From Daphnia carinata (Eukaryota; Arthropoda; Branchiopoda; Diplostraca; Daphniidae), in contig NC_081336.1 in assembly GCF_022539665.2 (NCBI RefSeq), positions 5,410,221 to 5,474,220 on the forward strand: a stretch of DNA of 64,000 nucleotides. Direction: 5' to 3'. The notes beneath the pieces were generated by a model. That model had not been told where the DNA came from. It did no database searches and saw nothing but the letters and a program-made list of their open reading frames with translations. The position numbers and the translations under genes were made by a program. Shown one piece after another: positions 1-64,000 of the stretch (position 1 is the first letter of the stretch; each line of letters begins with the position of its first letter).

Positions 1-471
1 AGAATCAAACATGAGAAGGAAAGAAGTAAGAAAAACGGAAGTGAAAAATAGTCTACGGCTCTTGAAAGGTCAACTTATTTTTCCGTCGGCTTTTCCTAGT
101 TAGCTACGGCAAAAGGGAAGAAAAATATAGGGCACTGGAATATAATTGTGTTTTCGAGGGGGAGAAAATTTCATCATAATAACTAATATCGTTGGAAAGA
201 GGAGAGGATATACTTAAATATCGAAAAGAGAAAACAATAAAATATAATATAGTTTAGCGGGGAGGACGAGAAGAAAAACGTTTAAAAGTTTACGGCGGAA
301 AAAGTTTTTGCCGTGAAAGGTCACGCACAGTGTTCGAATTTTTTCCTAAGTTTTAACAAGGCGGTAGGGATAGCGCATAAAGGAAAAAGTATACTACGGC
401 ACACAAAGAAAAATGCAGTTAACGGAAACAATCGGTATGTTACCCAAACATTTACGCCAGGTGTAAAACAT
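1..471. other. AT-rich DNA without a recognisable gene
   Basis: No open frame of interest on either strand. The hexamer TACGGC recurs (near 54, 105, 291 and 395, and again near 1254), which may be chance or the debris of an old repeat. Confidence 0.5.
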
Positions 472-545
472 TAGCTAATAGCTTAGTGGAAGCGCTCTCA
501 GCTGTGATACCAAAGGTTCTGAGATTCGAATCCCCAGTTTGACTA
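472..545 (+). other. tRNA-like sequence, probably a pseudo-tRNA or SINE head
   Basis: A 74-nt stretch has a box A-like TAGCTTAGTGGAAG (479-492) and a box B-like GATTCGAATCC (523-533) at the usual spacing, with a pairable D stem (GCTT/AAGC). The outer 7 nt at each end pair at six of seven positions if a G-U pair is allowed. The anticodon arm does not fold and the T stem has mismatches, so a working tRNA is unlikely. A tRNA-derived SINE head or a decayed tRNA gene fits better. Confidence 0.35.
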
Positions 546-1363
546 GTTAACTCATCGTTCGCAAGGTAGCGTATATAGTAAGCTACAAGAAGGCGTTACA
601 TATAAATTGGCAAGTATTTATATAAATGATGAAACAGACAGATGCGAAAGTTATTTTTTTTTAAGTCCGACGCAGTGAGAATGGAAGAGAGAGAGAGATA
701 ATGGAAGGAAGAGACAGAGAAAAGAATGTGCTATATGAGAGGAAGATGTTCTATCGCTCGAGGCGTGAAACAAGGCCATATGCTCCAGACATATTGTGTT
801 GAAAATGAGACACGTTACTTGCCCTGTGGCAAAACGTAGAGGCAATATTAACGCGTATAAATGGGGCGTATATTGTTTATGAAAAAGAAGGAATAGAAGG
901 TAAAAACTCTACCTGGCGCGAGAGAGAGAAAGAATAGGAATAAGGGAAAGGGAAAAATGCGAGAATGCATTTTCGGCAACTTGTGTCATTTACTAGAAAG
1001 AAGTCTTTCGCGGATAACGTGTGGCGAATAGGCAGACAAAATTTTTACTTTTTTATTATAAGGATGGAAGTTGGGTTGTTTCCTAAACTGACAGATGGAC
1101 AAGTTGTGCATGTAGCATATACTTATTCATCTTTTTGTCTAAGGTAATGAGGTTCTTTTAAAACCTTTATTTTTTTTATTTTGTTTGTTATTTCCTTATA
1201 ATGGTTCCCTCCCTAGTTTCTAGCAGTAACCTCCTGAAGAAATGGAACATTTTAGCTACGGCCTATTTTTATTGACATGTAACATGGAAGGGAAACAGGT
1301 TACGTAGAATAGGTATTGACTACATGATTATAAAATTGTTGTTGGTAGAATTTTCTGTCTTTT
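546..1363. other. Intergenic, no gene seen
   Basis: AT-rich with a short GA-rich tract near 690. Short open frames here look like chance. Sequence downstream of the small minus-strand gene that ends at 1364 begins here. Confidence 0.5.
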
Positions 1364-1783
1364 TCAGTACGCTGGCGGATAACGATGCTCGTGGCAGTGA
1401 AGACAAAGGTCGTCATCTCCCCAGCTTTCGGCTGCAAATCCGAAAAGTGGCGGATGCCGATTCGCTGGATCCAAATCCAGGATTTCTTTCAAGCGCTCTG
1501 TCGTTTTCCTCTATTTTCCTAATTCGATGCATCGAACCAGTCCTAGAGTGAGCGAGCGGGTGACATCGTCTAGCTCTTCTTGAAGATCGCGGACTTGTCG
1601 TCTAAAGGCTTCTGTCGGTTGGGGTTCAGGTGCGGCTGCGGGTGCGTCGCCTTCTTGCGATGGTGCAATTGCGGCGTCAGGATTGAGTTGGGGTTCTTCT
1701 GCAGCGTGAACCTGTGGCTGGTTGTGCCGACACGCCCGTTTCGCGGCGGGTCCTCCCGAACGGTTGTTGTGGTTTTCGGCCAT
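1364..1783 (-). CDS. Small unrecognised gene, member 1 of a tandem pair, with an in-frame TAG
   Basis: The ATG at 1783 opens a 91-codon frame beginning MAENHNNRSGG, rich in Ala, Pro and Gln and ending in a charged stretch (RQVRDLQEELDD). It stops at a TAG at 1511-1513. The same frame then runs on for about 48 codons to a TGA at 1364 and includes LKEILDLDPANRHPPL. That segment closely matches the C-terminus of the neighbouring gene at 2710-3135 (LKRILDLDPAKRHPPL). The downstream part was therefore once, or still is, translated. Either the TAG is a disabling mutation or it is read through. A TATA box lies about 90 nt upstream. No family is recognised. Homology of the two C-termini is seen directly; function is unknown. 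Confidence 0.5.
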
Positions 1784-1872
1784 TGTAAAGAGCAATACTT
1801 CTTTTGTTTCTGCTAAACGTCTCTTGGCTGTGGATAGCTGTGAGTGTAGGTCCGCGAGGAGATGTGTCCTGA

Positions 1873-1881
1873 TTTATATAG
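1873..1881 (-). promoter_or_regulatory. TATA box of the 1364-1783 gene
   Basis: Read on the minus strand, TATATAAATC lies about 90 nt before the ATG at 1783, with no other open frame between. The second gene of the pair has a similarly placed TATA element, which supports both. Confidence 0.45.
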
Positions 1882-1889
1882 TCAAGAAA

Positions 1890-2709
1890 TCCTCACTGAT
1901 TGTCCACACCCGTTTTGAGTTTTATTTTTTTCTTTTAACATCTTCATCATTGCTCGGGTGTCAGTTTTTTTATTGTTCTTGCATGTTTCTAATTTCGCTG
2001 ATATGTCGTGGGAAAGAAAGAAAAACAGCGATCGGTGTTTTCCACTGTTCGAATCGTGGCTTGCTACTTTCCGCCACTTTTGGGTTTATTGGATTATTTT
2101 ACTGTGTTAAAGGTAATAGAGAAATAAGAAAAAGTGAAGGAAGACAACAGTACAGGTGAGTTAGTGGTGACACAGTTTTAAAGCTGTTATGCAGTGTAAG
2201 TATTTATATACTTGTCGTTATTATCTTGGTTGGGTACTGGTTGAACGCCTTATGCGTATCGCACACGACGTTTTCCGCGTTCAATACCCGTCCCCACCCT
2301 AACTATAAAAAATCCCACGGTAGGTTTTTCGGTTTACCATTCACGAAGTTTGATTAACTTCAAGGTAATAAAGGTGACCTGATGTCACTAAATAATTGTT
2401 TTTCGTGTTTTATCTAAATTGTTTTTCTTGGCATTTGGGCATTTATTTCTCGATGTTTTATTTTTTTTCGTCAAATGGGTGTTTTTAACACAGCCATTTC
2501 TCATTTGTTTGGTTGTTCTCCTTGCTGAAAACCCAAAAATTTGTTGTTGCATATTTCTACTATGTTTATTCGATTGATTTGATTAACATAAGAAGGGAAA
2601 AGCACAAGCGCGTTCTAAACTATGGAACAAACATGTTGACTACATTATTAGGGAAAAACAAGTTTTCTTCCGTTTCCTTTTTATTTTCTTCTTTTCTTTT
2701 TCTCCCGCC
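1890..2709. other. Intergenic between the two small paralogues
   Basis: T-rich on the plus strand with several poly-T runs. Apparent open frames here have no recognisable motif. No repeat structure is obvious by eye. Confidence 0.45.
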
Positions 2710-3135
2710 TTACAATTGGTCATACCAATCGCGCCTTGGCCTTTTGTTAGCTGAGTCCCACAGCTCTGACGGCCAGTTGTATAGTGGCGGATGGCGTTTA
2801 GCTGGATCTAAGTCCAGTATCCTTTTCAAGGTGTTGACTGCGCTGCCCCAATCTTCGGAGAAGAGGTCGGCGTTAAGTCTTGTGGTGAGTTTGTTGGTTT
2901 TTTCTTCAAGACGGCGCTCGTAGTTGCGATGGGCCAGATCCCAGGAGTCTTGGCTAGTCTGGTCTGGGGATCGAGGTGTTTGGTTGACCAACCCGACAGT
3001 GTTGTCTGTCGTCGTGGGTTCCGAGATAAGATCGGTAATGGGCTCTGTTGTTGACACCACTGCGTTAGCTTGCACCTCGTCACCAGTCCCTTCGACGGTG
3101 ACTTGTTCGTGTTGAACGGTAGTTTGGTTTTCCAT
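2710..3135 (-). CDS. Small unrecognised gene, member 2 of a tandem pair
   Basis: An uninterrupted 141-codon frame from ATG at 3135 (MENQTTVQHEQVTVEG) to a stop at 2710. The N-terminal half is low-complexity and Thr/Glu rich. A charged, probably helical middle (AHRNYERRLEEKTNKL) follows, then LKRILDLDPAKRHPPLYNW and a basic end (NKRPRRDWYDQL). The ILDLDPA-x-RHPPL motif is shared with the frame extension of the gene at 1364-1783, so the two are diverged tandem duplicates in the same orientation. No signal peptide or membrane segment is visible. No family or function is recognised. A TATA element precedes it. It is the more intact member of the pair. Confidence 0.55.
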   Translation of the reverse strand: MENQTTVQHEQVTVEGTGDEVQANAVVSTTEPITDLISEPTTTDNTVGLVNQTPRSPDQTSQDSWDLAHRNYERRLEEKTNKLTTRLNADLFSEDWGSAVNTLKRILDLDPAKRHPPLYNWPSELWDSANKRPRRDWYDQL

Positions 3136-3235
3136 CTTTCTTTGATGATGCTTTGGAGTGTGTATAAAATTCTTGTTAGAGTTGTGACTACAACGAGTTG
3201 TCGGAAAGATGTGGCTCTTTTCGATCTACTCACTG

Positions 3236-3243
3236 TTATATAA
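3236..3243 (-). promoter_or_regulatory. TATA box of the 2710-3135 gene
   Basis: TTATATAA about 100 nt upstream of the ATG at 3135. A second TATA-like element (TTTATACAC on the minus strand, near 3163) is closer to the ATG, so the start site is not settled. Confidence 0.4.
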
Positions 3244-3540
3244 TTTCGAGTTTTTTTGTTTTTCTCTGAACCGCGATCAACAGACTTACATGCTCATGAG
3301 TTATCAGATTTAATCTCTGAAACGCATTGGCAATTGTCTATTCCTTTGCGGACGTGCGGTGGCGTTTTATGGTGTCGTTGTTGCTGACGGAACGACATCC
3401 GGCGCTATCTGCTGCGTTTCATGATTATCACTGGAATCATCTTCGACAATTGGTGTGAGATTGAGGTGATGGTCAATTCCCAGCCTCGTTGTTTCTAACT
3501 CCACGGTGTCCGACACCATGTTTTGAATTCCCACGGTTTC

Positions 3541-3680
3541 GGATGGTAGCCGGAGAAATAGGACCTGGAGAAATAGGACCTGGAGAAATAGGACCCAATC
3601 TTCAAACATTTTTTGAAGGGTCCTATTTCTCCCTATTGAGGGTCCTATTTCTCCAGCCTTGAGGTCCTAATTCTCCATCT
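3541..3680. repeat. Hairpin built of GGAGAAATAGGACC repeats, copy 1
   Basis: Three GGAGAAATAGGACC-type units are followed after a short AT-rich loop (near 3605) by three units in the opposite sense (GGTCCTATTTCTCC), so the strand can fold into a long hairpin. The reverse complement of this block, including its flank (CCGGCTACC.. against CCGGCAATC..), matches the block at 11525-11712 beside the Gypsy integrase. It is therefore probably a detached end of a related element in the opposite orientation. Confidence 0.7.
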
Positions 3681-3689
3681 TAAAAAAAT

Positions 3690-4925
3690 TAAACGTGGAA
3701 TGGGCTTAATATTCCGATATGTTGAAAAAAAAACCGAACGGCTTATATTGGTTTCTGCACTTCAAACACCGTTATCAATATGACGCCTTTTCACTGCATT
3801 ATAACTTTTTTTAAAAAATTTACATTCATAATATTTTTGCAGGATTATATGCTTTTTCTATTGCTTTTTAGAGCTCATTCAATAGAAAAGTAATTTTGTT
3901 TATACAGTATTTGGATTTTCGCATTTCACATTTTCTTACTGGTGTTTTCAGGCCTACCATCACCCGCCCTTTACTAGTGTCGCTATTCACTTTTTTTTTT
4001 TTCTTCGTGCCTCAATGAGGATTCTTGGGAGGGCACATAAGTACCTCTTAATACACAGATAACTAAGAAAATTATTATATAAAAATAATTTAAGAAACGT
4101 TAATTTCATAATAAAACACTGTTTGCCCTTGCGCAAAATATTGTTTTTTACGATATATATGGCAACGGTTACTACAAGCAGACGACTGTTTCAAGCTCGA
4201 AGTGTCAACATCCTACAATTCTATGAATCGTTGAAGTTGCTTATTGTAAGCGGTGTTTGTTTGACAGGTAAGTGGCTAGTTTCAGTAAAATTAAAAATTT
4301 TCTATTACCTAGGTTTGGCAGTTTTGGTACATTTCAAATTCATGTTGGCATTAGCACCACAGAAGAAATAAATTTACTTGGAAGGAAAGGTATTTAAAGT
4401 GTAGACATAATTTTATTAGTTGCAGTTGGAAATTTGACACACATTACTAATCCGAAATGTTTCTTAGGTGGTTACTTTCAAGGAGAATCATGAAACTAGA
4501 GCATGATTTACCATGAACCATTTGGGAACCAACTTGTTAGCTGCCTTATAGCTATCATCCTTCTGGTAATCTAGATTTTCACAGATTTTTTGTTCGTGAA
4601 ATTTATGTAATCATTTTTCTTATCGTTCAGATGAAATAACAGCATTACAGCTGTTAGTTACGTCAAGACATTAATCTCAAGATGCAAGTACTGAGCTTTA
4701 ACGGATTTCAATTTACAGAAGCAAGACATCCAATTCTGTTGTTGAGGAGAAAACCAACTACACACCCAGCTATGAATGGACACATATGTGTAATTGAATC
4801 TAAATTAATTTTATTTTTATGGTTTAAAGGCTTTCCGTTCTAATCTTCCTGCTAGATAGTATCTGAGAGCCATTCTTTAATTATCATTTCACTTAGATGC
4901 ATTTTCAACTAGTAACTACATTAAT
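3690..4925. other. No recognisable gene
   Basis: AT-rich DNA. The short frame near 4123-4371 has no motif and is broken by splice-like sites. Upstream exons of the JADE-like pseudogene could lie here but none is identifiable. Confidence 0.4.
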
Positions 4926-5084
4926 TTATTATCGTCTTAGGTAGCAAACCGAAATCGGTACCATCGCTGAGCAGTGCCCAAGAAAATGTCCAGGAGCACG
5001 TAACACTATTCCTTATTATTGATTTCCATGATATCAATATTGGATATGGATCACGGGATCTCATGTTGAAGGCGAGGGGGAGGA

Positions 5085-5999
5085 GAACACCCAATCCGTT
5101 AGAAAGCTGAAAAAAGAAATGACCGTCGAAGAAAGGCACTTAATCCGTGCCCAAAAGTATAGGATACATAAACATTTTTACGTTTTGCGTTTAATTATTT
5201 AGAGTTACTTGTGTGTGAAAAGGCTACAACTCATCGAATCGGACTTTTATAAGCATGCCAGCATTAATGAAACGGCGCGGACGCTAGATCTTGATCTCGA
5301 TGTCGTTGATCAAATTTTCAACTTTTGGGTTCTTAAACGAAAGGTGTGTGCTCCCAAATTCATGTGTCTCTACTACAAGCAATCAATTTTCTTTTCTAAA
5401 ATTTCCAGTCCAACCGAGACAGACCATTGCTACCGCCCAAAACCACTGAAACGGAAAGATTAAGTCAGCAACAACAGCAAGATATGGAACGTATGAAATT
5501 GTTTGTACAGCTACGACAAGACCTAGAGAGGGTATGAACATACTTCTCATTAACTTTATTATTTTATCTCGTTAACTGCAGAGTTGTCAGTAAAAACTGT
5601 TCTTCGCTGTAGGTTCGAAATTTGTGTTACATGGTCAGCCGAAGAAATTATCACGATCGTATTTTCGATTGCGAGAACAAACCTTCCACAAGCAACAGCG
5701 ATTTTGTCTCTGTCTGATCTACAAAAAACTATCACCCCAGCAGAACTGACGCCAATCATGGCTCCAATGTCTATGACCTTGTATATTTACGTGGGGAAAC
5801 GATCCAAAAAGAAGGCTTTGAACAAGTCATTCAACTCATAGCAGGCGTACAGTCGAACATCCCCGCAATGAAAAAGGTTTGGCTTTTCCGTAATTATCGA
5901 TGACAAGGAAACAGTTCTCAATCTGTGTGCGTTGAATTTATTTGGTTGCAGGATAAAAATGGAATCGTTGGTCGTCCCAATCATTTAAAGGAAGACAAC
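5085..5999 (+). pseudogene. JADE-family PHD-finger protein fragment, part 1 (interrupted by hAT)
   Basis: Several spliced exons encode the region C-terminal to the PHD fingers of JADE proteins, which are scaffolds of the HBO1 histone acetyltransferase complex. Seen in order: EMTVEERHLIRAQK (to about 5155), RLQLIESDFYKHAS..VVDQIFNFWVLKRK (to 5343), then LLPPKTTETERL..MKLFVQLRQDLERV (5409-5532), then VRNLCYMVSRR and, one base out of phase, RLREQTFHKQ (from 5612). Introns are short GT-AG. The shift after MVSRR and later stops mark it as a pseudogene. The last exon (from about 5953) is split at 5999 by the hAT insertion and resumes at 9718. The PHD domains themselves were not found upstream. Family assignment rests on remembered JADE motifs. 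Confidence 0.6.
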
Positions 6000-8900
6000 C
6001 AGGGTTGGAAGCGGTACTTTAAAAAAGTACCGTTACCGCGGTAGCGGTACTTCAATTTTCGTAAAAAGTAGCGCGGTAGCGGTAGTACCGCGGTAAAATT
6101 TTTCCAAGTACCGCGCGGTAACGGTAACGGTAAAAAACGAAATTTGCAAAAATACCATCAAAATTCATGAAAATCACTGCTGTATTGATGTGATCGTATT
6201 ACAATGAATTATTGGCCCTTAAAAACAACATTTTTTCAAAGTTTTCGTCTGAAAGACGATTTCTTGTTGGCCGAAATATAGTTCCAGCTACGCTGAAAAG
6301 TCGCTCAACGGAAGCAGAAGAGGGTAGGGCAGTATTATATTTCAAATACATCTCTTTAATGGACGGATATTTCCTAAGGCTGGAAATTGTTGTCGAAGGA
6401 TCCCCCATGAAGGCTACGGCCTCGTTGTAGGAATTTTTGACGTTTGTGGTGGTCAAAGAGCGGAAAAAATCTTTTTTTCTTTTCGGACTAAATAAGTCGT
6501 TTTCTTCACTTTGATCTGACAGCAAAGGCGACCTTTAAATGAAAATTTAAATTAGATAGACAAAAATATTGTTGAATTTTATAAAGAATATATTTACCTG
6601 TTTGCGCTGATTGTACTGGCGCTGACAGCAAAAGTTTCATGATGAGCAAGCAATTTGTCCATAAAGTACGATTTGTTTTCCTCAATGACCCATGACATTT
6701 TAAATTTAGGGTGTAAAATAGCAGCTAGGATGTGGTCATCGTCCTGGAAGCAGGTATTAAATCTTTTGGTTACAGCTGCTATTATTTCCGTAATATAGGA
6801 TTTGCAGTGAACAATGCCAGGCGTTCGCTTTAATTCCAACAATTTGTTTTTCAAAATCGTCAAAGTTGGTAGCAAATATCCCATTGAAACGTTGCGATCA
6901 GCCTGAAGGACGTCTAATGCGTCTGCCAGTGGTCGCATGATTTTGACAAATTCCTTAATATATTCTTCTTCGGCTGGACGGAAATAGGGAATATTGAAGT
7001 GTTCAAATACTTCTTTTAATTCTTGCTTCTTGTTGTGGATGAAGTATCTTATGCGTTCAACGGCGTCGAAAAATGAGTTCCAACGGGTCTCATTATGGAC
7101 TACAAACAACAATTTGAGTTTTGCCTGGATGACATCCGATGCTTTTGTACTTCGATTTTGCTTTTTCCACAGCATCTTCATTTTTAGTTCTGCAGATTCT
7201 TTCAGTTTTTTTAAAGCAGGCTCCATGTTTTCAAAGACATCTTTGCTCGCGATGAGATTCAAAGAATGGGATGCGCATCTGCGATGAGTCGGAAGAGAAT
7301 AGATATCTTGGGCATTGTCTTTGATATCCAAAGTTTCCGTTAACGGCAAAAAACAAAATTGTGCGTCGTCTTCATGGACTTCATCAACGTTTTCGAAATC
7401 TGCTGAAGCATCAGAAGGCAAATGTTCTGCTGTAGAATATCAGGATAACAAAAAATTATTACTATGCATCAATGAGCTTAACACTATGTATCAAAACTTA
7501 CCAATATCCTCGTTTTCGACATCACTTTCTGAGAAATCTGATTCCATTTCCTCAAGAATTTTCACGAGAGAGGCGTTTTCATAGGGCTGTCTAAAGCTGC
7601 AGCCAGCTTTTGGCGAAGACTTAGCTGGTCCTTGATCAGAATCAGAAGCTACATCCACCGAAGCTACTGTATTTATTGAAGGCACTTTAACGGAAAACAA
7701 CCGAAAGGCTTTGACGAAATTGCTTCCGTTGTCAGTGACAGTAGCGACGACTTTTGACGTTATGTCATATTCTTCATGAATGGACTCTATCAGTCGGGCG
7801 AGAAGGTCATAATCACACTTACCTTGAACTCTTCGAATTGCAAGGCAATAGGATTCTCGCTTAAAGTCTTCAGAAATCCAATGTATGGTCATCCCCAAAA
7901 AGCTCTTTCGTCGGGACGACCAACAGTCAGCAGTAGTACAGAGCCATTTTGCTTGATTAAGTTTTTCCTTTAGCTTCATCTTCTTCTTTTCGAAGGAAAT
8001 ACTTATCTAAATAGGAGGATACAATAGGAAATACTTTCCTATAGTATCCTCTACTTTTGACTTGAAGACGAGGGCATAGTCTGCGCAAGAAAAGCCTAAA
8101 TTCCGGTCGTTCAGTGTGATACACCGGTAAAACAGCGTCACAGAGATATTCCTACCAAGCAGATGTAATGAAGTTTAATTAAAGAATAAAAATAATGAAA
8201 GCTTACCACGATATAGTTGTCAAACATTTCTTGCGTTAAAATGCGTGGGTAGCCACTAAACGATAGCTTTGTTTGGGTTTGTTCTGATGTTGCTGCAGTT
8301 GCCTGCGGTTGCTGTAGTGAACAAAATCGTTTCCCTTTGACACTGGCACTGTCAATTTCTTTGCAAAGGATGTTGAAGTTTTCAAGATCTTCTTTATTGT
8401 GCTTGATTGAAATGTGTTTTCTTATGTTGCCTCTTGAATTGTTCACTGCTGATAGTGCCTTTGGCTTTATTTTGCATTGTCCAATAAGGCATTCATAGTA
8501 TGAAGTCCCCTTTCTCTTGCCTGGTCCAACATATTTTATTAGCGTTTCAGGGTAAAGCATGACGCGTATGTCGCCATCTAAAGTGAAATTAAATTTATAT
8601 TGTAAACTAATTTTATTGGTTTTAAGTTTTTTCTATGTTTGAATTTCTCACCTTTTTTCCCTTTTCGTGTAGCACTAGTTTTCGCGTCACTAATGTTGGT
8701 GGATATGTCGAGAGATGGTTCAATGACAATATCCATACTTAAATCTTCTTCGGATATGTCATTATCATCGGTGGGAAATTCAAAATTACCTGTTTAGAAT
8801 AGAAAGTTTCATTAAAGATAAGATAAGCTAGCCATCATACTTTCAAACACTATAATAACTTGAAGTACACCCATATAATAGCAAGATTTTTTTACAATAC

Positions 8901-9709
8901 GCTATTGATGGGCTGCAATACTTCAAAACATTGAACGCTGCTGCAGTAGCAGCTATAACACACTCCTAGCATTAGCCTAAAGAACCTAGCAAAATTAAGA
9001 ATTCAACTTTTGAAGGGTACCTGAGGTAGAATTTGTCCAACATTTAGAGGTATTTGATTCATCGGGGTCCCTCAAACCCTGCGAGCAGCTTTGGACAAAG
9101 CTTACTTCTTCACTCTCCAATTCCTCCGTGGATGAAGACCCTGTGTGGAGAAAAGCATCGTGTACTATGTAAGGAAGAAGATACAGTAGGTTATTAGCTG
9201 GTAATACTTTACCTTTATCGGGAGAAGCGTTAATACTAATATTATTTATGACTTTACCTCGCCGATTGGGAGCCAAACGAGGCTTCGTAAGCACTTTATT
9301 ACCCGACTGGGACTTAGATTTCCTGAAAATCACATAATAGAAGATCATACCACTTACTTGATCAGGGAAAACAAATTACCTTTCAGATTGACGTTTTGGG
9401 CTTGGTGCCATAATGTATTCTTGCGATTATTGAATCTTTCACAAAAGAAACTGACTTCTGAGTTCTTACTGAATCTGAAACAACACGCTTTGAAATATTT
9501 ACCTAAAATGCAGTCTGCTACATAAAGGAATAGCTTAATAAACGCATCGCTAGATGGCGTAAAAATACCGTTACCGTTTTCTTGAATTTTGCACTGGCGG
9601 TAACGGTAGCGGTAATGTTGACAAACAAATACCGCGGTAGCGGTAGCGGTAATACCGCATTACCGCGGTACTACCGCGGTATTTTTTTTAACGCGGTAGT
9701 CCAACCCTG
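6000..9709 (-). mobile_element. Complete hAT DNA transposon
   Basis: Terminal inverted repeats begin CAGGGTTGGA at 6000 and end TCCAACCCTG at 9709. An 8-bp target duplication AAGACAAC lies at 5992-5999 and 9710-9717, the size typical of hAT. Both ends carry dense subterminal arrays of GCGGTA/TACCGC (about 6010-6135 and 9560-9700), probably transposase binding sites. Length is 3,710 bp. One spliced transposase gene fills the interior on the minus strand. Excision at the duplication would rejoin the JADE-like exon. The clean ends and target duplication suggest a fairly recent arrival. Confidence 0.93.
6199..9410 (-). CDS. hAT transposase, spliced
   Basis: Cut-and-paste transposase read right to left. 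A likely start is the ATG at 9410 (MAPSPKRQSER, then a GT donor). Small basic exons follow (KSKSQSGNKVL near 9310). A BED-type zinc finger sits at about 8400-8510 (ECLIGQC, then HISIKHN). The catalytic core carries TADCW (near 7930) and VTDNGSN (near 7735), the two expected acidic positions. A long insertion/helical domain spans 6594-7421. The hATC dimerisation domain is at 6199-6400 (SSASVERLFSVAGTIF, with the catalytic Glu). The large exons 7491-7979, 6594-7421 and 6199-6525 are free of internal stops, and introns are about 70 bp, so the gene may still be functional. Exact exon edges in the N-terminal third are uncertain. Confidence 0.85.
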
Positions 9710-9717
9710 AAGACAAC

Positions 9718-10060
9718 CCATACAAACGCACGTACATGAATGGGGGCGAAAGTCGTTGATTCCGCTCGCTATCTTCCATCAGTGCCGAATCGGCTGCCTC
9801 TGATACTGAAACAAACAGTAGATGGAAGAGACCGGTATTTCAAATCATCTTCCTGTTCGAGTTTCTACGCCGATCACAATTTCCCATTTTTTATTCTTTC
9901 CGTCCAGGTGAGAACACCTTCGCAAACATCAATTACCTCGGTCGACAGCGATTTCGATGTAGCCATTACACAGCTTGGTTCCAAAAAAGCCAGTTCGAAA
10001 ACTAGTGATAGAGCTGGCAAGTTCATTTACACCGACAGTGAAGAAGAAGCGGGACCTTTT
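9718..10060 (+). pseudogene. JADE-like fragment, part 2 (beyond the hAT element)
   Basis: Sequence continues the interrupted exon with PYKRTYMNGGESR, a TGA, then, in the same frame, RSLSSISAESAASDTETNS. After a TTCCGTCCAG acceptor-like site a Ser-rich stretch follows (SVDSDFDVAITQLGSKK), ending acidic (YTDSEEEAGPF). The in-frame TGA and the lesions upstream mean this is not an expressed full gene. Assignment depends on continuity with the 5085-5999 fragment. Confidence 0.45.
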
Positions 10061-10184
10061 AGGCTTTTGATGTTACCTGCTAAATTTTTGTTTAATTGTT
10101 TGTATTTTGTAAAAATAAATGTAAATCAATTACCAAAAATTTATGGTTTTATTTTAATTTAAACAAATTTTCTTGCGTCCTTTG

Positions 10185-10460
10185 GCTGCCGCGATCCGGA
10201 CATTCCGCGGATGTTCCAATACGTACGTTCACTGAACGTACGGATTTGCCATCCTGCAGACGTCCAACTAAGGACGTCCGTAGTACTCCCAAATAAGGAC
10301 GTTACCAGGACTTCCAATTAATTACGTCCGTAGGACGTCCTCCAGTGGACGTCCCTAAAACCGGACATTAGGACATCCTGGTGACGTACATCTGCCGTCA
10401 GAATAGGACGTCCCGATCGGCCAGCCAGGACGTAGATGGGATGTCCCTGGGACGGACAAA
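10185..10460. repeat. Cluster of GGACGTCC-type palindromes
   Basis: About fifteen copies of GGACGTCC or its one-off variants (ACGTCC, GGACGT, GGACATCC) occur in both orientations within 275 bp, plus a CGTACGTTCACTGAACGTACG palindrome near 10220. This looks like the subterminal part of a DNA transposon or MITE. No clear terminal inverted repeats or target duplication were found. Confidence 0.5.
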
Positions 10461-10494
10461 GGCTAGTAAGGTATGTATGTGCTATAATCTTTTT

Positions 10495-11010
10495 GTTTAA
10501 GGAAGGCAAGCCAGCATATGCCATCCAATTTCAGGGGAAAAGCAGGACTGATAAAATGAAAACTGAACTTAAACGGAAGTTAGATAAGTTGGAGAAGAAG
10601 AAACTAAACAAACAAAGGAAAAATAACAGATGCCAAGGTAAACTTTGATTTCGACAAAAAAAAAATAGACCTTCAACTAATTTTACTTTTCTGTATTATA
10701 ACAGATAAAAGAATACTAAGAGCAATAGGTTAAAAAAAAATGTGGAATTGATTGCGAGCTTGATAAACCAATTAAGAAAGAGAATAAAATCAACATCACA
10801 AACGAGAAAGAAGTTGGTTGAACGCATCGAAGAACAAGAAAAGAGAAAGGAACAACAACAGAAAAGGGATAAATCAACATTAAGAAAACGAAAAATGAAA
10901 GGAAAGCATAAACTGAATAAACTAGCGAAAAAAACAAACTTATCGTATGAATTGCCGATATTGACATGGATGAGCTGCCTCGTGTTCCATTATTTACAAG
11001 CCGTGCCATG
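10495..11010 (+). CDS. Unrecognised highly charged, coiled-coil-like exons
   Basis: Two exons separated by a short intron (about 10640-10705). The first encodes KEGKPAYAIQF then a Lys-rich helix (KTELKRKLDKLEKKKLNK). The second, from about 10742, encodes LIASLINQLRKRIK then another Lys/Glu/Gln helix ending NLSYELPILTW. The composition suggests a coiled coil. It may be a further part of the JADE-like locus or a separate fragment. No start codon is convincing and there is no family match. Confidence 0.3.
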
Positions 11011-11019
11011 ATAGTTTTG

Positions 11020-11520
11020 TATAACAATACACTGGCATGCCTTCCATGATCCGAGCGGAACTCATTATTATCGTTCTTGCCACGTAGGTCTCTATTTATG
11101 GTTTTGCGGCATATATTTTTTTTATTAAAAAATGTGCTTGTCTTAAATTATATATATATAATTTTTTTATTATTTATCAGTGTATTAAGGAGTACTTAGG
11201 GGAAAGCATGCCCCTCGTCTCCGGGAATTCGCATGGAATAAGGATATCAGCCAGGGGGGAGGGCGATACTAGGACTGGAAACGCCACTAACGAAAGGTCA
11301 AGGGCAAAAAATCAAACACTGTGTAAAAATAAATATAACTTTTATACATGAGCTGTGTAAAGCAATAGATAATGCGTGTAATCATGCAAAAAAAATATAA
11401 ATATGAATTCAAACAAAAAAGTTATGATGGACTGATTACACGAGCAATTGATAACGGGGTTTGGAGTGCGTAAAACTACATAAGCCGTCCGGTTCTTCCT
11501 TTACAACAACGGGCTTTAGG
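11020..11520. other. No gene seen; possible 3' flank of the Gypsy element
   Basis: AT-rich with an ATATATATA run near 11150. A 3' LTR for the minus-strand Gypsy element would be expected here, but no sequence repeated to the right of its gag was found. Confidence 0.4.
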
Positions 11521-11524
11521 GCTA

Positions 11525-11712
11525 TTTCCCAAGGAGAAATAGGACCATTACTATGGAGAAATAGGGCCCTTATGAGGGAGAAATAGGACCCTTCAAAGTA
11601 TGATTGATGATTGGGTCCTAATTCTCCGGGTCCTATTTCTCCAGGTCCTATTTTAGGGTCCTAAATCTCCGGGTCCTATTTCTCCAGGTCCTATTTCTCC
11701 GGCAATCGTTTC
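11525..11712. repeat. Hairpin built of GGAGAAATAGGACC repeats, copy 2
   Basis: Three forward GGAGAAATAGGACC-type units face five reverse units (GGTCCTATTTCTCC and variants) across a loop near 11605. It lies immediately after the last codons of the Gypsy polyprotein on the minus strand and even contributes to the tail of an overlapping short frame (AGEIGPGEIGPG). It may be a structured 3' UTR or a terminator-like element of this retrotransposon. Confidence 0.7.
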
Positions 11713-11771
11713 GGATTCCATAAATTCCACATCCACGCTATCAGGATGTCCTTTTTCCGATTCCACATTTT

Positions 11772-13306
11772 CTACTTCACTTGTCTCTTGCTCCATTTGT
11801 TCCTCATTTTCCATTGTTTGGGTCGAGATCGATTTACGGAATCGATTCTCGAATGTTGAAGGCGACTCGATAGGGGGCAATGTTCATCTTTCCATAACGT
11901 TGTTTCATATAGGGGTTTTAAACGGTTAACGTGCGTACGTGTACAGATATATGAATTGTCGGCTATGTCGACGGTATTATTGGAATATACTTTCACTATT
12001 CTATAAGGGCCTTTATATTTGGAAGTAAATTTCCTACTATCGCCCTCTTTTACAACTCTAATATTTAATAAGACTCTATCTCCTACCAAATATTGTTTTA
12101 CATTCGCCCTTTTATTATATTGCTCCCTTTGACGTTTTCTGGCTGTTTCGCTCTCCTCACGGACGCGTTGGAAACTATAGCGCAAGCGTTCGGCTGAGTT
12201 ACCTATGTAATCGGATGCGGATATAAATGTTTTTCGGGACGCGTCAAGAAATTCATTGAAGGGTAAATTAGGGTCTCTACCGTGTAATAAGTAATAAGGG
12301 GTGTCCAGTGTAGAAGAATGGACAGAACTACCATAAGCAAATAAAACATCATCCAGCAAATCTTCCCAATTTGCATGCTCTCCGTCTTTCAATTCTTTCT
12401 TCAACATTGTTGTTAATGTTCTATTAAACCTCTCTGTTTCCCCGTTACTGGCTGGATTATTAGCGGTTGTTAGCCGTTGATGAATTTTCAATTTTTTACA
12501 AAAGTAACGAAATAATTTCGACGTGAAATTGGTTCCGCGATCTGAAAGAATAGCTTTAGGCATACCGTGTCTAACTATAATATAATTGTTTTGTATATAC
12601 ATCTGTTGTATACACGTCTGCTGTTGTCTGCGCAGTCTGATCCTTTAAAGCAACAGCTTCCATCCATCGGCTAAAATAATCTTTGATAACTAAAATGTAA
12701 CTGTTACCATTGGGCGAGACTGGTGTGATAGGGCCTAGAAAATCCATGCCTATAACTTGAGAAGGGGCCTTTGCCATTTCATGAGGATGCAATAACGCTC
12801 TGTAATTTGACGAAGTGTTGGCAATGCATACCTCACTAGCCTGACAGTATTCTTTGATGTCTTTTCGCATGGTAGGCCAATAATAATGATTCTTTACTTT
12901 TAGATTTGGTTTTGTAAATGGCTAAATGACCACTCAACGGTGCATCATGTAGTTCTTTGAGCACTAGATGGCGTAGTGATGCAGGCAAGACCAACTGATG
13001 GTTAGTTACGTTTCTTTTGCTATCGGAAGATGGCAGCACGTGCCGGTAAAGCCTACCGTCAATAACTTCAAAATAATCAATTTCTTTTACCCAATCTGGC
13101 TTAGATTGGAGAAAAACTTCTTCAAGTTCACTGTTATCTAGATAATTTCGAATGGCTATGCAAAGGTCGTCTTCTAATTGTTTTTCACAAATTAACTTAA
13201 TATTACGTTCGGTTTGGATACTAGCTATTTTTAAGCGTGACAAGCAATCTGCGTTTTGGTGAATACGTCCCGGTCTGTATTTTAATTTATAATTTGTTGC
13301 GGCCAA
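11772..13306 (-). pseudogene. Gypsy integrase region
   Basis: An HHCC-type N-terminal region (LSGHLAIYKTKSK, 12850-13000) leads into the DDE core: MDFLGPITP (near 12740), ILSDRGTNFTS (near 12540) and, 35 residues further, SNGETERFNRTL (near 12430). The C-terminal part ends with GPYRIVKVYSNN (near 12000). All three acidic residues remain. The frame is broken near 12590 (between SRWMEA.. and ..IIVRHGMPKAI) and near 12890, so no single protein results. It would insert the cDNA into the genome. Confidence 0.85.
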
Positions 13307-15300
13307 CAGTAGCCCATCTTCCTAATCTCCCATTGTTATCTTTCTGATTTTTAAGCCATTGAAGTGGACGATGATCACTAATGATCTCAAAAGGTTGGTC
13401 TAAAAGGTAATGTCGAAAATGCTTAATCGCATCGATAACCGCAAGTGCCTCTTTTTCAGTCGTACTGTATTTAGCTTCTGCCTTCGTTAGCTGTCTACTG
13501 GAATACGCGATTGGGTGCTCGAGACCATTTTGAATTTGAGACAGTACCGCTCCAATGCCATAATCGCATGCATCGGTGAAAAGGAAAAATTTCTCGTTGA
13601 AATTGGGGTAAGCAAGCACTGGTGGAGTCACTAGAGATGTACGCAAGGTTTTGAAAGCACTATTTTCTTCGTTTCCCCAATTAAAAGGTTTCCTGATAAG
13701 ATCTTTATGGGTTAATCTAGTCAATGGTTTAGCGATTGATTAAAAATTTTGAATAAATCTTCTGTAATACCCAGCTAGACCCAGAAATGATCTGACTTCA
13801 TCTACTGAAGCGGGCGTTTTATAATTAATTATCTTCTCAATTTTACTCGGATCAGGCTTAATACCATCAGTCGAGATCACATGGCCTAAATAATTAACTG
13901 AACTTTTAATGAACTGGCATTTTTTAAGTTTTAATTTTAAATTTGCATTTTTCAATAACTCAAAGATTTCGCGAATATCCTTCAAGTGATCGTCAAAAGT
14001 GTCCGAAAAGGTGATTACGTCATCCAAGTAAACTAACGCCTTACTTCCCAAAACGTCTTTCAGTACATAATTCATTAGTCTTTGAAATGTCGCAGATGCA
14101 TTGCATAATCCAAATGCCATACGTTTAAATTCGTAAAGGTAATTTTCTACTACAAATGCTGTTTTTTCAATAGCTGGCTTATCAACTTGAATTTGCCAAT
14201 AGCCTGAAGCTAAATCAAGAGTGGTGAAAAATTTCTTCCCATACAATTTTTCCAATGTTTCATCTATCCTCGGCATAGGGAATGAATCCTTTTTCGTAAT
14301 ACTATTTAATTTCCTATAGTCAACGCAAAATCTTACTTCTCCACCCTTCTTTTCCACTAAAACCACAGGTGAAGCCCATGGCGAATGTGAATATTGGATC
14401 ACATTAGCATTCAACATTTCCTGTACTTTATCTTCCAATATTTTTCTTTGATTATTTGTAACTCGATAAGGGCGTTGTCGAATAGGGCCTCTTCCTTGTG
14501 TATCAATTGTATGTTTAATGAGATTAGTGTTCCCTAATTCTGAATCTTTTGCTGCGAACAAGTCGTGAATGTCATTTAATAGTTTAGAGAGCGGAGCTTG
14601 AAATTCAGCGTAGACCTCTGAAATTAAAACGGGCTCACTTGTAATAGTAGGCTTTTCCTCTAATTTACTTAAAACTATTTTCCCAATTACGTTATGAATA
14701 ATCTCGATTACGCCTAATGTAGTGTTCCTAGGAAGTATGACTTGATTTAACGCATGATTCTCGACCATAATTTGATATTTCCCATCTTTAGCTACGTTTC
14801 CAATGAATTCCTCAATAAAAATACCGTTCGACAAATCCTCTGCTGGGGTAAACATAAATGTGGTATTAGGGGGGACATACGGAAATGAACCTTTCATTTG
14901 CGTTGCAATTACTAGCGAAGTCTGACGAAATAACGTCGTCTTTTTGACCGTCGTAACTGCCATGTCTGGTACCCTAGAGATGGCTGATTCCTGCTCATCC
15001 CTTGCTAAATAAATGCTCCTGGCTTCTCCATCAAGCCGAAAACCGTGCTTCTGGATTGCATCCCATCCAAGGATATAGTCTTCAGAAACACCATTTGTAA
15101 TAATAAACTCTTGTCGTAAAACTGACTCTCCGTATCGTACGGGCAATGTAACCCTTCCCAGCGTTTGTAACTTTTTGTCCCCTACATCATACAATCGAAA
15201 TCAAGCTGACTGCAGATCGCCTGACCTCTCGGGGGTAATTTCTGAAATACTCTCTCGTGAATTATACTTTTAGACGCCCCTGTAACAAATAATGCTTGTA
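13287..15300 (-). pseudogene. Gypsy protease, reverse transcriptase and RNase H
   Basis: Protease: the position of the catalytic DTG reads FVTGASKS (near 15283), so the aspartate is lost. A frame shift follows near 15190, then YDVGDKKLQTLGRVTLPV. Reverse transcriptase (13750-14500): RFCVDYRKLNS, FTTLDLASGYWQI, FGLCNASATFQRLMN and the catalytic YLDDV (near 14028) are intact. A TAA at 13740-13742 falls in frame just after RRFIQNF. RNase H continues in the same frame (FTDACDYGIGAVLSQ, EKEALAVIDAIKHFR). The motifs are clear; the protein cannot be made whole. Confidence 0.88.
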
Positions 15301-15427
15301 ACGGTATCTGAAAAATTTTTAATGGAATTCTAGGGCTCTATTCATTTATTATAGTTGTTAATTTTGCGACTTGTCGGGATTTTAACTGAGGCCCCCCTAT
15401 CAACTGACCCGAAGTTACAGTTCATAT

Positions 15428-17703
15428 CTATTGGTTTCCCTGACGCTGAGAGGGACCTGGAATATTCGGCCTATCGGAGCTCCTGAACTTAGGACAGTTA
15501 TTCGATTTGTGTCCGATTTCACGACAAGAATAACAAATTGGAGGCTGTGCTTGTTCTAAATTATGCCGTTGGAATTTACGGCATTCCGATTGTGTATGCC
15601 CACGAAAACCGCAGAAATTGCAAGTTATTCCATTTTGAGTAGGCCGATTTCTCGAATCATTAAAAGTTCTCGAAAACGAGGACGAGGACTGTGTAGGTCT
15701 ATTAGAGAATCCCGCATTTTGGTAAGAATTGGTGTTATTATTGGGTCGATGAGGAGGAGGTCTCCAATTTCTGTCTTGATTGCCGTTATTGGTTTGGAAC
15801 GAAACTTGTTTCTTATAAGGGTTGCCTGTTGGAGAAGAAGAATAATCTTTCATGTCCCTTTGGAGCTGTTTGACCGCTTGCGTGACTCCTGAAGAACATC
15901 CCTAATGTCTTCCCTGTATTCTTTCGGGCTCTCCGCATTTTTATTCCCTTGCCCTAATATTAGCAACGACATTATTGACTACTTCCTTCTGGTCGATTAA
16001 CATTTGCTTGAGCTCCGTCAAATCTGAATGTTTCGTGTCACACGATCCATCGATTGCCCTAACAAACTCATGTTTTTCCCGATCTGTCTCTAAAGCTTCC
16101 AAACGAACGGCATAAATACGCGTTGATGCTACAAGCTCGGTAAAGTCGCGAAATTCTTTATAACGTACTTTGGCCTGTAATTTGGAATCCAACCCCTCGA
16201 TAAATTTTTGCATAAGGATTAACGTGAACGATTTCTCTGCATAACCTGCTGGATACGCCTTCTTAAAAATCTCGTGCAAGCGGTGCGCATAGTCGACAAT
16301 TTCTTCGCCTGGTTTGCGTTTAGCCTTATTGAATTTTTTTATATAGACATCGACGTTTTCATCCCCATGAAAGTGATCAAGTAGCGCCTCTTTAATAGAC
16401 GCATAATCATGCGGATGGTGCCTGATAATGTTTTGAAGTACTGAAAAGCCTTATCTGTTATTTTAGCTCGCAGCATCTGAATAATCTTTTCTTCTGACCG
16501 TGCTGTCCCATCAACTATGCTTTCAAAAGATTCTAGCCAAGAGTCAAAGCGAGAAATTGGACTTCCGGAAAAGGAAGGAAGCAATTGTAGGCGCGAAAAA
16601 GTGTGTTGGTTTGTCTGAAAATCATTTATGTCGTTGACTGTGGCAGCCCGTGAAGGAAAACAAGATTTGGCCATGTCGGGATCAAATATGGGAGGATTTA
16701 ACGTCTTTCGGCGTGGATTCGGAGGGTGTCCTGAAATGCTGTTCGTAATTGCCTCAGTTGCACTATCAGATCTTCCTGCCGGCTGGATAGCTGGGCTTGA
16801 GGAGGGTGTTGAGTGCGTGCTGTGTGAGTGCCTTATCCTCGGAATGCGTTCCGACAACGGCGATTCCTGCGGACTCGGCGTGGTTTGCTGTTCTTCCTGG
16901 GTCCTCGGAATGTATGACAGCAACTGTCTCAATTCGTTGGTAGCCGGGATTAGTGTTTCCCTGATTTCCTTCGTCATTCGCTGCTCGTCCGGTTACACCG
17001 ATATCCTGAAGTTGTTGAATTTGGTCTGAAGCGATGTCAGGTCCGACAATAATCCCTCCAAACTGCTTATAGACTGAACTTTTTCTAGGTAAAGGACCAG
17101 GTGGAGAATGTCCTTGAGGAACTTCAGCTGGTACTCCCGCAGGGTGTCCTTTAGGTAGGTTGAGAACTGCGATATCTCGATTGCTAAGAGGCAATATGTA
17201 CTGTCCTCGAGGTTGTTGAGCAAGCCTTCTCTGGGTGCAAAGTTGAACAAGTTTTTGTCCTTCGCTCGAGTGAATGTCAGCAACTCGACGATGTTGTAAG
17301 TGTGTCCTAGTAGGTATATCGTAGACTCCCTCGCATAGGTTGTGAAGATTGCTGTCAGCGTGGCCACTTGGTGCTCCGCCACCTGTGCCGTTGTCCTGGT
17401 TTGTCCAATTGCTATCGTTTCCAGAATTGCTCCCAAGGCTTTCAGGAGTGTCTTCGGGTTTTTCCAATCCGTTGTCACGTTGGCTTGGTATTGGTAACGC
17501 AGCCGGATTTTTTGCATCAACGATCGTAGTTGTCCCCAAATTAATGGATTGGTTGACTGGAAATCCAATTCCCTCTCCTTGAGATACTTGAGCGTGAGTA
17601 GCAGGGACGGTAACTGACTCGTTGGTGCCGGGAATATTCTCGATTGGTTGGTCGTGATCTCGTGGTATAGGTGATGGAGACTCACTTTGGGTTGACCGTC
17701 CAT
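15428..17703 (-). pseudogene. Gypsy gag and nucleocapsid
   Basis: A frame opens at ATG 17703 (MDGQPKVSLHHLYHEI) and is helical. It meets a TAA at 16993-16995 but continues in the same frame (MTKEIRETLIPATNELRQ, then the capsid-like FSGSPISRFDSWLESFE near 16540). A shift near 16400-16330 leads to the next piece (MHEIFKKAYPAGYAEKSF, 15941-16279). The nucleocapsid (15428-15853) carries two CCHC knuckles: CNFCGFRGHTQSEC and CYSCREIGHKSNNC. Gag would form the particle that packages the element RNA. One stop and at least one shift disable it. Confidence 0.8.
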
Positions 17704-18200
17704 TGACTGGGCTTTTCTTTTTGGAAAAAGCTTAAAAGAGTGGTCGAGAGAAAACTAGTCTTTGATGTGTTTCCCACGAGTGATTTTATGGGAGAAAAAC
17801 GAGAAGCTAACCTTGCATAAACAGACGGTGCGGGCTGAGTAGGTGTAACGGAAGCTTTGCTACGGCCCCAAATTTTCCTAGTGGGAGTTTTAACTAATGG
17901 GGCCACGGCCTTATACGCGGTGTTAGACCTCAATTTTTTCATCTGGGTGTTATCTGTCTGTACTTTAGGAATTAAAACGGGAGAGGTAGATGGTTTAATG
18001 GCTTCTGTTTCTTTATCTGAAGTCTGACTGCCTTGAGATGAATGCGGAACGGTCGCGGTAGAAGCTGACAATTTTTCAAAACTAATCAACTTAGCAATCG
18101 TTTCGTCATTGATTTGCACTACGGGTGTTACAGGAATAAGCGGAGTGTTCAAAGGTGTACGAGAAACTTTATGCCCACCTGACATAACATCGTCCATCAT
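17682..18200 (-). CDS. Extra ORF upstream of Gypsy gag
   Basis: A 172-codon open frame (MMDDVMSGGHKVSRTP) overlaps the first codons of gag by 22 nt in another frame. It is Ser/Thr/Pro/Lys rich with several TPVxP-like runs and no recognised domain. It could be an N-terminal extension reached by frameshifting, an accessory protein, or a chance frame. Its uninterrupted length beside a decayed gag is notable. Confidence 0.4.
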   Translation of the reverse strand: MMDDVMSGGHKVSRTPLNTPLIPVTPVVQINDETIAKLISFEKLSASTATVPHSSQGSQTSDKETEAIKPSTSPVLIPKVQTDNTQMKKLRSNTAYKAVAPLVKTPTRKIWGRSKASVTPTQPAPSVYARLASRFSPIKSLVGNTSKTSFLSTTLLSFFQKEKPSQWTVNPK

Positions 18201-18327
18201 TGTGGTAGAGCTCTGAAAAACGCTGCCACCATTATGTAAAGCATCTTCCCGTGTGGGAAGACTGACTTTACTATATTAAGACAAAATGAAATAATAACGA
18301 GCTCGGCAGCGTATTTCCCACAATGAT
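18196..18327. repeat. Inverted repeat at the start of the Gypsy coding region
   Basis: CATCATTGTGG..ACGCTGCC (18198-18229) faces its complement GGCAGCG..CCCACAATGATG (18307-18326) across about 75 nt. The ATG of the first Gypsy ORF lies in or beside the outer stem, so the RNA leader could fold over its start codon. Confidence 0.6.
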
Positions 18328-18339
18328 GGATTTATTATC

Positions 18340-18941
18340 CTAGATTAAGCATACTACAAGAAGCAAGACATAAGAGAAATAAAGATACAGTAGGGAAACT
18401 AAAGAGAGAGAAGAGAGAGACAATTATAACCAAGTCTTACCGTGATAACACGAGTAGGTAGCGGAAAGAAATCGACACGGAAGCGAACGAGATAAACCTC
18501 ACGCTCACGGAGTCAATTCACAATCAAATAGATTGAACAAGTGTTTAAGAAAAGGACAAATGCACTGTCCAAGACTAACTAAGTTTTCACAGGTGCAAAT
18601 TAAGGCAAATTAAGTTAAGCAATTAAGGTTCACAGTAAAGGTACAGTTTACTGCGCAATACTACTAACCAAAGGATAAGAGCAGCAAGAATAAACTCAGG
18701 CGACTACCTTACTCAGATGCAAGTTCTTGTCTGATCTTTCCCATATTTTGGGTTCACGGTTACTCTTCACATATTGGCAAATTGGTGAGTTGCTGTGCGA
18801 GTATTTGCCACCAATCAAAGATGTTTAAAATGGCGTGATAATGGTGCGATGATGGGCGTCGCCCGTGCTGCCAATCAAAGATGTTTTATAAGTAGCGTGA
18901 TGCTGATGACACATGGATGCGTCAGTTAGCTAGCAGGTTCA
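18340..18941. other. Probable leader/LTR region of Gypsy element 1; no gene
   Basis: Purine-rich DNA (AGAGAGAGAAGAGAGAGA near 18400) and a 20-bp direct repeat, CCAATCAAAGATGTTT, at about 18813 and 18873. A 5' LTR would be expected here, but no second copy was found left of 11.7 kb. Confidence 0.35.
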
Positions 18942-19604
18942 CATCAAATATACGTATATTCAATGTGAATATACTGTGATACTGTGAGTTTCAATATCTA
19001 CATTCAAACAGCATCAAATATACGTGTATTCAATGTGAATATAGTGTTATAGAATCAGTTTCATGATCTACATTCAAACAGTATCAAATATACGTGCATT
19101 CAATGTGAATATAGTGTGATACAGTGAGTTTCAATATCTACATTCAAACAGCATCAAATATACGTATATTCAATGTGAATATAGTGTTATAGAATCAGTT
19201 TCATGATCTACATTCACACAGTATCAAATATACGTGTATTCAATGTGAATATAGTGTGATACAGTAAGTTTCAATATCTACATTCAAACAGCATTAAATA
19301 TACGTGTATTTAATGTGAATATAGTGTTATAGAATCAGTTTCAATATCTACATTCAAACAGCATCAAATATACGTGTATTTAATGTGAATATAGTGTGAT
19401 ACAGTGAATTGTAATATCTACATTCAAACAGCATCAAATATACGTGTATTCAATGTGAATACAGTGTGATACAGTGATTTTCAATATCTACATTCAAACA
19501 GCATCAAATATACGTGTATTCAATGTGAATATAGTGTTATAGAATCAGTTTCATGATCTACATTCAAACAGCATCAAATATACGTGTATTCAATGTGAAT
19601 ATAG
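18942..19604. repeat. 70-bp tandem satellite, about 9.5 copies
   Basis: The phrase CATCAAATATACGTGTATT returns every 70 bp (18942, 19012, 19082, 19152 and so on). Two variants largely alternate: one carries GTGATACAGTGAGTTTCAATA, the other GTTATAGAATCAGTTTCATGA, giving a 140-bp higher-order period over part of the array. The last copy is cut by the LTR of Gypsy element 2 at 19605. Confidence 0.93.
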
Positions 19605-19998
19605 TGTAAGGAACGACCCGCCGGCACCGTTTCCCCACACCGACCTTTGTTCCCACGTAGGACTTTATCCTCCGAGAACCGGCCACGTCCCATTTAGCAC
19701 CTCTGTGTTAAATTTACACGGCAAAATTCCCCACCCGTCCCGAAGTGCTAACCAAGTCGACCTTCTACTTATCTATAAAATGTTCCCCCTGAAAATCTGT
19801 AAAGCAGTCAGTTTTTGAAGTCGGAGCGAAACAGTGCTCTGCGTGTTAAATAAAAACTTTGTTTCCCTTACCAAATTGTGTTGTGTTACTTCGCCGCTAG
19901 TCGCCGCCTTCCACTATGACCCCACCGTAAGTCCAAATACTATTGCCTATCTTTATTTTGTTTAGCTTGTTCACGACCATCTGTGGCCAAGCTTCACA
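19605..19998 (+). repeat. 5' LTR of Gypsy element 2, with promoter and poly(A) signals
   Basis: Begins TGTAAGGAAC and ends GCTTCACA, giving 394 bp with TG..CA ends. Contains a TATA box (ATCTATAAAA, 19771-19780) and an AATAAA (19848-19853) about 70 nt later, as in U3-R-U5 order. TTGGTAACAGTGAAC directly after it is a likely primer-binding site. The right edge is inferred, since the partner LTR is missing. Confidence 0.65.
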
Positions 19999-20196
19999 TT
20001 GGTAACAGTGAACTACGAATACCAAGCCTCCGCAGGACACATTTTGTTATTTTCCTCCACTTTGATTGATATTTCGGCACCATCTATCGATTTTTTTTGG
20101 GAATCATTTTTTTTTTCGAACAAACGCCGCCAAAATAGCCCAAGTTAAGAGTAGATGGATAATTTAACTAAAGCATTTTGAAGCGCCGGTAAAATA

Positions 20197-22440
20197 GTGA
20201 CTGGACTAGCATCCAAAAGAAATCTGAAAGCCCAAGGGCACAAAAGTGAAATCATTTATTCCCCAATCCAAGCACAAAAAACTCCAGAAACCGACTCACC
20301 CAACACCAATCTTCTAACTGACGACGAAATAGAAGAACACAACCTCGCAAGCCAGTGGAACAACATTAGGGAGAAAGAAACCACTTACCTAGAGGTCGAC
20401 GAACTGAAACACCCCCTTTGGAAGTCCTAAGAAAAGCCCAATCAATAGTAGTAAACGATCGCAAACAGCAAGAAACAAAAAACGACGTCACAGAATTATT
20501 TTTTATTTTAAGAAGCCTTCTCAGTAACGAAATTGGACCTAACCGGAACGCCAAGTTTCAATAACCAATACGCCGATCTGCGGCTTGAAGACGTCCCAGA
20601 AGAAGAAATTTTGCTAGAACTACAATTCCTTAGAAGATAGCCAACCTGAACTTCCGTACGAAAAGACCCAACAGTTATATCGAGCGCTCATAAAGTCACA
20701 CGGAGAAAAATTTTACACGCCAAGGGAACTCTTTATTTTTTTGGATCTGCGAACACTTCTCACTCCTCTACCGGAAAGCATCTACCCAAGGATTTCACCG
20801 ACCAACGCAACAACCCAACCAGCACAAATCGAGCCCACCCCTCGACCAAACCCAGAGTTAACCAACTTTAGATCGGACAGACCATCCTCAGCCTTCGCGC
20901 CACATCCTATGAGAGTATCAAGAATCCGTTCGTAACAAACCAAGAACGAAACACAGGAGCCATTAACAAACCTTGCAAGGAAATAACGGAGGAAGAAAAC
21001 TCAAATACGGGAGCTGTGAATAAAAGAAACGCCAAGATCGAACGCCGAGTACCCTCAACCACAGATCTCAAAGAGAGTATCCTTCACCCCTCAACTTATA
21101 ACTACACGACACGACGCTACAAGCACGATGGAATCGAACCGTCGCCCCGAAACCTGCAGTAGCACGAACGACCCAGAAGACGACTTAGTCACAATATTCC
21201 GAGCCCTAACCAGGAACAACTGGACAACAGACGCAGCAGCAAGCTTTGTACGACCCTAAGGGGCAATACGAGCCAACCCACGCCCGCACCACAATATACG
21301 TCCACGCCGAACCCTACTCCGTGGCAACGTCAGACAAACAACCTCACTGCGCCTACACGGCAAGATTATTCCGCTGTACCCACAAGACCAACCCCTCAAC
21401 CCACTTATATGACCACTGGCGCGTACCAGTCGCAACAACTATACGGGCAACGTCAGTCAACCATCAGCGACCTCGACATCCAAGCGACACGGCTGCTATC
21501 CCAAATTAGTGTATTCTCCAAGCCAGGAGATAATGTGGACCTCAATTCTTGGATCAGGCATTTTGAAAACACGATGGATATCGGTGATTTCGAAGAATCC
21601 AAAAAGATTAAATATCTACGGTCCAAACTGGTAGGACCTGTGAGCGACTTTATGGAACAATTCCAACTCGATCATCCAGTCGAAGCCACCTGCCACGAGA
21701 CCGTCAAGCGGGCCCTGAAAGAAAGATTCATGGGGAAAAACATGGAACATAAATAAAGAACATCGTTCAACAGCTGTAAAAGAGAGCCTGCGGAATCAAT
21801 AAGGAATTTCGCACATCGAATCCAAAAACTAGCAAGAGGTGGCTATCCCATCGTAAGCCAGGAAGTCATCGAGCAGTTAAGCAGGGACAAATTAATGAAC
21901 GGATTGGCGCCTCAACTACACGACCGACTATTTTCTCTGGACTTCGACGTCCTCCTTCGACCAGATGATTGAAACGGCAGAACGACACGACCTAGCGTGG
22001 GAACTCGCCAGCACAAGGGGCCATTCAGAGAACTTCGACGTGCCACCTCCACCAGTAAAAAAGGACGACATCGCATCCCTCGTCAGAGAAGCAATAAGAT
22101 CGGAACTCGCAAAAAATCAGGAAGGACGAAGGTACGAAAAAAGGAGCCACGTAATCCCGAGAACTCGGATAAATATTGCACCTACCATAACATGTACGGT
22201 CACGACACCAAAGACTGTGCAGCAAGACAATGCCAAATGAGGCTTGCATGCGACAATAGCGGACGCAGGGGACACACCAGCAACACCTGCCGCAGTCCAC
22301 CCAACCAACCCCACTGGCACAGCAACGTCCGACTGCGAATAACCAGCAGCAAAGAGAATATCACCAGCAGCCACCAAGATAACCACAGCAACAGAGGTCA
22401 CAGTACCCACAACCACCGCCGGGCAACCCGCTAACAAGTA
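20197..22440 (+). pseudogene. Gag of Gypsy element 2, broken
   Basis: Scattered frames: an N-terminal piece at 20197-20430 (MTGLASKRNLKAQ), a capsid-like piece at 21409-21756 (SWIRHFENTMDIGDFEES, YLRSKLVGPVSDF), a continuation in another frame to about 21965 (SIRNFAHRIQKLA), and a nucleocapsid near 22170-22300 with CTYHNMYGHDTKDC and CDNSGRRGHTSNTC. Several shifts and stops separate them. The antisense frames across this GC-richer stretch are shadows. Confidence 0.7.
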
Positions 22441-22533
22441 ACCCCTTCAACGGGAAGTTAAACGAGTATCCACCGATAGCATGTCGGGCGAACCGATGGA
22501 AACGCTCCTAAGCCCCGCCAATACGTAAAAAGT

Positions 22534-22809
22534 GTGCAGAATAAAGTCGGACCCCCCAGAATCACCCTAAAAGCAGGCGAAGTGATCTTCGAAGCCCTTT
22601 TCGACAGTGGTGCAGGAAAAAGCCTGCTAAGAAGCAAATTATATTCAGAACTTTGTGGAAACGTCGTAAATTTCTCTCCAAAGGTTGCAGTAGAGGTATA
22701 CGATATAAATAACAGGCGCTTGAAAACTCAGGGCACAGTCACCCTTACATTTCAACTGGTGGACGAGGAATGTCCCAATCTCTTAACCCAATCGTTCATC
22801 GTAGTGGAC
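22534..22809 (+). pseudogene. Aspartic protease of Gypsy element 2, cut at its 3' end
   Basis: An open frame with FEALFDSGAGKSLLRSKL. The catalytic Asp-Ser-Gly (near 22604) is intact, followed by a typical flap region (VAVEVYDINNRRLKTQG). The frame crosses the breakpoint at 22809/22810 and ends a few codons inside unrelated sequence. It would cleave the element polyprotein if the element were whole. Confidence 0.75.
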
Positions 22810-22923
22810 GGGCACGCTGGTAATTACAACTACTAAAAGGTCCAATTGCATCTAAGGTATTCCACAAACCCTTTGTGATATTCGTTGATTCAGTCATCTA
22901 AAATTTAACACTTTTTCATGCAG

Positions 22924-23245
22924 GTGGCGTACTTGGTACCGGTTTTGAACATATTGCTTGAACAAGGTGTTGCTGGTGCGTCTCATTCCATGGAGCAAAA
23001 GCCAGAAGTTGTAATTGTCGCACCCACTCGTGAATTGGCCATTCAAATTCACCGGGGGGCGTGTTAATTCTCCTACAATTCGGTTTTAAAATCTGTGATT
23101 GTATATGGAGGAATTGTCACGAGCTATCAGCGGTCAAATCTTCAAGCTGGGTGTAATATTGTTGTCGCGACAGCGGTGCGATTCAACGATTTCCTCGACC
23201 GTTGAGTATTTGTCTTGCCGGGGGTCAGGTTTTAAATTTTGGACG
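22924..23245 (+). pseudogene. Vasa/DDX4-like DEAD-box helicase fragment (unit 1)
   Basis: After a TTTCATGCAG acceptor the exon reads VAYLVPVLNILLEQG, then motif Ia APTRELAIQIH, a stop (GAC-stop-FSYN), then [18 protein letters not shown]. The ATPGR motif is degraded to ATAVR and motif II (DEAD) to DETD. Only the middle of helicase domain 1 is present; the P-loop exon is missing in this copy. Non-functional. Confidence 0.7.
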
Positions 23246-23804
23246 AAACTGATCTAAATAATTTGGGGATTAAGCAATCCTGGTTTTGAACAACACCAGA
23301 AGAAGACGATCAGGAAACTTAAGTAATACCAAAAGCGCTGCTAGGAAGGGCTAAACGATATATTGCATAGATCAAATGAAAGATGGTTGCTCACGTACGC
23401 AGTGACACGAAACGGCTCGGCTTATCTTGAGCTATGACAAAGATATGATTGTAAGGTTGGAATACTCCGACGTGCGGTACTGGCATGAAGTGCATCAGGA
23501 ACAGTAACGTATGCTAAACAACCTAAGCTACGCGCTCTAAGTTCCCGACATGGCATTCCTTACTAAATCGCCAATATGTTCCGGTATCTGACCGTTTTAG
23601 ACCGCCAGATTGCTCTAGTAAATAGGCATCTACTAAATATATTGGCGTTATCAAATACCGGGGCGTAATGGTGGTTTCGTATTGAACAGCGGCTATAGAA
23701 CTTGCCATGCCGAGATCAAGTTCTGTACAAATCGTAACCATTTTAATCGTTAAACAGTGACATCTAGCGGAGGGAAGTGAGGTAAGAGGAACGCCATCTA
23801 GTGG

Positions 23805-24050
23805 TCAATACCACAGAATGTAATGAATTGAGTCACATGACATTTTGACAGTAAACAAAATAAGGATTTTTAAATCACGGTATAAACCTTTTTGTTTCAT
23901 CATTTGTTTAGCACCAGTAAGTAGGGAAAATTCACTTTGCATTTTGTAATTTTTTTGCCAGGGTTTTGCTGAGTGAACTTGCAGTTCTGTAAAGTTATTC
24001 GAGATAACTGCAAATGGTAGTCCCAAAACCGGAAGAATTTTGTCTGTCAT
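23805..24050 (-). CDS. Unrecognised ORF in the direct repeat
   Basis: From ATG 24050 (MTDKILPVLGLPFAVISNN) about 80 codons stay open, and the frame is open further upstream (DEAQFLHLAPFGITRPFK). The same ORF lies at 62448-62693 with one substitution noticed. No domain recognised. It may be a leftover exon of an unknown gene. Two CATCTAG motifs lie just beyond its 3' end. Confidence 0.25.
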   Translation of the reverse strand: MTDKILPVLGLPFAVISNNFTELQVHSAKPWQKNYKMQSEFSLLTGAKQMMKQKGLYRDLKILILFTVKMSCDSIHYILWY

Positions 24051-24431
24051 CTTTACTACGTGAACTTTAAAAGGCCTTGTTATACCAAAGGGCGCCAAAT
24101 GGAGAAATTGGGCTTCATCAACGATTCAAGTAGTTGACATTTACAACTAAATTGTTAATGTTTAAATTTGATTGTATTTTCTTATTCAGATTCATTGATT
24201 TTAACAGCCTGGTTGCAAACTTTTAGCCATAGCATTGCAATCAATGTATTTATAATCCAGTCTTCAACACTCACAAATGCCAATGTACACAGTTGTTTCT
24301 ACGCTGAAACGTTTAATCTGACAATGATTTGGTCAATTTTTTTTTTTACTGGTTGACACTTCAATTTTTTAATGTTTGATGTAAGTACCAGTGTAGATGT
24401 ATTCTCGTTAGAAGTAATCGTAATGTCCTAA

Positions 24432-24920
24432 ATGTGCTCTTCTTTAGTGAAAATGGTATTGTACGAAGCTTATCAATTATTTTTTATTAATTCCGATTTA
24501 GCAACCACTTTTCGATACTTAAAAGCGAGGACCGAATGGCACCTACACTTGGACTGGATCGGACGGTTATTTGGTCGAATGGCTAGCGGCAATATTAAAC
24601 TTTACGTAGGTTGAACTTAATTTGTCTGCTTATTTGTTGTTTGTTATTCAAAAAAACTACCCTCTTTATTCCACAGGTATTCGTTCGTGCTAATTAATCA
24701 AACTATTGCGCATATGTACGGGACGCATGAGGGTTTGTTCTATCAACTCATAAATGATGAGGTAGCGGAAAATGGTTTATGCATTGATTTTCAGTAGATA
24801 ACTTATGGGCATCATGTTTTTTTATTTTTAAATTCTGTAAGGGTATCGACGGCGTGGCGAACTCTTTCTACTTAACGATGGATCGTGTAGCAAGGATGGA
24901 CTATACCTTCCTCTCCTGAC
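24432..24920 (+). pseudogene. Unrecognised spliced gene fragment in the direct repeat
   Basis: Three exon-like blocks: VKMVLYEAYQLFF..GRMASGNIKLYV (24450-24608), YSFVLINQTIAHMYGTH..CIDFQ (24678-24796) and GVANSFYLTMDRVARMDY (24841-24920). Splice phases do not join cleanly, so it is probably a decayed gene. Not recognised. The matching copy is at about 63093-63560. Confidence 0.25.
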
Positions 24921-25101
24921 ATGGGGGGATGGATTTAGCCTTGTTGTGCCATGTATCAAGGAATGTGAAGAACACTTTGAGTCCGTCTACCATTGATTCA
25001 GAATTAAACAGCCAACCCAAAGAAGTAAGCAATATTTCGCAGCAAAGAAGTCTTTTTACTTGATTTGGATTTCATATGTTCTATGTGATGAACATCATGA
25101 C

Positions 25102-25773
25102 TGGCATGATAATTTTAGGTGATGGCATTCGCGTTACGTTTAAGTCAAGATCTACTCTACAATGGGATAAATTTTTCGTAGAATAAGTATCTCCGAGAGC
25201 TATGTGTTGCAGTATCATGCTGATGGTAAAAGGTGTATTCAATTTTTAATAACTTTTGAATTTTCTTCTCTGTATGTGCAGTGACGTGACAGTACTGGTT
25301 GGTGGTGTTATCTAGGGATAAACCTTTCCATTTTCCCATCCAATCTGTAAGACAGCTCTGATTGTTTGCATAACTACAGCAATATTCCCTGCATAACAAA
25401 GGGAATGTTCTCATTTTCTTTAGTGAACTGTTCCCTGTTCAGTTCTTATTGCCATTTTTGGCAATCGAAGAGGCCCAAGAAGAATATTGATTTTCTACCA
25501 GACTGCCATTCTGCCAAAGATGTCTTCGTAAGCGATTCGGTATTTGATTGATGGTTTAGAGATCATGGGTTTATTAAATAAAACATCTTTAATTACAGAA
25601 AGGAAGGTTCCAAATGATAAGCCCATCAGTATCGTGAAAACGATATGGATATTTTGGTCCAACCCTCACACATGGTGTGTTCCAAGTTAAGTGCGTAGGT
25701 GAATTCTCATGGAAAATGTGATCCAAGCCTCCCATGTAATGGTATTTGTTTCATTTAAAGCGAAGCACAAAAA
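25102..25773. other. Single-copy DNA between the direct repeat and the inverted repeat
   Basis: No matching copy elsewhere in the window. Holds the 3' part of a short minus-strand ORF that crosses into the inverted repeat (see 25687-25881). Otherwise nothing recognisable. Confidence 0.5.
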
Positions 25774-25881
25774 TTGGTTCACATCTATTCTGTGGTCACA
25801 TTTTACCTTGATCTTAATTTCTCTTTCATTCCAGTCTCCTTGATGACATTTTGCAGCTAACCGTAAAAGATGTCCAGCCAT
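25687..25881 (-). CDS. Unrecognised short ORF spanning the left arm's outer edge
   Basis: ATG at 25881 starts MAGHLLRLAAKCHQGDWNE and stays open for 64 codons across the arm boundary at 25774. In the right arm the same start occurs at 53314 but the frame is cut after DHRIDVNQ. It may be the first exon of a gene that extends left. No domain recognised. Its continuity here is evidence that the left arm is the original locus. Confidence 0.3.
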   Translation of the reverse strand: MAGHLLRLAAKCHQGDWNEREIKIKVKCDHRIDVNQFLCFALNETNTITWEAWITFSMRIHLRT

Positions 25882-26065
25882 TATATTTCCCTGTTTAAGA
25901 ATAGAAGACGAAAAGAGATGCTAAATTTTCAAAGAACGCTACTCAGACGACACGGCTAATTGCTGATTCATCCCGAACAGTAAAGAGTTTTATTCTCTTA
26001 AATTCAAGTGCATATCTGGGCTCCCTTCTTTCTGTGGCCCCGTTTCCCCTAAATTTCTAATAAGC

Positions 26066-26160
26066 CCGTAGGGGGGTCATGCCCCTACTGTGATCAGCAG
26101 TTAAAGGTTGTGAGTGCGCTGTCCGGAAAGGGGACGTGGGGGTCCCCCTGGCTCGATGAT
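26066..26160 (+). pseudogene. Cysteine-rich remnant, perhaps piggyBac transposase C-terminus
   Basis: GSCPYCDQQLKVVSALSGK resembles GSCRYCDQQKKLEVRCPES encoded at 46930-46990 elsewhere in the arm, so two related copies exist in opposite orientation. The CxYC..Q pattern recalls the C-terminal Cys-rich finger of piggyBac-like transposases. Very short; the family call is tentative. The right-arm counterpart is at about 53036-53130. Confidence 0.3.
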
Positions 26161-26294
26161 ATCTTTTTGAGGGTCTTGGGGCTACCCACATATCCGAATA
26201 ACGGTTAATCGCTCACGTGAAAACTTGTCCTTATCATCACTCTTCATCCTTTTCCGGCTTCTCTTAGCCACGCACCGGGTAATCTCCCCGGTGA

Positions 26295-26355
26295 GTCAAC
26301 TAAGGTAGGGGGAGACTCTACTCATGTGGTAGAGTTTTCTCCTACCTTAGTTGAC
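26295..26355. repeat. 61-nt near-perfect hairpin
   Basis: GTCAACTAAGGTAGG pairs with CCTACCTTAGTTGAC and the pairing continues inward through GAGACTCTAC/GTAGAGTTTTC around a CATG centre. The identical-length copy is at 52841-52901. It could be the end of a small palindromic element or a miRNA-like fold. Confidence 0.75.
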
Positions 26356-26497
26356 ACAAAAAAATTTTACATCAATAAAAATTGTTTTTTTTCAATTCAA
26401 AAATCTTTTTACTTATTTTGTCTTTCTTGCACCTTATTTTATACGTCTACATGTAATCCGCATGAGGTATTTCTTCATTTATCTTTTGCTGATATGC

Positions 26498-26570
26498 ATC
26501 ATTCTGGGATTCGAACCTCAGACATTTCATATCTCAGTCGAACGCTCTACCATTGAGCCACTGTTAACCA
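26498..26570 (-). other. tRNA-like sequence A (left arm)
   Basis: Read on the minus strand it has box A TGGCTCAATGGTAGAGC with a perfect D stem (GCTC/GAGC), a possible anticodon loop CTGAGAT and box B GGTTCGAATCCC. The acceptor ends do not pair, so this is probably a SINE head or pseudo-tRNA. The right-arm copy has lost a box B base (TTCGAATACC). Confidence 0.45.
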
Positions 26571-26656
26571 TACAGACAATAATTCCCATTTGAAAGCGTA
26601 TCGACTTATCCACTACAAACAAAGGTATTAAGGAAGAAATTACATATTTGTATACG

Positions 26657-26730
26657 TTGTAGATGGCTCAATGGTAAAGTATTAAACTGATACGCTGGAG
26701 GTCTAGGGTTCGATCCCCAATCCAGTTCAT
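26657..26730 (+). other. tRNA-like sequence B (left arm)
   Basis: TGGCTCAATGGTAAAG and GGGTTCGATCCCC give box A and box B at tRNA spacing, in the opposite orientation to sequence A about 90 bp away. No acceptor pairing. Two head-to-head tRNA-like units suggest SINE remnants rather than tRNA genes. Confidence 0.4.
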
Positions 26731-26877
26731 GAAAATACTCTCATAAATAAAAACAAACTTCATTTAAAAATCTAACACATTTTTTATTGTCCCTCCATCC
26801 TCCCACAAATCCTCCACTTACATTCACATCTTACAACACAACACAATACAAGACATACATAAATAACTAACTAACAG

Positions 26878-27189
26878 GTTGGCTGCCACGCCACTAAATT
26901 TACTACAATTAATTACGTCGCTATCGGAAGGATAGCGACCAAGGGGGACTTGCCCGCTGACAAGTCCGGGCTGACATGATGATGGAGACCGTTGTGGGAA
27001 CGCACACCCCAGGTCTCCACCACACATCGGACAAAGGGAGTCCCTCTGGTGCGTTGCCTAATTGCCTTTCGGCGAATCTTGGGCAGTGGCAACTACTCCA
27101 CCTCATGACAGATAGGCCATGAGGCAGAACAGCGCGGCCCGTCCCTATATAGCTAAAAAAAAAGGGGAGAAACGGGCGTGGCAGCCAAC
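26878..27189. mobile_element. 312-bp MITE-like element (left arm)
   Basis: Terminal inverted repeats GTTGGCTGCCACGCC and GGCGTGGCAGCCAAC bound the element. Inside is a small hairpin (CGCTATCGGAAGGATAGCG near 26921) and no coding capacity. No clear target duplication. Copy at 52009-52318 (310 bp). Superfamily not determined. Confidence 0.7.
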
Positions 27190-27249
27190 GTGTAAATTAG
27201 TACTACACAATTACACAATAAAAAAATACAACGATACCACAAAGACCAG

Positions 27250-27510
27250 GCGATGACGTGGCGACCACGAGGCGACGGGCGAGGCGATGATGGCGCGACG
27301 GGCGAAGAGAAGACGTGGCGACCGGGCGAGAAGGTGACGTGGCGACGGGAAAGGCGAAGACGGGGCGACGGGCGAGGCGAAGACGGGGCGACGGGCGAGG
27401 CGACGACGGGCGAGACGAAGACGCGGCGACGGGCGTGGCGACGACGGGGCGACGGCCGAAGCCAAGACGGGACGACGGCCGAAGCGAAGACGGGATGACG
27501 GGCAAGGTAA
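27250..27510. repeat. GC-rich 24-bp minisatellite (left arm)
   Basis: Units like GGGCGAGGCGAAGACGGGGC repeat with a 24-bp period and variants. Because 24 is a multiple of three, and the sequence lacks stops, several frames stay open on both strands; none is taken as a gene. The right-arm copy (51590-51940) is about 114 bp longer. Confidence 0.85.
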
Positions 27511-29709
27511 TGACGGGCGTGGCGAACACGAAGAAGGCTTTGTTCTTAATCGTAAAAGTAAAGAAAAAGAACCAGTTAGTGGGAAATATAAGATTGTTGT
27601 TGTAACCAAACGTTGAAAGCAATTCGACTTACTTCTGCTGTCCGAAGACTGAAAAGACTGTAGGGCCAGCAAATAGGCAGCAGACAGCTAAGAGTTGGCA
27701 GTTCTATGGTTGAATGTTCAATTTAAATAAAAAGGCAAACTATATGAGGCAGAAGAAAAATTTAAAATACCAGTAGAAATTGTGTTGAGGTACATGTCTA
27801 TGTCTGTTGGTAGGCTAGGTCGAGATTACAACTGCCGAAATGACTGTTGTTACAGCTGATACTGCAACGAAGATGAATATGGTGCACTACTCAGATCACG
27901 ATTAACAGTAGACCATGAGTGGTTAAAGAGTAGAAGAATGATATTATGGTATTCCTACCCATAGGATTTGCATCTTTGGTGACATTCCTCAACAGGACGT
28001 ATTCTTTACAAACGAAGTTTCATGAGCTAAACCTTAGAAGCAAAATCCATCAATGAGATTCTGATAACAAAACATTAGTCTTATACCTCTCAATGAGCAC
28101 TCGTATAGTTTTATGAATGCAACGTAGTAGGTTGCTAACAGTTTTTTGGTTTGTCAGCTGACATAGGTGATTAAAAGACGTGTACCATAAACACCAAGCA
28201 TTCTGTGGGCTTCACTTCTAAAACACACTCAGGGATGAAAACGTACAGAAGCACCATTAGTTTTTCTTAAGTTTTCCATTGGAATATGACATATTTAACA
28301 GAAACTTTCGAACACAGCTTTCACCGTTCACACTTAGTCAGCAAGTAAATAGTGACACAGCAGCGTCATCTTGTTTTCCAATTAACAACCGAAAAATTCA
28401 TCAAAATTGAAAATATTGCTTTTTTGAGACGGGAACTGTATTGATGTGAACTCTTTAAACATACTTTTAGATCGTGAATCACTCACACACAATCACATTT
28501 TTTCACTGACTTTTATTTATTTATCCAAAAACCTAGATATTTCTAGGAAAATACATGATTTGGGTTCACAGTTCAACAAGGATGCTGATTGCGCTTCACA
28601 CACATCTAGAAATTTCGCAAGTTGACGTATCTCTGGATTGTTAGCTAGTCAACATCTGCATGATAATACACTTTCTTTTTTTTTGAACAGCTGCAATGGT
28701 ATTTCGGTCATAAGTTCCACGGAAAAATTTCTCCATTGAGGCAAGAACGCCAATTGTGCGTTATCTTGTGCCTATTTTCAATTAAATGGATACGCCGTCA
28801 CTTTTCTGATCGGAAGAGCTCACTTTGGCCTGGAATATTGTTTTGAATGGTGTAATTAGTATACATTGCATACATTAAATTGGATCAATTACTTTTTGGC
28901 ATACGTTCAATTGTGTGAGGCTGTCAAACCGTCGACAGGCGGTATCTAAAGGAGGAAATCAGCTACGAGCTTGCGGACTCTAAACAAACGCAAAACTAAT
29001 AAAAAATTATAAAGATAGCCTGAAACCAAATTGTAAAGAAAATTAATTTTAGTTTCCAGCACTTCATCAATCAAACATCGTCAACGTTGGCACAGGTGAT
29101 TTTTCCATGTTCATTGTTTCAGGTCACCAATTTCTACTATATGATTCAAGAGGAAATGAGGTTACACGAACAGAAAATTAACCATACAATTCAACTGATA
29201 GATAAAAACACCATGATGCGTGGAAGTGAAATACACCACATCACAACTGTTAAAACTGTCAGAACATTCACCACCCATGCAAAACATTTTCTGATTCATT
29301 GATCTTCATCACCTAGCCTATACCACGAAAACCAAACACAATTAGTGCATAACGTTTTGCTGATGAAAGCTAACATATACCTGACAAATTTACTGCAGAC
29401 CAGCAATTCCTGATGGACTCCCACACAACATTCCAGATAAACAAAACAGTAGTTATTCCTAAACAAACATCTTGCAATAGTGGTCAATATAATGCAGTAA
29501 CTGGTAAACATAAAATCTCACATGAACAACAAATGTGAACGGAACCATTCGAAAATGAGGTAAACAATTTCAAAAATGAATTTGCACAAAAAGGATTTTA
29601 ACTAAAACACTACCAGAGAACGAAGTTTTTCCTTCCACCTTTTCCTAATTTTAAAATCAATTAAAGAAACATAATTGTTAAGCAAATCTCACTGTGTACC
29701 TTTTTGTTG
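27511..29709. other. Left-arm DNA without a recognisable gene
   Basis: Matches 47046-48704 plus 51022-51589 in the right arm. Position 28072 corresponds to the insertion site of the non-LTR element, here uninterrupted, and so gives the pre-insertion sequence. Short frames such as 29087-29302 are shared by both arms only because of the duplication. Confidence 0.5.
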
Positions 29710-30044
29710 GTTGAATTTGGGAATGGCTTACTAGTTGGAATAAGTTTTTTTCTTTTACCCCAGATTTGCTTTCCGGGCAGCGCACTTCCAACTTTTTCTG
29801 CTGATCACAGTATCTGCATGACCCGCTGCAGAATTATCGCAAGTGAAGAGGAAATCGGGTCACAGATACAAAGGGGCACAGGTACACGTTTATTTTCTTT
29901 AAATACCATAACGAGTGAAATAAACGAATCCGAAGAGCTTCGGTAATCATTCCAACTACCATAATTTTTTTGGCACTGAGCCTCCGTCAATTTTCTTTCC
30001 CAATCCTTTATAATTAAGAATCTGCCTTTAGAAAAATAAAACAA
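29710..30044 (-). pseudogene. Possible piggyBac-like transposase C-terminal remnant (left arm)
   Basis: Same sequence as 46711-47045. On the minus strand: DWERKLTEAQCQKNYGSWN, then CDPISSSLA, then, one frame over, GSCRYCDQQKKLEVRCPES. The order (a helical tail, a DPISSS linker, a CxxC finger) suggests the C-terminal end of a piggyBac-like protein. A frame shift before the finger disables it. The assignment is a hypothesis from pattern only. Confidence 0.3.
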
Positions 30045-30660
30045 AAATCAGTGTAAATTTCTTGTCAATTGAATTACCTAAAACTGTGGAATCCTAGAGA
30101 CATAATATTCTACAAACTCTTTGAATCCCTTGAAAGCAGAAAAATTTCTGCTAAAAGGTCCACGTTAGCCAGATACAGGTCAACTGGTACTTCCTTTTCG
30201 ACTGGCATTGGCAGTGATAAATAACAAGTAGGATCAAATGCAACTGAGACCTCATCAGACCCCATACAAACCAAAGCCAATTTCAATACCCAACTAAAGA
30301 GATCTACTACTACAGAATCTATCTGTATTCTACTTATGATAAAATACCCAACATTCATGTGCAGCTTCCTGAAAAATAAAATGAGTTGGAACACAAGTGA
30401 ACCTTGCTAATAAAAATTTGTAGCTATTTCACCTATATTTTGTCAGTGTCCATCGATGCAAGACTTCTTCAAAATCGGATTCAGATGTTCGTCTAAGACC
30501 CCCCAGAACAACGTAGAGTAGTTCTCGCGAAGCAGGGTGCTGGTATCCGGGAAACTGCAGAGCAAATCTACCGACTTGCAACTTACCCAATTCAAAATCG
30601 TTACGATGCACAAGTTAAAAACCTAGCTTTTACAAAGCAAGTAAATGGTATACCTTAAAT
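30045..30660 (-). other. Unrecognised ORFs (left arm)
   Basis: Two short open frames (about 30110-30394 and 30429-30611) with GT/AG-like ends. The first includes CMGSDEVSVAFDPTCYLSL and looks protein-like; the second does not. Same in the right arm at 46146-46681. Could be upstream parts of the piggyBac-like remnant. No family recognised. Confidence 0.2.
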
Positions 30661-31353
30661 ACACTCGAAGGTAATGCATGGTCACCTTGGTAAGGTGTCC
30701 GCCAGACCACATCGTTCGTACAAGATGGCGCCGAGCATTTGCAGTTCCTCCCTTGGATTTCACCTACAAAAATAAAGGTCTGCCACGTTCGGCTGCCGTG
30801 ATATAACTAGCCGCTACGACGCCATGATAAATGTGGCCATCAGCAGCTCAGCTCAGCACAGCACCTGGGCCACCTAGCGACTAGCCCCCTACGAGCCTAA
30901 AGCAAATATTTTGTTTGACAAATAAGACTTTAATTGAATAAAAAAAAAATTTTTTAATGGGATGGGAAGAAAAAAAATCTAGGTATTGAAATAAACCACA
31001 AAAAAAAAAACAGAAAGACTAAGAACTTAATCTAATTAATTCAATGTGCGTTGGTTCGTACGATGTTTCGTCGACTGGATCATTCGCAACAACGTGACTT
31101 TTCTAATAACTTATACATCTACTTACTAATGCCATCAACTTTCGTTTTTCAAAATACGGAATTACATGACATCACGTATTTTACCGCCTGCTCCCTCCGA
31201 GACTCTTACGGCGCTATACACCATTTTTATTAAAATCTTTTGGTTATGGGGAACTTACTGAACAATGAGTCGTGTAATTTATTGTTTCCAATCTATTTTA
31301 CAAAAGCCAAGCCACTACCTGTATGCACCATCATTGACGAGAGCGGTAGGTTG
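30661..31353. other. Left-arm non-coding DNA
   Basis: Contains a GC-richer block (30680-30900), then A- and T-runs (30930-31010), resembling a short retroposed sequence with an A-rich tail, but no target duplication was seen. Confidence 0.35.
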
Positions 31354-32862
31354 TCAGGGTAGGCTGAATCTTTCCATAAGTTTACCCTGTTCCGTGAGAT
31401 TTTTTCTAACTTTTGTCCTCATATAATAGATGGGGCAATCTCGGCTAAATGTGGCAAACGATTAGTATTAAGTATGTAACATGATTAGGATATCACTCAA
31501 ACTATTTACTTGCAACAAAGAATCTCTTCGTTGAGACTTCCCTGGCACCGTTGACATTCTGTCCATAAACGATTAAACTTCTCTTCGAGAGCATAAAGTT
31601 GGCCAATTTCCCTCTGGTAGAACTCCGATTCTTTCGGCTTGCAAAATCTGTTTAAATTGGAACAGCAATTTTAACAAACATCGCCGAGATAGGCAGAAAT
31701 TAGACTTACTTGCATACAGCACTATCGTCTGGAAGGACGGTTTTGCATCCAACACAGGTGGATTTGCGTGTGGTAAAGCTAGCCAATCCACCAATTTTTG
31801 AAGTAACAAATGAAGGCGTCCGGGTATGGTAACCATCTACAATACGGAATACAAACCGTTCAATTATGTCAAGCAAATAAAGGCGATAAGTCCGTGTTTA
31901 CGTAGCAACAATGATTCCGCTTTAGATCCAAGTATGGGTTCCAAAATCCGAACAAGGGGTTTTGAAAGCTGATTTTCCAAATGGTATGGGGCATCAATAG
32001 GTACGCTGTATTCCATTACAAAAATAGGGTTTTCCGTCTAAAGAAGACGTATGAAAACTTAATAGTTCATGAGAAATTTGAAATCCAAAGACGAACCTTG
32101 AGGTAGGCTGGTGTACTTTTAGCGGCTGCGATAATGACATACGGAACTCGATCCCCTAATTTTGGGGTTGTACCAGCATCTCGCTTACGCATCTTGTGAG
32201 CTAGTTCCACATGTGCCTGTTTGCTGGCGTAGTCTTTATCTGTTTTAGTCAGCTCCTTTTTAATAAAAGAAAGCAAACGGATAAAATCACAGTATTCCAA
32301 AACATAGTTACGCTCTACCTTGGTAATCATCAGAAGTGAGATATCGACTTTGTTGCGCAGCAAGTCGAAAATAGATTGTTTGGCGTATTCTAGTGCTCCA
32401 CCCGGATCTCTAAGAGAAAATATCAAAACCTCAAACTTTGAATACTAAAACTGATGACTTTTTGTTTACCGATCAATCAAACTTTTCTGCAGACCAGCTA
32501 TTGATAAGATTGGCAACGAGTTGACAATTATCACGACGAACAGTTTCTAAACCCTTACAATCCATTTTGTCAAACTTTTCAGGTTTGGTCCAATACAATC
32601 CTGGATACCTGTGAAGACAGAAACAGACAGTGCAACTGGTATCTCATCTAACAAGTCTTTATAAATCAGAACCGTAATTACCTCTTTTCGTTGATCAATA
32701 AATAGGGGTAATAGACTTTTTCGAATTCCAAATTAATGGGTTTGACAAATTTTGCCGACACAAATGCGGCAGCTTCTCGGCCTAATTCCATGGCTTCGGC
32801 CACCGTGGGTACACCGAATTTCACCATTACGGAATCTGTGTTACCATAGATTACCTGACGTG
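31354..32862 (-). pseudogene. POLD1: DNA polymerase delta catalytic subunit, C-terminal exons (left arm)
   Basis: Same content as 43893-45400. Seven or more exons with short introns encode the polymerase from motif C to the C-terminus: [90 protein letters not shown], then CVGCKTVLPDDSAVCK and CQRCQGSL with later cysteines (the CysA zinc and CysB iron-sulphur motifs). Motif C normally reads YGDTDS; the catalytic Asp is Asn here. A one-base shift follows NLINSW in both arms. The N-terminal two thirds are missing and the fragment is joined directly to vasa-like sequence. Confidence 0.85.
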
Positions 32863-32864
32863 AC

Positions 32865-33797
32865 ACTAATTGAGAAAATCCTCGAGTCGCCCCGCGGTCG
32901 CGACAAGAGTATTGCACCCAGCTTGAAGATTTGACCGATGATGGCTCGTGACAGTTCCTTGATATATGACAGATTTTAAAACCGAATTGTAGGAGAATTT
33001 ACACGCCCCGCGGTGAATTTGAATCGAAAATTCACGAGTGCGTGCGACAATTACAACTTCTGGCTTTTGAACCATGGCGGGGATGCACCAGAAACACCTT
33101 GTTCTAACAATATGTTCATAAACGGTACCAAGTACGCCGCCTATATGAAAAAATGTGAAATTTTAGATGACTTAATCAACGAATGTCACGAAGGGTTTCT
33201 TGAGTATCTTAAATGCAATTGGACCTTTTCGTAGTCGCAATCACAGACGTGCCCACTCAAAATTACTTTTACCTCAACTTACCCAGTTCATATCGACCCA
33301 TTCGAATCAAGTTAGTACGAAGGCATCAAGGTTTCAAAATTACACAGCGTTCATTAATTGGATTACCGTTTTGCCGGAGCCCGTGACAGCACAAGTAATC
33401 AAATCTCTTTTGGCAAGAATATCTGCAACTGAAGCTTTCTGTATAGGTGTTGATTTTATGTAGCCAGCAATCTTAATGTTTTGAAGTAGTAGTGGGCGCA
33501 GGCCGGCTTCTTCGAATGATGTTATTTATCGAGGTACATCTTTTTCTGTAACCTAAAGCAAATCCAAATAGATATTTTCAAAACATAAACTACTGTTTCG
33601 AAAAATGGTTTACCTGGAGGACGACTTTATCAAAATTGTTAAAGTGTTCCCCACAGACGATCCCCTTAAACAGTTCCTTTTCATCGCATGTCACAGCTTC
33701 TGGAATGTATTGTTCACGCAGCTTTCCGTCGATTCATCAATAGATTCGGGCAGCATTTCGAGGTGTGGCCGGACTCGGCTGGAGATTCGGGCTGAGA
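32865..33797 (-). pseudogene. Vasa/DDX4-like helicase fragment (left arm)
   Basis: Mirror of 42958-43890. Exons cover the stretch after the zinc knuckles (REQYIPEAVT, KELFKGIVCGEHFNNFD), the Q motif and P-loop (STPIQKASVADILAKRD, AVTGSGKT) and motif Ia (here ARTREFSIQIH in place of APTRELAIQIH) up to ATAGRLEDF. There it stops and POLD1 motif C begins. Several substitutions and stops. It lies 10-30 bp after the MFS stop codon, in the same orientation. Confidence 0.75.
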
Positions 33798-33806
33798 AAT
33801 AGTTAA

Positions 33807-35850
33807 TCATGGAAACTCACCGACATCCACGACGGAATAAGTAAACGATGTTGTCCTCGTAGATATGGCATCCACTGTCATGTCATCCCCGTCGGATTTG
33901 CCGTCCCCTTTCTTGCACTTTGGTAACATGAAGCAAATGGTTGCTAGTCCCTATAGAAGGAAATAAACAATACATCTAATTATTTGTTAATAGTCATTTT
34001 TGCATAAAACTTAACACTGTAATTTGGACAGAGAAGACGACGACAGCCGTCATTTGGAAACCAATGTGGTCCACTAAAATGCCAGTCCCAGCGCGTGAAA
34101 CAAAACGCCCAGCACCACTAAGAGACGACCATATACCGGCAACAAGCCCGTGAGTACTGGGATTATCCGGATAACCAGCATGTCTATTATCAAAACGAAA
34201 AAAAAAAAGAAATGAATACTGGTACAGTAAATTGATTTTTTTAAATGTGGCTTACATAGCTTCTCTCATGGCATCAACGACCCCCGAAACTTGTTGCCCT
34301 GCAAACGCAACTCCACTTTGTGCCAATGCGATACCGACAACAGCTAGATTTCTAAAATAAAATCAAACAATGATACTAGTTAAACGGTTTGAACTTTAGA
34401 ATTGAAATCAAAAGTACCGATCAATAGGAACGAAGCGAAAAGGCCCCAGCAAAAATATGGACAAGGCTCCGATCATGGTACTGGAAAAAAGGCAGAGCTT
34501 CACAGGTCCACGGCGATCGCACAAGTATCCCCAAATAGGGCTGGCTATACTGTTGGCACCGTCTTTCAGTTCGAAAAAGATACCCACGTAAAATGGTGTC
34601 AAGTCAAACTGCAAACAAAACATAAAATGATTCTAAAGAAATTAATAATAACGCCAAGTCGGAAAACATACCGTACGCAACACTTGCGGTTCAAGGTTGA
34701 TCGAGAGGAACCCGTTCGACATGTCGATACGATGAACGTGAAGAACGGGATCCAAATGGATGGAATACACAAAATAGCCAATGGCGATTGAGTTTTAGTC
34801 GATCCCTCGTCATACTGTGACACTAAAATGTTGAGAAACGAGATGAGAAGACTGGTGACGTACAATATTTTGAACTAATTTACCGTCATAATCGGGAAGA
34901 AAGGGTAATGCCATAAAGGCCATAAAAGTTTGAATTCCGCCCATGAGGATAAAGGGAGTCTTAACACCACCGACTTCGTACAATGCACCGCCGACTATAG
35001 GACCAGCAAGCTGGGCAATGTTCATCATGGTTCTTGTAAGATTCTAAAATTAGAACAATGGTAGAAATTGAACAGCGAACGCTAAACCTGCATTAGTGAA
35101 TCTTACAAAGATTTTGGCAACGGAATTGGGAAACTCCACACCAGTGTACGTAAACGTCGCCGTAATTGTTCCAGCGTTTCCGGCAGCGTGAATGACGCGG
35201 AACAATATAGATATTACGACGAATGAACCCCCGGGAGGGAAATACTCTAAAAAGCTTTTAAAGTTTACTGATTAAAACCCAGCTTTTGCGTTTTTTTTGT
35301 GTAATTTACTACTCACCCCGATAATAAGCAGCAAATACCTCCAATGAAAACTCCAGAAACAAAGGTGAACCGAACGCCACTAACTTTTAGCTGAAAGAAA
35401 GATGAAGATGCAAATTACACGTTTATGGAACAAATTTGGGGTAATATTTACGTTTTTCCAATAAAAGGAGTGTGACAAGAAACGATGTCAGGCAGTTGGT
35501 ACCAATAATAAATCCATAAATGGATACTGTGGCACCCTTATCTTCAGCCTAGAGATTAAAGCAAACATTTAGATTTCACATTACATATGATCTTATTTCA
35601 CAGATACTTACAATTTAGGGAAAGAACGGGGGGAAAAGGCAAATGATGATGTAAGAGTTGCTAATGAGAGAACAACCAATAGAAGCCATTGTCTGGGTGT
35701 CAATTTTTTCTTCTCTGTTTTAGCAACCTCTCCAAAACGCCTATATTTTTTCTTCTTAAGCCCTCCACAACCTCCATTACCACTGTCAGATGATGCTGTT
35801 GACAGGCATCTATCTTTTTTGACGGCATCGTCCTTCGTGCTCAACTCCTT
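33807..35850 (-). CDS. Major facilitator superfamily transporter, SLC18B1-like
   Basis: About ten short exons encode a twelve-helix-type MFS carrier, probably moving small amines or organic cations across a vesicle or plasma membrane. Seen in order: a cytosolic basic N-terminus (KKKKYRRFGEV), LTPRQWLLLVVLSLATLTSSFAF, GATVSIYGFIIGTNCLTSF, VSGVRFTFVSGVFIGGICCL, VVISILFRVIHAAGNAGT, MMNIAQLAGPIVGGALYEVG, SIASPIWGYLCDRRGP (motif A-like), GVAFAGQQVSGVVDAM and GLVAGIWSSLSGAGRFVS. Compared with relatives, two residues seem missing after SFAFS, no ATG precedes the first exon in frame (nearest codon TTG at 35844), and one exon (near 34790) appears one base off. The C-terminus ends VVDVGEFP just before vasa-like sequence. 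Could be a live gene with unresolved exon 1 or a young pseudogene. The inverted repeat ends inside its exon at 34445. Confidence 0.7.
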
Positions 35851-36540
35851 TCGTTTGGAGTAATAAGTGTTGATTCAACCTTTTCAGTCGTTTTTTGCAC
35901 CTGGTCATGCCAAAGCACTGGTGATGTTTCAGCCATCGAAACTGACCTATTCTTTTGCTGTCTTTCTGGATAGGGTGGGTATGGCAAACATGGCTGAGCC
36001 AAGGTTGTGAACGATCCAACATACCCATTCTTCAAACTGCTTGTGCTATTTAACTTCTCTTTAGCTATAAATAAAAAGAGCAATAGTAGTCAAATTTCTT
36101 TGGCATGCTAAAGAGCAAGACTGAAGCAAATAACAACGTAGGTCTGCTTCGAGGTGCAAACGAAAAACACGAATTGGCTAAAGCGTGGAATTGGAGCACG
36201 GGACGGTATATCGTGGAAATGATAGCGGAAACAGTAATAACCACCAGGGTATATGTCCTATAGACGGCATGCATGTGAATTCAGAAGATTCCAAAACTGA
36301 GATAGTTTTTCACGAAATAAAAATACTTTTTAGAGTTTTTTTACGGTTATTTGTGTTGAACATTACGGGAAAAATTCTAATTCATTTAATTTCCTTCACA
36401 CAATTCAAATTACCTTATTTTATTAACATTTTTTTTTGAAAAAACATCAGAGTTTGAGCAGTGATGGGTTCTGTCTTCCGTCGAAAAATGCCATAAAGCG
36501 AGACAGCGAGCGGTGTTTTTCAAGCACCCGAAGTAAATCG
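35851..36540. other. 5' side of the MFS gene; no clear gene
   Basis: Minus-strand frames here (TTLAQPCLPYPPYPERQQ near 35980) may be an upstream exon of the transporter in a different phase. Nothing else is recognisable. Confidence 0.3.
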
Positions 36541-36551
36541 AAATATTCAAA

Positions 36552-38085
36552 ATGGTTCCCTCATTTATGAATATCTTCTCGTTCGTCACAGCATTAACAG
36601 GATCTTCCAGCAGAGAAGAACAACCTGAACAGTTGACACCAGAAAACAGGAGCGACTTGTTACAAAAATGTAACATGACGCATCCTTTACCCCAGAATAC
36701 TTCATCTAGTACTGTTTGCCAAGCAGAGAAACCAGATGGAACTACGCCTAGGCCTAAAGCTGGATTTCGAGACACTGACTTGAAATTTTACAAAGATGAA
36801 CCGAAGCGGACAAATAGAAATCTGACTGCGGCGAAATTGTCATTAAACGAGGCAGCAGAGACGCGTCGTCAAGTCCCGAGATCAAAACCATCCCCGTTTC
36901 TTGGTCGCCGGAAAGAGCTGTTAAGAATGCTCGGCCCCCTCCCACAGACGCCGATACAGTAAGCGAACCAACGATCAACACGACACCTGCAAAGGGCGTC
37001 CAAAAGTCGAAGCTATCACAATTATTCGAGCGAATGAAAAAGAAATTAGTCAAACCGGGATTCTTGACAGAAGACAAACCCATCAAGACCAAGTCCGTGC
37101 AGGTAACAATGAACGGGCATCAAGTGGATATGGTGATTGACAAAGGCTGTGAACATTCAATCATCAGTTTAGACCAATGGCAAAAATTAGACGAGCCAGA
37201 ATTAACGCCTTTTACGAAGATCACTTTGGTCATGGCGAAGCGTACAGGGAAGTTCAAAGAGCACGTAAAATTGGATGAGCTCGTTGGATTTTTTTCTACC
37301 CCTTTGTTGAATTAGAAGGCGAATTATTTACAACCCCAATTTACGTGTCTGCAGGATATAAGGCTATGCCCAACTTCCTGGGTCGTAGACACTTCCACAA
37401 CCTCCGTTTACATAAAGAAAATGCGCATTTGATCAAAATTACACGCACAACGGGAAATGAAACGCCTCCCCAAACGCCGACAAACAAATCAGATGCCGGA
37501 CCTAAAACAGTGCTAGACTTGACCGGTTCTATGATCAATTACTTGGGGTTACGCATTGAGATGGCAAAACACAAGAATAATGAAAATCGCGAAGACTATG
37601 AGCAGTACATGTCACAGACCATAATGGACATAATGGTAGCGTTCGAGACAAAAAGGGCCGACTCCCAGAACGAATTTGAACCGCTAGTCATTGAGCTCGA
37701 AGAATCCGACAGTATCGACAACCTCAGGAAGACTTTTTCTGAGCTTAAAAATATTTATGAAAATGACAGAAGGAGGTCCTGCGAAGTTATACGTGATGCA
37801 GAAGACGAGCTTAAAAAAAAAAAAAAAAAACTTGCTTCTGCGTCATCGGAAGTAGAGCGCGCGGAACTAACCGAACTTGTCCAGCGAAGAGAAAAAGCCC
37901 TGCAAGTGATTGTCGAAAACGAAAATATGGATTTTGAGAAGAAGATGGCAGAAGTGGCTTTCGCTAAAGAAATGTTTCCGAAGCCAAAGGCAGAAAACAA
38001 GGGGAAGAAATTCTTCAAAGGACTCAAAACGATGTTTGGACATCGTTCTTCTAACAACGAAATGAAAGCAGAGGAGAAGGTCTAA
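36552..38085 (+). pseudogene. Retropepsin-like/coiled-coil gene, copy A
   Basis: ATG at 36552 (MVPSFMNIFSFVTALTG). After a Ser/Glu-rich N-terminus comes KAGFRDTDLKFYKDEPKR; then about 415 bp present in copy B are absent. Next an aspartic-protease-like fold: VQVTMNGHQVDMVIDKGCEH (37100-37160), with DKG at the usual DTG/DSG position, and AMPNFLGRRHFHNLRL at its end. The rest is long charged helices (YENDRRRSCEVIRDAEDEL; VERAELTELVQRREKAL) and a basic C-terminus (KKFFKGLKTMFGHRSSNN). Frame shifts near 36960 and 37295 (one extra T) break it, so this copy is a pseudogene. It could derive from a retroelement gag-protease or be a domesticated gene; no reverse transcriptase accompanies either copy. 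Confidence 0.55.
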
Positions 38086-38387
38086 CAATGAATATGTTTT
38101 GAAGCTTAGATAATTCTGTGTGCTTTGGTTTTGTTTAAATTCGTAACGTTTAAAGGAAGGGGCAAAATTGATCTGATTCGATGTGGTGGCTGCAAATTGA
38201 TGGCATTATGATCTACTGGACGGAAGTGAATGGCGACATACGACAATGAACATCTTTGACGCTTAGGAAACCTGTTTGCTGACAAAGGAAGCAGTTTCCT
38301 AATCTCTTTGTGGTCATTGTCATTGGTATCGATTTTTCATTTCTGTTTGATTGTAACTTTGGCGACTGATGTGCATTGGCTACGGGA

Positions 38388-39330
38388 CACCGGCATTTTG
38401 ATACACTGAACGTTAATAGGTGAAGAGAGACGACAATGGCATAATTGGTTAAGAAATAACTATGCTGTTAAAGCGGAAAAGTTTTTTTATCGTTATGGCC
38501 ATTGTCACCTCTCTCCCACCCCCAATTTCATTCGGTTATCATGATGCCACCAAGTTTCAGCCAATGTATTTGGTTTCAGAAGGTTCTATCGGACTGAAGG
38601 AAGAATTGATGACAAAGATCATTTTTGATACTTTGAATACCTGTCTGCTGTTTGAGTACTTTGGTACTGTGTAAGCAGGCAGGTTTTCATATTAGAAATG
38701 ATCCATTTATCATTCCTTCACTTACGTTTCATTCTTATCATGATGCCTGTCTATTTGTAGTTATTCGAAAATAGGGGACCATCGTTGCAGACACTGTAAA
38801 CTGGTCTTTTAAATTTCAATAGCTGCCATTTTGAATGATGTGAAATTTGTACCTTCATTGGGACGGGACGTGACTTGAACAAAGTCCACAGGTTTTCTAA
38901 GCATCCTTACATTTTCTTACATTTGCACACAGATGCACACAGACATCGGCATTTTGATACACTGAACGTTAGTAGGTGAGGAGAGACGACAATGGCACTA
39001 TTGGTTAAGAAATAACTATGCTGTTAAAGCGGAAAAGTTTTTTAATCGTTACGGCCATTGTCACCTCTCTCACCCACCGCGCTTTCATTCGGTTATCACG
39101 ATACATCCAAACTTGCAGCATTTGTAATTGGATTTCACAAGGTTAGATTGGGACGGAAGGAAGAATGGGTGACAATGTTCGTTTTTAATACTTTGAAAAC
39201 CTGTTCGCTGTGTGAGTACTTTATGTACTGTATAAGTGGACAGGTTTTCTTATTCAGAAATGATCCGTTTTTCATTCCTTCACGTACGTTCCTTTATAAC
39301 CATGACGCCGTCTATTTGCAGTCTTTGTAA
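38388..39330. repeat. Tandem pair of about 370-bp repeats (38388-38760 and 38943-39330)
   Basis: Both units begin ATTTTGATACACTGAACGTT and run in parallel through GAGAGACGACAATGGCA, CTATGCTGTTAAAGCGG and GACAGGTTTTC, with perhaps 80% identity. A third unit lies downstream of copy B at 58461-58810. Each contains a short open frame around FGYHDA-x-K. This is the conserved 3' flank of the retropepsin-like gene. Confidence 0.75.
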
Positions 39331-41880
39331 ACTACTTGGCAAAACATACGCCATTTGAACAAGAAAAAGAAAATCAACAAAAGGCGCAACGCGCGTACTT
39401 AAGAAGTACCGAGATTTTTTTAGCATCGAAGCACAATCATTGTTATGCCTCTCCATCTTTTCCTTTCATTCGATTTCTTCCCTAAAATCAACGTTTCCTT
39501 ACCACAATTGTCATTTCGGAAAATAATTTGGTTCTTGAAAATAAAAATGTAAAAAATACTTTGAATAAATTCTTGTGTTTTAATATTTAGTAGATAAATA
39601 AGGTTGCTTAAAACAAAATACTTGAGCATTTGACGAATTTGAAAAATTGAATCCTTGAACTCACAAGTTAAAGTATACAAAATAGCAGGTGATAGTCGTC
39701 AGAAATTCTAAAATAGGTATAGTACGGTACAAATCTAAAAGAAAAAGGAAGGAAGGCGAAAGGAACTAAACGCATAAACACTTGCTGACATGTTCGGTAA
39801 AAACGTTAAATAGTTATTGCACGACATCTCAGGTGACTGTTGGATGTTGTAACAAACAAATGCTGAAATCAAGAAGACCATTTCGAAACTGGAAAAGATA
39901 CAGGCCTATACACAAGACTACGACGCTTAGATCGTACGAGATACTACTGAAAGCAGAAACGAATGTAGATGTTATTAGAGAGAAATCGCCTTACGCCAAT
40001 TTCCTCGGCTGTCGACTCATCTACATCCTCTACCTCAAAACTTTGACGAATCAGGGAATTGGTGTCACTAGTTCGCAAATCAACGTATACCAACTAGCAG
40101 GTGATAAAATCATCAAAGATGTTTGCGTAACTAATAGGGAAAAAAAAGAAAAAATGGGGAGGGAGAGAATTCCATGCACAAAGACCAAATCCATAAATAT
40201 TCACGCAGTTGATCCACAAAACCTACGAAGATGTCTATAGAACCCTCGTCTTCAAGTATTCAGAAAGAGCTTACCTTTTGGCGAATAACGCAGGAAGAAA
40301 GGTAAATGACCTTCACGCTGGTCAAGTTAATCCAATAAGCTCCTCCTGGATATCTGAAAAGAAAAACAATCCGATTTTTAGCAAAAGAATTCGAAATTCA
40401 GCACGCTCGCAAATGCTGAACATTTAAGAGATTCTAAAGCGCGGTTGACCAAGGTCAGACTCTCGTACCTACCAGAGCAAGAAAAGAGGGACAGTGAACC
40501 CTCATAGGTGATCCAAGTGGAGCGCTGGTTGAGGAAATGAGTCGTGATCCACGTATGCCGGCCGAACAAAATAAAGCGAAAGCCGATGACCTTCTACGTT
40601 CTGCTCAAGGCTTGAGAAGAGCTCCGCGACATTACCCGCGCATAAGAATCTGTTAAGATAAGGTAACAAAGAGCAAAAAATATTAGCCGAACGTTAATTA
40701 ATATGAAAAGGGGAGAAACAACAAACAATCCTTTCGCCTACGGTAAAAGATATCCAGTTATTCTTCGCAATTCTCAAGACCGCAGACAGAAAGATAACGG
40801 TGAGAAGAAAATTTGCATTACCAACAAAGTTGAGTGTCTTGTGACGCAGGCTAAAATAAATTTAATTACTCAATTGGGGATCTTCAAACGTTTCAGAGCT
40901 AAAGCAGGAAGCGCTTAAACAAAGCTCTGCATAATGCCAACGCACTGTTAATGATATTTTCGGATGGGCAATTAAATAATTATTAAATACTGCTGGTTAT
41001 GCAACGCAAATTTTACGAAAGCAACAATTTTTGTGGTGATATTACCTGCGCCCGATGAAACACTTTTACTCTCACCACTTCCTCATTTTCTGTGGGTTAT
41101 CTGACACACATAATATTAAAAATTAGCTGACCACAATAATATTAAAATTGACCGCAGGATTAAAATATGCTATGGCTAACAATTCATACGGTGGCAAAAG
41201 AATACAAGAAAATGCACGGCGAAGTGAAACAAATATAACTCCAATCGAAATTTGACCAAAAGACTTTGCATTCATGACGAACGTCTGGGTGAAAAAGAAA
41301 CAATGAAATCTTTCTTTTGACGTAATTTTTGGCAATGTCTAACGTCACGTCATGATCCCAAGCGTTTTCGTCAACTCTTACAGGTTACGTTCCTCGACAA
41401 TCGCTACGGCGACATGGCTGCTAAAAAACCCCAAATTAATCCACCGAAAAAAGGGATTGACATAAAGACCCAATAGTGTAACTGGTAGCGAATGGCACTA
41501 ATAGACCCCTATTTAGCAACAAAAAGAAGGCGGACTTTAATACAAAAGGTATTAGGAACGATCTTCCCTGACGCAGTGGGCGGTGGTCTCTGAGGAATGT
41601 CTAGACATAGATTCGGTAAGATAATAATGAGCAAACAGCGAAAGGCTAGACAGCAAGGCCGTCAAAATCGAGAAGAACAGGTCACTGTAATAGAAAAAAA
41701 AATGTGCGATGATTGACGTGGGATTTCAATGTACCGGTGGAAAAAAAATTAATAATGGACAGGTGGCTGCACAAAAAAACAAAATGGCAAAACCTTTGAT
41801 TCCTAACTGTTAATCATCCGACAGCTCGTAGCCCGTGGCTCAACCGGTACATCGACAATTGTTACGGGAAACAGGTAAGA
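39331..41880. other. Spacer DNA without a recognised gene
   Basis: The first 300 bp resemble 58980-59150 at lower identity, the end of the copy A/B duplication. An open frame at 39782-40240 (plus; SPYANFLGCRLIYILYLKT) and another at 40703-40918 have no recognised domain. A-rich runs are common. Confidence 0.35.
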
Positions 41881-41883
41881 GCG

Positions 41884-42156
41884 ATGAAATATGGTTGTAC
41901 TCTATGTTGTGTCATCCTTGACAGACTAGCTCTTGCGGTCAAACAAAGCATGTTGGATGAAATGATCTTACTTCCGGTCACATTACAACACTCGATTGTA
42001 ATGCAACGGAAAATCAAAAACGCCCTGCACAATACCGAAATCTGCAATGGAACTAGATTCGTCATCTATTATTTCGTGCAACGAATCGAATTCGATGCAA
42101 CTCAAATAATATCAAAGGCAACAACACAAAAACTGTGCTTTGCGGATGTTCCCTAA
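41884..42156 (+). pseudogene. Possible PIF1/Helitron helicase remnant
   Basis: A 90-codon frame includes ICNGTRFVIYYFVQRIEFDA, which resembles the LCNGTRL segment near the C-terminus of Helitron Rep-helicases and PIF1 helicases. The N-terminal side (ILLPVTLQHSIVMQRKI) sits where PIMLLRN is expected but matches poorly. No Rep domain, P-loop or Helitron ends were identified. Confidence 0.25.
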
Positions 42157-42194
42157 GTTTACAGGTGAGAGCACGATTGTCGTCTCCCCTCCAA

Positions 42195-42214
42195 CCCCCC
42201 CCCCCCCCCCCCCC
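42195..42214. repeat. Poly-C run of 20 bases
   Basis: Twenty consecutive C, followed by an A-run (42227-42237). It lies about 100 bp outside the inner edge of the right inverted-repeat arm. The G-rich strand could form a quadruplex and stall replication. Confidence 0.85.
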
Positions 42215-42310
42215 AGAAAAGATTTAAAAAAAAAAAATAGGCCATTAAGTTGAAGGTTACACTCAACAGGAGGCGAATGGGGGACATTAGAAAATAAAAA
42301 ATAAAAAAAA

Positions 42311-42947
42311 GGCCTTTTCGCTTCGTTCCTATTGATCGGTACTTTTGATTTCAATTCTCAAATTCAAACCATTTAACTAGTATCATTATTTGATTTTATT
42401 TTAGAAATCTAGCTGTTGTCGGTATGGCATTGGCACTAAGTGGAGTTGCGTTTGCAGGGCAACAAGTTTCGGGGGTCGTTGATGCCATGAGAGAAGCTGT
42501 GTAAGCCACATTTTAAAAATTCAATTTGCTATGCCAGTATTCATTTCTTTTTTTTTCGTTTTGATAATAGACATGCTGGTTATCCGGATAATCCCAGTAC
42601 TCACGGGCTTGTTGCCGGTATATGGTCGTCTCTTAGTGGTGCTGGGCGTTTTGTTTCACGCGCTGGGACTGGCATTTTAATGGACCACATTGGTTTCCAA
42701 ATGACGGCTATCGTCGTCTTCTCTGTCCAAATTACAGTGTTAAGTTTTATGCAAAAATGACTATTAACAAATAATTAGATGTATTGTTTATTTCCTTCTA
42801 TAGGGACTAGCAACCATTTGCTTCATGTTACCAAAGTGCAAGAAAGGGGACGGCAAATCCGACGGGGATGACATGACAGTGGATGCCATATCTACGAGGA
42901 CAACATCGTTTACTTATTCCGTCGTGGATGTCGGTGAGTTTCCATGA
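42311..42947 (+). pseudogene. MFS transporter, last exons only (right arm)
   Basis: Begins within an exon (FRFVPIDR), then exons NLAVVGMALALSGVAFAGQQ, HAGYPDNPSTHGLVAGIW and LPKCKKGDGKSDGDD to the stop at 42945. Seven or so upstream exons, present in the left copy, are absent, so it cannot make a transporter. Differences from the left copy include GIALAQ to GMALAL and LVDHIG to LMDHIG. Confidence 0.85.
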
Positions 42948-42957
42948 TTAACTATTT

Positions 42958-43890
42958 CTCAGCCCGAATCTCCAGCCGAGTCCGGCCACACCTCGAAATG
43001 CTGCCCGAATCTATTGATGAATCGACGGAAAGCTGCGTGAACAATACATTCCAGAAGCTGTGACATGCGATGAAAAGGAACTGTTTAAGGGGATCGTCTG
43101 TGGGGAACACTTTAACAATTTTGATAAAGTCGTCCTCCAGGTAAACCATTTTTCGAAACAGTAGTTTATGTTTTGAAAATATCTATTTGGATTTGCTTTA
43201 GGTTACAGAAAAAAATGTACCTCGATAAATAACATCATTCGAAGAAGCCGGCCTGCGCCCACTACTACTTCAAAACATTAAGATTGCTGGCTACATAAAA
43301 TCAACACCTATACAGAAAGCTTCAGTTGCAGATATTCTTGCCAAAAGAGATTTGATTACTTGTGCTGTCACGGGCTCCGGCAAAACGGTAATCCAATTAA
43401 TGAACGCTGTGTAATTTTGAAACCTTGATGCCTTCGTACTAACTTGATTCGAATGGGTCGATATGAACTGGGTAAGTTGAGGTAAAAGTAATTTTGAGTG
43501 GGCACGTCTGTGATTGCGACTACGAAAAGGTCCAATTGCATTTAAGATACTCAAGAAACCCTTCGTGACATTCGTTGATTAAGTCATCTAAAATTTCACA
43601 TTTTTTCATATAGGCGGCGTACTTGGTACCGTTTATGAACATATTGTTAGAACAAGGTGTTTCTGGTGCATCCCCGCCATGGTTCAAAAGCCAGAAGTTG
43701 TAATTGTCGCACGCACTCGTGAATTTTCGATTCAAATTCACCGCGGGGCGTGTAAATTCTCCTACAATTCGGTTTTAAAATCTGTCATATATCAAGGAAC
43801 TGTCACGAGCCATCATCGGTCAAATCTTCAAGCTGGGTGCAATACTCTTGTCGCGACCGCGGGGCGACTCGAGGATTTTCTCAATTAGTG
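42958..43890 (+). pseudogene. Vasa/DDX4-like helicase fragment (right arm)
   Basis: Spliced fragments cover REQYIPEAVT, DEKELFKGIVCGEHFNNFD, STPIQKASVADILAKRD with AVTGSGKT (P-loop, about 43310-43390), a stop, an intron ending TTTCATATAG, then KPEVVIVARTREFSIQIH (43680-43740) to [10 protein letters not shown]. Family: germline DEAD-box RNA helicase with N-terminal CCHC knuckles. Motif Ia is altered and domain 2 is missing; the sequence passes straight into POLD1 at 43893. Confidence 0.75.
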
Positions 43891-43892
43891 TC

Positions 43893-45400
43893 ACGTCAGG
43901 TAATCTATGGTAACACAGATTCCGTAATGGTGAAATTCGGTGTACCCACGGTGGCCGAAGCCATGGAATTAGGCCGAGAAGCTGCCGCATTTGTGTCGGC
44001 AAAATTTGTCAAACCCATTAATTTGGAATTCGAAAAAGTCTATTACCCCTATTTATTGATCAACGAAAAGAGGTAATTACGGTTCTGATTTATAAAGACT
44101 TGTTAGATGAGATACCAGTTGCACTGTCTGTTTCTGTCTTCACAGGTATCCAGGATTGTATTGGACCAAACCTGAAAAGTTTGACAAAATGGATTGTAAG
44201 GGTTTAGAAACTGTTCGTCGTGATAATTGTCAACTCGTTGCCAATCTTATCAATAGCTGGTCTGCAGAAAAGTTTGATTGATCGGTAAACAAAAAGTCAT
44301 CAGTTTTAGTATTCAAAGTTTGAGGTTTTGATATTTTCTCTTAGAGATCCGGGTGGAGCACTAGAATACGCCAAACAATCTATTTTCGACTTGCTGCGCA
44401 ACAAAGTCGATATCTCACTTCTGATGATTACCAAGGTAGGGCGTAACTATGTTTTGGAATACTGTGATTTTATCCGTTTGCTTTCTTTTATTAAAAAGGA
44501 GCTGACTAAAACAGATAAAGACTACGCCAGCAAACAGGCACATGTGGAACTAGCTCACAAGATGCGTAAGCGAGATGCTGGTACAACCCCAAAATTAGGG
44601 GATCGAGTTCCGTATGTCATTATCGCAGCCGCTAAAAGTACACCAGCCTACCTCAAGATTCGTCTTTGGATTTCAAATTTCTCATGAACTATTAAGTTTT
44701 CATACGTCTTCTTTAGACGGTAAACCCTATTTTTGTAATGGAATACAGCGTACCTATTGATGCCCCATACCATTTGGAAAATCAGCTTTCAAAACCCCTT
44801 GTTCGGATTTTGGAACCCATACTTGGATCTAAAGCGGAATCATTGTTGCTACGTAAACATGGACTTATCGCCTTTATTTGCTTGACATAATTGAACGGTT
44901 TGTATTCCGTATTGTAGATGGTTACCATACCCGGACGCCTTCATTTGTTACTTCAAAAATTGGTGGATTGGCTAGCTTTACCACACGCAAATCCACCTGT
45001 GTTGGATGCAAAACCGTCCTTCCAGACGATAGTGCTGTATGCAAGTAAGTCTAATTTCTGCCTATCTCGGCGATGTTTGTTAAATTTGCTGTTCCAATTT
45101 AAACAGATTTTGCAAGCCGAAAGAATCGGAGTTCTACCAGAGGGAAATTGGCCAACTTTATGCTCTCGAAGAGAAGTTTAATCGTTTATGGACAGAATGT
45201 CAACGGTGCCAGGGAAGTCTCAACGAAGAGATTCTTTGTTGCAAGTAAATAGTTTGAGTGATATCCTAATCATGTTACATACTTAATACTAATCGTTTGC
45301 CACATTTAGCCGAGATTGCCCCATCTATTATATGAGGACAAAAGTTAGAAAAAATCTCACGGAACAGGGTAAACTTATGGAAAGATTCAGCCTACCCTGA
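43893..45400 (+). pseudogene. POLD1: DNA polymerase delta catalytic subunit, C-terminal exons (right arm)
   Basis: Exons: 43893-44071 (motif [14 protein letters not shown], Asp to Asn), 44145-44282, 44345-44435, 44499-44655, 44717-44849, 44920-45043 (CVGCKTVLPDDSAVCK), 45107-45245 ([25 protein letters not shown]) and 45309-45400 ([16 protein letters not shown] to the stop). The last three hold the paired cysteine modules that bind zinc and an Fe-S cluster and contact the polymerase B-subunit. The 63-nt intron 44436-44498 is itself open in frame. A one-base shift near 44255 and the lost catalytic Asp show it is not a working polymerase. Confidence 0.88.
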
Positions 45401-48400
45401 CAACCTACCGCTCTCGTCAATGATGGTGCATACAGGTAGTGGCTTGGCTTCTGTAAAATAGATTGGAAACAATAAATTACACGACTCATTGTTCAGTAAG
45501 TTCCCCATAACCAAAAGATTTTAATAAAAATGGTGTATAGCGCCGTAAGAGTCTCGGAGGGAGCAGGCGGTAAAATACGTGATGTCATGTAATTCCGTAT
45601 TTTGAAAAACGAAAGTTGATGGCATTAGTAAGTAGATGTATAAGTTATTAGAAAAGTCACGTTGTTGCGAATGATCCAGTCGACGAAACATCGTACGAAC
45701 CAACGCACATTGAATTAATTAGATTAAGTTCTTAGTCTTTCTGTTGTTTTTTTTTTTGTGGTTTATTTCAATACCTAGATTTTTTTTCTTCCCATCCCAT
45801 TAAAAATTTTTTTTTTTATTCAATTAAAGTCTTATTTGTCAAACAAAATATTTGCTTTAGGCTCGTAGGGGGCTAGTCGCTAGGTGGCCCAGGTGCTGTG
45901 CTGAGCTGAGCTGCTGATGGCCACATTTATCATGGCGTCGTAGCGGCTAGTTATATCACGGCAGCCGAACGTGGCAGACCTTTATTTTTGTAGGTGAAAT
46001 CCAAGGGAGGAACTGCAAATGCTCGGCGCCATCTTGTACGAACGATGTGGTCTGGCGGACACCTTACCAAGGTGACCATGCATTACCTTCGAGTGTATTT
46101 AAGGTATACCATTTACTTGCTTTGTAAAAGCTAGGTTTTTAACTTGTGCATCGTAACGATTTTGAATTGGGTAAGTTGCAAGTCGGTAGATTTGCTCTGC
46201 AGTTTCCCGGATACCAGCACCCTGCTTCGCGAGAACTACTCTACGTTGTTCTGGGGGGGCTTAGACGAACATCTGAATCCGATTTTGAAGAAGTCTTGCA
46301 TCGATGGACACTGACAAAATATAGGTGAAATAGCTACAAATTTTTATTAGCAAGGTTCACTTGTGTTCCAACTCATTTTTTTTCAGGAAGCTGCACATGA
46401 ATGTTGGGTATTTTATCATAAGTAGAATACAGATAGATTCTGTAGTAGTAGATCTCTTTAGTTGGGTATTGAAATTGGCTTTGGTTTGTATGGGGTCTGA
46501 TGAGGTCTCAGTTGCATTTGATCCTACTTGTTATTTATCACTGCCAATGCCAGTCGAAAAGGAAGTACCAGTTGACCTGTATCTGGCTAACATGGACCTT
46601 TTAGCAGAAATTTTTCTGCTTTCAAGGGATTCAAAGAGTTTGCAGAATATTATGTCTCTAGGATTCCACAGTTTTAGGTAATTCAATTGACAAGAAATTT
46701 ACACTGATTTTTGTTTTATTTTTCTAAAGGCAGATTCTTAATTATAAAGGATTGGGAAAGAAAATTGACGGAGGCTCAGTGCCAAAAAAATTATGGTAGT
46801 TGGAATGATTACCGAAGCTCTTCGGATTCGTTTATTTCACTCGTTATGGTATTTAAAGAAAATAAACGTGTACCTGTGCCCCTTTGTATCTGTGACCCGA
46901 TTTCCTCTTCACTTGCGATAATTCTGCAGCGGGTCATGCAGATACTGTGATCAGCAGAAAAAGTTGGAAGTGCGCTGCCCGGAAAGCAAATCTGGGGTAA
47001 AAGAAAAAAACTTATTCCAACTAGTAAGCCATTCCCAAATTCAACCAACAAAAAGGTACACAGTGAGATTTGCTTAACAATTATGTTTCTTTAATTGATT
47101 TTAAAATTAGGAAAAGGTGGAAGGAAAAACTTCGTTCTCTGGTAGTGTTTTAGTTAAAATCCTTTTTGTGCAAATTCATTTTTGAAATTGTTTACCTCAT
47201 TTTCGAATGGTTCCGTTCACATTTGTTGTTCATGTGAGATTTTATGTTTACCAGTTACTGCATTATATTGACCACTATTGCAAGATGTTTGTTTAGGAAT
47301 AACTACTGTTTTGTTTATCTGGAATGTTGTGTGGGAGTCCATCAGGAATTGCTGGTCTGCAGTAAATTTGTCAGGTATATGTTAGCTTTCATCAGCAAAA
47401 CGTTATGCACTAATTGTGTTTGGTTTTCGTGGTATAGGCTAGGTGATGAAGATCAATGAATCAGAAAATGTTTTGCATGGGTGGTGAATGTTCTGACAGT
47501 TTTAACAGTTGTGATGTGGTGTATTTCACTTCCACGCATCATGGTGTTTTTATCTATCAGTTGAATTGTATGGTTAATTTTCTGTTCGTGTAACCTCATT
47601 TCCTCTTGAATCATATAGTAGAAATTGGTGACCTGAAACAATGAACATGGAAAAATCACCTGTGCCAACGTTGACGATGTTTGATTGATGAAGTGCTGGA
47701 AACTAAAATTAATTTTCTTTACAATTTGGTTTCAGGCTATCTTTATAATTTTTTATTAGTTTTGCGTTTGTTTAGAGTCCGCAAGCTCGTAGCTGATTTC
47801 CTCCTTTAGATACCGCCTGTCGACGGTTTGACAGCCTCACACAATTGAACGTATGCCAAAAAGTAATTGATCCAATTTAATGTATGCAATGTATACTAAT
47901 TACACCATTCAAAACAATATTCCAGGCCAAAGTGAGCTCTTCCGATCAGAAAAGTGACGGCGTATCCATTTAATTGAAAATAGGCACAAGATAACGCACA
48001 ATTGGCGTTCTTGCCTCAATGGAGAAATTTTTCCGTGGAACTTATGACCGAAATACCATTGCAGCTGTTCAAAAAAAAAGAAAAGTGTATTATCATGCAG
48101 ATGTTGACTAGCTAACAATCCAGAGATACGTCAACTTGCGAAATTTCTAGATGTGTGTGAAGCGCAATCAGCATCCTTGTTGAACTGTGAACCCAAATCA
48201 TGTATTTTCCTAGAAATATCTAGGTTTTTGGATAAATAAATAAAAGTCAGTGAAAAAATGTGATTGTGTGTGAGTGATTCACGATCTAAAAGTATGTTTA
48301 AAGAGTTCACATCAATGCAGTTCCCGTCTCAAAAAGCAATATTTTCAATTTTGATGAATTTTTCGGTTGTTAATTGGAAAACAAGATGACGCTGCTGTGT

Positions 48401-48704
48401 CACTATTTACTTGCTGACTAAGTGTGAACGGTGAAAGCTGTGTTCGAAAGTTTCTGTTAAATATGTCATATTCCAATGGAAAACTTAAGAAAAACTAATG
48501 GTGCTTCTGTACGTTTTCATCCCTGAGTGTGTTTTAGAAGTGAAGCCCACAGAATGCTTGGTGTTTATGGTACACGTCTTTTAATCAACTATGTCAGCTG
48601 ACAAACCAAAAAACTGTTAGCAACCTACTACGTTGCATTCATAAAACTATACGAGTGCTCATTGAGAGGTATAGGACTAATGTTTTGTTATCAGAATCTC
48701 ATTG
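45401..48704. other. Right-arm DNA without a recognised complete gene
   Basis: Mirror of 28052-31353. Includes the unrecognised frames at 46146-46681 and a possible piggyBac-like C-terminal remnant at 46711-47045 (CDPISSSLA, then GSCRYCDQQKKLEVRCPES in another frame). The last 12 bases (48693-48704, AGAATCTCATTG) are the left target duplication of the non-LTR insertion. Confidence 0.45.
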
Positions 48705-51021
48705 CCACCTCGAGCACTACAACATACTCCCCTCAAGCCAAGCAGGATTTCGTAAGGGCTGTTCCACACACGACCACCTATGGGATTTGGAGAATGCCGT
48801 CACCTCGGGCTTCAACAAGAAAAAAGAAACTCACTGCGTCTTTCTAGACATTAAAAAAGCTTACGACCTGGTGTGGCTACCCGGGCTGCTCTTCAAAATA
48901 AGTCAAGCGCGAGTTACAGGGAACATCCTCAAATGGCTCCTGAACTTCCTGCTACAGCGGAAGGTTCGGGTCAAACTAGACAGTACACTGTCACATGCCA
49001 AAATCATCTCCGTCGGAGTTCCCCAAGGCTCAGTACTGGGCCCCATTCTCTTCACTATCATGACCCGTGACTTCCCCTTGTGTAGGAACCCGAAAAACAA
49101 TTTAGGCGTTATCGTCAAAATGTTCGCGGATGACATCTCAGCCCGCTGCACTCACTCCCTAAGAAGCAAAGCCCGAAAAAGGCTAGAAACTGCAATAAGA
49201 AAATTTGAAAGATGGTGTGCTACCTGGAGATTCCAAATCTCTGTGTCCAAGTGTTTCTCCATATCGTTCAGCAGAAGAATTAAGAACTACGTCCCTCTCC
49301 ATCTGACCTTTAACAGTGAGAGTATCCCTGCCGTCAGTCATGGCAAATTCCTGGGTATCACCTTTGACCGTAAGCTCAACTGGAACCAACATCTGCAAGA
49401 TTTAGTTACAAAGGTTTCTCGAAGAGCAAACTTCTTCAAAATCCTGGTTAGGAAGAATCTGAACCTGAAACCCAAACTCCTGGTCAATCTGTACACAGCA
49501 TTAGTAAGAAGCATTGTAGACTATTCTTACCTAAGTATCCTTCAGGGCAGATCTCCCCTTACCAGGAAGCTGGATACAATCCAAAACTCAATTCTTCGTG
49601 CAATCCTTCTGGCTCCAAACTCCACTCCTCGTGCACATCTGTGGCTGGACACAGGCATAACCCCCATTCATTGCAGATGTGAATGGTTAGCCTGCCTTTA
49701 CCTCATAAAGCTGCAAAGTAAACCAAAGAACCCTTTTTATGATAGTGCGAAAAGTACTTACTCTAGCCTCACCTTATGGAACACCAGAAGTACCCCAAGT
49801 GTTGTGTTGTGCAAGTTCCAACTGTTAGCTTTAAAAGTTTCCCTGTTTACCTCCGTTAGTTTTCCCGAAAATCTGCTAAATCCTCCATGGTTGATGCCGA
49901 AAATACCTACATTTATACTCCCAATCTCGAAAAACAATGCTCTTGAAAATCCAACGTTCACCAGACTACTCTTTCGAGCACTGTTTACGCAAAACAACGC
50001 CAGTTCTAGTACGGTAAGCGTCTTCACAGATGGCTCCCGTGACTTCGAAAACAACTCAACAGCATGCGCCATCTACTGCCCAAATTCTCAAGTGAAAAAA
50101 GCCTGGAAACTTTCTAGTGATACGAACATCTTCACAGCTAAATTGTTGGCTATTCTAAAGGCCATTGAACACGCTGACAACGGCCCGGCGCAGCTAATCC
50201 GGATCTTCTCGGACTCACTCAGTGCCATCTCCGCCATCAATGCTCTACACCCTTCAAACGAACTGGTGGTCAAGATTCGGAACAGGGCCTTAACCAGCTC
50301 TTCTGCCGGCTCCAAAGTTATTCTCTACTGGATTCCAAGCCATGTAGGCATTCCAGAAAATGAATTAGTGGATCGTCTGGCAAACGACGCAAGAACGGAT
50401 CCTAACTGCGAAAAAATCGATCTCGTCGACTCACCTAAACTCGCCCTAAATGTTTTTCGCATAGCATGGTCCAAGCTGATGTCTCTATACCTTGCGAGTC
50501 ACCATGACTTCTTTGCTTCTCACCCTAGGAACTCCATTCACCCAGAACCCTGGTTGGTGCACCCTAACAGAGTCAGAAACAGCATTCTTCACAAACTCCG
50601 GTCGAACCGGCTACGTTTAAACGCCCGCGTTTCGTTATTTGATCCCTCTGTATCCCCATACTGCAGCTATGGCTGCCCTGTGAAAGAGACTCCCTCACAT
50701 CTAATTATTGAGTGTCCCCACCTCGCTGCCGAAAGAGAGGAACTAAAAAGCTTCCTCTCGGAGTTAAAACTTCAGTTGAACCTATCCAATCTCCTACATC
50801 CACCGCAAGTTTGTGACAACCTCGCCAAATTCAAGATCAGGGACTTGGTTTTAAATTTCTTCTGGAAATCAGGACTCCACAAACGCTGCTAATCTAATTC
50901 AAAATCATCCCACTTTTCCGAGCAATTTCCCGGTGCCAATTTCGGTCTCCTAGGACGACCCGCTCTCGATATGGCAACGCCACACGGGAGGCACCTTAAG
51001 AAAGAAAAAAAAAAAAAAAAA
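48705..51021 (+). mobile_element. 5'-truncated non-LTR retrotransposon with RNase H
   Basis: Inserted into the right arm only. A 12-bp target duplication AGAATCTCATTG lies at 48693-48704 and 51022-51033, and the element ends in a poly-A tract. The left arm (around 28060) shows the empty site. The 5' part (ORF1, endonuclease, start of reverse transcriptase) is absent, as usual after incomplete target-primed reverse transcription. The RNase H domain after the reverse transcriptase points to the I/LOA/Daphne-like group rather than Jockey or CR1; the exact clade is not determined. Confidence 0.93.
48706..50892 (+). CDS. Reverse transcriptase-RNase H polyprotein, C-terminal part
   Basis: One uninterrupted frame of about 728 codons. 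Reverse transcriptase: SSQAGFRKGCSTHDHLW, FLDIKKAYDLVW, GVPQGSVLGPILF and the catalytic FADD (near 49124). A thumb/connection follows. RNase H: VFTDGSRDFENN (near 50020), AILKAIEHAD and WIPSHVGIPENELVDRLAN (near 50330). A cysteine-rich finger near the end (CSYGCPVKETPSHLIIEC, 50660-50715). The frame has no ATG of its own: the codons open upstream of 48705 belong to the target. With no lesions in 2.2 kb, the insertion must be young. Confidence 0.9.
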   Translation, partial: HLEHYNILPSSQAGFRKGCSTHDHLWDLENAVTSGFNKKKETHCVFLDIKKAYDLVWLPGLLFKISQARVTGNILKWLLNFLLQRKVRVKLDSTLSHAKIISVGVPQGSVLGPILFTIMTRDFPLCRNPKNNLGVIVKMFADDISARCTHSLRSKARKRLETAIRKFERWCATWRFQISVSKCFSISFSRRIKNYVPLHLTFNSESIPAVSHGKFLGITFDRKLNWNQHLQDLVTKVSRRANFFKILVRKNLNLKPKLLVNLYTALVRSIVDYSYLSILQGRSPLTRKLDTIQNSILRAILLAPNSTPRAHLWLDTGITPIHCRCEWLACLYLIKLQSKPKNPFYDSAKSTYSSLTLWNTRSTPSVVLCKFQLLALKVSLFTSVSFPENLLNPPWLMPKIPTFILPISKNNALENPTFTRLLFRALFTQNNASSSTVSVFTDGSRDFENNSTACAIYCPNSQVKKAWKLSSDTNIFTAKLLAILKAIEHADNGPAQLIRIFSDSLSAISAINALHPSNELVVKIRNRALTSSSAGSKVILYWIPSHVGIPENELVDRLANDARTDPNCEKIDLVDSPKLALNVFRIAWSKLMSLYLASHHDFFASHPRNSIHPEPWLVHPNRVRNSILHKLRSNRLRLNARVSLFDPSVSPYCSYGCPVKETPSHLIIECPHLAAEREELKSFLSELKLQLNLSNLLHPPQVCDNLAKFKIRDLVLNFFWKSGLHKRC

Positions 51022-51589
51022 AGAATCTCATTGACGGATTTTGCTTCTAAGGTTTAGCTCATGAAACTTCGTTTGTAAAGAATACGTCCTGTTGAGGAAT
51101 GTCACCAAAGATGCAAATCCTATGGGTAGGAATACCATAATATCATTCTTCTACTCTTTAACCACTCATGGTCTACTGTTAATCGTGATCTGAGTAGTGC
51201 ACCATATTCATCTTCGTTGCAGTATCAGCTGTAACAACAGTCATTTCGGCAGTTGTAATCTCGACCTAGCCTACCAACAGACATAGACATGTACCTCAAC
51301 ACAATTTCTACTGGTATTTTAAATTTTTCTTCTGCCTCATATAGTTTGCCTTTTTATTTAAATTGAACATTCAACCATAGAACTGCCAACTCTTAGCTGT
51401 CTGCTGCCTATTTGCTGGCCCTACAGTCTTTTCAGTCTTCGGACAGCAGAAGTAAGTCGAATTGCTTTCAACGTTTGGTTACAACAACAATCTTATATTT
51501 CCCACTAACTGGTTCTTTTTCTTTACTTTTACGATTAAGAACAAAGCCTTCTTCGTGTTCGCCACGCCCGTCATTACCTTGCCCGTCAT
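50893..51589. other. 3' UTR of the non-LTR element, then right-arm DNA
   Basis: 50893-51003 is a short 3' UTR; A-tract 51004-51022. From 51034 the sequence again mirrors the left arm (down from 28051). No gene. Confidence 0.6.
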
Positions 51590-51940
51590 CCCGTTTTCGC
51601 TTCGGCCGTCGTCCCGTCTTGGCTTCGGCCGTCGCCCCGTCGTCGCCTCGTCTTCGTCTCGCCCGTCGTCGCCTCGTCGCCTCGTCTTCGTCTCGCCCGT
51701 CGTCGCCTCGCCCGTCGCCCCGTCTTCGCCTCGCCCGTCGCCCCGTCTTCGCCTCACCCGTCGCCCCGTCTTCGCCTCGCCCGTCGCCCCGTCTTCGCCT
51801 CGCCCGTCGCCCCGTCTTCGCCTCGCCCGTCGCCCCGTCTTCGCCTTTCCCGTCGCCACGTCACCTTCTCGCCCGGTCGCCACGTCTTCTCTTCGCCCGT
51901 CGCGCTATCATCGCCTCGCCCGTCGCCTCGTGGTCGCCAC
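51590..51940. repeat. GC-rich 24-bp minisatellite (right arm, expanded)
   Basis: CGTCTTCGCCTCGCCCGTCG-type units repeat at 24 bp. About five extra units compared with the left arm, so the array changed length after the duplication. Long open frames on both strands follow from the stop-free unit and are not counted as genes. Confidence 0.85.
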
Positions 51941-52008
51941 GTCATCGCCTGGTCTTTGTGGTATCGTTGTATTTTTTTATTGTGTAATTGTGTAGTACTA
52001 ATTAACAC

Positions 52009-52318
52009 GTTGGCTGCCACGCCCGTTTGCTCCCCTTTTTTTTTTAGCTATATAGGGACGGGCCGCGCTGTTCTGCCTCATGGCCTATCTTTCATGAGGT
52101 GGAGTAGTTGCCACTGCCCAAGATTCGCCGAAAGGCAATTAGGCAACGCACCAGAGGGACTCCCTTTGTCCGATGTGTGGTGGAGACCTGGGGTGTGCGT
52201 TCCCACAACGGTCTCCATCATCATGTCAGCCCGGACTTGTCAGCGGGCAAGTCCCCCTTGGTCGCTATCCTTCCGATAGCGACGTAATTAATGTAAATTT
52301 AGTGGCGTGGCAGCCAAC
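52009..52318. mobile_element. MITE-like element (right arm)
   Basis: The right-arm copy of 26878-27189 with the same GTTGGCTGCCACGCC ends. It was carried along by the inverted duplication rather than separately inserted. Confidence 0.7.
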
Positions 52319-52465
52319 TTGTTAGTTAGTTATTTATGTATGTCTTGTATTGTGTTGTGTTGTAAGATGTGAATGTAAGTGGAGGATTTGTGGGAGGATG
52401 GAGGGACAATAAAAAATGTGTTAGATTTTTAAATAAAGTTTGTTTTTATTTATGAGAGTATGTTC

Positions 52466-52698
52466 ATGAACTGGATTGGGGATCGAACCCTAGACCTCCA
52501 GCGTATCAGTTTAATACTTTACCATTGAGCCATCTACAACGTATACAAATATGTAATTTCTTCCTTAATACCTTTGTTTGTAGTGGATAAGTCGATACGC
52601 TTTCAAATGGGAATTATTGTCTATATGGTTAACAGTGGCTCAATGGTACAGCGTTCGACTGAGATATGAAATGTCTGAGGTTCGAATACCAGAATGAT
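52466..52698. other. Two tRNA-like sequences (right arm)
   Basis: Counterparts of 26657-26730 (here minus strand, 52466-52539) and 26498-26570 (here plus strand, 52626-52698). The second has a mutated box B (TTCGAATACC) and D stem (GTACAGC), consistent with no selection on it. Confidence 0.4.
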
Positions 52699-52840
52699 GC
52701 ATATCAGCAAAAGATAAATGAAGAAATACCTCATGTGGATTACATGTAGACGTATAAAATAAGGTACAAGAAAGACAAAATAAGTAAAAAGATTTTTGAA
52801 TTAAAAAAAAACAATTTTTATTGATGTAAAATTTTTTTGT

Positions 52841-52901
52841 GTCAACTAAGGTAGGAGAAAACTCTACCACATGAGTAGAGTCTCCCCCTACCTTAGTTGA
52901 C
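52841..52901. repeat. 61-nt hairpin (right arm)
   Basis: Copy of 26295-26355 with the same stem ends GTCAACTAAGG and CCTTAGTTGAC. Confidence 0.75.
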
Positions 52902-53423
52902 TCACCGGGGAGATTACCCGGTGCGTGGCTAAGAGAAGCCGGAAAAGGATGAAGAGTGATGATAAGGACAAGTTTTCACGTGAGCGATTAACCGTTATTC
53001 GGATATGTGGGTAGCCCCAAGACCCTCAAAAAGATATCATCGAGCCAGGGGGACCCCCACGTCCCCTTTCCGGACAGCGCACTCACAACCTTTAACTGCT
53101 GATCACAGTAGGGGCATGACCCCCCTACGGGCTTATTAGAAATTTAGGGGAAACGGGGCCACAGAAAGAAGGGAGCCCAGATATGCACTTGAATTTAAGA
53201 GAATAAAACTCTTTACTGTTCGGGATGAATCAGCAATTAGCCGTGTCGTCTGAGTAGCGTTCTTTGAAAATTTAGCATCTCTTTTCGTCTTCTATTCTTA
53301 AACAGGGAAATATAATGGCTGGACATCTTTTACGGTTAGCTGCAAAATGTCATCAAGGAGACTGGAATGAAAGAGAAATTAAGATCAAGGTAAAATGTGA
53401 CCACAGAATAGATGTGAACCAAT

Positions 53424-53474
53424 CTTTGTAAAATTTCAAGTCAGTGTCTCGAAATCTAGCTTTAGGCATAGGCG
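53424..53474. repeat. 51-bp inverted scrap at the outer junction of the right arm
   Basis: Reverse complement of 53654-53704 in the adjacent gene (49 of 51 bases by eye). It begins 1-2 bases after the arm ends and is followed directly by the body of copy B. This is what a templated insertion during break repair leaves. Confidence 0.9.
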
Positions 53475-55153
53475 GATGAATAACTTCACGTTCGTCACAG
53501 GATCAACAGGATCTTCCATCAGAGAAGAACAACCTGAACAGTTTACACCAGAAAACAGGAACGACTTGTTACAGGAATGTAACATGACGCATCCTTTACC
53601 CCAGAATACTTCATCTAGTACTGTTTGCCAAGCAGAGAAACCAGATGGAACTACGCCTAGGCCTAAAGCTGGATTTCGAGACACTGACTTGAAATTTTAC
53701 AAAGATGAACCGAAGCGGACAAATAGAAATCTGACTGCGTCGAAATTGTCATTAAACGAGGCAGCAGAGACGCGTAACAAACTAGAAAGGCAGATAGAAG
53801 TGAATCAGAAGCAACTTCGGTTAGCTAAGAAGAACGACATGAAGAAAATGAAAGCACTAAAAAAGTTGTTACGTCAAACGAAAAAAGAATTGATCAGCAC
53901 AAAAAAAGAATTGATCAGCACGAAAAAAATTCTGCGAATGCAGACGGCACAATACGGTAGGGAGCAAGAGCAAGAAAACAGCGCACCGGTAAATGAAACT
54001 GATTCTGCTCAAAATATTTTAGTAGACGATTCTGGCATAGCGGATGAATCTACTACCAGTGTAATTGAGCTAGTCCCGAGATCTGTTTGCCAAGCAGAGA
54101 ACAGCGCACCGGTAAATGAAACTGATTCTGCTCAAAATATTTTAGTAGACGATTCTGGCATAGTGGATGAATCTACTACCAGCGTAATGGAGCAAGTCCC
54201 GAGATCAAAAGCATCCCCGTTTCTTGGGCGCCGGAAGGAGCTGTTAAGAATGCTCGAGCCCCCTCCCACAGACACCGATACAGTAAGCGGCGCAGCGATC
54301 AACACGACACCTGCAAAGGACGTCAAACAGTCGAAGCCATCGTTCTTCGAGCGAATGAAAAAGAAATTAGTCAAACCGGGATTTTTGACAGAAGACAAAC
54401 CCATCAAGACCAAGTCCGTGCAGGTAACAATGAACGGGCATCAAGTGGATATGGTGATTGACAAAGGCTGTGAACATTCCATCATCAGTTTAGACCAATG
54501 GCAAAAATTAGACGAGCCAGACTTAACGCCTTTTACGAAGATCACTTTGGTCATGGCGAAGCGTACAGGGAAGTTCAAAGAGCACGTAAAATGGGATGAC
54601 CTCGTTGGATTTTTCTACCCCTTTGTTGAATTAGACGGCGAATCATTTGAAACCCCAATTTACGTGTGTGCAGGATATAAGGCTATGCCCAACTTCCTGG
54701 GTCGTAGACACTTCCACAAGCTCCGTTTTACATGAAGAAAATGCGCATTTGATTAAAATAACACGCACAACGGGAAATGAAACGCCTCCCCAAGCGCCGT
54801 CAACAAAATCAGATGCCGGACCTAAAACAGTGCTAGACTTGACCGGTTCTATGATCAATTACTTGGGGTTACGCATCGAGATGGCAAAGCACAAGAATAA
54901 TGAAAATCGCGAAGAGTATGAGCAGCACATGTCAGAGACCATAATGGACATAATGGTAGCGTTCGAGATAAAAAGGGCCGAGTCCGAGAACGAATTTGAA
55001 CCGCTAGTCATTGAGCTCGAAGAATCCAACTGTATCGACAACCTCAGGAAGACTTTTTCTAAGCTTAAAAATATTTATGAAAATGACAGAAGGAGGTCCT
55101 GCGAAGTTATACGTGATGCAGAAGACGAGCTTAAAAATAAGAAAAACAAACTT
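53475..55153 (+). pseudogene. Retropepsin-like/coiled-coil gene, copy B, part 1
   Basis: The first codons are lost at the rearrangement; homology to copy A starts near MNNFTFVTGSTGSS. Fuller than copy A: it keeps a Lys-rich coiled coil (53790-53950; twice KKELISTK) and a 38-residue tandem duplication (NSAPVNETDSAQNILVDD at 53980 and 54097). The retropepsin-like domain (VQVTMNGHQVDMVIDKGCEH) again has DKG. The frame is open from 53476 to 54735, then an extra T near 54727 shifts it. The second half (54740-55153: LRIEMAKHKNNENRE, YENDRRRSCEVIRDAEDEL) is open but is cut by the TIR element at 55154 and resumes at 57899. No known family assigned. Confidence 0.55.
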
Positions 55154-55673
55154 CCCTAGCAGAAACTTTGTGTCCGGATGGGGTCTGCGTCCGCGATACT
55201 CTAATTTGAACTCATTTTTCCGGACAAGTTTGCGTACTGAATACGGAATCAACTTGCTTAAGTACTTTCGGTTCGTTGTCTGGTACTAGCTTAGTACAAA
55301 TCCGGTTTTATGGACGCAGAAAAGAAGCGAAGCGCTTAAGTCCCTAGTACCAATGTTGGGCTCATTTTTTACTGGTCTCTTGTACGCTAGCACGAAAGCC
55401 GAGCGCTACAGCCCGTGGTACGAGTATTATACTCGTCTAATACTGGCCTATGTCCTCCAAATTTTCTGAAAAAATTGGGATTGATGTGGATACAAAAAAC
55501 CAGTATGAGACTCGTTTTTTCACTGGCCTACGTTCTTACAATTTTCTACAAAAATATTTGATTGATGTACAGACAAAATACTAGGATTGGACTCGTCCTT
55601 TACTGACTTTTGGAACTCATCTTGACTGGTAAAAATACCAGTATTCTATTAAAAATTTATGTGTTTCCAACCC

Positions 55674-55709
55674 CACGACGTTTCCTCTGATATCAGAGGA
55701 AACGTCGTG
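55674..55709. repeat. Perfect 36-bp palindrome inside the TIR element
   Basis: CACGACGTTTCCTCTGAT followed immediately by its exact reverse complement, with no spacer. Part of the arm (GTCGTGAAAA) repeats at 55728. Possible dimeric protein binding site or cruciform. Confidence 0.95.
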
Positions 55710-56489
55710 AAAAAGAAATATAAAGGTAGGTCGTGAAAAGATATATATCTTTTAATTCAATTATCATTTGTACTATTTATTTTTTAAAGCTAAAAGCTAA
55801 CCGGGAATGCTAGTTTGTTGACATTTACTTGTTTGTTGTACCAGCAACAAGTTATTGTAAGTGTTTTAATTAGTTGATGCAAACTGATTGTTGAGACGGT
55901 GTTCATGAAGATGAAAATCCCCTTTTGACTAATCTTCTTCAATTAATAAATAAATTTTAAATGCGGAATAAGATTGCTACAATTTTTATAACGTTTTCCG
56001 TTTGCGCATTCAGGCACGATCCAATATTGTTTAGCATCAACCTGGCCTTCCAGACAACAAAATTGTTGTCGTCTGCTTTGGAGGAAATCGATTACGTCTA
56101 ACAGGCATGCAAGGGAAAATCAATACTTAACTTTCATTCCTTTTTTTTCCTTTGTACGCGTACATGCATAATTCTAGCTTAGCAATCAAATAACCTTACT
56201 AAAAGAATTGAAAATAATTGAAAAGAAATTGTGAATACAACAGAAAATAGTTTCCCCACACATTATTTTATATTTATATAAAAAACCCGAAATGGGAAAA
56301 CTGGCAACGCCCATGCTGTCCGTATGAAATTTGTACGTATTTCACAGAAATGCTTGAAGTTCTTCGACAGAGACTCACGTTATTGTACCGTTTTGAAACG
56401 CTAAATTACACGCAGGTTTGATTTCTTGTTTAATATTCTACGTCTGGTGCAAAGTCTTTTGCATTCGTAGTGCACATTTAATATTACTA

Positions 56490-57384
56490 ATGCAAAGCTT
56501 TGACCAATTTCAAAAGATTACTGCCACCATGGATTGTGTAGTTGAAGATAACGTGTTACATACCAACCACGACATAATTCAGCAGTCACACGTTGCAACG
56601 AACATTCAGGTACACTTTTTCTTCAATGTTGTATATTATTATTAAACATTTTATGTGGTTCTAAATGTTTATCCCTAGGATGGAAGACCATTTCCAGAAT
56701 GGTGTGGAAGATATGTTACGATACAGGAAACTAATGAAAAAAGCAAACCTTCCAAATACAAAGAGCCTTCATGGTTTATCGTACAAACCTTAGAGAGGGG
56801 CTGTGACAACAATCTCTTATGTTTATACAGCTTTGTGACCCGTTACTGGTTATCAACGGACCACAAGTTTCTGCTGTACCCACCATGTACTACATCAGAA
56901 GGCAATTTGAATCCTGCGTGTTGGGGGGAAAAAACATTTGAAAGATTCCACCATCCATTCAATACTTGGCTGGAATACGATGTTCATAATATTATGAATC
57001 CAGAGAACAAGCCTGGTAAGTTTCAATTACTTTATGTGCAATTGTATTGTAATCTCTAGAATTAATTTTTATTTTGTTATTGCAGTGAATTTTACGAGAG
57101 CTTACCTACTTTTACGAGAGGAAAACGTGAAGACAGCAGTCCGCCTACAGTTGTTACGGCAATCAGAACAAGTTCCGTCATCAACATTATTCAAAGTAAT
57201 TACATTAAGGTATTTTCGAACTTAAAAATTCAAAACTTTTTTAAAATTCAGGTAGCAACAGTGGCGAACCAAGGGCCCAACTTTTGAAGCGCCAGTACCT
57301 AATACTATTTACGAGGCAGAACTGCAGTCCAAAATTGATGCTTTGGAGAAGAACATAAAGAAATTCAAAAAACCCACTGAATAA
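56490..57384 (+). CDS. Unrecognised four-exon gene carried by the TIR element
   Basis: Exons 56490-56609, 56679-57015, 57086-57195 and 57262-57384 join in phase with GT-AG introns of 66-70 bp and give 229 residues without a stop. The first ATG is at 56490; a second in-frame ATG at 56529 has a strong context (GCCACCATGG). The middle reads DGRPFPEWCGRYVTIQ, LERGCDNNLLCLYSFVTRYW, CWGEKTFERFHHPFNTWLEY; then FTRAYLLLREENVKTAVRLQLL. The end is a short coiled coil (YEAELQSKIDALEKNIKKF). Four cysteines in the middle might bind a metal. It sits inside an element whose host gene is dead, yet its frame and splice sites are clean, which suggests recent activity or selection. Function unknown. Confidence 0.6.
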
Positions 57385-57898
57385 CTTACAAATTTTTGGT
57401 TTAAATGTCCTAAAAGATGTTTTTTCTGTGTTCTCGCCATGCCGTGTTGGCCACATTGCGCCTTTCTAGTCTTTGTGCCCTGTTGTTATGTTGCCAGAAC
57501 GAACTGGATTATCAGTCATGTCATGATAAATATAAAGCAATTTGTGTTATTTTGCAGATCTTTATTTTGTGAAACTATAAAAATTTAACGTAGGGAGTAA
57601 AAGTGCATTTTAAAAACCGTCCCATAACGGATATCGGGTACGAGTATTGGGACGAGTATAGAAGATGAGCCCCGGCTGAGTCTAACGGCCGGGTATGTGA
57701 ACGGCTTTTGGCTTTTACTTAAGAGGCTCACCGTCTTAAATCTTCTTTTTTTAACCGTCCTCGATACCAGTCTAGGAGGCAGTTATGGCTGCAAACAAGG
57801 GGTCCAAATACCCGCCCGCTGGACCAGTCTAGGACTCTAGACGAGTCCTAAATACCAGTCTTGGATGGGATTTTGCCCTCTGAATTTCTGCTAGGGTT

Positions 57899-58153
57899 GC
57901 TTCTGCGTCATCGGAAGTAGAGCGCGCGGAACTAACCGAACTTGTCCAGCGAAGAGAAAAAGCCCTGCAAGTGATTGTCGAAAACGAAAATATCGATTTT
58001 GAGAAGAAGATGGCAGAAGTGGCTTTCGCCAAAGAAATGTTTCCGGAGCCAAAGGCAAAAAAAAAGGGGAAGAAATTCTTCAAAAGACTCAAAACGATGT
58101 TTGGACATCGTTCTTCTAACAACGAAATGAAAGCAGAGGAGAAGAAGGTCTAA
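57899..58153 (+). pseudogene. Retropepsin-like/coiled-coil gene, copy B, part 2
   Basis: Continues copy B after the TIR element: VERAELTELVQRREKAL, DFEKKMAEVAFAKEMF, KKFFKRLKTMFGHRSSNN, stop at 58151. Nearly the same as 37845-38085 of copy A. The basic, FKRLKTMF-type tail is well conserved in both. Confidence 0.7.
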
Positions 58154-58159
58154 CAATGA

Positions 58160-59463
58160 ATATGTTTTGAAGCTTAGATAATTCTGTGTGCTTTGGTTTT
58201 GTTTAAATTCGTAACGTTTAAAGGAAGGGGCAAAATTGATCTGATTCGATGTGGTGGCTGCAAATTGATGGCATTATGCTCTACTGGACGGACGTGAAGT
58301 GAATGGCGACATACGACAATGAACATCTTTGACGCTTAGGAAACCTGTTTGCTGTCAAAGGAAGCAGTTCCCTAATCTCATTATGGTCATTGTCATTGGT
58401 ATCGATTTTTCATTTCTTTTTGATTGTAACTTTGGCGACTGATGTGCATTGGCTACGGAACATCGGCATTTTGATACACTGAACGTTAATAGGTGAAGAG
58501 AGACGACAATGGCATAATTGGTTATGAAATTACTATGCTGTTAAAGCGGAAAATTTTTTTAATCGTTATGGCCATTGTCACCTCTCTCCCACCCCCAATT
58601 TCATTCGGTTATCATGATGCCACCAAGTTTCAGCCAATGTATTTGGTTTCAGAAGGTTCTATCAGACTGAAGGAAGAATTGATGACAATGATCATTTTTG
58701 ATACTTTGAATACCTGTCTGCTGTGTAAGTACTTTAGTACTGTGTAAGTGGACAGGTTTTCTTATTCAGAAATGATCCATTTTTCATTCCTTCACTTACG
58801 TTTCATTCTTGATTCTTAGATGCCGTCTATTTGTAGTTATTGAAAATAGGGGACCATCGTTGCAGACACTGTAAACTAGTCTTTTAAATTTCAATAGCTG
58901 CCATTTTGAATGTGATGTGAAGTTTGCACCTTCGTTTAGATGGGACGTGATTTGAAGAAAGTCCACAGGTTTTCTAAGCATACTTACATTTTCCTAGTTA
59001 TACCTCTCCATCTTCTCTTTTCTTTCGATTTCTTTCAGAAATTCAATGTTGGTTACTACAGATTGCCTGTACTTTCGGAAATAATTTGGATTTAAAAAAT
59101 AAAGCTGTTAAAAAAAATGCTTCAACGAATTCTAGTGTTTTAATACTTAGTGAAGAGCTTCGATGGTCCTACCACGTAGGGCTACCAGTTAAAAAAATGT
59201 GGCTTATGAAACACGATTTCAATTAGTTTTTGGGAATAGCCTAAACAAAGAAAAACAATTGAATTACTTTTACAACTTCTCATTGCATTGACCTGGTGAT
59301 CGTACGAGACGTCACTTGCTCTAAGTTAAATAATTTAAAGTTTAACAGAAACCAAGAAAAATTCAACGATCGATCGCTAGAGCAAACATTTTCACCTCAT
59401 CGTGGTGAAAATGTGAAAGAACTTTGGGGTTAAATGAACAAGTCTGACCTATGATTTTTTTCG
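58160..59463. other. 3' flank of copy B, including one 350-bp repeat unit
   Basis: Parallels 38090-39600. One unit of the tandem repeat lies at 58461-58810, where copy A has two. Identity falls after about 58980. No further gene. Confidence 0.55.
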
Positions 59464-59568
59464 GTGGACTGCGAGCGTACTTTGTTGAGAAATGGGCATG
59501 GCAGAAAGTGGTCAACTCCCCTGCGTGAAAATCTTTGCAACATCCTTTTCGATCACTCGTGCCAAGAA

Positions 59569-60108
59569 ATGGAGCGACAGCTGCACTGTCAACGCTCAAC
59601 GAACACTCGAAACTCAACGAACGTCAACGAAAGCTGCAGTTTATCGCCCTATCCTCGCCGCCAGCTGGAACAATTCTACCGGAATAGGGAATCTGAGATT
59701 GAGAGTCTCAGTTCCTCTGTCAAAGCAGCTGAAGTTCTTTTGATTGACCAACTGGTCCCTGCGTCCGTCTTGGAGTTGTTGGCAGAAGAAAAAGGCACAA
59801 CAAACCAACGGGACATTCAAACTTATCCACCTCCATCACTGTATGCTTTGCTATCGGCGTATTTAAGGCCGGACGTGGACGACGTTACGAAACATCGTCT
59901 AGTTCAATACGTCTTTATGGATTTGACGTGGATCTATGACCTGGATTCTAGTAGCGATGAGGCTGAAGGAGTTGACAATAAATCTGTTGGGAGAGAGGAG
60001 GAAGAGAAATTGGAAGGAGATTACGATGAAGTTGAGGAGGAAGAGGAACTGGAAGAAGAGGAAGACCACGGAGTAGCTCAAGAAGTAATTGGAGAAGTCC
60101 AGGTCTAA
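59569..60108 (+). CDS. ELYS/AHCTF1-like domain protein with acidic tail
   Basis: ATG at 59569 (MERQLHCQRSTNTRN); the frame is open further upstream to about 59464 without another ATG. Residues near 59730-59940 read AAEVLLIDQLVPASVLELL, YPPPSLYALLSAYLRP and DVTKHRLVQYVFMDLTWIYD, like the helical domain of the nuclear pore assembly factor ELYS (LLID..YPPPSL-x-ALL..KH). The last 50 residues are Glu/Asp rich. The stop is at 60106; an acidic frame continues beyond in another phase. Far shorter than ELYS (over 1,000 residues), so it is a fragment or a small paralogue. Confidence 0.45.
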   Translation: MERQLHCQRSTNTRNSTNVNESCSLSPYPRRQLEQFYRNRESEIESLSSSVKAAEVLLIDQLVPASVLELLAEEKGTTNQRDIQTYPPPSLYALLSAYLRPDVDDVTKHRLVQYVFMDLTWIYDLDSSSDEAEGVDNKSVGREEEEKLEGDYDEVEEEEELEEEEDHGVAQEVIGEVQV

Positions 60109-60239
60109 TTGGTTCACCGCGTGGTCCTGTAGCTGAGGAAGGTGCTGATGTAGGGTCGGAAGACGAAGAGGGTTGCGAAAAAGTGGATGAACGCGAGGCA
60201 CAAGAACGGGAGGAAGTTTTCGAATACTACTTTAAAGTG

Positions 60240-60490
60240 GTTCTTGTGCCAGAGGTTAGATGGCAGTCGCATCGTAGTATTTCGAATCGCTAGATGGAAC
60301 TGTCCCAAGTGTTTCTTCTACCGGACACTAGATGGCACTGTAAAAGTTCGTTCTTCCGGACACTAGATAGTCCAAAAAAGTTTTTTCTTCCGGACACTAG
60401 ATGGCACTGTTAAAAACGTTTCTTAAGCCAGACGTTAGATGCCAGTCGAAAAACTTTGTTATTTCTAACCGCTAGATGACATCTGATGTC
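60240..60490 (+). repeat. Array of CTAGATGGC motifs
   Basis: Seven related sites, all in one orientation, spaced 29-43 bp: GTTAGATGGCAG (60255), GCTAGATGGAAC (60289), ACTAGATGGCAC (60328), ACTAGATAGTCC (60362), ACTAGATGGCAC (60397), GTTAGATGCCAG (60435) and GCTAGATGACAT (60471). Four are preceded by a CCGGAC- or CCAGAC-like stretch. The core resembles the insect CTCF consensus (AGATGGCG). Confidence 0.65.
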
Positions 60491-60596
60491 TACACGCGCA
60501 AAGATTTGTTTCATTCTGATCTAGTTTTCTGCCCTTTGTCACAAGGTAAGTGTTTTCTTGTATTCCTAGTGTGATTACTTTGATATGGTTTTGTTT

Positions 60597-61890
60597 AACA
60601 GTGCCGAGAAGGATATTTTGCCAGAGAGTGTCCACAAGCTGGTGGGGGCGGTGGCAGTGGCCCGTTGACGTCACAAAGTAAGATGAAAATATCGAAAAAG
60701 ATGTGCGAATTTAACTTCTTGGTTCTTTTGATAGTATGGGGAAGGGGACGTTTCTCGAAGGACAAAACCGTGGCGGTTGGGGAAGTGATACCTGCCATGA
60801 GGTAAAAAAGAAAACAAAAACGTTTTAGGTGTCCATTTTTAACGAAGAAGAGGGCCATGTAGCAAGGGATTTCCCACAAGGAGGAGGCATTGGTGGCAGC
60901 AAGTGTTACAACATAAGCACCAACTGTATCTTCACAAAAATATTTTATGTTGCAGTGTTCATTGTTTTACCACAGCGTAATGAAGCTGGCCACACCTCGG
61001 AAAGCTGCCCGAATCTATTCAGTGAATTGACGGAAGATGGAAAGCCGAGTGAACAATATATTCCGGAAGCTGTGACATGTGAAAGTAGTCCTCCAGGTAA
61101 GCCATTTTTCAAACTGTATTTTGTGACTTGAAAATATCTATTCGGTTTGCTTTAGATTACAGGAAAAGATGTACCTCAACACATAACATCATTCTAAGAA
61201 GCAGGCCTGCACCTACTACTACTTCAAAACTTAAGAATTCTGGCTACATAAAACCAACACCTGTTCAGAAAGCTTCCGTTGCAGGTATTCTTGCCAAAAG
61301 AAATTTAATTGGTTGTGCTGTCACGGGCTCCGGCAAAACAGTAGTCCAATTAATTAACGCTTAGTAATTTTGAAACCTGGATGTCCTGGTACTGACTTCA
61401 TTCGAAGGGTTCGGTGTGAACTGGGTAAGTTGAAGTAAAAGTAATTTTGAGTGGGCACGCTGGTAATTACGACTACTAAAAGGTCCAATTGCATCTAAGG
61501 TATTCCACAAACCCTTTGTGATATTCGTTGATTAAGTCATCTAAAATTTAACACTTTTTCATGCAGGTGGCGTACTTGGTACCGGTTTTGAACATATTGC
61601 TTGAACAAGGTGTTGCTGGTGCGTCTCATTCCATGGAGCAAAAGCCAGAAGTTGTAATTGTCGCACCCACTCGTGAATTGGCCATTCAAATTCACCGGGG
61701 GGCGTGTTAATTCTCCTACAATTCGGTTTTAAAATCTGTGATTGTATATGGAGGAATTGTCACGAGCTATCAGCGGTCAAATCTTCAAGCTGGGTGTAAT
61801 ATTGTTGTCGCGACAGCGGTGCGATTCAACGATTTCCTCGACCGTGGAGTATTTGTCTTGCCGGGGGTCAGGTTTTAAATTTTGGACGAA
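60597..61890 (+). pseudogene. Vasa/DDX4-like helicase pseudogene, longest copy
   Basis: Exons, with short introns: a zinc knuckle with Gly-rich linker (CREGYFARECPQAGGGGG, 60604-60660), a degraded knuckle (EEEGHVARDFPQGGG, 60845), another (RNEAGHTSESCPNL, 60980), then ELTEDGKPSEQYIPEA, then KPTPVQKASVAGILAKRN with AVTGSGKT (P-loop, 61318-61341), motif Ia APTRELAIQIH (61667-61700), a stop, and a decayed DETD box. Helicase domain 2 is missing. Knuckle cysteines are lost and stops occur. It best preserves the knuckle-to-helicase order and so identifies the other fragments in the window. Confidence 0.75.
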
Positions 61891-63744
61891 ACTGATCTAA
61901 ATCATTTGGGGATTAAGCAATCCTGGTTTTGAACAACACCAGAAGAAGACGATCAGGAAACTCAAGTAATACCAAAAGCGCTGCTAGGAAGGGCTAAACG
62001 ATATATTGCATAGATCAAATGAAAGATGGTTGCTCACGTACGCAGTGACACGAAACGGCTCGGCTTATCTTGAGCTATGACAAAGATATGATTGTAAGGT
62101 TGGAATACTCCGACGTGCGGTACTGGCATGAAGTGCATCAGGAACAGTAACGTATGCTAAACAACCTAAGCTACGCGCTCTAAGTTCCCGACATGGCATT
62201 CCTTACTAAATCGCCAATATGTTCCGGTATCTGACAGTTTTAGACCGCCAGATTGCTCTAGTAAATAGGCATCTACTAAATATATTGGCGTTATCAAATA
62301 CCGGGGCGTAATGGTGGTTTCGTATTGAACAGCGGCTATAGAACTTGCCATGCCGAGATCAAGTTCTGTACAAATCGTAACCATTTTAATCGTTAAACAG
62401 TGACATCTAGCGGAGGGAAGTGAGGTAAGAGGAACGCCATCTAGTGGTCAATACCACAGAATGTAATGAATTGAGTCACATGACGTTTTGACAGTAAACA
62501 AAATAAGGATTTTTAAATCACGGTATAAACCTTTTTGTTTCATCATTTGTTTAGCACCAGTAAGTAGGGAAAATTCACTTTGCATTTTGTAATTTTTTTG
62601 CCAGGGTTTTGCTGAGTGAACTTGCAGTTCTGTAAAGTTATTCGAGATAACTGCAAATGGTAGTCCCAAAACCGGAAGAATTTTGTCTGTCATCTTTACT
62701 ACGTGAACTTTAAAAGGCCTTGTTATACCAAAGGGCGCCAAATGGAGAAATTGGGCTTCATCAACGATTCAAGTAGTTGACATTTACAACTAAATTGTTA
62801 ATGTTTAAATTTGATTGTATTTTCTTATTCAGATTCATTGATTTTAACAGCCTGGTTGCAAACTTTTAGCCATAGCATTGCAATCAATGTATTTATAATC
62901 CAGTCTTCAACACTCACAAATGCCAATGTACACAGTTGTTTCTACGCTGAAACGTTTAATCTGACAATGATTTGGTCAATTTTTTTTTTTACTGGTTGAC
63001 ACTTCAATTTTTTAATGTTTGATGTAAGTACCAGTGTAGATGTATTCTCGTTAGAAGTAATCGTAATGTCCTAAATGTGCTCTTCTTTAGTGAAAATGGT
63101 ATTGTACGAAGCTTATCAATTATTTTTTATTTATTCCGATTTAGCAACCACTTTTCGATACTTAAAAGCGAGGACCGAATGGCACCTACACTTGGACTGG
63201 ATCGGACGGTTATTTGGTCGAATGGCTAGCGGCAATATTAAACTTTACGTAGGTTGAACTTAATTTGTCTGCTTATTTGTTGTTTGTTATTCTAAAAAAC
63301 TACCCTCTTTATTCCACAGGTATTCGTTCGTGCTAATTAATCAAACTATTGCGCATATGTACGGGACGCATGAGGGTTTGTTCTATCAACTCATAAATGA
63401 TGAGGTAGCGGAAAATGGTTTATGCATTGATTTTCAGTAGATAACTTATGGGCATCATGTTTTTTTATTTTTAAATTCTGTAAGGGTATCGACGGCGTGG
63501 CGAACTCTTTCTACTTAACGCTGGTTCGTGTAGCAAGGATGGACTATACCTTCCTCTCCTGACATGGGGGGATGGATTTAGCCTTGTTGTGCCATGTATC
63601 AAGGAATAAGAAGAACACTTTGAGTCCGTCTACCATTGATTCAGAATTAAACAGCCAACCCAAACAAGTAAGCAATATTTCGCAGCAAAGAAGTCTTTTT
63701 ACTTGATTTGGATTTCATATGTTCTATGTGATGAACATCATGAC
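61453..63744. repeat. 2.3-kb direct repeat, unit 2
   Basis: Partner of 22810-25101. Includes part of the vasa-like pseudogene, the unrecognised minus-strand ORF (62448-62693) and the fragment at 63093-63560. It diverges from unit 1 at 63745. Confidence 0.93.
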
Positions 63745-64000
63745 GAATCAAGGTGATAATCAAATTTTTTTTGCACTTAAGAAATTTTGGTTTAATTCGA
63801 GGCATTGGTACTGGACTTGGATTCTTGACGTTTTTGATTGAACAGATTTATTCAAACTAGAAGAAGCACAGACATCGTAAGTTGGCGTTAATTAAAAAAA
63901 CAATACTTCAGTTTGATGGTAAGCTTGATTAGTGGATAATTCATTAGTAACTTTTTTTACATTTTGAAAGTAAGCTTGAATGTAGGAGAAAAGTAGTGTT
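63745..64000. other. Unique DNA after the direct repeat; no gene
   Basis: AT-rich; nothing recognised. Marks the right breakpoint of the 2.3-kb duplication. Confidence 0.5.

What the first reader, a model, noticed from the sequence alone, without database searches (positions are those of the whole stretch)
55154..57896. A 2.74-kb TIR element of unknown class carrying an intact spliced gene
Comparison of gene copies A and B exposes an exact insertion: CCCTAGCAGAAA inverted ends, at most a 2-bp TT duplication, and recurring subterminal ACGAGT and ACCAGT motifs. Its only gene splices cleanly into 229 residues (cysteine-bearing middle, coiled-coil end) and matches no transposase I know. Either a known superfamily with a novel or captured gene, or a new element type. 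This is the best candidate here for an undescribed system.
Basis: partly seen in the sequence, partly recalled or inferred. Interest (0 to 1): 0.8.

Follow-up and report, generated by a model that had tools for sequence, protein, structure and literature searches.

The report
Cut-down animal CACTA transposon in Daphnia
The stretch is a shortened jumping gene of a kind already known in animals (the CCC-ended branch of the CACTA transposons) that has lost its own transposase and part of its second gene, so it is an ordinary new member of a known kind.

Summary
The element is real: 2,743 bp, ends identical over 12 of 12 bases, and an empty site in the window (37684-37983). It is not of unknown class. 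The genome (Daphnia carinata) holds 47 exact ends in 19 convergent pairs; of 16 independent copies, 15 have a 2-bp target duplication of variable sequence and none a 3-bp one. CCC ends with 2-bp duplications are the published signature of animal TRC elements (CACTA superfamily). These align with 20 homologues that match other transposase ORFs of the genome (profile-profile E 8e-55) and fold like RAG1/Transib; Pfam's CACTA domains are hit only below cut-off. A diverged locus on C9 pairs a related transposase with a related second gene. Verdict: a non-autonomous deletion derivative, a new member of a known kind. Two weak leads remain: a DUF4806-like accessory tail and a BAH-like transposase tail.

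The parts
55154..57896 (+). whole element, 2,743 bp, non-autonomous TRC-type CACTA derivative
55152..55153 (.). target site duplication, left copy (TT)
57897..57898 (.). target site duplication, right copy (TT)
55154..55165 (+). left terminal inverted repeat CCCTAGCAGAAA
57885..57896 (-). right terminal inverted repeat
55371..55642 (.). left subterminal repeats ACSAGT/ACTSGT (8 copies)
57640..57859 (+). right subterminal repeats ACSAGT (6 copies)
55674..55709 (.). perfect 36-bp palindrome in the left part
56529..56609 (+). accessory gene, exon 1
56679..57015 (+). accessory gene, exon 2 (N-terminal domain shared with relatives)
57086..57195 (+). accessory gene, exon 3, shortened by 65-bp and 36-bp deletions; its later part is out of frame against L014 and L009
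57256..57384 (+). accessory gene, last exon (tail matches the frame of L014 when this acceptor is used)
57277..57279 (.). junction (element 2124-2126) where 12 sibling copies hold about 380 to 1,045 further bp with middle exons of the accessory gene
37684..37983 (+). empty site in the paralogous gene copy A, 97% over 300 bp without gap

Best explanation
The element is a non-autonomous, internally deleted member of a Daphnia carinata family of animal CACTA/EnSpm (TRC-type) cut-and-paste transposons. A full element would carry two divergent genes: a DDE transposase gene reading toward the left end and a spliced accessory gene, comparable to plant TnpA, reading toward the right end. The transposase, supplied in trans by a full element that was not found in this assembly, would cut at the CCCTAGCAGAAA ends and join the element to a target staggered by 2 bp. 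The accessory protein would help by binding the ACSAGT subterminal repeats. Shown: ends, many insertions, 2-bp duplications, empty site, transposase remnant in a sibling copy, a related gene pair at a diverged locus, broken accessory gene here. Inferred: supply in trans, the chemistry, and binding of the repeats by the accessory protein.
Against: No transposase sequence was detected in the window copy. No Pfam CACTA model passes its cut-off on the family's relatives, and DUF1258 (3 of 21, best E 8.6e-4) and Med23 (2 of 21, best E 0.0013) score as well as Transposase_21. P0031, one of the three A3 rows, was itself found with the C9 query, so A3 is not wholly independent. The fold match is to RAG1, Transib and P element, not to a CACTA structure, so it shows a DDE transposase, not the superfamily. 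No transposase of this very family longer than a 240-aa frame was found. Copy L028 lacks the 2-bp duplication. Copy L025 has only 1 motif in its last 350 bp. No CCC-type ends were found in 7.5 kb of the C9 locus.
Confidence: 0.9

Rival explanations
1. The gene was captured from the host (a Pack-type element) and has nothing to do with transposition.
For: The accessory protein has no detectable relatives outside D. carinata in two searches of 5.8 billion proteins (the tool needs shared 5-residue words).
Against: At C9 a diverged gene (32% over 113 residues of the N-terminal part, with one stop inside; 49% over 41 residues of the tail) lies about 4 kb from a related transposase, divergently, as in L014. 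Exon 2 pN/pS between window-type copies and the others is 0.30-0.60, which suits a gene once kept.
Confidence: 0.07
2. A new superfamily or element type.
For: Two-bp duplications of free sequence, and a gene that resembles no transposase.
Against: Ends and duplications fit published TRC elements, and the sibling's transposase remnant belongs to a group that matches other transposase ORFs at E 8e-55.
Confidence: 0.03
3. The window gene is intact and still works for the element or the host.
For: Clean splice sites and an open frame of 218 codons; a public gene model, LOC130692668 isoform X2; exon 2 has no indel or stop in the window copy, L019, L020, C6:5927806 and the covered part of L012.
Against: Deletions of 65 and 36 bp put the end of exon 3 out of frame and the middle exons are missing. 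Exon 2 pN/pS among five window-type copies is 0.48-1.74 (few changes).
Confidence: 0.08
4. Another superfamily: Tc1/mariner or IS4EU/ISL2EU (2-bp duplications, recalled) or Transib/RAG-like (5-bp duplication, recalled).
For: 2-bp duplications for the first two; the fold match to RAG1 and Transib for the third.
Against: Only 2 of the 15 duplications are TA; Tc1/mariner uses TA alone (recalled). 5-bp duplications were not seen: the third flanking base already differs in 16 of 16. A1 matches A3 at E 8e-55, and A3 hits DUF4218, though below cut-off.
Confidence: 0.03

Closest known systems
TRC elements of Tribolium castaneum, Aedes aegypti and Schistosoma mansoni (SmTRC1), animal branch of the CACTA superfamily (PMC1636069, passages seen)
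   Same: CCC at the ends (Tribolium agrees at 9 of the first 12 bases), 2-bp duplications, truncated copies of many sizes; proteins conserved between elements mainly in the transposase domain
   Different: 12-bp TIRs here (27 bp in Tribolium, 54 bp in SmTRC1); no transposase in this copy; the accessory gene is divergent from the transposase here, while SmTRC1 makes its products by alternative splicing; SmTRC1 showed the 2-bp repeat in 7 of 14 copies
Spongebob (EnSpm-4N1_HM in Hydra) (PMC4298943, passages seen)
   Same: CCC ends and 2-bp duplications, non-autonomous copies
   Different: different end sequence (CCCAGCCAACATTGAC)
Plant CACTA elements (PMC8978399 and, for maize Spm, PMC1636069; passages seen)
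   Same: two genes, subterminal repeats of several hundred bp
   Different: CACTA core and 3-bp duplication in plants; CCCTA and 2 bp here
CMC-EnSpm elements reported in Daphnia magna and D. pulex (PMC8594854, passages seen)
   Same: same superfamily in the same genus (0.15% and 0.23% of the assemblies)

Membership tests
TRC-type animal CACTA | terminal inverted repeats beginning CCC | tested here: met
   window copy, (the other copies were found by these very ends, so they are no separate test)
TRC-type animal CACTA | 2-bp target site duplication | tested here: met
   15 of 16 independent insertions; empty site in the window
TRC-type animal CACTA | transposase with Transposase_21 domain in the family | tested here: inconclusive
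   none in the window copy; a 240-aa C-terminal end in L014; 4 of 21 A1 members hit PF02992 below cut-off, best E 0.0011, no better than DUF1258 and Med23; A1 against A3 E 8e-55
TRC-type animal CACTA | several alternatively spliced transcripts | not testable with these tools
   no transcript data; only the name 'isoform X2' seen
CACTA superfamily in general | subterminal repeats over several hundred bp | tested here: met
   8 and 6 motif copies; 0 of 2000 Markov resamples reach either; 17 of the 18 copies read have 4-8 left and 5-6 right, L025 has 5 and 1
CACTA superfamily in general | second gene beside the transposase gene | tested here: met
   sibling L014 and the C9 locus
CACTA superfamily in general | DDE transposase of RNase H fold | tested here: met
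   [not shown]
Plant-type CACTA (En/Spm proper) | CACTA core at the ends | tested here: not met
   CCCTA
Plant-type CACTA (En/Spm proper) | 3-bp target site duplication | tested here: not met
   0 of 16
Tc1/mariner | TA target only (recalled) | tested here: not met
   2 of 15 duplications are TA

The most novel reading that the evidence does not exclude
In this lineage of animal CACTA elements the second gene encodes a TnpA-like protein whose tail is a diverged DUF4806 domain, so that many DUF4806 proteins of arthropods would be CACTA accessory proteins; and the transposase itself ends in a BAH-like domain that could read histone or nucleosome marks and guide insertion or its timing.
Probability: 0.2. 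Interest if true: 0.5.

Novelty: new member of a known kind. Interest (0 to 1): 0.2.

Why it matters
It settles a puzzling insertion as a known kind and shows that its 'unknown gene' is what remains of an accessory gene. Ten sibling copies of 3.0-3.2 kb, 98.2-100% identical, with different flanks and all with the same 1-bp deletion in exon 2 (10 of 10), indicate that defective copies moved recently in Daphnia carinata. If the DUF4806 or BAH-like leads hold, they would give a role to a domain of unknown function and suggest a chromatin-sensing part on an animal transposase.

Tried and rejected
New superfamily: rejected. An intact accessory gene: rejected. The C6:5927806-5938492 pair (10.7 kb) looked like a large autonomous element, but both its outer ends are right ends around a Gypsy-like insert and its flanks share no 2-bp repeat; it was left out of the 16, as were the two copies with the window copy's own flanks (L019, L020). 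The 51-kb pair of diverged ends on C4 (8037040 and 8088299) was not resolved; the 8 kb read beyond the left end (L051) hold ORFs that look like other mobile elements (by eye). The model of the window's exon-2 domain is poor (pLDDT 46.2, 6 rows) and was not searched. Profile comparison of the accessory tail with the C6 DUF4806 stretch is weak (probability 2.7%); the C9 tail hits DUF4806 at E 0.08, below cut-off, while L014's tail, a C7 piece and P0002 do not hit it at E up to 10. A search for CCC-type ends with 2-bp duplication in 7.5 kb of the C9 locus found none. The third protein search added nothing. No paper holding 'BAH domain', 'transposase' and 'CACTA' together was found in the held library. 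Transposase_21 hits elsewhere in the genome (4 places, one over cut-off) were read only as ORF lists and not tied to this family. Of the 29 proteins, 20 went into A1; nine were left out as shorter or diverged (P0020, P0023-P0027, P0029-P0031), and P0031 was then used in A3. For pN/pS, 10 of the 19 copies were paired. Recalled, not from a call: the CACTA-like look of the 240-aa ORF, the make-up of insect DUF4806 proteins, duplication sizes of other superfamilies. Repbase/Dfam was not available, so a named family identical to this one is not excluded. On the one re-check of this report I lowered the main confidence from 0.92 to 0.90 (P0031 is not independent; Med23 and DUF1258 score as well as Transposase_21) and the novel case from 0.25 to 0.20.

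Full report
What is in the window. The element at 55154-57896 is real. Its two ends are identical over 12 of 12 bases, CCCTAGCAGAAA, and it is flanked by TT on both sides. The paralogous gene copy in the same window (37684-37983) matches the two flanks joined with one TT removed, 97% over 300 bp without a gap, so the insertion and its 2-bp duplication are shown directly. The subterminal motifs ACGAGT/ACCAGT, counted on both strands, occur 8 times in the first 560 bp, once in the middle 1,840 bp and 6 times in the last 343 bp; first-order Markov resamples give 0.6, 1.3 and 0.25. Motif and borders were chosen after seeing the sequence; 17 of the 18 paired copies read have 4-8 motifs left and 5-6 right, and the diverged copy L025 has 5 and 1.

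The family. A protein search returns Daphnia carinata proteins on contigs as long as C6 and C5, so the 108-Mb genome is D. carinata. A scan for the 12-mer gives 47 exact places; with one mismatch allowed the total (467) is no higher than for the pattern read backwards (641), so only exact matches were used. They form 19 convergent pairs less than 12 kb apart and leave 9 unpaired. Two pairs (C6:10320333 and C6:10566163) share the window copy's flanks and are 99.85% and 100% identical to it; they are duplicates of the host segment, not new insertions. One 10.7-kb pair on C6 is a composite of two inverted right ends around a Gypsy-like insert. That leaves 16 independent copies of 2,464 to 4,763 bp. 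A 2-bp duplication flanks 15 of 16 (TT, AC, AA twice, CA twice, AT three times, TG, AG, TA twice, TC, CT), a 3-bp one 0 of 16; the exception is L028. Copies with altered ends would have been missed.

The spliced form has exons 56529-56609, 56679-57015, 57086-57195 and 57256-57384 and 218 codons. Siblings L014 and L009 have a longer exon 3. The window copy, L012 and L013 share a 65-bp deletion there; the window copy and L012 have lost a further 36 bp. The end of the window's exon 3 is therefore read in another frame than in P0002, a gene model of the C5 contig. At element position 2124-2126, 12 sibling copies (L014, L025 and the ten 3.0-3.2-kb copies) hold about 380 to 1,045 further bp, which in L009 and L014 carry middle exons, among them SSQLAEKLQWKAVPRGDDRRPGLSIF. 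The gene is a remnant. Exon 2 differs between five window-type copies and five others with pN/pS of 0.30-0.60, and among the five window-type copies with 0.48-1.74 (few changes, some copies covered in part). That suits a gene once kept and now drifting.

Why it is the second gene of the element. In the genome, the accessory protein finds a 34% match at C9:1178252, about 4 kb from the C9 transposase match. Reading that locus shows the transposase exons used on the minus strand (1174155-1175430), further minus-strand ORFs up to 1177301 that look like its upstream exons (by eye), and the accessory match on the plus strand: 32% over 113 residues of the N-terminal part, with one stop inside, and 49% over 41 residues of the tail. 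L014 has the same divergent layout. Two further accessory matches (C2:628076, 33%; C9:1415957, 30%; stops inside both) were not read in context. Two proteins and subterminal repeats are typical of CACTA elements (PMC8978399, passages); in maize Spm both TNPA and TNPD are needed for transposition (PMC1636069, passages). That the Daphnia protein binds ACSAGT repeats is inference.

Known kind. Animal TRC elements have CCC at their ends and 2-bp duplications (7 of 14 copies in SmTRC1), and the Tribolium element begins CCCTAGTAGCAC, equal to CCCTAGCAGAAA at 9 of 12 bases (PMC1636069, passages). Spongebob has the same two traits (PMC4298943, passages). CMC-EnSpm elements make up 0.15% of D. magna and 0.23% of D. 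pulex assemblies (PMC8594854, passages). The window element meets the TRC traits that could be tested on it; the transposase domain could be tested only through relatives and stays below Pfam's cut-off.

Activity. Ten copies of 3.0-3.2 kb are 98.2-100% identical to each other, have different flanks, and 10 of 10 share a 1-bp deletion in exon 2. Defective copies have spread recently, so a transposase was probably supplied in trans; one search found no transposase frame of this family longer than the 240 residues of L014.

Noticed in passing
window 55674-55709: A perfect 36-bp palindrome in the left part of the element; L012, L019, L020 and L022 hold it nearly or fully, while the match of L013 and L014 breaks off inside it (element position 541).
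   Followed up: partly
L009, L010, L011, L015, L016, L023, L024, L027, L028, L029: Ten sibling copies of 3.0-3.2 kb, 98.2-100% identical, point to recent movement of defective copies.
   Followed up: partly
[not shown]
   Followed up: partly
L047 and L057 (C6:10477926-10482400): A CACTA-like transposase ORF followed on the same strand, about 1.65 kb on, by the genome's only DUF4806 match at E up to 0.001.
   Followed up: partly
C6:5927806-5938492 (L017, L018): Two inverted pieces of the element family around a Gypsy-like polyprotein region.
   Followed up: partly
C4:8037040 and C4:8088299: A diverged left end (81%) and right end (71%) of the family lie 51 kb apart in the same orientation; the 8 kb read in between look like other mobile DNA.
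   Followed up: partly
C6:10320333-10323079 and C6:10566163-10568905: Two further copies with the window copy's own flanks: the host segment carrying the insertion was duplicated after the insertion.
   Followed up: partly
C3:5206952 (L052): A Transposase_21 match over the curated cut-off (33.3 bits, one stop inside): a CACTA-type transposase elsewhere in the genome, not tied to this family.
   Followed up: partly
window 48655-50892 (+) and 13740-15194 (-): Reverse transcriptase ORFs (RVT_1; the first also RNase_H), so the window holds retrotransposons too.
   Followed up: no
window 53476-54735 (+): ORF upstream of the insertion with a weak gag-type aspartyl protease match (E 0.0023, below cut-off).
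   Followed up: no
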